30,951 nucleotides of DNA from a virus. The translations under genes and the position numbers were made by a program. The notes below the pieces were generated by a model. That model made no database searches and was not told the origin of the DNA. It saw nothing but the letters and a program-made list of their open reading frames with translations. The stretch is from IMG/VR virus record IMGVR_UViG_3300027822_000031, positions 1 through 30,951 of that record; one strand, written 5' to 3'. This document shows, piece by piece, positions 1 through 30,951 of the stretch (position 1 is its first letter; each line of letters opens with the position of its first letter).

Positions 1-8
1 ATTGGTTG

Positions 9-16
9 TATATTTG
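9..16 (+). promoter_or_regulatory. -7 promoter box of the tRNA-Ser gene
   Basis: TATATTTG matches the Bacteroidota -7 consensus TAnnTTTG and lies 23 bases before the tRNA, so transcription would start shortly upstream of the mature 5' end. The matching -33 element would fall left of base 1, outside the window. The promoter belongs to the host gene rather than to the prophage. Confidence 0.55.
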
Positions 17-39
17 CCAACCGAAAAAGAAGTCATTCT

Positions 40-124
40 GGAGAAATGGCAGAGTGGTCGAATGCACTGGTCTTGAAAACCAGCGAGGGTCACACCTCCG
101 GGGGTTCGAATCCCTCTTTCTCCG
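40..124 (+). tRNA. tRNA-Ser (anticodon UGA)
   Basis: The 85-nt cloverleaf has acceptor stem GGAGAAA paired with TTTCTCC plus discriminator G, anticodon stem CTGGT/ACCAG around loop CTTGAAA (anticodon TGA at 74-76), a long class II variable arm typical of serine tRNAs, and a T loop TTCGAAT. No CCA is encoded. It is the likely attachment target: the integrase gene starts 125 bases downstream and points away. The 3' half of the gene is probably the left copy of the att core, but the second copy lies outside this window. Confidence 0.95.
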
Positions 125-130
125 CTTTCA

Positions 131-169
131 TTCTAAACCCTTGAATTATAAGGGTTTAGAATTTTCTTT
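131..169 (+). terminator. intrinsic terminator after tRNA-Ser
   Basis: A perfect 12-bp inverted repeat, TTCTAAACCCTT (131-142) and AAGGGTTTAGAA (150-161), surrounds a 7-nt loop and is followed by TTTTCTTT. It fits a Rho-independent terminator for the tRNA transcript. If the att core ends inside the tRNA, this hairpin may be phage DNA that restores termination after integration. Confidence 0.8.
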
Positions 170-248
170 AAAAAAAGGTACACAAATCGTACCTTAATAA
201 TTGACAAACTGACACTTCCGCAAACGTTATAATTTTAAACCAATTATA

Positions 249-1400
249 ATGAAAAAACCAGTTTATTCAAAGCCTAAAGTTTGTAAATCAAAAAAAGGAT
301 GGTATGTTCACTTTCGTATTAATGGCAAACAAAAACGCTACAAATACGGACTTAACTATATTAAAAACTTAACGGAACGTTCTACTGAAGCTAATAATTT
401 GGCTACTGCTTTGTATCGTAAGTTAAAAAACGGTTGGAATCCTTATACCGAAGTTAAGGCTACAAATAATAAAATGCTTTTTCTTGAAGCTCTGGATTTT
501 GCTTTGGATAAGAAAAAAGAACATTTAGCACCTAAAACTTATTTAGGCTACAAAGGAACAATCCGATTTATAAGCAAAGCAACTAACGATTTAACACTTG
601 ATTTCCTTGAAATTAAAGAAACTAAGCGTGTGCATATTCGTACAATTATGGAGAAAGTAAAAAAGCAGCGTAATTGGTCTAATATGGCATACAATAAGAA
701 CTTAAACTATTTAAAAGCGGTGTTAAGTGAATTGATACAATGGGATATTCTCGAAACTAATCCAGCACATCAAATAAAAAATCTAAAGGTTCAGGAAAGT
801 AGGGCTAATGTTCCACCAACTTTAGATGAACATCAAAAAATAAAACATTGCCTAGAAAGTAATCACCCACATTTTTACATATTTATACTTACTATTTTCC
901 ACACCGGCATAAGACCTAAAGAAATTTTACAATTAAAATTAGATATGATCGATTTAGAAAAGCAACAAATAATATTACCGCCAGAAATAACAAAAACCAA
1001 CAAAGAACGAATTGTACCTATCAATAATCATTTGCTAGAACATTATCAATCAATGGAACTAAATATCTATCCTTCTGATTTTTATCTGTTTGGTAGTTAC
1101 CGACAAAAAGGAAAAGGAAACGTAGGAAAGCATATTGATTTTATTCCAGGCTTTACACAAATCAAACGAGATACAAGTACAAAACGTTGGCACAAGATAG
1201 TAAAACAAGGTTTAGGTATTAATGTAAACATGTACGCTTATAAACACTTTGGGGCAAATCAAAAGATATTAGCTGGTATTGATTTAGATGTATTACGTGA
1301 ACTTTACGGACACTCAAGCAAACTTATGACAATGCGTTATGCAAAAGTTGTTAAAGAAGTGTACCGAAATGAAATAATACAAAAATCTCCTAAATTTTAA
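249..1400 (+). CDS. int: tyrosine-family phage integrase
   Basis: This 383-residue protein would carry out site-specific integration and excision at the adjacent tRNA-Ser gene. Residues 1-70 look like an arm-binding domain, about 75-175 like a SAM-like core-binding domain, and 200-383 like the catalytic domain. Visible catalytic residues are R222 in HTGIRPKE, H355 in YGHSS and the nucleophile Y364 in MTMRYA. Box II reads MYAYKHFGA, so the usual H-x-x-R is Y329-x-x-K332, a variant seen in Bacteroidetes phage integrases. The ATG at 249 is the only sensible start. The upstream TTGACA (201-206) and TATAAT (228-233) are too far apart (21 bases) for a confident promoter. Its stop overlaps the stop of the convergent gene at 1397. 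Confidence 0.93.
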   Translation: MKKPVYSKPKVCKSKKGWYVHFRINGKQKRYKYGLNYIKNLTERSTEANNLATALYRKLKNGWNPYTEVKATNNKMLFLEALDFALDKKKEHLAPKTYLGYKGTIRFISKATNDLTLDFLEIKETKRVHIRTIMEKVKKQRNWSNMAYNKNLNYLKAVLSELIQWDILETNPAHQIKNLKVQESRANVPPTLDEHQKIKHCLESNHPHFYIFILTIFHTGIRPKEILQLKLDMIDLEKQQIILPPEITKTNKERIVPINNHLLEHYQSMELNIYPSDFYLFGSYRQKGKGNVGKHIDFIPGFTQIKRDTSTKRWHKIVKQGLGINVNMYAYKHFGANQKILAGIDLDVLRELYGHSSKLMTMRYAKVVKEVYRNEIIQKSPKF

Positions 1401-1855
1401 TCTGCTACTTGACAATCTAAACTATTAAAATAATAGTAATACATTGCTTTAGACCTATTGCCGTATTTTTTATGTCCGTTAATATTTGCCGAAATATCTG
1501 CTTTAGCTACTCCCAAATCTTTGACCATTCTTTTTAAAGCTATATTACGTCTGTGCATCTGTTTTTTAATCCATACAGGCGTTGCGACTTCAACTGGTGA
1601 AGCTTCATAAATTGTTGCACCTACTCTTATTGTTTTATCTGTAAATTTAGAAAAGGTTTCTTTAACACGCTCAATTATTTGTTTTTGTGTTAAGTAGTTT
1701 TCTGAATGATTTTTTTTCTGAATCGCTTTTAAAGTAATGAAGTTTTCATTTTCTTTAACATAGTAAACATAAAGACCGCCGTGCTTTCTTAATAAGTCAG
1801 ATATTACTTTTAATTCTTTTGCTTTTGTTGGATTTAATAATGTGATAGTTTTCAT
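1397..1855 (-). CDS. hypothetical protein with possible C-terminal HTH
   Basis: The 152-residue protein is of unrecognised family. Residues about 1-85 form a mixed alpha/beta region. Residues about 100-145 resemble a Cro/XRE-like helix-turn-helix (ALKRMVKDLGVAKADISANI), followed by a basic, tyrosine-rich end. It could be a DNA-binding regulator, perhaps of the integrase or the lysis-lysogeny decision, but that is inference. It is the second gene of a two-gene minus-strand unit behind the promoter at 2271-2302, with a hairpin between the genes. It converges on the integrase with overlapping stop codons, so transcription of the two could interfere. Confidence 0.7.
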   Translation of the reverse strand: MKTITLLNPTKAKELKVISDLLRKHGGLYVYYVKENENFITLKAIQKKNHSENYLTQKQIIERVKETFSKFTDKTIRVGATIYEASPVEVATPVWIKKQMHRRNIALKRMVKDLGVAKADISANINGHKKYGNRSKAMYYYYFNSLDCQVAD

Positions 1856-1869
1856 AATGAAAGGTTTTT

Positions 1870-1895
1870 AAAGAGGGCTTTTACACCCTCTTTTG
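1870..1895. terminator. hairpin between two small genes
   Basis: AAAGAGGG (1870-1877) and CCCTCTTT (1886-1893) form an 8-bp stem with an 8-nt loop. On the + strand it is followed by more T residues (TTTTGTTGTT), so it could stop readthrough from the integrase. On the minus strand only the T residues inside the stem are present, so it may be a weak attenuator between the genes at 1899 and 1397. Confidence 0.45.
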
Positions 1896-1898
1896 TTG

Positions 1899-2222
1899 TT
1901 ATGCTATTTCAAGCGTTTCTAAATTGATAATTGCTATCTGTTTGTGAAGTTCTTTAAGTATCAAAGCCTTTTCTTTGTTTGGCTCTACTATTGAAGCATC
2001 AAAATAATAGTTTCCGTTGTCAAACCAACCGCCTATTATTCTATTGTAGGTCATAGCGAATTTTAACGCTTTTTGAAGTCCAGCATCACCGAAGCAGTTT
2101 TGAGTTTTGATGTTTGCAATTACCCAACCATTTCTTACTGGCTCTAAACTTGGTAAGTAAATCGTAAATCCTTGTGGATTTTGTTTTGCGATTTCTTTAA
2201 TTTGTTTTGCTAATGTATTCAT
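1899..2222 (-). CDS. hypothetical accessory protein
   Basis: The 107-residue soluble protein begins at an ATG. It has the look of a small protein family common on Bacteroidetes phages and conjugative elements: a GFTIYL-type strand near residue 18, a WVIANIKTQNCFG segment near 33-45, and a GGWFDNGNYYFDAS segment near 64-77. The function is unknown, and no catalytic or metal-binding motif is evident. It is the first gene behind the promoter at 2271-2302 and is probably expressed in the lysogen, since that promoter is separate from the large minus-strand operon. Confidence 0.75.
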   Translation of the reverse strand: MNTLAKQIKEIAKQNPQGFTIYLPSLEPVRNGWVIANIKTQNCFGDAGLQKALKFAMTYNRIIGGWFDNGNYYFDASIVEPNKEKALILKELHKQIAIINLETLEIA

Positions 2223-2270
2223 AATCTTTGTAGCTGTGTTATGCAGTCGCTTTCTGCGTTAAGTTCCTTA

Positions 2271-2302
2271 CAAATATAAAACAATAGTTTGATTTACGCA
2301 AA
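2271..2302 (-). promoter_or_regulatory. Bacteroidota-type promoter for the 2222-1397 gene pair
   Basis: On the minus strand TTTG (2302-2299), a 20-bp spacer and TATATTTG (2278-2271) match the Bacteroidota -33/-7 consensus. The -7 box lies 48 bases before the ATG at 2222. The -33 element is covered by the inverted repeat GTTTG-N7-CAAAC (2287-2303), a possible operator. Confidence 0.65.
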
Positions 2303-2428
2303 CTTTATTTATAATTTAATTTGTTTGCTATCAGTGAGTTATGAAAATATAATAATTATTTCTATAAAAAAACAAATTAAAAACGTCAGATTTAGGTAGC
2401 TACAATTGAAAAGTGAATGATTATCGTT

Positions 2429-2444
2429 TTCCTGACGTCAGGAA
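2429..2444. repeat. 16-bp perfect palindrome
   Basis: TTCCTGACGTCAGGAA is a perfect inverted repeat without a spacer. The half-element ACGTCAG recurs at 2383-2389. It lies between the late-operon terminator and the promoter at 2271-2302. A dimeric regulator site is the simplest reading, but no binding protein can be named. Confidence 0.6.
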
Positions 2445-2452
2445 TATGGTAC

Positions 2453-2491
2453 AAAAAAAGAACGGACAAAGCTATCACCCTTCATCCGTTC
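2453..2491 (-). terminator. intrinsic terminator of the late operon
   Basis: On the minus strand GAACGGA (2491-2485) pairs with TCCGTTC (2466-2460) across an 18-nt loop, and seven T residues follow directly (2459-2453). It lies 23 bases past the stop of the last lysis gene, as expected for the end of the long minus-strand late transcript. Confidence 0.8.
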
Positions 2492-2513
2492 AATCAATCA
2501 AATTCAAAATATT

Positions 2514-2921
2514 TTATCTTAATAATAAAAATGTTGTTACGCTTATTCCGACACCAATTCCAACACCTTTAAAAAAAATAGGTAGTTTCTTTTTCTTTTC
2601 AATTTTAGTTAGTTCTGTTTGGTTTCTTAGTGATTGATTTAATTTGTCAATCACTAGCTTATTATTGTCGTTTATTTCGTGATAAACATCAATATTAGTG
2701 TTAAGAATACTTATTTTTTTTACTTGTTCTGCTTTGGTTTCATTTGATTTTGTTAATGCTTCTTTTAATAAAGTATTTTCTTTTTTTACAAAATCAAAAT
2801 AGACAAATTTAGAATACAAACTATCAATTTCGACTGGTGCAAAACATTTACTTTCCGATTTTTGACCGTATGAAATTAGTACGGTCATTAGTAGTAGTGT
2901 GAGTAGGATTAGTTTTTTCAT
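2514..2921 (-). CDS. spanin-like second protein, signal peptide plus C-terminal membrane segment
   Basis: The chosen ATG at 2921 gives a 135-residue protein that opens with a signal peptide (MKKLILLTLLLMTVLISYGQ). A reading from a GTG at 2963 would bury this signal, so I reject it. The middle is hydrophilic, predicted helical and coiled-coil-like. A basic KKKK stretch then leads into a glycine-rich hydrophobic C-terminal segment. The gene overlaps the upstream membrane/coiled-coil gene by 74 bases in another frame and directly follows the endolysin pair, like Rz/Rz1. It has no clear lipobox, so it is not a normal o-spanin. The C-terminal membrane segment recalls a u-spanin. The role in outer-membrane disruption is inferred from position and topology. 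Confidence 0.7.
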   Translation of the reverse strand: MKKLILLTLLLMTVLISYGQKSESKCFAPVEIDSLYSKFVYFDFVKKENTLLKEALTKSNETKAEQVKKISILNTNIDVYHEINDNNKLVIDKLNQSLRNQTELTKIEKKKKLPIFFKGVGIGVGISVTTFLLLR

Positions 2922-3207
2922 TTTTGTATTGTTTTTTGAGTTCTGAAAGCGACCAAATAACACGCTTATAGTTTTGTTCGCTAATTTTTATTAAGCTGTC
3001 AGTTGCTTTTAATTTGATGTTATTTGTTTCAATATTTGTGTGTAATTCTGTATTGATGTTTGTTATGCTATCAATTTGCGTTTTTAGGGTTTGATTCTCT
3101 TTTTGCAAATACTTCTTTGATGTGTAACTATTGGCTAAATACCATCCAATTGCAAAAAGAATAATTACAAATATTATGTGTTTTATCTTGATTGATTGAT
3201 TAAGCAT
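2848..3207 (-). CDS. i-spanin-like membrane protein
   Basis: This 119-residue protein has one N-terminal transmembrane helix (about residues 8-26, HIIFVIILFAIGWYLANSY), then a long periplasmic coiled coil (about 33-95) and a polar tail rich in T and N. This is the layout of inner-membrane spanins (Rz type). The start overlaps the endolysin stop by 8 bases, and its own end overlaps the next gene by 74 bases in a different frame, as Rz/Rz1 pairs do. Spanin function is inferred; sequence conservation in this class is always weak. Confidence 0.72.
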   Translation of the reverse strand: MLNQSIKIKHIIFVIILFAIGWYLANSYTSKKYLQKENQTLKTQIDSITNINTELHTNIETNNIKLKATDSLIKISEQNYKRVIWSLSELKKQYKNEKTNPTHTTTNDRTNFIRSKIGK

Positions 3208-3832
3208 TTTTAAGTAGTTTGTAAAAATGAAAAGTTAGATTTATTCTATGTTCCAAACCATTATAACCACCATTTACTTTAAGTGTTACCTTTTTAATAG
3301 AATTAGCACTTATAACATTACATTTTTCCCAGATGTTTCGTTTGTCAAAAAACCATAAAGCAGTTTCCCAGTAATAATCAGTTTCAACTATTTCAGGGTG
3401 TGTAAGTATTTTTTTATTTTTCATTGCTTTTGCAAAAGCTGTGTAATTTGCCTTGCCGGTGATTTGAATTGCACCACGACCCCTATACTTCCAACCATCA
3501 CCATCATTTGTATTACCTAAAGGTGTCTTTCTGTATTTATCAGCATAAACATAGTTTGCAATCTTTTCAGGATTGCGTGCATATCTCAAGGCTTTTTCTC
3601 TTGTAGGAAAATATCTTCTAAAAATACGTTGTAAACCACGTGCTGAATAATTAAGGTTTTCAACCCCATATTTAAAGTTCCCAGTTTCTTCAGCAATTTG
3701 TCCTAAGAAATGAGCCATTGAAGTAATAGTACGAATACTAAAAACTTTCATCATTTTATCTATGGTGAAATTTCCTATAATTCCGTCAGGAACTAAACCG
3801 TGTTTTCTCTGAAATTTTTTAATGTACTTCAT
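3200..3832 (-). CDS. endolysin, PG-binding domain plus GH19-type muramidase/chitinase fold
   Basis: The 210-residue protein should cut the peptidoglycan glycan strand at lysis. Residues about 3-32 form a peptidoglycan_binding_1-like repeat (FQRKHGLVPDGIIG). Residues about 35-205 match a GH19 chitinase-like domain: HFLGQIAEETGNF with likely catalytic E49, and the signature YRGRGAIQITGKANY at 116-130, with GRG at 118-120. No signal peptide is seen, so release would need a holin; two membrane-protein genes lie directly upstream. It overlaps the preceding gene by 14 bases and the following spanin-like gene by 8. Confidence 0.92.
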   Translation of the reverse strand: MKYIKKFQRKHGLVPDGIIGNFTIDKMMKVFSIRTITSMAHFLGQIAEETGNFKYGVENLNYSARGLQRIFRRYFPTREKALRYARNPEKIANYVYADKYRKTPLGNTNDGDGWKYRGRGAIQITGKANYTAFAKAMKNKKILTHPEIVETDYYWETALWFFDKRNIWEKCNVISANSIKKVTLKVNGGYNGLEHRINLTFHFYKLLKNA

Positions 3833-4253
3833 CGTCTTTTAGTTTTCCGTATTTTTTTATGTAGATACCTAAAAATCTGTTTTGTTTACTGATGATATTT
3901 TTTTGTTCCTCGATCATTTTATTTTGATTGTCAAGAAGCATGTTTTGACTTTCAATTATTGTTTGTTTGCTTTTCACTATTTTTTGCAAATCATCATTAA
4001 CAACCTCAATTTCTTTGATATAATCTTTTAAGTGCTTTACTCTATTTTCAAATTGTTCTCGTATTTCGTCTATTTGTTCATTTTGAATTTTAAATATCTT
4101 ATCAATATTTGTTATCCGTTTTTCATCAGCATTTGCATTGGCTTCTTTTTCAGTTATCTTTTGCATTTTACGTCCTGTAAAAAAAGCTGTAACTGATGCT
4201 AATGCACCAGCAATTACTTCCCAGTTATTCGTTATTGTTTCCATCTTTAGCAT
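3819..4253 (-). CDS. holin-candidate protein, one membrane helix and coiled coil
   Basis: I choose the ATG at 4253; a TTG one codon earlier and an internal ATG at 4244 are alternatives. The 144-residue protein has one hydrophobic segment near the N-terminus (about 11-26, EVIAGALASVTAFF), a basic stop-transfer (GRKMQK) and a long coiled coil (about 35-130) rich in E, K, N and Q. It sits directly before the endolysin gene and overlaps it by 14 bases. Position and topology suggest a single-helix holin or another lysis membrane protein. No family motif is visible, so holin function is inference only. Confidence 0.6.
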   Translation of the reverse strand: MLKMETITNNWEVIAGALASVTAFFTGRKMQKITEKEANANADEKRITNIDKIFKIQNEQIDEIREQFENRVKHLKDYIKEIEVVNDDLQKIVKSKQTIIESQNMLLDNQNKMIEEQKNIISKQNRFLGIYIKKYGKLKDDEVH

Positions 4254-4274
4254 CAATTTAAGAGGGTTAATAAT

Positions 4275-4643
4275 TTATTTTAAAATCAGGTAAACATTTA
4301 ACCCATAAATAACAAAAGACAATAACCATAAAGGAAAAGCCAATGTTCTTAATAAGATGTGTTCTTTTGCTCCACGATACCAAAGTTTCTTATTTCTAAG
4401 CCAGTTTAAAATGGTGTTAAAAAACAACCAACGACTTGAAGGAATTAATAAAGCTAAAAAGAAGTTATTATCAGTTAGTGCTAAAATCAATATCATTATT
4501 AAAAAATGAAACATCATATCAAATCCATGCCATTTACGGCTGTCTGAATTATCGGCTTTTTGATTCTTAATAATAAAGAAATCTGTAAAGGCTTCGACTA
4601 CATACATCAATCCTATTAGGATAATTATTGCTATTGGGTTCAT
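4275..4643 (-). CDS. polytopic membrane protein of the lysis region
   Basis: The 122-residue protein has about three membrane segments: residues 4-24, about 46-68, and 98-121. Between them lie conserved-looking polar patches (RKWHGFDMMFH near 36-46 and RWLFFN-N-LR near 72-84) that look like functional loops, not random spacers. The start overlaps the previous stop as TAATG. It could be a multi-helix holin, given the endolysin two genes on, or a phage membrane enzyme of unknown role. I do not recognise the family with confidence. Confidence 0.6.
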   Translation of the reverse strand: MNPIAIIILIGLMYVVEAFTDFFIIKNQKADNSDSRKWHGFDMMFHFLIMILILALTDNNFFLALLIPSSRWLFFNTILNWLRNKKLWYRGAKEHILLRTLAFPLWLLSFVIYGLNVYLILK

Positions 4644-5653
4644 TAAAATAGTTTTAAAACGTTAATTAAACTTTCAGGATAGTGCTTGAGTAAAGATTTT
4701 TGTAATAAAGGTTCAATACTTGCTTCTTTTTTTGCACACCAAATATGTGTATAACCATAGCTTTCAAGCTTCTGTTTGTCAAGATACTTGTCAAAATAAG
4801 TTACATCTACTTTTCTATGTTCCGCTATACAAGTCATTATGTATTGTTCAAAAATTATGCAATAAGAACCTTTGTTTTCAATACTATCCCAACCGTATTT
4901 GTTATACTTATGAAATACAAACTTTAAGGCTTCTTTTGTGTACTCTTGGATAGTTTCTAAATCTGTACCGCCAAATATCCCTAAACAATAGGCTTCTTTT
5001 GAGATTCCCCAGTTTGGCGGAAAATGTCTAAGCACTTTATTTGCGTGATTTATTTCAGGTAAATACGAATGTTCAAACCAGCCTTTATCTTCTGTATTCT
5101 GAACAAATATATCAGCTTCTTTTGCCCATTCAGGAAGTCCATCCCATAATATAGCATCATTATCTAAATGAACAAATGGTTTATCTTGAGCAGCGTATGC
5201 GTATATTTTACCTAAAGACCAAAAACCGTAATAGGCTTCTGGAATATCATCTAAAATAGTTTTGACACTTGTAAAAGGTAGGTTAAGTTTAGAAATTACT
5301 TTCCATCCTTCGCTATCCGTTACTAACTCAACTTCTTTAAAGTGTTCAGCCGATTTGTTTACTGATAGTGCCAAACTCATTAAGTGTGCTTTTGCACTAT
5401 ACCAATTTACTGCGTGTTCTAAAATCGTACCTTTATCTTGATTTGGTTTAGTCCACAAGGAATAAACTATCTTATCTATTTTTGCCATTTTATTACTTAT
5501 TAATTTTATTCCTATTCCAGCATCTTCATTGATGCTATTATCATTACAATCATTATCAATATTGGTACTGATTTCTGTTTGTTCTACTTCAGTATTATTT
5601 GGATTGAAATAACTCATAATGAATTTGATTATTTTTTTGATTGTTTCACACAT
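4643..5653 (-). CDS. glycosyltransferase-like protein (DUF6734-like), copy 1
   Basis: The 336-residue protein looks like a GT-A-fold glycosyltransferase relative. Residues 1-60 are a polar extension. The domain starts with SLWTKP at 65-70, and a DxD-like sugar-nucleotide/metal motif lies in FVHLDNDAILW (DND 164-166). FWSLGKIYAY (144-153) precedes it, and EQYIM and GYTHIWCAKK lie near the end. These blocks align by eye with the protein at 14709-15587. The gene sits between connector-like and lysis genes and is coupled to its upstream neighbour by TAATG. Possible roles are glycosylation of a virion protein or modification of host surface sugars. Neither is shown. An internal ATG at 5488 would remove the extension. 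Confidence 0.7.
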   Translation of the reverse strand: MCETIKKIIKFIMSYFNPNNTEVEQTEISTNIDNDCNDNSINEDAGIGIKLISNKMAKIDKIVYSLWTKPNQDKGTILEHAVNWYSAKAHLMSLALSVNKSAEHFKEVELVTDSEGWKVISKLNLPFTSVKTILDDIPEAYYGFWSLGKIYAYAAQDKPFVHLDNDAILWDGLPEWAKEADIFVQNTEDKGWFEHSYLPEINHANKVLRHFPPNWGISKEAYCLGIFGGTDLETIQEYTKEALKFVFHKYNKYGWDSIENKGSYCIIFEQYIMTCIAEHRKVDVTYFDKYLDKQKLESYGYTHIWCAKKEASIEPLLQKSLLKHYPESLINVLKLF

Positions 5654-5976
5654 TAGCCTAAAAATATTATACCAATACCACCACCACCAGCACTTGAATC
5701 GCTTGATTGACTTGGAACATATTCATCACAAGTTGCACAATTAGAATAAAGTAAATTTTCAACTGCATCAGCGAAACTTTCAATGTCTGGATATAAATAT
5801 CCGTTTACAATAATTTCGTTAATCTCTTTATTTCTAAACAATACATCAGTTGTATCGTTAATATTGATTAGTGTTACCGATTTTTTATCAGTTCCGGGCT
5901 TCAGTTGATAAACTTTAGCACAAGGGAATCCGTTTAGCTTAAATCGTGTTGCTGTGTAAGAATTAATTGTTGTCAT
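5653..5976 (-). CDS. small virion-region protein, glycine-rich C-terminus
   Basis: This 107-residue protein is not recognised. It is soluble, largely beta by appearance for residues 1-75, and ends in a serine/glycine-rich tail (SSAGGGG near 94-101) followed by a hydrophobic end (IGIIFLG). Two cysteines lie in NCATC. It overlaps its neighbours by one base on each side (TAATG both times), so it is translated within the head operon. A minor structural or decoration role is plausible from context only. Confidence 0.6.
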   Translation of the reverse strand: MTTINSYTATRFKLNGFPCAKVYQLKPGTDKKSVTLININDTTDVLFRNKEINEIIVNGYLYPDIESFADAVENLLYSNCATCDEYVPSQSSDSSAGGGGIGIIFLG

Positions 5977-6479
5977 TATCTTGAAATTTTATTGATTCTG
6001 AATTTTCGTCTTTTTGTTGTACAACCTGAATTCCATTTTGGATATAATTCAGTATGTCGGTTTAAGTATTTTTCTACTTGATACCACAATGTCATGGCAG
6101 TTTGTTGTCTTGCTTTGTAGCGTTCTTTTTTGTCGGTTCTGCTTACTTGTGTTCCGTCTTGGTATTGTTTCTCTACCATGCCAAAAGGTGTGTCAGTTTG
6201 TGAGCCGTGCAAAATATATCTTGCAGTTGCAAAATCAATCAATACTTTTTTAAGTCCTGGACTTGTGATTGTAACATCATCATAGACGTATTGTTTTTCA
6301 TTTAACAAATCTGTAAAATTGGTAGGGTCTGCTAGTATTGTAAAATAAAACGCTTCACCTAGCAATGGTAATAAATCAGTTACTTGTGCATCATCAATAA
6401 ATTGGTTTATTGTGATTTCTTTTACCGACTTAGATATTTGCCTTTGATTTAATATGTCATTCTTTGTTATTAGCCGCAT
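5976..6479 (-). CDS. putative head-tail connector/adaptor protein (DUF6712-like)
   Basis: The 167-residue protein is mainly helical. Its pattern recalls head-completion adaptors of Bacteroidetes phages: an N-terminal RLITKNDILNQRQIS segment, a DLLPLLGEAFY helix near 36-46, a helix near 75-92 (LKKVLIDFATARYILHG) and a late helix near 123-140 with ALWYQVEKYLN-type spacing. The basic C-terminus (TKRRKFRINKISR) could touch DNA at the portal. It follows the portal gene and overlaps it by 23 bases. The adaptor function is inferred from this neighbourhood and the fold-like pattern. Confidence 0.6.
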   Translation of the reverse strand: MRLITKNDILNQRQISKSVKEITINQFIDDAQVTDLLPLLGEAFYFTILADPTNFTDLLNEKQYVYDDVTITSPGLKKVLIDFATARYILHGSQTDTPFGMVEKQYQDGTQVSRTDKKERYKARQQTAMTLWYQVEKYLNRHTELYPKWNSGCTTKRRKFRINKISR

Positions 6480-7665
6480 CTTGAATTAATGGTATTATTT
6501 TTAATCCACCTTCAGGCATTTTAAAATCTTGAAAGTTTTTGAATAATGGATTTAATATTTCGTTTTCAATATTATCTCTATCTTCTTCGGTTTGTTCTTG
6601 GAAATATTTTTTAGCTTCAATTAATAAAGCTCCTGAATTTCCAAAGATTGAATTGTCATTATGATTTATCAATATTGAAGGAACGCCTAATGATTTTGAA
6701 ATGTTATTACCTACACTTGTTTCTGTATGTGCAAATAATTTATCATTGATGTTTGTATCAACGTTTATAAACTTCATCACCTTATCAATATCATCACCTT
6801 CAAATTCCATTTCTAAGTGTAACATTCCGTCCACATTATCAGAACCTACAAAAGTTTGCATTTGTTTACGGAAGTTATCCCTTTCGGTTGTGGCTTCTTG
6901 TTTTTCTGCTTGTTCTGCTTCTGACAATTCTGATGCTGGTTTTCTTAAATCACCATCAATCATTGGTGGTGTTACCACTATCTTTTTGCCAAAGAACCCT
7001 TTAATTAAAGAAGTGTTTTTAAATTGACCTACTCTATATTCAGAATCAGCATCGTTAAGCACATTGTCAATGTGTGCTAATGGATAGATAGTTTCTTCTG
7101 GATTGTAAAAGAAAACTTGTCCTTTGTACTTTTTGATACCACCAGCTTTTTGTATTTGTGTTTCAATCACTTTTTTATCAGGATTGTAAACATCAATAAC
7201 ATTTATTTTCTTTTTATCTACTTTTCCATTTTCCTTATTCCAATTATCATAAACAAGTATTTTTCCATTCCAGTCTTTATCATCTTTTTTACCGACCAAA
7301 CAATGTTTGTATGGTAATATTTTTAAACTATCAATTTTGTAATTAAGGTTATAGTTTACATGGATAAATACACCATTTTGGTAGGCATAAGAATTGGCTA
7401 AATTAAAAAGGAATTTGCGTAGGGATGTGCGATATTCTTTATTTATAATAACTCCATTAAGAACCTCACCAAATCCTTTACCAACAATATATTTTCTAAA
7501 TAACTTTGTAGCTGGTTTTGCCGTTGCTGAATTATTTATAATTCGTTCAACACGTTCAGCGTAGCTATTTTCATAACCATTGGTATAAACACCAAACGAC
7601 TTATCGAACTTGACAAGTCGTTTGGCTAATTCAAATAATTTAGCTGCTACAAATTTCGCTTGCAT
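6457..7665 (-). CDS. phage portal protein
   Basis: The 402-residue protein resembles the divergent portal family of Bacteroidetes phages. The portal forms the dodecameric ring for DNA entry and the head-tail joint. Visible signs are an N-terminal helical region ending near KYIVGKGFGEVLNG (about 62-75), a wing-like beta region, and the C-terminal stem/crown pattern: HTETSVGNNISKSLGVPSIL (about 315-335), FGNSGALLIEAKKYFQ (about 342-357), then a helix with E and D before NPLFKNFQDF. It lies after the capsid genes instead of next to TerL. It overlaps the following adaptor gene by 23 bases. Confidence 0.8.
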   Translation of the reverse strand: MQAKFVAAKLFELAKRLVKFDKSFGVYTNGYENSYAERVERIINNSATAKPATKLFRKYIVGKGFGEVLNGVIINKEYRTSLRKFLFNLANSYAYQNGVFIHVNYNLNYKIDSLKILPYKHCLVGKKDDKDWNGKILVYDNWNKENGKVDKKKINVIDVYNPDKKVIETQIQKAGGIKKYKGQVFFYNPEETIYPLAHIDNVLNDADSEYRVGQFKNTSLIKGFFGKKIVVTPPMIDGDLRKPASELSEAEQAEKQEATTERDNFRKQMQTFVGSDNVDGMLHLEMEFEGDDIDKVMKFINVDTNINDKLFAHTETSVGNNISKSLGVPSILINHNDNSIFGNSGALLIEAKKYFQEQTEEDRDNIENEILNPLFKNFQDFKMPEGGLKIIPLIQDAANNKE

Positions 7666-7676
7666 CTTTTACGTCA

Positions 7677-8189
7677 TTAAGATTGTTTTGCTACGATAAG
7701 TTCTGCTAATTGGGTTTTATTCCCTTTTGGGTCTTCAATACCTAAATCAGTTGCAATAGCAATCAATTCATTTTTAGTATTATCATCGATCAACTTCTGA
7801 ATATTTTCAGGTAATATCACTTCTTCCTTTTCTTCTGGAATATGGCTAAATAATTCTTCACCTCTTGGGTGGTTTTCTAACAATTCAGCACCATATTCAT
7901 CGGTCATGTTGTCATTATTTACATAAACAGAACTTCCAAAACCTAAAGGAATGTTTTGATACATTTTTTTAAGTACAAAACCGCTGTTTTTTTTGTCTTG
8001 ATTTTTCATAATCTGTATTTGTTTTATGAATTTTTGAAATTTAATTTTGAAATCTTTACATGAAGGGCAAACATCTTGATTAAACACCCTTTTGTAATCA
8101 CTTGCAAATGATGAAATCAAGCGGTTTCCGTTTTTATCTTTATCAGTTAAAACTTCTTCCGCTTTATATTTCAGCCATTTGTCATACAT
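7677..8189 (-). CDS. head-region protein with C-terminal SAP/HeH-like domain
   Basis: The 170-residue protein is of unknown function. Residues 1-65 are helical with a CPSCKDF motif near 41-47. The middle (about 85-120) is acidic and aromatic. Residues about 130-168 (LIDDNTKNELIAIATDLGI and onward) resemble a short helix-extended-helix SAP/HeH fold, which often binds nucleic acid and is common in head-tail genes of phages. It lies between the portal and a structural gene and joins the preceding gene by TAATG. A minor head or neck role is likely from position. Confidence 0.65.
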   Translation of the reverse strand: MYDKWLKYKAEEVLTDKDKNGNRLISSFASDYKRVFNQDVCPSCKDFKIKFQKFIKQIQIMKNQDKKNSGFVLKKMYQNIPLGFGSSVYVNNDNMTDEYGAELLENHPRGEELFSHIPEEKEEVILPENIQKLIDDNTKNELIAIATDLGIEDPKGNKTQLAELIVAKQS

Positions 8190-8785
8190 TATGCAGATGC
8201 AAACTTATTATTGAAAGCCGTTAAGCTTGTGGTATAGTCTGTATCTCTGTAAATGTGTGGTAGATATGGTTCTTTGAATCCTGAAGGAGTTGATAAAGTC
8301 ATAACTATTGTTCCATCATTTTCGTTTGAACCGTCTGTTAATTCAGATAATTCAAGTCCAAATTTCAATCCAAAGAATAAGAAAGCGTGTTTGTTTTCTT
8401 CACCCTTCCATTTTCTCTCAAGAACTGCATAAACTTTTGCGCCTGCAATGAATTTATTTACTTCATTTCTTGTTTGTTCGCTAGGGTCATAAACTCGAAT
8501 ACCAGCAATTGAATGAATGACACCATTATCTGAATCCTCTGGGGCTTCTAATGAATTAGTGTAATTCATAATTTGTTTGATACCTTGAACTTCATATCCT
8601 GTTTTAGCAGCTACTAATGCTAGTTGATTAATCAAAGATGAAGGAAGTGCTGCATCAAATGTAATTCCTGATGCAAGTAAATCGTGTTCATTTATTAAGA
8701 TTAATCGTTGTTCAATACCAGCTACTGGCTTGTTATCACATGAGCGTAAAATATCAGCACCCATTGTTGCACATACTTCTGACAT
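8189..8785 (-). CDS. putative virion structural protein
   Basis: The 198-residue protein is soluble and rich in beta-like segments, with no enzymatic motif. It follows the major capsid gene by 18 bases and is coupled to the next gene by TAATG. The size and position allow a head decoration, head-fibre or tail-tube role. The YRDTDYTTSLTAFNNKFA end is compatible with an assembly contact. I cannot assign a family by eye. It is probably abundant in the virion because it sits directly behind the capsid gene. Confidence 0.6.
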   Translation of the reverse strand: MSEVCATMGADILRSCDNKPVAGIEQRLILINEHDLLASGITFDAALPSSLINQLALVAAKTGYEVQGIKQIMNYTNSLEAPEDSDNGVIHSIAGIRVYDPSEQTRNEVNKFIAGAKVYAVLERKWKGEENKHAFLFFGLKFGLELSELTDGSNENDGTIVMTLSTPSGFKEPYLPHIYRDTDYTTSLTAFNNKFASA

Positions 8786-8803
8786 AATTTTTTGTTTTAA
8801 ATA

Positions 8804-9877
8804 TTAATATGCTGCTACTGCTAAGTAATCTTCTAAGAATTTGGCATCAAGCTTCATTCTAAAATCCATTACATTCACCTCGTGATATTTGTCATAAAAC
8901 GATTCAATTTTTTCTAAATCATCGGTGCTTACTGTACCTACTGGAATGTTTCCAGGAGTTGTCAATAATGCACGATGTGGAAGGTTCAATTTTGTACCAT
9001 TGTCTTGGTAGTTTTCAATGATAGAATCCCAATCGTAACGTGGTACAATTTTGATTTGTCTAAACACATCTTTTAGACCACCATTTTCAACATTATCAAG
9101 AGTAAATGCTAACGATTTATCTTCTTTATAATCTTGCCAGTTTTCAGCAACTTCACTTGTTACGTGAATATAAACAGGAAGTCCTTTTTTAGAAACCAAT
9201 TGTTTCAATCTTGGGTCTGCTTTTTTCCACATTTTACGGAAAAGATTAAAAGCGTAATCTTCTGGTAAATTTTGTTGTGCTGCATAGTTTGCACCATCAT
9301 TGGCATCAATCTTTACATAACGCTTTGAAGTCGTTGGAATATCAATCGTTAAGATTTGTTTCCAAAAACCATCAAGCATATTAAAGAAACCTAAATCAGT
9401 TCCATTTGTAAAGTTTCCACCGTTATCAATTGTTTCAGCAGCTTCATCACCAAACCAGATGATACGTTGTATCATTTCTTTCATGGCATCAGCAATACGC
9501 ATTAGGACAACACCTAATTCTTCACTATCAATTTTGTCGTAAAAATCAGGATTGATTTTCTTAACTTTTTTGAATAGTTTAAGTAATGGATTGCTGTCAG
9601 TAGAACAATGCTCAAATCTATCACCTATAAGTTTAGGCGACCATTTTTTTTCTGACAATGGAATTTTATTTCCATTAGCATCAGGTTTACATTGTAAGAT
9701 TTTCTTACCTACTAATCCTAATGTACCAATAAAAGGAATTTGTGTATCCCATTCAATACCTGAATGAATATCATGGTGTTCTGCAATTTCAGAAGTTTCT
9801 AAAACATACTCATAAACCGCTTGGGATATTTGTTGTGCTTCTTCTGTGTTGATTGTTAAGTCTTCTACATTAAACAT
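8804..9877 (-). CDS. major capsid protein
   Basis: The 357-residue protein has the size and pattern of an HK97-fold capsid protein of Bacteroidetes phages: a charged N-arm, a hydrophobic IPFIGTLGLVGKKIL stretch near 48-62, a long spine-like helix with EELGVVLMRIADAMKEMIQRIIWFGDE (cited in parts; about 119-145), and a C-terminal P/A-domain region with LLTTPGNIPVGT near 302-313. It directly follows the protease-scaffold gene by 19 bases, the standard protease-capsid order. There is no delta domain at the N-terminus; the scaffold function seems to reside in the protease gene. Confidence 0.82.
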   Translation of the reverse strand: MFNVEDLTINTEEAQQISQAVYEYVLETSEIAEHHDIHSGIEWDTQIPFIGTLGLVGKKILQCKPDANGNKIPLSEKKWSPKLIGDRFEHCSTDSNPLLKLFKKVKKINPDFYDKIDSEELGVVLMRIADAMKEMIQRIIWFGDEAAETIDNGGNFTNGTDLGFFNMLDGFWKQILTIDIPTTSKRYVKIDANDGANYAAQQNLPEDYAFNLFRKMWKKADPRLKQLVSKKGLPVYIHVTSEVAENWQDYKEDKSLAFTLDNVENGGLKDVFRQIKIVPRYDWDSIIENYQDNGTKLNLPHRALLTTPGNIPVGTVSTDDLEKIESFYDKYHEVNVMDFRMKLDAKFLEDYLAVAAY

Positions 9878-9896
9878 AATTCGTAGTTTTTAAATA

Positions 9897-10433
9897 TTAA
9901 TCTTTTTTAAATAAATTTCTGGTTTTATCATCATCAATTTCTGGTTTTTTATTTCCGTCAATTTTTGGTTTGTAATTAAATGATGAAGAAACTTCTTTCT
10001 TTACATCTTCAATAACAACTTTAAGATTTTTGATACTATCAATAGCCGTATCAACATCACCTTTAAGTTTTAAGTTTTCTGCTTTTAAACTTTCGTTTTC
10101 AGTTTTCAATGCTTCCACTTCTTCGCTATCATCTTCTTCGGTTTCTGTTTTGATTTCGGTTAATTCACCGCTTACAAAAACATAAGTGTCACCGCTTGGC
10201 ATAACATATTCACCATCGGCTGGGTTTCCGTCAATATTTGCTTTATCACCTACTTGTGGTTCGGCATCAGTTTCTACGTCTGGGAAATCTATTTCCGTTC
10301 CGTTAGCATCTTGCACTAATAGTGCTTTTGGATTTTCATTGCCTGTTAATCTGTTCAAAATTTTGTTTAGTGTTTCACCTAAACCATTGAACTTTTTATC
10401 GGCTTCTTTTTTTGTTAAAACTTCTTTAGACAT
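9897..10433 (-). CDS. possible nested scaffold protein (internal start in protease gene)
   Basis: An in-frame ATG at 10433 (MSKEVLTKKEADKKF) sits exactly where the protease domain ends and the acidic coiled-coil part begins. Translation there would give a 178-residue free scaffold protein. The arrangement is known from lambda C/Nu3 and related phages. No Shine-Dalgarno sequence decides the matter, because these organisms rarely use one. This is an inference from domain layout. Confidence 0.35.
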   Translation of the reverse strand: MSKEVLTKKEADKKFNGLGETLNKILNRLTGNENPKALLVQDANGTEIDFPDVETDAEPQVGDKANIDGNPADGEYVMPSGDTYVFVSGELTEIKTETEEDDSEEVEALKTENESLKAENLKLKGDVDTAIDSIKNLKVVIEDVKKEVSSSFNYKPKIDGNKKPEIDDDKTRNLFKKD

Positions 10434-11051
10434 GTTTTTCTTATTTATGGTTCTACTTTTTGTATTTAGAGTTCTTAATGAATTAAATATTAATGAGTTT
10501 TCAGAGGAGTAAACATTTTCAATTTCTGTATAAAAGCCGTAATCTAAGCACTCGTCAAGTGTTACATCTCTACTTTCATTCATTAATTCAATTGCTTTGT
10601 CTTTTGTAATAGATGTTCTTTCAGCATACAGTTCAGCAATTTCATTATCTACATTTTCAAGCACTTCGTATGTTTTTTTAGCTTCGTTTTTATCTGCTGC
10701 TTCTACCCATAGCCAGGCATTGTGAACAAATGGTTTTAGATATTTACTTCCTATTCTTTTGTCTGCCGCTAATAAAAGGATGACACCACTTGATGCACAA
10801 AAGCCATCAGCACGAGATGTTAAAGTGATTTTCTTTTCATCTTTTACTCTTAGCAACTTATTATACATTGAAAATGCAGTAGTAGTGCAACCCCCAAATG
10901 TGTGTATGTTATAAATCAATTCATCACCTTCCTTTAAATCTAAACTATCAATAGATGTGTTTAAATCAGAACGGTCGTATTCAGAGCCATCATTCCAATA
11001 TTTAAAAGGAACAATATCTCCATAGATATTGATTTCGTGTGTGGTGTTCAT
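9897..11051 (-). CDS. ClpP-type prohead protease with fused scaffold-like domain
   Basis: The 384-residue protein has two parts. Residues about 5-180 are a ClpP/S14-like serine protease with a likely triad S87 (DGFCASSGV), H110 (FVHNAW) and D162 (ESRDVTLDE). Residues about 205-384 are polar, acidic and contain a strong coiled coil (about 305-350), as in capsid scaffolds. An internal ATG (M207, base 10433) could give a separate 178-residue scaffold, as Nu3 is made from inside lambda gene C. The gene precedes the capsid gene. Its own start lies behind a short divergent intergenic region shared with the + strand gene at 11125. Confidence 0.85.
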   Translation of the reverse strand: MNTTHEINIYGDIVPFKYWNDGSEYDRSDLNTSIDSLDLKEGDELIYNIHTFGGCTTTAFSMYNKLLRVKDEKKITLTSRADGFCASSGVILLLAADKRIGSKYLKPFVHNAWLWVEAADKNEAKKTYEVLENVDNEIAELYAERTSITKDKAIELMNESRDVTLDECLDYGFYTEIENVYSSENSLIFNSLRTLNTKSRTINKKNMSKEVLTKKEADKKFNGLGETLNKILNRLTGNENPKALLVQDANGTEIDFPDVETDAEPQVGDKANIDGNPADGEYVMPSGDTYVFVSGELTEIKTETEEDDSEEVEALKTENESLKAENLKLKGDVDTAIDSIKNLKVVIEDVKKEVSSSFNYKPKIDGNKKPEIDDDKTRNLFKKD

Positions 11052-11058
11052 ACAAAGA

Positions 11059-11066
11059 CAAAATTA
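11059..11066 (-). promoter_or_regulatory. possible -7 box before the protease gene
   Basis: On the minus strand TAATTTTG fits TAnnTTTG seven bases before the ATG of the protease gene. A good -33 TTG at the right distance is missing, and the leader would be almost absent. It is offered only as a candidate head-gene promoter. Confidence 0.3.
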
Positions 11067-11080
11067 CGTTCAAGTATCAG

Positions 11081-11108
11081 TTACTAACTGCCACTATTTT
11101 GGTAGTAA
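11081..11108. repeat. nested inverted repeats in divergent intergenic region
   Basis: TTACTA (11081-11086) and TAGTAA (11103-11108) are perfect inverted arms. Inside them ACTGCCA (11087-11093) and TGGTAGT (11100-11106) pair with a single G-T wobble around a 6-nt loop. The repeats lie between two oppositely directed -7-like boxes. They could be an operator for the two divergent genes. Confidence 0.45.
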
Positions 11109-11121
11109 TTTTGTATATTTG
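11106..11121 (+). promoter_or_regulatory. two overlapping-position -7 boxes for the + strand gene
   Basis: TAATTTTG (11106-11113) and TATATTTG (11114-11121) both match TAnnTTTG just before the ATG at 11125. The first would give a very short leader, the second a leaderless or start-internal transcript. A clear -33 TTG is not seen. Confidence 0.4.
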
Positions 11122-11124
11122 CGT

Positions 11125-11418
11125 ATGGTTTTATTTGTAGTTTTATTAATAATTGTAGGTGTTGTCTTAATAATTGGTTGGACTAAACTAATTAATATGA
11201 TATTTAACCCATTGATTAAACGTTCTGAAAAAAAGCAAATTCAAACAGATAATATTGATAACCCTTATATTGAAGCACATTTAATAAGACGTAGAAATGA
11301 TAATGATTACGAAGAATACTTGAAATGGCTTGATGATAATGGTGGTGGTTTACCTATCAATAAAATCTTAACTCGTGAAGAATGGGAATTCAAACAACAA
11401 TTAGATAATGCTTTTTAA
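11125..11418 (+). CDS. small membrane protein on the opposite strand of the late operon
   Basis: I choose the ATG at 11125 (97 residues), because the signal-like helix starts there (MVLFVVLLIIVGVVLIIGW). The longer reading from 11029 is antisense to the protease start. After the N-terminal helix (2-19) follows a basic/polar cytosolic part with R-K-rich and acidic stretches and a C-terminal TREEWEFKQQ. It is the only + strand gene besides the integrase. It is divergent from the protease gene and convergent with the HTH gene, with overlapping stops. This suggests a moron-type gene expressed independently of the late operon, possibly in the lysogen. Function is unknown. Confidence 0.7.
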   Translation: MVLFVVLLIIVGVVLIIGWTKLINMIFNPLIKRSEKKQIQTDNIDNPYIEAHLIRRRNDNDYEEYLKWLDDNGGGLPINKILTREEWEFKQQLDNAF

Positions 11419-11645
11419 TTACTACTTTTCATTTTTCGGATTATCTTATAAATAGTGCTTTCAGGTGTTTTTGTGTCAATTGATGTATTAGTAACCGCCT
11501 GGCTTGTCTTATTTCCTTTTCTTTTTTCTCGTAAATACGTTTCGTAAATAAACTTATGCCCTATTATGGTAATAGAAATAATCCCTTGCTTAACTAAATC
11601 GCTAAGTAGGTCTTTATCATCTAATATTTGTAAGTATTTATACAT
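11415..11645 (-). CDS. small HTH-like DNA-binding protein
   Basis: The 76-residue protein has an N-terminal helical part (LLSDLVKQGIISITIIGHKF) and a C-terminal part from about 42 on (NKTSQAVTNTSIDTKTPEST followed by IYKIIRKMK) that reads like a helix-turn-helix with a basic recognition helix. It lies between the zinc-ribbon gene (3 bases away) and the oppositely directed membrane gene, beside the possible operator at 11081-11108. A regulatory role on that region is a reasonable guess. The HTH call is by eye only. Confidence 0.6.
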   Translation of the reverse strand: MYKYLQILDDKDLLSDLVKQGIISITIIGHKFIYETYLREKRKGNKTSQAVTNTSIDTKTPESTIYKIIRKMKSSN

Positions 11646-11648
11646 TAA

Positions 11649-11894
11649 TTACCAATTCCCTAAAGGGCACTTTTCGTTTTTACTTCTTAATTTTGTTGAT
11701 AGTGGACACCCACATTCTTTACATTTTAAACCTTGAATTTCTTTGATAGAATAGTCAGGTAACAAAGTTTCATACGTTCCAATTATGGCACTATGACACT
11801 TTTTACAATGTTCAGCCCTTGCCTTTGCAAAATCAATCCGTTCTTTTTTTAGATAGGATTTCCAACCGTCTATTATGTTTGTGATGCCTCCCAT
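11649..11894 (-). CDS. small zinc-ribbon protein
   Basis: The 81-residue protein has cysteine pairs suited to bind zinc: C30-x2-C33-H34 and C58-x2-C61-x-C63, with another C76 in CPLGNW. The N-terminal half is helical and basic (WKSYLKKERIDFAKARAEHC). Similar small Cys-rich proteins ending in a CPLGKW-like motif occur beside tail genes in many phages, but their job is not established. The start overlaps the tape measure stop as TAATG, so it is co-translated with tail genes and may act in tail assembly. Confidence 0.7.
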   Translation of the reverse strand: MGGITNIIDGWKSYLKKERIDFAKARAEHCKKCHSAIIGTYETLLPDYSIKEIQGLKCKECGCPLSTKLRSKNEKCPLGNW

Positions 11895-14704
11895 TAACTT
11901 ATGTTTGCACCGTCCACAACTTCGCTATAACTTGTTTGTCCATCGTTTATATCTGTAACCGCAACAATTGGTGAAGGCATTTCTTGTAATGCTTCTGAAA
12001 AAGCTTCTTTCATTTGTTCACTACTTGCACCATTATTATTAACAACACTTCTTTGAACAACACCGCCAGAAGCAAATACATTAGGTCTGCTAACAATTCC
12101 ACCATCACGATAGGTGTCGTTAAATTCCATAAATAAACGTGCTGCATTTCTATTCATTACACCGATTACCTCGCCTTGTTCTGCTTCAAATGCAGTACCA
12201 TCTTCGCCTGTAAATCTTGTTCCACCTTGTGAATGACGTTTACCACCAATATTAAACAAAGCTCCTTTTTCTGCTTTAGGTACTTTTGTGGAAGTAATTT
12301 TCTTAACATTTGCAACACCTGATGCAACTGCAGCAGCGGCGGCGATTGCACCTAACACCGGACCCACAATTGCAATGCCCGCAAGTGAACTATACGCTTT
12401 TGTTGCTGCTTGATATGTAGCAATAGTTGTTTCTGCAATTGCCGCTGCTTTTCCAGCTGCTGTATGTTCTCCCAATAAGGAAGCTAGATTTCCAAATGTT
12501 TGTGATGCAATCGCAAGTATAAAATCTTGTTTTGATTTTTGTATGTCCTTTTCTACTTTGGCGTATTTGGCTTCAATCTTAGATTTATCAGCACTCACCT
12601 TTTCAGCATTGGCTAACTCAATTTCTTTTTGTCGATCAAGGTCTGATTGTTTTAATGCTAACTGTGCTAAATAGTTTTCTTCAGCCAAAACCATGTCATT
12701 TTCAAAGTCAATAGCTTTTTGTTCTTTTCTGGCTTCTTCACGTGCTAATTCTTCTTCTTCTCTTATTGCACGATTTTCATCTTCTAAATCTTTCTTAGCT
12801 TGAAGGTATTCATTATCCTTTTCAAGTTTTGCAGTATTGAATTCTTCTTGAGATAAAATCTTTGCTTCAAATTGTTCTTGAAGTTTTTCTAACTCAATGG
12901 CGTTTATAGCATCTAAGCCTGTTAATCTTGCTTGATAGATTTGTTCATTACTTAGTTGTTCAGTAAGAAGTTTATTATCTAGTAATGCCTTATCGTTTTG
13001 TAATTCTCTATCAAGATTTTGTATTGCAAGTTCCGCCTGTTTCCCTAAGAAATCTTTTTTGATATTTAAGACTTCCGTTTCATATTTGGTCTGGGAAATC
13101 TTTTTCGCTTTTAATTCTTCTTCAAGAAGTTTTAAGCGTTTATCTTTTATAGTTGTTTCAAACTTTAATTGTTCTGATAATGTTTTTGATTTGCTTTGAT
13201 TTTCTGCAACGAATAATGCAAGCCTTTGGGTGCTTTCTTTTAAAGCGTTGTCTATTGCTTTTTTTGCTAAAGCGTTTTGTTCTTTTTGATATGCACTTTT
13301 TGCACTTATGAATTTTAATTCCGTTGCTTTTTGTTCTTTGTCTTTGTTGATTAGTTCGGCTTTTAACTCATTAAGGGCTTGTAAGTCTTTACGTCCTGAA
13401 TCGTTTTGTGATTGTTGTAATTCTTCACTTTGTATTTTCAAAAGAAGTATTTCCTTTTCTGATGTTGCTAATTCTTTGGAAATTCTCAAAGCTTCATCTG
13501 CTGCTGCTTTTCTTTCATTAGTTGTTTTGGTAGTATCTTTTGCAATTAGTTCTTGTTCTTTGATTAAGTCTAAAGATTTGGCACGTGTTAAAACTATTTC
13601 AGCTTCTTTTTGCTCAATTGCTTCACTCATTCGTTGGATTTCTTGCTGTGCCTTTGCTGCTTCTTTGATGTCGCCAACTGCTTCACCAAATGCCGCTGGT
13701 AGATTTTTAGCCCTTTCAATTGTTCTTTCTACTGCTGGAATTAATTCTTTTTCTAATTGGTCTTTATAAGCTTTCAGACTTTCAGCTTCGGATTTATCGC
13801 CTGTTAATTCGTTCCATTTTATACGCAATGTTGTTACACCAATAAGTAAACTGTTTAGTGTAATTGTCCAACTATCTTTTAGTTGACCAAAAACAGAAGT
13901 TCCTAATTTCTGAACGACACCAATAATACCTTGAAATGCCCCTTTAAGTGGTGCTAAGGCTCGATTAACTTTATCAATTCCTGATTGTGTTGATGCAAAC
14001 CCAGCAACTAATGAACCAATAAGTACAACGATTGCACCGATACCAGTAGCAATCAAAGCATACTTAAATATCTTTAATGCTTTACTTCCTGCACCTACTG
14101 ATTTAGTAGAAGCGTTTTGTGCAACTGTTTGAGACTTTAGACTATCTCTATTTGCCATTCCTTTTTGAGTTACATCACCCAAATTGACACCCATTATGTT
14201 TACTTTTTTTAGTGCTGATATTACACCTTCTTCGTACTTTCCTATTCCAATTTTTTGTTGTTCTAATCCTGACACATTGCTTTCAATGTATTCATTGTTC
14301 TTGTCAATTTTAGAATTGATTTCAGTTATAGCATCTTTACCAGCTTTTGTCTTTCCGTTTATTTCATTTCGGATTGCTAATAGCTTCTTGTTACTTTCTC
14401 TTGACTGAATAACACTTACATTCTCTCTTGATAGTTCATTTGAAAGGTTTTTAACACCAGTCATATTTTCGGCTAGTGATTTTTTATTTACATTGTAAGT
14501 TGTGTTTAGTTTTTTTAGTTCTGCATCACTTTTAACAAATGTTTTCACTTGTTCATCAGTAGCCGTAGCAAGATTACCAGTTTCTTTTTTTAGTTGCTTC
14601 TGGGATTCTTTTAATACGTTGATTTGTTTTATCAACTTTGCATTATCTTCTTGCATTTTCTTGGTGTTCAACTCCAATTCTGCAATAATTATCTTTTCAG
14701 CCAT
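11894..14704 (-). CDS. tail tape measure protein
   Basis: At 936 residues this is the longest protein of the window. It has extended helical and coiled-coil regions rich in E, K, Q and L (about 1-150 and 340-740), a membrane-type segment at about 212-236 (KIFKYALIATGIGAIVVLIG), and an alanine/glycine-rich hydrophobic part near 760-830. The C-terminus has the GALFNIGGKRHSQGGTRF / EAEQGEVIGVMNR pattern often seen at the end of Bacteroidetes tape measures. The protein sets tail length and helps DNA entry. With the common rule of 0.15 nm per residue the tail would be near 140 nm. It follows a glycosyltransferase-like gene instead of the usual frameshifted chaperone pair. Confidence 0.88.
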   Translation of the reverse strand: MAEKIIIAELELNTKKMQEDNAKLIKQINVLKESQKQLKKETGNLATATDEQVKTFVKSDAELKKLNTTYNVNKKSLAENMTGVKNLSNELSRENVSVIQSRESNKKLLAIRNEINGKTKAGKDAITEINSKIDKNNEYIESNVSGLEQQKIGIGKYEEGVISALKKVNIMGVNLGDVTQKGMANRDSLKSQTVAQNASTKSVGAGSKALKIFKYALIATGIGAIVVLIGSLVAGFASTQSGIDKVNRALAPLKGAFQGIIGVVQKLGTSVFGQLKDSWTITLNSLLIGVTTLRIKWNELTGDKSEAESLKAYKDQLEKELIPAVERTIERAKNLPAAFGEAVGDIKEAAKAQQEIQRMSEAIEQKEAEIVLTRAKSLDLIKEQELIAKDTTKTTNERKAAADEALRISKELATSEKEILLLKIQSEELQQSQNDSGRKDLQALNELKAELINKDKEQKATELKFISAKSAYQKEQNALAKKAIDNALKESTQRLALFVAENQSKSKTLSEQLKFETTIKDKRLKLLEEELKAKKISQTKYETEVLNIKKDFLGKQAELAIQNLDRELQNDKALLDNKLLTEQLSNEQIYQARLTGLDAINAIELEKLQEQFEAKILSQEEFNTAKLEKDNEYLQAKKDLEDENRAIREEEELAREEARKEQKAIDFENDMVLAEENYLAQLALKQSDLDRQKEIELANAEKVSADKSKIEAKYAKVEKDIQKSKQDFILAIASQTFGNLASLLGEHTAAGKAAAIAETTIATYQAATKAYSSLAGIAIVGPVLGAIAAAAAVASGVANVKKITSTKVPKAEKGALFNIGGKRHSQGGTRFTGEDGTAFEAEQGEVIGVMNRNAARLFMEFNDTYRDGGIVSRPNVFASGGVVQRSVVNNNGASSEQMKEAFSEALQEMPSPIVAVTDINDGQTSYSEVVDGANIS

Positions 14705-14708
14705 TGTA

Positions 14709-15587
14709 TTAATTTAATTTATTCGTGATTTTTTCAATCCTATTGAAATATCTTTTGTCTTGCTGTTTAATTTTCTCTTTAATCGCTGGAATAAGTGCGT
14801 ACTTTGTCGAACCCCAAGCGTGTGCATAACCTATGCGGTTTGCTATTGCGTTCATTTCGGTAACTGTGCCTATTTCATCATCTGTATCAGAATTTAAAGG
14901 AAGTACAAACTTTATTTTTGCTTTCATTAGTTCGGCATAACCAGCAAGGAAATATTGTTCTATTACTATATTTGGTTCAAACTTAGGATTGTGTTTTAAT
15001 TCGTTCATAAAATATTCTGATGCTTTCAGTTGTTCAATGATCGAGTAATAACCTTGTATGTATTCATCTTTGATTTTCTGATTATTAAAACCTAGCACAC
15101 CACAATTCAAAGCGTGTTTTAATTCCGTGTTAAATCCTTCAGGTGGATTTGTTAATGCTATTGGGTAATGGTGCAATGTGTCAAAATAGTGTTGCATAAA
15201 TATTCCTAGACGTTCTTCACCTTGAACAATGATGTCGTGATTTTTAAAATCTAAAACCCTTTTTATTTGTGGTTTTTTCAAAAAAACATCACCGTCAATA
15301 TGTATGCTTCCTATTGGTTCATTTTCAAGTGCAATCATTTTGCCTTTACTCCAAAATCTTGAAGGCTCGTTATCAAGTGCATCAAGTGTTAATTTGATTT
15401 CATCATATCCTAAATCACCGTAGAATTTAAGTCCTAAAATATCTGTGTGTAATGTTATTTTCTTTGCTATTCTTTTAGCATTCATAACAGAGTAAGCGTA
15501 CAACCAAATGTTGCTTTTTAATTGTCCTGTAATTTGCCAGCGGTTCTCAACCATCGGCTTCGTCCAAACTGAATGTATTAATTTCAT
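14709..15587 (-). CDS. glycosyltransferase-like protein (DUF6734-like), copy 2
   Basis: The 292-residue protein shares ordered blocks with the protein at 4643-5653: SVWTKP at 6-11 (SLWTKP there), FWSKGKMIALENEP near 79-91, the DxD-like motif in SIHIDGDVFL (DGD 98-100), EQYFLAGYAE, and GYAHAWGSTK near the C-terminus. This fits a GT-A-type glycosyltransferase relative. It lies between the tail proteins and the tape measure, and starts by an ATGA overlap with the small membrane gene upstream. Modification of tail proteins is a natural idea, untested. Compared with copy 1 it lacks the polar N-terminal extension. Confidence 0.72.
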   Translation of the reverse strand: MKLIHSVWTKPMVENRWQITGQLKSNIWLYAYSVMNAKRIAKKITLHTDILGLKFYGDLGYDEIKLTLDALDNEPSRFWSKGKMIALENEPIGSIHIDGDVFLKKPQIKRVLDFKNHDIIVQGEERLGIFMQHYFDTLHHYPIALTNPPEGFNTELKHALNCGVLGFNNQKIKDEYIQGYYSIIEQLKASEYFMNELKHNPKFEPNIVIEQYFLAGYAELMKAKIKFVLPLNSDTDDEIGTVTEMNAIANRIGYAHAWGSTKYALIPAIKEKIKQQDKRYFNRIEKITNKLN

Positions 15588-15715
15588 AATGTACCTATCA
15601 TATCTGATTTAACTTGATAACCTTCTTCTATTTCTGTGGGTTTCTTTTTAGGAATTACACATAGTAGAATTACTATTATTACTATTCCGATTATTATTTT
15701 TAGTATCATATTCAT
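15584..15715 (-). CDS. 43-residue single-helix membrane protein
   Basis: This short gene starts with ATG at 15715 and ends with TGA overlapping the next ATG (ATGA at 15587-15584). The protein is a hydrophobic helix (residues about 3-22, with IIIGIVIIVILLCVI), then a KKKPTEIEE polar tail. The gene fills the 132-base gap between the tail gene and the glycosyltransferase-like gene, and the tight spacing on both sides supports it being real. It may anchor or accompany the next protein. Function is unknown. Confidence 0.65.
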   Translation of the reverse strand: MNMILKIIIGIVIIVILLCVIPKKKPTEIEEGYQVKSDMIGTL

Positions 15716-15719
15716 TGTA

Positions 15720-17363
15720 TTAAATTGTTCCAATCATTTGTGAAGTTTCTGAATAACCGCCATACACTCCGTACACACTTTGCGTTGATGTTGGTATTCT
15801 TACTAATTCAACTTCTGTTAATTTTCCAGCCTTATAATTTTTGACTTTGTTTAAGTAGAATTCACCGCCTAATTGTTTGATGTAAATTTTTTTGAAAAAA
15901 TCAAGGTTGTAAATGTCAATTGTGTTCAAATTGATGATTGCATTGATTACTTGTGTATGATTTAGAAGCTTTATAAACTCTTGATAATAGTTATCAATGT
16001 AATCTTGGAAGTTTATTTCTGGGTATGTTGCTAAATAAGCGTAGTTCTTAGTGAATGTTTCATAATTTCCATCAGGTAGTCTAAACTTGTATTTAAAATC
16101 AAAGTTTAATTTTGTTCTGTAAAACAATTGTGGGACAAAACTTTCAGTATAAGATTCAATACTACCATCTTCATCTGTTTTGTATTCGTCCATATCTAAC
16201 ATCCAGTAATTATATTCGCCACCACTACTCGAATGAACAAAAAAGCGACCCCAAGAGTAATCGTTACTTTCTTTCCATTTTGCATATTTTGGCTTTGAAA
16301 AGTCTGAATTAATTATCGTTTTTTCAATACCTAAGTTTTTGTTTAGAATATTAAAGCTTCCTTGTAATTCATTTGCTAGACCAAGAAAATCACTCCATTG
16401 AACAACATCATTTGAATATTTAAAGTTATTGAGTATAGCATAGTTTGATAATTTATAAATCTCTTTTTTAAATCCATGAAACTTATTAGACCAATTTACT
16501 AAACCACCGTTAAGAATAAGGTCGTCAATGTTCTTAAAATGTACTGTCTTAGTTCTTTCATTTATTTTAATAAGCAATCCGAAACGATACATTATTTCAG
16601 AAAGAAATTTATTTAATCGCATTATTGGTGCAACATTTTTTATGTCAAATTCACTTCCGTAATCAATATCAAAACTTGATACAGTTTTTGAAGCACTTAC
16701 TAATAGATTGTTAAAATTTTCATTTGTAGTTAATGGATTTACAACTGAATAACCTAAGAAATTAAATATGTTGTTAAATAAATCTTTTGCGTAAAATTGT
16801 GGTGTTATCCTTTCGGTGTATAATTCAAGATAAGGAAAGCCCGGATTTGTTTGATTGGCTTCTAAACTTCCCATTCCTTTAGTTTCTTCGTTGTAATGTA
16901 GTAGTGTGAATATGAATAGATTATCATTTAAGACATTAGAAGCTATTCCAGCAGTACTGTATGTTATAATTGTTTCAGGGAACACATCTTGTAAAGTGTA
17001 TTCTTTTAATTTTTCAAAGAATGTTTTTTCGTTTCCGTAAATATTAATAGAATAGTAGTTACTTCCTGAATCTGATGCAACTGCATATCCATTGCTTAAT
17101 AACTCAATACCATTTTCTACTATTCTGGCTTGTGGTGTTCCGTATGGAAATTGTTCCGAATCTAAATCTACTTCGTGATATTTACCAATAAAAGACAAAC
17201 CATTAAACAACCTGATGTTGTTAGGCGTTTTCGGCACTTTAAAACGATTGGTGTAACTCGTTTGTCTTGTGTCTAAATTACCAATGTCGTTGATTTGAAA
17301 AGTCTGTGCTACACTTTTATCAACTAAATCTAAACGGTTGTCATTTATAAATACTTCTGTCAT
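15720..17363 (-). CDS. putative tail/baseplate protein
   Basis: The 547-residue protein shows the style of a large conserved tail protein of Bacteroidetes phages. The N-terminus (VFINDNRLDLVDKSVAQTFQ, then a TRQTSYTNRFKVPKTPNN-like segment near 33-50) resembles proteins placed beside the tape measure. The remainder is rich in aromatic residues and beta-like segments, with no catalytic motif. A role as distal tail or hub component is likely from size and position. It follows the 356-residue tail gene, with TAATG overlap, and precedes the small membrane gene. Confidence 0.65.
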   Translation of the reverse strand: MTEVFINDNRLDLVDKSVAQTFQINDIGNLDTRQTSYTNRFKVPKTPNNIRLFNGLSFIGKYHEVDLDSEQFPYGTPQARIVENGIELLSNGYAVASDSGSNYYSINIYGNEKTFFEKLKEYTLQDVFPETIITYSTAGIASNVLNDNLFIFTLLHYNEETKGMGSLEANQTNPGFPYLELYTERITPQFYAKDLFNNIFNFLGYSVVNPLTTNENFNNLLVSASKTVSSFDIDYGSEFDIKNVAPIMRLNKFLSEIMYRFGLLIKINERTKTVHFKNIDDLILNGGLVNWSNKFHGFKKEIYKLSNYAILNNFKYSNDVVQWSDFLGLANELQGSFNILNKNLGIEKTIINSDFSKPKYAKWKESNDYSWGRFFVHSSSGGEYNYWMLDMDEYKTDEDGSIESYTESFVPQLFYRTKLNFDFKYKFRLPDGNYETFTKNYAYLATYPEINFQDYIDNYYQEFIKLLNHTQVINAIINLNTIDIYNLDFFKKIYIKQLGGEFYLNKVKNYKAGKLTEVELVRIPTSTQSVYGVYGGYSETSQMIGTI

Positions 17364-18433
17364 TATGCAGTTTGTGTAATTCTTTTCGGTATTTCTATTG
17401 TGAAATTGGCTTCACCTTGTGGCTCGTTTGCTGTGTACTTTGTTTTGTTGGTTATGAATACTTCTATAAATTTATAACCAGTCCATAAGTAAACTTTTGG
17501 GCTATATTCTAATCTTATTATTTTTGCGAATTGACTTTCATTTAAGAAAGAAGCAGATAAACTATATGATTTTCGTAATACTTTTCCTAAAGATGATTCA
17601 ATTGAATTTAAGTTTTGAATATTGTCAAAGCCTGTGTAAACTTTTCCAGTAATTTTATCTTTGTGTGATACTTTTGCTTTATCACTAAATAACCAGTAAT
17701 CCCATCCACCATAGGTATTAAGCCATTTTATGTAAATGCCCTTGCATCTTTCATGTGTATTTAATTTAGCGAAGAATTGTCCGTAATTAGTTTGTACTTT
17801 GATTGTATTTTGAACACCTTCAATTAAAGATAGATGATTAGATACAGAATATTGATGTAATGTACTTCCATCTTTATCAATTAAAGGAATTCTATAAACA
17901 CCTATGGTTTCAAGTGGAAATGATGATGACATTCCTACTGAAACTGATGGAAGTATTTGCAGATTATTGTCAGATGTTTCTTTATTATAGAATGTAAAAT
18001 CAAAAGGATAGCCTTTAAATACATCTAAAGTAATTTCGTCATTATGTTCGTGGTGCAGATATAAATTTTCGCTTGCAACTTCTTCGATTTGATGTACTGA
18101 TTTTAAGAGTCTGTAATTGTATTCTTGTCCATCAACTTCAATACCTTCACTATTTATTGTTGAATAGTTTACTTGTAAAGCGTGTGATAAATTACTATCT
18201 CTAATTATTTGAGTGTAATCAAAATCATCAGCAAATAGATTTTCATTCACTAATACCTTAAAAACTTCTTTGAAATTGAAGTAGAAGTAACCGTTTATTC
18301 CAGTAACATAAAAATTTCCAGCACCTGAAACCCAAATTTGTAAAGTTGCTGCACTTGGTTCTTCTACTTCAATAATATTATCATTGAAAGCATTTAAAGG
18401 AAAATCTGTATTTAGGTTCTGTATAAATATCAT
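17363..18433 (-). CDS. putative tail protein (distal tail-like)
   Basis: The 356-residue protein is beta-rich by appearance. It carries the motif ERCKGIYIKWLNTYGGWDYW near 229-248, a hallmark that I know from Bacteroidetes phage tail proteins (a cysteine, then a WxNxxGGWxYW pattern). The N-terminal part (FPLNAFNDNIIEVEEP) is typical for the same group. It lies between a gp10-like neck gene and the 547-residue tail gene and shares TAATG junctions with both. A baseplate or distal tail role is inferred. Confidence 0.68.
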   Translation of the reverse strand: MIFIQNLNTDFPLNAFNDNIIEVEEPSAATLQIWVSGAGNFYVTGINGYFYFNFKEVFKVLVNENLFADDFDYTQIIRDSNLSHALQVNYSTINSEGIEVDGQEYNYRLLKSVHQIEEVASENLYLHHEHNDEITLDVFKGYPFDFTFYNKETSDNNLQILPSVSVGMSSSFPLETIGVYRIPLIDKDGSTLHQYSVSNHLSLIEGVQNTIKVQTNYGQFFAKLNTHERCKGIYIKWLNTYGGWDYWLFSDKAKVSHKDKITGKVYTGFDNIQNLNSIESSLGKVLRKSYSLSASFLNESQFAKIIRLEYSPKVYLWTGYKFIEVFITNKTKYTANEPQGEANFTIEIPKRITQTA

Positions 18434-18906
18434 TATGCTACTTGTTTTAATTGTTCAATCAATCCATTAGTGAAAGTGGTTACATTGATTTCTTTTACTT
18501 GACTTATTATTTTTTGTATTCTTTCTGCTGTTATTATTGATTCTATTAAATCAGTTCCACCTTGTTTAAAATACTTTGTTCCTTCTTTGGCTATTTTTCT
18601 TGCAATTAAAAAGGCAAGGGAACTAATCCCTATTTTCATACTAATATGATAAATCCCTTTATCCTTAATCCATTGTTCTATTGCTTTAATTGGTGGAAAC
18701 TTTCCAGGCTTTCGTCCGAAAGTTAATTGTTCTGTGTATTTCTCACCAATAATCTGTGAAACGCTTTTATCATTATCACCTACTATTTTAACTTCTAATG
18801 AATCAGCCCACTTACCGCTTGCTTTCATTCCAAGTTGTTCGTGTTTTGTAATCAAGTCTTTTCTAATTGCTTCAAATTCAATATTTAGAATCTCGATTGT
18901 TGTCAT
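18433..18906 (-). CDS. neck protein, HK97 gp10-like
   Basis: The 157-residue protein matches the general pattern of HK97 gp10/tail-completion proteins: an N-terminal helix (EILNIEFEAIRKDLITKHEQ), a GKWADSLEV segment near 31-39, a FGRKPGKFPPIKAIEQWIKD segment near 68-87, and a helix with LAFLIARKIAKEGTKYFKQGG near 102-122. Such proteins sit at the head-tail interface. The gene joins its upstream neighbour by an ATGA overlap and the next gene by TAATG. The assignment is by motif reading. Confidence 0.72.
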   Translation of the reverse strand: MTTIEILNIEFEAIRKDLITKHEQLGMKASGKWADSLEVKIVGDNDKSVSQIIGEKYTEQLTFGRKPGKFPPIKAIEQWIKDKGIYHISMKIGISSLAFLIARKIAKEGTKYFKQGGTDLIESIITAERIQKIISQVKEINVTTFTNGLIEQLKQVA

Positions 18907-19334
18907 ACATATTGTTTGATTGAGAAACTATTTAGTATTCCGTCAAAATTTTCATCAAAGAAGTTTATCACGTCCGTTACTCTTGATGCTGTTACTTCTA
19001 AATCACCATCACATTCAATTGCGTTTCTAAATTCATTCTTTATAAATTGTCTTTTAGGTAAAATATTAGTTCGCCACTTTCCGTTGTTTATATCCGTTTC
19101 CTTTTGTCCGTCATAAATCTGGTCTAAATCAGACTTTGATAAAATCATAAAATATCCTGAATGAATTGGAATGTTTGGATTTGTATCATCGGTTGTGATT
19201 GGGTCTAAAAAGAAATACCACTTTACATCATCTTCACTATCAGCTTCTACTAAGTTTTGAAAATCTTTTCTACCATAAAAGAACTTCCACCCAAAGCCTT
19301 CAGTAATTTCTCTTAACTTTTCTACTATGTTCAT
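18903..19334 (-). CDS. putative neck or tail-terminator protein
   Basis: The 143-residue protein has no recognised motif. It starts with an amphipathic helix (NIVEKLREITEGFGWKFFYG) and has beta-like segments and a helix near 98-115. Its size and position directly before a gp10-like gene are those of a tail terminator or head closure protein. Both ends overlap neighbours by ATGA. Function is inferred from context alone. Confidence 0.55.
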   Translation of the reverse strand: MNIVEKLREITEGFGWKFFYGRKDFQNLVEADSEDDVKWYFFLDPITTDDTNPNIPIHSGYFMILSKSDLDQIYDGQKETDINNGKWRTNILPKRQFIKNEFRNAIECDGDLEVTASRVTDVINFFDENFDGILNSFSIKQYV

Positions 19335-19888
19335 TTCTTAGGTGTTAAAAGTTTCATGTATTTTTTATTTATATCGTTTGATATTTTTTCTTGCCAGACA
19401 AGTGAGAAAACAAAACTATAATTCCACTTTGCTATTTCTTGAGGCTTTGTACTGAAAAGCACTGCCAATGCTTTTAATGTGTTTAATTCACCGAACCTAT
19501 TTAATTCATCAATACCTGCCATTTTTAACTTGGGTTCAGGTTCTGAACTCAATTTCTTATTTTCTCTTTTTGTGATAAGTTCGATTTGTTCTTTAATCCA
19601 GTTGAACGCCTGATAAAATTGAACCGTCTTTAAAGACATCACTTTTCTTGGTTTCATTCCAAATACTAACCGAAACATATTTGTAAGTTTGTCAATGTCT
19701 GGACTATTGATACCTTTACGAATAGTTATCACATCACCAAATGTTAAACTTGTCAATTGCTTTCCTTGAATTTTGTTTATACTATCTTTAGGTAACAAGT
19801 ATCTTAACTGATTATGATAGTTTTCAAATTCATGAAATGGCAAATTGAATAGTTTCTTTATTGATATGTTTTTTAATTGCTTAGGCAT
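19331..19888 (-). CDS. hypothetical protein between terminase and neck genes
   Basis: The 185-residue protein is helical, with several lysines and no known motif. The segments YHNQLRYLLPKDSIN (about 24-38) and SLTFGDVITIRKGINSPDID (about 48-67) suggest a compact helical domain; a charged linker near 120 (KKLSSEPEPK) separates a second helical part. The stop overlaps the next start by ATGA and the start overlaps the TerL end by 8 bases. It could be a tail-assembly or packaging accessory protein, but I do not recognise it. Confidence 0.6.
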   Translation of the reverse strand: MPKQLKNISIKKLFNLPFHEFENYHNQLRYLLPKDSINKIQGKQLTSLTFGDVITIRKGINSPDIDKLTNMFRLVFGMKPRKVMSLKTVQFYQAFNWIKEQIELITKRENKKLSSEPEPKLKMAGIDELNRFGELNTLKALAVLFSTKPQEIAKWNYSFVFSLVWQEKISNDINKKYMKLLTPKK

Positions 19889-21203
19889 TAATTCTAAATC
19901 GTTTTTTCTTCGGTCTTACCTCAAAATAGTACCTCATTAATAATACATCACGCCAATCTGGCGACCTACCAATATTTTGTTTTATTTCTTTTTTAGGTAG
20001 TATTGCTAATTGTCTTTCATTATCTACTTGAAAGGTTTTAAGTTGTTCAAGTTCTTCTGTAATTTCTTCTTTGTATTGTTCTGGCATTTCACACTTAATC
20101 CATAACTCACCGTCATTTATCTTGTCAGCTAAACCAAATCCACATTGTGATTGTAGATTTTTGTAATTTTCTGTTTTACCTTTAATAGGAAAAGCCTTTG
20201 CGTTATTTGTAAATCCTTCAATTTGTGAATTATCAACAATACCACCACCTAAACCATCTTCATCACAAACACAATCTTGTTTTTTTATCTTATACTTATC
20301 TCTAAATACTTTGATTTGATTTTGAATGTCAGTTGTAGCAGATTTAGCGAATACTTTATAATCGATCACTATCCAATCATCCCAAACAAATAGAATAGCC
20401 TTATCGCTTCCAAATCTTGCAGCATCGATTGTAATGTATCTATTGCCACTATCATTATGGTCATTCTGAAATATTGCTATTATATCACGATATGTGCATA
20501 AAGAATCAGGGTCATCATTGTATTCCCAATTTCCATTTTTTAACCTTTCACGTGTTGTTTTATCTTTAATGTCAGATAAATTACTTTCATAATCTTTTGT
20601 TAGATGTGGATTATCTGTATAAAGTGCTGCAATGAATTTGTAATTATCTTGCAATTTGTTTTCACGCCATTTTTTGTAGAATGTAGTGTATAGCCAATTC
20701 TTTTTTGGATTAGCTGTTATAAGAATTTTGCTTTTTAAGTTTAGTTCTTTATTTAAGTGCCTTCCTATTCTTGATTTTAAAACATCAAACGCTAAGAAAT
20801 GCACTTCACCAGCTTCTTCAATCCATCCACCTGTAAACTCTTTTGAACCAAACCTTTCAAATAAAGGGTCTTTCATTGGATAGAAGGATAAGTCTAAAAA
20901 CACAATTTCAGAACCATTATCAAAAACAATTTTGTTTTCTGAATACTTGTATTTATTAAACCCCCAAGCATTTGCAACCTTTTTGAATGTTATCAAAACA
21001 CTTTCTCTTGTATCTGATAGATTGTTACGTCCAATAAACCAACGTGTATTTGGTAAATAATAACTATTACGCATTAGCCATTCACACCCAAGCCAAGATT
21101 TACCACCACCAGCAGCACCACCATAGAATAATACATTTACATCATCACTTTTTAGATATGTGTATGCTTCTAATTGTTTGTTATTTGGTTTCGGTGTCGC
21201 CAT
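19881..21203 (-). CDS. terL: terminase large subunit
   Basis: I choose the ATG at 21203 (440 residues; MATPKPNNKQLEAY). A GTG at 21254 would add a false signal-like leader that merely reads over the end of terS. The ATPase domain shows Walker A GGAAGGGKS at residues 28-36 and an acidic Walker-B-like WIEEAG near 120. The nuclease domain begins near 245 with ITIDAARFGSDKAILFVWDD, holding the first metal-binding aspartate, and has DEDGLGGG later. The enzyme packages and cuts phage DNA. It overlaps terS by 23 bases and the next gene by 8. Confidence 0.92.
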   Translation of the reverse strand: MATPKPNNKQLEAYTYLKSDDVNVLFYGGAAGGGKSWLGCEWLMRNSYYLPNTRWFIGRNNLSDTRESVLITFKKVANAWGFNKYKYSENKIVFDNGSEIVFLDLSFYPMKDPLFERFGSKEFTGGWIEEAGEVHFLAFDVLKSRIGRHLNKELNLKSKILITANPKKNWLYTTFYKKWRENKLQDNYKFIAALYTDNPHLTKDYESNLSDIKDKTTRERLKNGNWEYNDDPDSLCTYRDIIAIFQNDHNDSGNRYITIDAARFGSDKAILFVWDDWIVIDYKVFAKSATTDIQNQIKVFRDKYKIKKQDCVCDEDGLGGGIVDNSQIEGFTNNAKAFPIKGKTENYKNLQSQCGFGLADKINDGELWIKCEMPEQYKEEITEELEQLKTFQVDNERQLAILPKKEIKQNIGRSPDWRDVLLMRYYFEVRPKKKRFRINA

Positions 21204-21615
21204 TATCTGGAAGGAAATCAAACCCACTAAACTTATGATTAATAGTTTCTTCACTTTTACTTATTATTCGTTGTCTTAATTTATTGTACTCTCTGATTGC
21301 TCCTAATTTTGTATTGAAATCTGCATTTTGAGTAATTAGAAATGTTGTTTGTTTATCTACAAATTCGTCATTTAAACCACTTAATTCAAGTAATTGATTG
21401 ATATAGTCTAAAAGGTTAAGTTTGGTTAAGTTTTCACTTGCTGCTGCTTTTGCACTTTGATAAGCCCCTTTTATTGATGTATCTACATTGTACGCTTCAA
21501 TATAGGATTGTACACCATTAGCGAAAAACTCTTTAGACACATACAATTCACAAAACATTTTTTGTTTTGCTGTTAATGTAGTTTCTTCATCCCCTATTTT
21601 TATTTTATCACTCAA
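21181..21615 (-). CDS. terS: terminase small subunit
   Basis: The 144-residue protein has the Terminase_2 pattern: LTAKQKMFCELYVSKEFFANG with an HTH-like fold in residues about 14-62 (EAYNVDTSIKGAYQSAKAAASENL), a helical oligomerisation part (LLDYINQLLEL), and a C-terminal tail that reaches TerL. It recognises the packaging site. The start codon is TTG at 21615; an in-frame TAA lies eight codons upstream and no ATG is nearer. It is the first gene of the late block, about 65 bases after a strong hairpin. Confidence 0.85.
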   Translation of the reverse strand: MSDKIKIGDEETTLTAKQKMFCELYVSKEFFANGVQSYIEAYNVDTSIKGAYQSAKAAASENLTKLNLLDYINQLLELSGLNDEFVDKQTTFLITQNADFNTKLGAIREYNKLRQRIISKSEETINHKFSGFDFLPDNGDTETK

Positions 21616-21683
21616 ATAATCTATTTTTATAACTTATTGATTTAGTTTTGTTTAGCCTGCTTTGTTCACCGTGTGGTTAGTTT

Positions 21684-21716
21684 AAAATCCTACCTACTAT
21701 TATTCAGTAGGATTTT
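21684..21716. terminator. strong hairpin between early and late regions
   Basis: AAAATCCTAC (21684-21693) and GTAGGATTTT (21707-21716) form a perfect 10-bp stem around a 13-nt loop. The A/T ends make it terminator-like in both directions. It separates the small gene at 21736-21903 from terS, so it could stop early transcription or be an antitermination target. Confidence 0.6.
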
Positions 21717-21735
21717 GCATTATTAAATGAAATAA

Positions 21736-21903
21736 CTAATCGTTAATCAATTGCGTAGTTTTTCCACTTTCTTCTAACCAATTTGCAATGTCCGCATGGG
21801 TTACATTACTTTGATTCATTTCACTTGTGCGTTTCTTACGCTTTTCTGATAACAGATATTTGCCAAACTTGACTAAATCCGTTTTGTTGAAATAAATAAC
21901 CAT
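21736..21903 (-). CDS. 55-residue conserved-type phage protein
   Basis: The short ORF runs from ATG at 21903 to TAG at 21738-21736. The product starts MVIYFNKTDLVKFGKYLLSE, continues with a basic KRKKR, and ends with a HADIANWLEES helix. This pattern resembles small proteins I know from other Bacteroidetes phages, which supports its being a real gene. It is mostly helical and basic in the middle, with no known function. It lies after the tRNA-like element and before the strong hairpin. Confidence 0.7.
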   Translation of the reverse strand: MVIYFNKTDLVKFGKYLLSEKRKKRTSEMNQSNVTHADIANWLEESGKTTQLIND

Positions 21904-21964
21904 ATTCTTTTGTTTTTCATGGTTGTACCTACTCTTTAAAGGATTTTCGGTTTACTCCTTGTTG

Positions 21965-22036
21965 TGATTAGGACTAGAATCGAACTAGCGTAATGGGTAG
22001 CGACCCCACTCAAGAACCAACACTTGAAGCCTAACC
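21965..22036 (-). tRNA. tRNA-like element, identity uncertain
   Basis: The 72-nt minus-strand sequence folds as a cloverleaf: acceptor GGTTAGG with CCTAATC (one G-T pair), D arm TCAA/TTGA with GG in the loop, anticodon stem GTGGG/CCCAT around GTCGCTA, T arm GCTAG/CTAGT with T loop TTCGATT, discriminator A. The anticodon would be CGC (alanine). Unusual points are a missing position 26, a pyrimidine at 37 and a 3-nt variable region, so it may be a degenerate phage tRNA or another tRNA-mimic RNA. No CCA is encoded. Confidence 0.5.
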
Positions 22037-22041
22037 TTGTT

Positions 22042-22070
22042 ACACCTACTTACTTTACTTCGGTAGGTGT
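22042..22070. other. hairpin next to the tRNA-like element
   Basis: ACACCTAC (22042-22049) and GTAGGTGT (22063-22070) make an 8-bp perfect stem with a 13-nt loop. The stem lies six bases from the acceptor stem of the tRNA-like element and 27 bases past the stop of the secreted-protein gene. It shares the CCTAC/GTAGG core and the 13-nt loop with the hairpin at 21684-21716. Confidence 0.55.
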
Positions 22071-22097
22071 GTTTATTAACGTGTGTTACTCACACAC

Positions 22098-22517
22098 TTA
22101 ATTGTAGAAAATGAGTTTATCACCTTTCGGTAATACCCCTCTAGTTTTGAAGTATAAAATCCGATACTCTTTGTTTAGCTTATTGTAACGCTTATTAATT
22201 ATAAGTATCTGGTTTTTCAATAACTCAATTTCTTTATTCTGTTTACCAATGCCAACATCAAATACACTAGCTGTGTACTGACAATCGGCTTCAATGGTTT
22301 TAAGATGATTAAAAAATATTACTTGGTTTTCAAGAAATACACGATTTTCCATTTCATAAGGATTAATCGTTGCAATTTCTACCGTAACATTGTCAGTATC
22401 TAAACTGATGATGTCGTTAGTAGGTTCTGGTTTGGCTTCATCATTGGGTTGCATCCCATACGATGTAAAGGTTATCATACCGATAACCAATATTAAAAGC
22501 ATACGAATATTACGCAT
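22098..22517 (-). CDS. secreted hypothetical protein
   Basis: The 139-residue protein begins with a signal peptide (MRNIRMLLILVIGMITFTSYG) with a likely cleavage after SYG. The mature part has a disordered acidic stretch (22-48), then helical/coiled-coil segments (about 60-120) and ends with FYN. It should act in the periplasm or envelope. The function is unknown. It overlaps the NinG-like gene by 8 bases and is the last protein gene of the early group, so an effect on the host envelope during infection is possible. Confidence 0.65.
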   Translation of the reverse strand: MRNIRMLLILVIGMITFTSYGMQPNDEAKPEPTNDIISLDTDNVTVEIATINPYEMENRVFLENQVIFFNHLKTIEADCQYTASVFDVGIGKQNKEIELLKNQILIINKRYNKLNKEYRILYFKTRGVLPKGDKLIFYN

Positions 22518-22935
22518 ATTTGTTTTTCTCTTTATAAGTTTCTATTATCTGAATTAAGGCTATTCTATCCCATCTATTGCCGTATCGCTTTTCATGTCCT
22601 ACTTTTTGTTGTAGTTTCTGAAAACGTTCTTTACCTATCTTTTTGAATAGGTTGTCTTTGTAATTGGCTAAGTTCCCGTGTAGGTAGGTGTTACATTTTA
22701 TACACTGGCTATGTACATTATCTTCGTCAAATCTTACTGAATTGTTATTATGTGCTGGGTAGAAGTGTCCAGCGTGTAGCTGTGTTAATCGTTTGTGTTG
22801 ATTACAACTTATACATACGAAAGAATCATCATCAGAATCTCTTAATCTAATGAATTTGTTAAAGTGTCTTGTGGCAATTTTAATTAAAGATGATACAGAC
22901 TTACTCTTATATTTTTGGATAGTTTTAGCTTCCAA
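22510..22935 (-). CDS. ninG: NinG/Rap-like recombination protein
   Basis: The 141-residue protein has the core of the NinG family: C41-x2-C44, LHAGHFYPA (AGHF 55-58), FDEDNVHSQC (NVHSQC 73-78) and C78-x2-C81, followed by YLHGNLANYKDNL. The four cysteines likely bind zinc; the fold is HNH-like and the family helps phage recombination. The usual extra N-terminal zinc finger is absent. The start is TTG at 22935; an in-frame TAA lies ten codons upstream and no ATG is available. It overlaps the next gene by 8 bases. Confidence 0.8.
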   Translation of the reverse strand: MEAKTIQKYKSKSVSSLIKIATRHFNKFIRLRDSDDDSFVCISCNQHKRLTQLHAGHFYPAHNNNSVRFDEDNVHSQCIKCNTYLHGNLANYKDNLFKKIGKERFQKLQQKVGHEKRYGNRWDRIALIQIIETYKEKNKYA

Positions 22936-22997
22936 TATAATAAATGGATATTTAAGAATAGGTGATTACCTTTCTTGGAAAAATTCTAAAAAGAATA

Positions 22998-23068
22998 CAG
23001 AACTATGGTATCTTGTTCACCGTAAAGAAACTACAAGTGTAGCCCAGAACTGTGGCATCTTGGTCGCC
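22998..23068. repeat. pair of imperfect 24-bp direct repeats
   Basis: The blocks 22998-23021 and 23045-23068 agree at 20 of 24 bases (both begin CAGAACT and contain ATCTTG). They are spaced 47 bases start to start, in the noncoding stretch before the NinG-like gene. They could be protein-binding sites or the trace of a small duplication. Confidence 0.5.
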
Positions 23069-23084
23069 ATGTATTGCAAATATA

Positions 23085-23183
23085 CTAATAATTCTTATCA
23101 CCGAAAGTATTATCCCAACCTTTTCCGAGAATGTATAAACCTACAAGCCAAATGATAATAAATATACTATGTCCATTGTGCAA
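23085..23183 (-). CDS. possible 32-residue membrane peptide (TTG start)
   Basis: The open frame from TTG at 23183 to TAG reads a short polar start, a hydrophobic segment (SIFIIIWLVGLYIL) and GKGWDNTFGDKNY. The composition is that of a small phage membrane peptide, but there is no ATG. The rest of the 22936-23193 gap shows only the direct repeats and no other convincing gene. Confidence 0.35.
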   Translation of the reverse strand: MHNGHSIFIIIWLVGLYILGKGWDNTFGDKNY

Positions 23184-23193
23184 AGTTAATTAT

Positions 23194-23418
23194 TTAAAGC
23201 CATTTTCTAAAGTCTGGTATTTTTGTTGAAACTGAATAAGGTGTTTCCCCTTTATTTTCGCCAACATCCATAGGTTTGGTTCTAAAGTCTTTTAAAATTT
23301 TATTTACTTGTTTCGATTTATCAGCTTCATCTTTGTAATCAATGCAGATAGTTCTAATATCTCCACCATTATCATTTTTGTACCATTTGATACTTATTCT
23401 AAATTTATGTACTTTCAT
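23194..23418 (-). CDS. hypothetical small protein
   Basis: The 74-residue protein starts at ATG 23418, two bases after the HNH gene stop. It has an N-terminal beta-like part (KFRISIKWYKNDNGGDIRTI) and a charged C-terminal part ending DFRKWL. No motif is recognised. The tight spacing suggests cotranscription with the early genes. Confidence 0.6.
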   Translation of the reverse strand: MKVHKFRISIKWYKNDNGGDIRTICIDYKDEADKSKQVNKILKDFRTKPMDVGENKGETPYSVSTKIPDFRKWL

Positions 23419-23419
23419 A

Positions 23420-23800
23420 TTAAAATGTTTTTACTAAACTTCTACGATATTTCTCTTTAGCATCATATCTCAAGTGGCATATTTGACACATTGCTTTCAG
23501 TCTTTCATCTTTTACATTGTGGTTTTTTTCGTCATGGTCTAAGTGTGCTATGGTTATAATTACTTTTACTGGCTTTAAATCATTAAACATCATTTCACGT
23601 TCGGCATCTTGTTTGTTTCTGAACCAAAGCGTTTTTAACTTGTATCTGTTTTCATCATTCTTTAAACGTAACTTTATAGAATAAACTTCTTGCTTGTGGT
23701 CTAATCCACAAACTTCACATTTATTGTCAGCACGTTTCATGATTCTTGGACGAATTTCTGAAATCCAATTAGGCGGGTATTTGTTGTAGTCTATTGGCAT
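23420..23800 (-). CDS. HNH endonuclease-type protein
   Basis: The 126-residue protein carries a C28-x2-C31 pair, the HNH core with AHLDHD (H86, H89), N93 or N95, and C105-x2-C108-H109 (CQICHLRYD). The cysteines would bind zinc and the histidine-asparagine set would bind metal and cut DNA. A stretch between the first pair and the core (about 35-80) is a family-specific insertion. In phages such proteins assist packaging or recombination, or act as free-standing endonucleases. It is not next to TerS here, so its packaging role is uncertain. Confidence 0.8.
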   Translation of the reverse strand: MPIDYNKYPPNWISEIRPRIMKRADNKCEVCGLDHKQEVYSIKLRLKNDENRYKLKTLWFRNKQDAEREMMFNDLKPVKVIITIAHLDHDEKNHNVKDERLKAMCQICHLRYDAKEKYRRSLVKTF

Positions 23801-23803
23801 ATT

Positions 23804-23986
23804 TTAATTTTCAAATTTTTCAACTTCAGACCAAGCAATAACATTGTTGAGTTCCCAATACCTTACACTCTCTGTATTCCATCTATCAATATAATATTGT
23901 TTTTTATCTCCTAAATCCCTACATACAATTACTAGCATTCCTATATCTGGTAAATCTTTTTTTATTTCTACTTTATTCCAGTTCAT
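23804..23986 (-). CDS. small protein with DUF551-like pattern
   Basis: The 60-residue protein opens with MNWNKVEIKKDLPDIGMLVI and ends with ELNNVIAWSEVEKFE. This beta-rich layout, with an N-terminal tryptophan, an LPxxG turn and a VxxWxxV-type end, is like the small DUF551 phage proteins. Function is unknown. It sits three bases before the HNH gene and four after the ASCH-like gene. Confidence 0.6.
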   Translation of the reverse strand: MNWNKVEIKKDLPDIGMLVIVCRDLGDKKQYYIDRWNTESVRYWELNNVIAWSEVEKFEN

Positions 23987-23990
23987 AATC

Positions 23991-24524
23991 TTAGTATTTT
24001 AAATCCGTCCAATGAATAATTACACCTTTAAAACCATCTTTGAAGTAATCAAAAAAGGCTTCTGAATCATCAAATCCGTCATTAATTGCTAATTGCCTTA
24101 TCTCATTTTCTGATAATGTTATTCCGTCAATTTGTACTTTAAATATTGTACTGTCTTTTTTCTGATAACAATAATCTGTTTGTGTCATTATCATTTCAAT
24201 TATTTCTATCTTTTGAATAGCCTTTACTGGTACAATCGGTATAAATTGATATTGTGGGCTGTGATATGGTTTGCCTTCCCATATTTTTGAATGAATAGGT
24301 GTTCCAACTTCCCAACGTTCTTTATCGTCTTTTCTAATTGTGTGAAGCTTTGGGTTTAGTTCCTGAAACTCATGTATATTTAATTGTTCATTTTCAGGGA
24401 TAACTTCACATAACAAATCGTAATGTGTCATTTTCTTAGGTTCAGAAATATGTAAACTTCTTATTATTTTTTCAGGAAAGTGCGTTTGTTTTCCGTTGAT
24501 TTCTCTTTGATATTTTAGTGTCAT
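23991..24524 (-). CDS. ASCH-domain-like protein
   Basis: I choose the ATG at 24524 (177 residues, MTLKYQREINGKQ); the longer reading from a TTG at 24545 overlaps the methylase. The sequence has an ASCH-like block PKLHTIRKDDKERWEVGTPI near 68-87, then IQKIEI, and a C-terminal part with LAINDGF and FKGVIIHWTDLKY. This full pattern is known from Bacteroidetes phage proteins. ASCH folds are thought to bind RNA or modified bases, which is of interest next to two DNA methyltransferases. The role here is inferred. Confidence 0.68.
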   Translation of the reverse strand: MTLKYQREINGKQTHFPEKIIRSLHISEPKKMTHYDLLCEVIPENEQLNIHEFQELNPKLHTIRKDDKERWEVGTPIHSKIWEGKPYHSPQYQFIPIVPVKAIQKIEIIEMIMTQTDYCYQKKDSTIFKVQIDGITLSENEIRQLAINDGFDDSEAFFDYFKDGFKGVIIHWTDLKY

Positions 24525-24534
24525 AATTTTACAT

Positions 24535-25308
24535 TTAATAATCAAAACTTAATTGATTGTTTTGATAGTTTGTTATTAATATTTCAGTTCGTTTGTTCTT
24601 TATGTTTTGTCTTTCTTTTAAATAAATTACATTCATTTTGTAGTCAGAAGCGAAGTCTAAAATCTTTTCACTATCAAATTCACTCATTGCTGATTGGATT
24701 CCAGAATTTGCCATTATTTCAAAACAATCTTTAGTGTCCTTTTCAGTCCATTTAGGTACTTTATAAAAATGGTCTGTATCTAAATAGATAGGGTCTAAGT
24801 AAACAAATGATTGAGATTTTTTAAGTACGGTTTCACTAAAGGAAATCTTATCAATTACATTTCTAAAATCATCATTTGTAATCTTAACATCTTGTAAGTG
24901 TAGGAATGTTGGTTCTATATTTTTAATTAAATTGTTTTTGGTGTTGTCTAAGCCTAATCTTAATGTGTCGCCTTTTCCTAAGTATGTAAAATTTGATAGT
25001 AGTAAAAATCTAATTGCTTTTTTTAATGGTTCAGTTTCTGTATTATGTTTCCAATGTTTTAAAAGTCCTTCAGTAATTGGCATTAATCTAATTTGATTAA
25101 TTAGTTCGTCTTTTTGATCAAGTAGAATTTTATACAAATTTGTAACATCATCATCCAAATCATTAAGTATTGCATACTTCGGTTTTGGTAGATAGAAGTA
25201 AGAACCACCTGCACCGAAAAATAATTCAATACGCATTTTGTGTGCTGGAAAGTATCTATACAGATAATCCTTCATGTTTCTTTTATTGCCTAATCTTGTT
25301 AATACCAT
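24535..25308 (-). CDS. N6-adenine DNA methyltransferase, D12 class
   Basis: The 257-residue enzyme should transfer a methyl group from S-adenosylmethionine to adenine. Motif I appears as FFGAGGS (30-36), LNDLDDDVTNLY near 48-59 binds the cofactor, and catalytic motif IV is DPIY (172-175) instead of DPPY. The order fits Dam-like class alpha enzymes. No restriction endonuclease is seen next to it, so it is an orphan, probably protecting phage DNA. It follows the cytosine methyltransferase by two bases. The DPIY variant may still be active. Confidence 0.85.
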   Translation of the reverse strand: MVLTRLGNKRNMKDYLYRYFPAHKMRIELFFGAGGSYFYLPKPKYAILNDLDDDVTNLYKILLDQKDELINQIRLMPITEGLLKHWKHNTETEPLKKAIRFLLLSNFTYLGKGDTLRLGLDNTKNNLIKNIEPTFLHLQDVKITNDDFRNVIDKISFSETVLKKSQSFVYLDPIYLDTDHFYKVPKWTEKDTKDCFEIMANSGIQSAMSEFDSEKILDFASDYKMNVIYLKERQNIKNKRTEILITNYQNNQLSFDY

Positions 25309-25310
25309 TG

Positions 25311-26366
25311 TTAAAATTTTGCTAATGCTAATGATTTGTTCTTTTGATTGGTGTTCTTTTGATATTCAGGAATAAATGAAAGTATGTGTTCTATTATTGG
25401 TAGGGTCCAGCCATCACCTAACAAACTTGCTGCCTGGTTTCTTGTAAGAATGTTTGTATATCCATCCGGAAAACCTTGAAGTCTTTCTAATTCTATTTGT
25501 GTTAAGGGTCTTATCTTAAAAGCCCCTTTATATTCATAGGCTATTTTTGTTCTTCCTGCATGGCTTTCTGTTAATGTTGTGTGTTTTCCTTTATCAGAAA
25601 ATACACGATTCTGCATAAATGGTTGTTGTCCGTTACTTTGTTTATTTGGGTTTATTTGATATACCACATTCCCAAAACCAGTAGTTTTATAACGTCTATA
25701 CATTTTATCCATATCAGTATTTAATCTACTTTCAGATTCTAATATTGCACGTGCTTTATCTCTATCAGTATATCCATGTTCTAAAACATCCTTTAAAAGA
25801 ATCCCTTTATCTTTTGGTTGCTTTATATCTACAACCACATCAAACATTGTGTTTTTTGTTGAAATATTTGTCCAATACCAACGCTTTCTTAATTGTGCTG
25901 TTACTAATGCACTATCAATCATCTGTGGATATATTTCTAGTGCTTCACTCATAATACCTATTTCTTTTCTTGAAGCTGAATAAACATTCTCTTGAAGGAA
26001 TAATACATTTGGATTTAATTTTTTTACATGATTTAGTATTTCTATAAATTGCCAAAACAACCCACTATTTGAACCATTTATCCCTTTCATTTTTCCTGCA
26101 ATACTTAAATCTTTACAGGGGCTACCACTACCAATAAAATCAATACTTTTCCAATCAATATCCCATTCTTTCCAATTAAGTATATTACCTAACTGAATGG
26201 TGCCGGGAAAATGATGTTGTGTTAATTCATTTGCAAATGGTTTTATTTCACTTGAGTAATACTTATTTATTGGCACACCTAAATTCTCAAAGGCTTGCCT
26301 TAATGTATTCATGCCATTGAACAATGATAGTACGTTAATTCCTGTATTTTGTTTGTAAACTTTCAC
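25311..26366 (-). CDS. cytosine-5 DNA methyltransferase
   Basis: The 351-residue enzyme shows motif I VLSLFNGMNT (12-21), the catalytic loop GSGSPCKDLS with C84, motif VI QENV (125-128), motif VIII QLRKR (158-162), and C-terminal motifs LQGFPDGYT and LLGDGWTLPIIEHIL. The target-recognition part is short, near 210-280. It starts at GTG 26366, two bases after the upstream stop; no nearby ATG exists. The short target domain and NGMNT variant are of the kind seen in phage and Dnmt3-like enzymes. With the adenine enzyme it may shield phage DNA from host restriction. Confidence 0.88.
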   Translation of the reverse strand: MKVYKQNTGINVLSLFNGMNTLRQAFENLGVPINKYYSSEIKPFANELTQHHFPGTIQLGNILNWKEWDIDWKSIDFIGSGSPCKDLSIAGKMKGINGSNSGLFWQFIEILNHVKKLNPNVLFLQENVYSASRKEIGIMSEALEIYPQMIDSALVTAQLRKRWYWTNISTKNTMFDVVVDIKQPKDKGILLKDVLEHGYTDRDKARAILESESRLNTDMDKMYRRYKTTGFGNVVYQINPNKQSNGQQPFMQNRVFSDKGKHTTLTESHAGRTKIAYEYKGAFKIRPLTQIELERLQGFPDGYTNILTRNQAASLLGDGWTLPIIEHILSFIPEYQKNTNQKNKSLALAKF

Positions 26367-26367
26367 T

Positions 26368-26568
26368 TTAAAAACTCTCGTTTGGAAATTTCTGTTTAAG
26401 CAACCATAAAGGCACTTCTAATTCTCTTTTTTCTACATCAAAATTGCATTGTGATTTTGGAAAATATTCTTTATCACCTTCACAATCCAAATACCAGACT
26501 TTATCTAATTTTCTGATTAGACTAGCTTCAATGATGATTCCGTCTTGTATCTCTTTTTTCTGGTTCAT
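26368..26568 (-). CDS. hypothetical small protein
   Basis: The 66-residue protein has the pattern of a widespread small phage protein: KVWYLDCEGDKEYFPKSQC near 23-41, then VPLWLLKQKF near the end. The sense is a small beta-barrel-like fold. Function is unknown. It starts with ATG, two bases after the preceding gene, and lies directly before the cytosine methyltransferase. Confidence 0.6.
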   Translation of the reverse strand: MNQKKEIQDGIIIEASLIRKLDKVWYLDCEGDKEYFPKSQCNFDVEKRELEVPLWLLKQKFPNESF

Positions 26569-26570
26569 TA

Positions 26571-26864
26571 TTAACTTTGTTCTAATTGACTAATTGCTAA
26601 ATTTTCTGCTAATTGTTCATAAATTTGTTCGCCTAAATCTTGAATTATGTCATAAAAATGGTCTTGTTTATTTCCATGTGTTGGAAAAACTAAACTATCA
26701 TCCCTTTTTATTTCATTAAGGAAGTGTTTGTAACCATCATCTTTATTGTTAAAGAAATCAACTTGTACCCAGTTCTTTTTGTCTAAGTCTTTAAATGTTG
26801 TTTTTAGGAATCCGTAAACACCTTGGAGTATTTCGGTGTCGTTTAATATTTCTTTTTTTGTCAT
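26571..26864 (-). CDS. hypothetical protein
   Basis: The 97-residue protein is helical at both ends (EILQGVYGFLKTTFKDLDKKNW at the start, cited in part, and DIIQDLGEQIYEQLAENLAI at the end) with a mixed middle. No motif is recognised. It starts 10 bases after the interrupted membrane ORF and is followed closely by the 66-residue gene, all within the early transcript. Confidence 0.55.
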   Translation of the reverse strand: MTKKEILNDTEILQGVYGFLKTTFKDLDKKNWVQVDFFNNKDDGYKHFLNEIKRDDSLVFPTHGNKQDHFYDIIQDLGEQIYEQLAENLAISQLEQS

Positions 26865-26874
26865 TGGTTGTTAT

Positions 26875-26976
26875 TTAAAATATCACTTTAAAAATCATCA
26901 ACGCTAAGAAGTAACTAAGTGCTAGGACTAATACAAGTCAGATGATTATTGCTATTAGTTTGTTTCTTAATTTCAT
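26875..26976 (-). pseudogene. small membrane-protein ORF interrupted by an in-frame TGA
   Basis: ATG at 26976 overlaps the previous stop as TAATG. The frame reads MKLRNKLIAIII, then TGA (26940-26938), then LVLVLALSYFLALMIFKVIF and TAA. Reading through would give a 33-residue single-helix membrane protein. One base change from TGG (tryptophan) explains the stop. It is either a recent nonsense mutation or a sequencing error. Confidence 0.5.
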
Positions 26977-27206
26977 TATCTTTGTTTTAACATTTCATCT
27001 GCAACTTTATATGATGATTTTGATAGTCCTTCATCACTTTCTCTAAATCCAAAATGTGCAATAATTCCTTGCATTGCTTTAGCTGCAAAATAATCTCTTA
27101 GTGTCATTCCTGTATCTAAATCATTTGGGGATTGATTTGTAACACTGGATTCAGTTCCCCTCATTGGGTCTGGAAATGCTTGTGGGTTATTTGTTTTTTG
27201 TTTCAT
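26976..27206 (-). CDS. small conserved phage protein (GMTLRDYFAAKAM type)
   Basis: The 76-residue protein contains the familiar phage block GMTLRDYFAAKAMQG near 33-47 and ends with SSYKVADEMLKQR, which resembles the YxxADxMLxxR end of these proteins. The N-terminus is proline- and asparagine-rich. Family members are found in many tailed phages and their function is not settled. The start overlaps the previous gene by 20 bases; the stop forms TAATG with the next small ORF. Confidence 0.75.
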   Translation of the reverse strand: MKQKTNNPQAFPDPMRGTESSVTNQSPNDLDTGMTLRDYFAAKAMQGIIAHFGFRESDEGLSKSSYKVADEMLKQR

Positions 27207-27417
27207 AATATTTTCTTTTTAATTCTTCAATAAGTTCGTATTGTTCTAATATTAGTATTCCAATTAAGAAAAGATTTGATGTTTCTACAAGCCAGTATAT
27301 TTTGTAATCTAGCACCCAAAACTTGGGGTTAAATATTCCTGTTAGTATTGCTATTGTTGTGTAAACTAATAAGGAAATTACTGTAAGTATCATTGTGTAT
27401 TTGATTGCTGTTTTCAT
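27187..27417 (-). CDS. small two-helix membrane protein
   Basis: The 76-residue protein has hydrophobic segments at about 7-28 (YTMILTVISLLVYTTIAILT) and about 42-60 (WLVETSNLFLIGILI), then a charged helix EQYELIEELKRKYYETKNK. It would sit in the inner membrane with the charged tail in the cytosol. Function is unknown. It overlaps the preceding gene by an ATGA junction and the next by 20 bases. Confidence 0.6.
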   Translation of the reverse strand: MKTAIKYTMILTVISLLVYTTIAILTGIFNPKFWVLDYKIYWLVETSNLFLIGILILEQYELIEELKRKYYETKNK

Positions 27418-28172
27418 TTTAGAAGGTCTTTTAAATTTGTGTTATTTGATATAAGTTTGTTAAAGTATTCTTGAAGCACCATGTGTTTAGATAGATTTTC
27501 AGCTTCACTACTTTTGTTGTTTTTTATTGATTCAATTTTTTCAACAATTCGATTATGTTGTAGTACATTTTGTGCTACTGACTTATTTGCTTTTTCACGG
27601 CTTAAAATCATTTTCTTAGCCTTATTAAATACTTCTGTCTTATAATCTTTATCTTTAGGCATTAGCCCCATTTCATCAAGATAATTGTAAATGTGATGTG
27701 TAATTCCTGTTATACTTTTTGTTTCTTTGAATTCATCAAAAGACATTAAAGCTGCATTGTTCATTATTTCCTTAATCTCACTTTTTGACTTTTCTGTTTT
27801 CTGTGGTATTGCTAATTTTAGTCTGTAATTTCTTAGTTTTTCATTTTTGTAATTTTCGTAGGCTTTCATAACATTTCCAAATACAACCGCATTTAATTGC
27901 TGAAATACTTTAAGTCCTAACTGATGGCTTACGTACAACTCAAAAGCTTTTTTAATTTCTTCTAAGGTGTAATGTCCACCTACGCTTTTAATGTGCTTTA
28001 CTAACTCCGTATGATGTTCTTCTTTTCCATCGTTTACACCCAAGAGATTCAATAAGTTGTACACAAGATTTGCACACTTCGTGTTAAATTCCATTTCTGA
28101 ATACTGGCGTATTTTTGTGTTTTCTTCCAGTATTGCTAATTCAGGTTTTTTGTATATCTGTAAATTACTCAT
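27414..28172 (-). CDS. hypothetical early protein, likely replication-linked
   Basis: The 252-residue protein is helical. Its N-terminal 60 residues include a conserved-looking NTKCANLVYNLLNLLG region; residues about 65-110 look like a compact helical domain (HTELVKHIKSVGGHYTLEEI, then LELYV-type helices). A long charged helix follows, and the last 60 residues may form a coiled coil. It directly follows the DUF4373 gene, three bases apart. In that position phages often encode a helicase loader or replication accessory protein, but no AAA+ motif is seen, so the role remains open. Confidence 0.6.
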   Translation of the reverse strand: MSNLQIYKKPELAILEENTKIRQYSEMEFNTKCANLVYNLLNLLGVNDGKEEHHTELVKHIKSVGGHYTLEEIKKAFELYVSHQLGLKVFQQLNAVVFGNVMKAYENYKNEKLRNYRLKLAIPQKTEKSKSEIKEIMNNAALMSFDEFKETKSITGITHHIYNYLDEMGLMPKDKDYKTEVFNKAKKMILSREKANKSVAQNVLQHNRIVEKIESIKNNKSSEAENLSKHMVLQEYFNKLISNNTNLKDLLK

Positions 28173-28175
28173 TGA

Positions 28176-28898
28176 TTATCCGTTTAATACTTTATCTCTA
28201 AATGCTTGTGCTCCTGTTTTCTTTTCTTTTTGTGCGGTGCTTTTTTCTTTTTTCCATTTTTCGTCATTAGAAGCCCATGTGGATAATCTCCTTGAAACAC
28301 TAAAACTTTTTTCTTTTTCAAACCTCATTTTTTTATCCTTTTCGCCGTGTTCAATCCAGTACGAATAAAAATCATTTAATAAATCAGAATTATACTTTTC
28401 TAAAAATGGGTCAAGCAATTCTTTAAATTGCGTTTTTCTTTCTTGTTTAGTTTTACTTTTATTTCCTTTAGTTTCCTTTGGTGGTTTCTGTTTACATTTA
28501 ATTGATAAACGTTTACATAAATCGTATTTATGTAGTACATTTATTCCTTTTCTACGTACATAAGCATCTTCTATGTTGCTTACAAAATTATCAGAAAAGA
28601 CTATTTTATGTTCCCATAATTCTGAATCAATAGCATCTAGTTTAGCTAATAAATCATATATTTCTGTGAATTTTTGTTCTTCAATTTTGAGTTTTGAAAT
28701 AAGAAATAACATATCTGTATCCTCTCTCAAATCAATAAAATGATAATCTGATTTACCTAAGAATTCTAAAGTTTTATACCAAACGGCATACCCAATTAAT
28801 CCAAACTTATTTTCAAGAATGAACATTGTTTTGCTTTCTTGAGCATTACAATAATGTGGAAAATAATCAACTGTGTATTTCTTTTTTCTACCTGCCAT
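28176..28898 (-). CDS. replication-initiator-like protein with DUF4373/Lin1244 domain
   Basis: The 240-residue protein opens MAGRKKKYTVDYFPHYCN and continues with a Lin1244/Lin1753-like (DUF4373) N-terminal domain to about residue 115, including FGLIGYAVWYKTLEFLG near 33-49 and a winged-helix look. The linker is strongly basic (KPPKETKGNKSKTKQERK). The C-terminal part contains a replisome-organiser-like FYSYWIEHGE block and RLSTWASNDEKW near 207-218. These proteins open the phage origin and recruit helicase. The following gene is three bases away. No iterons stand out inside the gene. Confidence 0.75.
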   Translation of the reverse strand: MAGRKKKYTVDYFPHYCNAQESKTMFILENKFGLIGYAVWYKTLEFLGKSDYHFIDLREDTDMLFLISKLKIEEQKFTEIYDLLAKLDAIDSELWEHKIVFSDNFVSNIEDAYVRRKGINVLHKYDLCKRLSIKCKQKPPKETKGNKSKTKQERKTQFKELLDPFLEKYNSDLLNDFYSYWIEHGEKDKKMRFEKEKSFSVSRRLSTWASNDEKWKKEKSTAQKEKKTGAQAFRDKVLNG

Positions 28899-28903
28899 GT
28901 CTT

Positions 28904-29089
28904 TTATCTAAATAGGTCTAATAATTTTTGTGTTTTGTTATTACTTGCAAATTCAATTAGTGTTATAGCCATTTTTAAAGGCAATGCTTTTGTTTTTTCT
29001 ATCTTATCACTCTCACTTTGAAAGCCGTTTTTTACACAACTTAATTGTACGTTTTCAACGTCTTTTAATATTTTTAAGGGATAATTCAT
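28904..29089 (-). CDS. hypothetical small protein
   Basis: The 61-residue protein starts by an ATGA overlap with the preceding OB-fold-like gene. It has a short beta-like start, a polar middle with SESDKIEKTK, and a C-terminal helix MAITLIEFASNNKTQKLLDL. No motif is recognised. The tight coupling suggests work with the neighbours in replication. Confidence 0.55.
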   Translation of the reverse strand: MNYPLKILKDVENVQLSCVKNGFQSESDKIEKTKALPLKMAITLIEFASNNKTQKLLDLFR

Positions 29090-29346
29090 ATCACTTGTAT
29101 ATCTTCAAGAATCCAATAGGTAATACGATTCCAGTCATCTGTTTTTTTATTCAATCGTTCAGATAGATGTGTTTTGTAGGATATTTTTACACGTTGTCCA
29201 GTATCAACTTCAACCAGTTTATGAACTTTATTAGGCTTAACTTGAATTGAAACACGATTATCAAAGTCGTCTTGTAGGACTATTTCCGCTTTATTACTAT
29301 TACTTTTTTTGTCCTTTTTTAAGACTATACCTATAATTGAGAGCAT
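29086..29346 (-). CDS. small OB-fold-like protein, possible ssDNA-binding
   Basis: I choose the ATG at 29346 (86 residues); a TTG one codon earlier is possible. The alternating beta pattern (IIGIVLKKDKKSNSNKAEIV, VSIQVKPNKVHKLVEV, GQRVKISYK, WNRITYWILEDIQVI) fits a small OB barrel with basic and aromatic residues that could bind single-stranded DNA, like a minimal SSB or a DUF3127-type protein. Position beside replication genes supports this, but no specific motif proves it. Confidence 0.6.
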   Translation of the reverse strand: MLSIIGIVLKKDKKSNSNKAEIVLQDDFDNRVSIQVKPNKVHKLVEVDTGQRVKISYKTHLSERLNKKTDDWNRITYWILEDIQVI

Positions 29347-29362
29347 CAAAGAATTGTATTAA

Positions 29363-29383
29363 TAGGGGGTTGTTAGCCCCCTA
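29363..29383. promoter_or_regulatory. G/C-rich hairpin in an early intergenic gap
   Basis: TAGGGGG (29363-29369) pairs with CCCCCTA (29377-29383) over a 7-nt loop, in a gap of 42 bases. There is no T run after the stem on either strand, so it is not a standard terminator. An mRNA-stability or attenuation element is possible. Confidence 0.5.
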
Positions 29384-29388
29384 AAAGA

Positions 29389-30093
29389 TTAAACATTAAG
29401 TATTGCTAATTCAGGCATTAACTCACTTATTTTAACAACTTGTTCGCCTATTAGTTTCGACCTTACTTCATTGATGATGTCGTTTGCATCTGGTGAGATT
29501 AAAGAACATTCAAAATTTCGTGCATCAATATTTATTTCAACCTTAATTTTTTGGTCTGGTTGACCTTTGAATATAGGAACTACAACATCAAAAGCTTCAG
29601 GGATATTACTTTCTACAACTTGATTTTGCAATAGCCTAGTGTTACCTCGATCATTGTCTGACATTTCAATTTCTTTATCAACTTTTGCTTTGAAGTTTTT
29701 TAACTCAGATACTAATTTCATTGCTACATTTTTATCAGAAAAGAAGTATCTATTCATTTTAATAAAATCTGCTAGTTCAAAAGTATCTCTTGATTTCCCT
29801 GTGTTTATTCCAAACTTTTCAAAATCTGGATTCATTTTCAACTTTCCAGAAATGGTATCTTGATAGTGGTCTTTTTCATTCACTACTAAAATAATTTTAC
29901 CATCTGATGTATTTACTATCAAATGTGATTTTAGTGGTTCAATAACATCTTTACGTTTATTTAAGTAATCTAAAGGTGCTGTGATAAGACCTTCAATATT
30001 TACTTTTATAGGTTCTTTTCTTGGTGTTGCATCGCCTTGTAATATTTCTAAAGTTTTTACACCGTCTGTTACTTGTACATTTAATTTTTCCAT
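29389..30093 (-). CDS. hypothetical early protein (DUF2303-like pattern)
   Basis: The 234-residue protein follows a layout I associate with a phage family near DUF2303/YfdQ: an ITAPLDYLNKR start near 37-47, SHLIVNTSDGKIILVVNEKD near 56-75, an FGINTGKSRDTFELADFIKM block near 94-113, a helical NVAMKLVSELKNFKAKVDKE region, then PEAFDVVVPIFKGQPDQKIK in the C-terminal half. Function is not known. It lies five bases from the preceding gene, in the early transcript. Family assignment is tentative. Confidence 0.6.
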   Translation of the reverse strand: MEKLNVQVTDGVKTLEILQGDATPRKEPIKVNIEGLITAPLDYLNKRKDVIEPLKSHLIVNTSDGKIILVVNEKDHYQDTISGKLKMNPDFEKFGINTGKSRDTFELADFIKMNRYFFSDKNVAMKLVSELKNFKAKVDKEIEMSDNDRGNTRLLQNQVVESNIPEAFDVVVPIFKGQPDQKIKVEINIDARNFECSLISPDANDIINEVRSKLIGEQVVKISELMPELAILNV

Positions 30094-30097
30094 ATTA

Positions 30098-30517
30098 TTA
30101 ACTGTTTACTGTTCTTAAATTATTCATTCGTAATTGTCTTTCTTCTTTAAGTAATAGGCGTGTATAAACTAATTCACCATCTTGATTATAAAAACCCATA
30201 TTGCCACTTTCTTGGTCATCCAGTAAGTACACTTGTTCTGTTACTTCTTCCATTCCTGTACGAACACAATTAAGTGTGTAGCTTCTTTCGGTTTTAACTT
30301 CCTTGATGCCTTTATTCATTCCTTCAACCGTTTGTTTTTTTTCCTTTTCAAGTATTTCTAACTTGATGTCATGTTGAGAAAGTTCATCCTTTTTAAGGGT
30401 CATTTCTTCAGGTGTAAATGTTTTAGGATATGTGAACTGTTTAGCTTTCACACACGTATCACGTAGTATTTGTTTACGTTTATTACGACTTTCCGTTTGT
30501 AAGATTTGTTTTTCCAT
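30098..30517 (-). CDS. hypothetical protein, charged and coiled-coil
   Basis: The 139-residue protein is highly charged with a helical central part (SQHDIKLEILEKEKKQTVEG). The second half is beta-like (ERSYTLNCVRTGMEE and QVYLLDDQESGNMGFYNQDG) and ends with LLKEERQLRMNNLRTVNS. No motif is recognised. The start overlaps the end of the next upstream gene by 35 bases. Confidence 0.55.
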   Translation of the reverse strand: MEKQILQTESRNKRKQILRDTCVKAKQFTYPKTFTPEEMTLKKDELSQHDIKLEILEKEKKQTVEGMNKGIKEVKTERSYTLNCVRTGMEEVTEQVYLLDDQESGNMGFYNQDGELVYTRLLLKEERQLRMNNLRTVNS

Positions 30518-30951
30518 TGTTAAATATTTTGTCTAATGATTTAATTTGTGATTGAATTTTAGTAATTTCTTTTTTTAATAGTGTCTTTGAAAATTGACTA
30601 ATACCAGTATGATAATCGTTAATCAATTTATCTTTAGCATCACGGAGTTTTACAAAAGCTGCATTAACTAAATCAATACGTTCGTTTATGTTTTTTACAG
30701 CCCTATACGTTGTATTTGACTTCTTACTGTATTGATTTATTTTACTTCCAGATTCTACTATTAAAAAGATGTATTTCAGTTCCGTTGTTCTGGCTGTTAT
30801 TTCATTGATTGGTAACATCGTTTTCATTGATATATCCCAAGCTGATGAATGTGGATGTCTTTCGTACATTTGAAAGACATCCTTTCTTTTGTTGGGAAGC
30901 TTATCAATTATGTTATGATAGGCTTCATTTCTATTTGCTATTGCTAAAGAC
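30483..30951 (-). CDS. HTH-like early protein, 5' end outside the window
   Basis: The frame stays open from the stop at 30483 to the right edge and reads, upstream of the ATG at 30869, ANRNEAYHNIIDKLPNKRKD in frame; the gene is therefore 5'-truncated by the window, and 30869 is an internal methionine. Residues around that point look like a winged helix-turn-helix (RKDVFQMYERHPHSSAWDIS, then LPINEITARTTELKYI). The C-terminal part is a coiled coil (about 90 residues). It may be a regulator or replication-linked protein. Confidence 0.65.
   Translation of the reverse strand, partial: SLAIANRNEAYHNIIDKLPNKRKDVFQMYERHPHSSAWDISMKTMLPINEITARTTELKYIFLIVESGSKINQYSKKSNTTYRAVKNINERIDLVNAAFVKLRDAKDKLINDYHTGISQFSKTLLKKEITKIQSQIKSLDKIFNNGKTNLTNGKS

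Follow-up and report, generated by a model that had tools for sequence, protein, structure and literature searches.

It is likely that the DUF6734 family comprises GT8-like glycosyltransferases that recognize C-terminal tags and glycosylate the tail of the protein encoded just upstream, a reading suggested by sequence comparison and structure modelling. We set it out for two genes of IMG/VR virus record IMGVR_UViG_3300027822_000031, whose full 30,951 bases form the window analysed here. The window contains a siphophage-like prophage operon with recognizable terminase, Clp-type protease, tape-measure and portal genes. Both genes of interest, GT1 (4643..5653, 336 residues) and GT2 (14709..15587, 292 residues), are read from the minus strand, and the plus strand at their coordinates is full of stops. 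The gene directly before each of them ends in a C-terminal tag, in which [IVLM]-G and hydrophobic residues come after a stretch rich in Tyr, Gly and Ser.

A preliminary description of this DNA had noted two glycosyltransferase-like proteins with five shared blocks, and both minus-strand frames indeed carry these in the same order: S-L-WTKP (residues 65-70), FWSLGK (144-149), HLDND (162-166), EQY (269-271) and GYTHIW (300-305) in GT1, and S-V-WTKP (6-11), FWSKGK (78-83), HIDGD (96-100), EQY (210-212) and GYAHAW (253-258) in GT2. The two proteins are homologous, with 24% identity over 278 columns in BLASTP (E = 2e-13), and both belong to Pfam PF20508 (DUF6734), a family without assigned function. 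GT1 scores 181.5 bits (E = 3e-53; profile positions 2-285 of 286), with its catalytic motif residues conserved, and GT2 scores 88.8 bits (E = 5e-25; positions 1-285), against a Pfam cut-off of 27; all 48 of 48 aligned relatives match DUF6734 over nearly full length. GT1 has an N-terminal extension of 55 residues that is common to GT1 and its L003 relative only. DUF6734 had no NCBIfam match and our literature search found no paper on it; tblastn against INPHARED phage records gave no match to GT1 or GT2, and searching PDB sequences by phmmer and by profile returned nothing relevant to either protein. Elsewhere in the family, DUF6734 genes in two bacterial genomes (L022, L034) are interrupted by several in-frame stops, and one phage contig carries five consecutive DUF6734-like genes (L094 57-4710).

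An AlphaFold2 model of GT2 built with 48 relatives reached a mean pLDDT of 82.9 including a disordered tether, the glycosyltransferase domain lying mostly above 90; a first model from a three-sequence alignment (pLDDT 50.7) was too poor for use. Foldseek comparison of the model with the PDB, a check that the preliminary description had called for, favours a GT-A fold with a conserved DxD: XXYLT1 and the UGGT catalytic domain come first, then LgtC and glycogenin, with a probability of ~1 for the top matches and modest TM-scores, below about 0.5. Nucleotidyltransferases rank after the glycosyltransferases, and in the viral library most of the matches that have a name are glycosyltransferases. 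Residues K83, D98, D100, E210 and H256 are invariant in 95/95 DUF6734 members, and H96, Q211, W79, K262 and G163 are nearly so. The motif order K - DxD - NxG - (E/D)Q - HxxGxxK is presumably that of GT8-like retaining enzymes; at the C-terminal HxxGxxK positions, H occurs in 95/95, K in 91/95 and G in 67/95 members. DUF6734 thus resembles the GT8/GT24 GT-A enzymes (LgtC, glycogenin, XXYLT1, UGGT) in its top fold matches and motif order, but differs from GT8 in the modest TM-scores, in the absence of PW after HxxGxxK and in sequence profiles, hhalign yielding no signal against a small alignment of six GT8 members, among them E. coli WaaJ and WaaO, and none towards DXD-sugar glycosyltransferases. 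Because sequence profiles alone show no link, we name these enzymes GT8-like and not GT8. GT1 and GT2 are probably DUF6734 protein glycosyltransferases of GT-A fold, predicted to be metal-dependent and retaining. Phage assembly chaperones, as is generally known, are likewise encoded as one dedicated partner beside each target, and the DUF6734 proteins could be inactive GT-fold proteins that assist assembly by binding virion proteins at their C-terminal tails. As a pure chaperone would not need the DxD, K, E and H that a catalyst is expected to have and that are invariant across phage, injection-system and peptide clades, we consider this highly improbable.

Both genes lie within the virion operon, next to structural genes. 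According to the preliminary description, one neighbours tail genes and the other connector genes; one gene at each site stands, but it is 4643-5653 that is connector-side and 14709-15587 that belongs to the tail module. GT1 follows the portal/connector genes and a 107-residue gene and precedes the lysis genes, with the portal gene (6457..7665, minus strand; PHROG 11226, E = 6e-56) upstream of this small gene and GT1. GT2 is located between a 547-residue tail-module gene and the tape-measure gene (11894..14704, minus strand; PHROG 3336, E = 5e-18), which comes directly after it.

The 107-residue protein between the connector genes and GT1 (carrier 1; 5653..5976, minus strand) ends in SSDSSAGGGGIGIIFLG and has no family match in Pfam and PHROG searches; in leave-one-out scoring, 0/973 control C-termini score as high as its tag (5656..5706, minus strand). 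The 547-residue tail-module protein (carrier 2; 15720..17363, minus strand) ends in GGYSETSQMIGTI; its tag GYSETSQMIGTI (15723..15758, minus strand) is likewise equalled by 0/973 controls, and the protein is homologous to a tagged carrier in L050. Between carrier 2 and GT2 we found an unannotated 43-residue ORF (15584..15715, minus strand) that ends in YQVKSDMIGTL, with a tag score that 0.2% of controls reach. Its N-terminal half is hydrophobic and an ATGA overlap joins it to the GT2 start; no relative of it was found, and from its sequence it may encode a membrane peptide. These three are the only ORFs in the window that reach the tag threshold. In addition, residues 40-52 of the GT1 extension (5498..5536, minus strand), read directly from the sequence, form the tag-like SINEDAGIGIKLI, which is conserved in L003 as SINEDAGIGVNLI. 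The 107-residue protein would accordingly be the predicted substrate of GT1, the 547-residue protein and the 43-residue peptide those of GT2, and the N-terminal extension of GT1 may be a further target of GT1 itself.

Beyond the window, the pairing of tag and enzyme is met again across many unrelated phages, with the tag upstream of >30 DUF6734 genes. The tagged carriers fall into 18 families that are unrelated after removal of the last 25 residues, and we therefore rejected descent of the tag from the C-terminus of a single tail-protein family. Recognizable carriers are a tail protein (L051), a virion structural protein (L057) and a DUF6519 protein (L035). A loose regular expression finds the motif in 34/83 upstream genes, a set that includes clades without the tag, compared with 131/982 controls (p = 4e-9). 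In leave-one-out tests with 19 representatives, the fraction of the 973 control C-termini that equalled the representative's score ranged from 0 to 1.2% (median 0); discovery and testing of the motif used one and the same set of loci. When every ORF of at least 40 residues in all loci was scanned (5037 distinct C-termini), the best 32 of 5037 were all located upstream of a DUF6734 gene on the same strand, the first false matches ranking after them; these 32 include loci outside model building (L072, L083, L158, L164). The tails in L050, L060 and L063 read as tags by eye and are under the threshold. An exact DNA pattern of the GT1-type tag had 0 matches in viral contigs. A similar pattern gave 2 matches in 396 Dokdonia-order genomes, namely an already known tagged gene next to its glycosyltransferase and a site that is not a gene end; as many matches (2) in this order came from the reversed control pattern, and hence that test has little power. 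In two loci (L066 9328-9864; L071 4028-4788), two similar small tagged proteins stand in tandem before a single glycosyltransferase gene.

In the family tree, GT1 groups with L003, L099, L100 and the first enzyme of L008, whereas the second enzyme of L008 and L050-L053 group with GT2. The two window enzymes thus fall into different deep clades of this FastTree phylogeny, whose deep forks are weakly supported, and each has nearer relatives in other genomes. A recent duplication inside the phage was rejected for this reason, and GT1 and GT2 were probably acquired separately: the homology implied by the earlier term paralogues is upheld, while simple paralogy within the phage is not.

The type of tag tracks the enzyme clade, with IG-x-x-L-L accompanying GT1-like and IG-[TEA]-[IL] accompanying GT2-like enzymes. 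GT1-like tags are GGGGIGIIFLG (window), NAGIGLNLL (L003), GGIGLNLLD (L020), AGVGVDLLD (L021) and QGVGVHLLN (L008); GT2-like tags are SQMIGTI (window), LNMIGTL (L050), RIVGEI (L052), GIIGEI (L053) and QTIGAL (L008). Other clades have tags of their own, GIGESLL in the L058-L063 group, GGAIGVDLL in L064 and SYGDAIGHGWV in L077. The Dokdonia MAG contig L008 carries three consecutive DUF6734 genes, among them one GT1-type and one GT2-type enzyme; the two carriers there share 61% identity along 90 residues, as far as GCD..YY, and then diverge into GT1-type and GT2-type tags, each standing before the matching enzyme type. Across 150 pairs of unrelated carriers with different enzymes, tag-core similarity follows glycosyltransferase identity (rho 0.39, permutation p = 0.001) with the tag cores anchored by hand; with automatic anchoring, by which some tags are misplaced, the covariation is weaker (p = 0.048). 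Modification of virion proteins by one enzyme per operon site, as suggested in the preliminary description, is likely, and the cognate C-terminal tags seen in the upstream sequences are its best support. Serotype-converting and DNA-modifying phage glycosyltransferases are well known, both generally and from PMC12619734, and the enzymes might modify host surface polysaccharide, excluding other phages, or phage DNA, the tag being only the structural C-terminus of tail proteins. Such a tag would hardly be expected on 18 unrelated carriers including a 43-residue membrane peptide, next to DUF6734 genes and not on tail genes at large, or in types that follow the enzyme clade, which makes this explanation unlikely.

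For glycosylation of the upstream-encoded carrier, we propose that each enzyme would bind the hydrophobic IG-phi end of its carrier and glycosylate a Tyr or Ser/Thr hydroxyl within the flexible Tyr/Gly/Ser/Asn/Asp-rich stretch before it, with the terminal IG-phi part deciding the cognate enzyme. Tyr/Gly/Ser-rich residues precede the tag cores, and a Tyr, Ser or Thr lies at most 12 residues before I-G in every representative; as the tail in L003 is without Tyr, one universal acceptor residue is unlikely. Glycosylation itself, the residue and sugar used, and exposure of the carriers in the virion are what we infer from this pattern. In a tether model, the natural tag was joined to GT2 by translating the intergenic TAA codons as Gly, which serves the modelling and implies no read-through; AlphaFold2 did not place the tethered tag, so that the argument for tag recognition comes entirely from co-occurrence and covariation. 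The tag could instead be a docking peptide that brings the enzyme into the virion or the assembling tail, the acceptor then being either the host surface or a different virion protein. Docking peptides are, as generally known, often C-terminal and hydrophobic like the tag, and the copy in the GT1 extension fits an assembly role as well as self-modification. Yet a Tyr/Ser-rich, acceptor-like stretch accompanies the tag in nearly every carrier, and the neighbour of the leader-peptide clade (below) is itself a short peptide and a natural acceptor; we rate docking as quite unlikely.

A bacterial DUF6734 clade adjoins short Cys/Tyr-rich peptides with leaders of the double-glycine type (L014, L026, L027, L030, L033; L194 10452-10628; L195 9404-9643; L197 7141-7296), and because of this neighbourhood a protein substrate is supported as the class of acceptor. 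Glycocin-type (SunS-like) glycosyltransferases are similarly encoded beside a small peptide substrate, a likeness in gene arrangement; unlike glycocin leader peptides, the predicted substrates in the window are virion proteins with C-terminal tags. Several DUF6734 clades show no such tag, and among them the injection-system and leader-peptide clades have no tag of the described type next to their enzymes. A wider proposition, to which we give an even chance, is that of a modular code: several portable C-terminal tag types, each with its own DUF6734 glycosyltransferase, would move as cassettes among phage structural genes that are unrelated to each other, relatives of the enzymes would serve contractile injection systems and double-glycine-leader peptides, and GT1, itself tagged, may be self-modified.

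Phage virion glycosylation is already known; what we propose here is the GT-A assignment of DUF6734 and its pairing with tags. In mycobacteriophages, which encode glycosyltransferases, capsid and tail-tube subunits are reported to carry glycans at their C-termini (Freeman et al. 2023, as cited in PMC12619734). That system resembles the one predicted for DUF6734 in its phage-encoded enzymes and C-terminal glycans, and differs in that the passage of PMC12619734 consulted describes no portable tag on unrelated carriers. In the literature searched, which covers few subscription papers, we found no description of a portable tag that cognate enzymes read on unrelated virion proteins. If our reading is correct, it assigns a function to an uncharacterized family and predicts, for many uncultured phages, the virion proteins that bear glycans and the sites concerned; it would also offer short genetic tags that, with their cognate enzymes, direct protein glycosylation to chosen sites in bacteria. 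With two enzymes and different tags in one genome, tag specificity is directly testable by tail swaps.

Some further observations concern gene neighbourhoods. Tandem DUF6734 genes occur in an extracellular contractile injection locus (L190 8431-13731; also L118-L132), the injection-locus genes sitting between the CIS tape-measure gene and the eCIS core-domain gene. The DUF6734 loci with leader peptides resemble peptide natural-product loci. In the window, adenine and cytosine DNA methyltransferase genes are adjacent (24535-26366), with no evident restriction partner beside them. At the window start, an integrase gene directly adjoins a tRNA-Ser gene (40-1400), which suggests that the tRNA contains the attachment site of a prophage.
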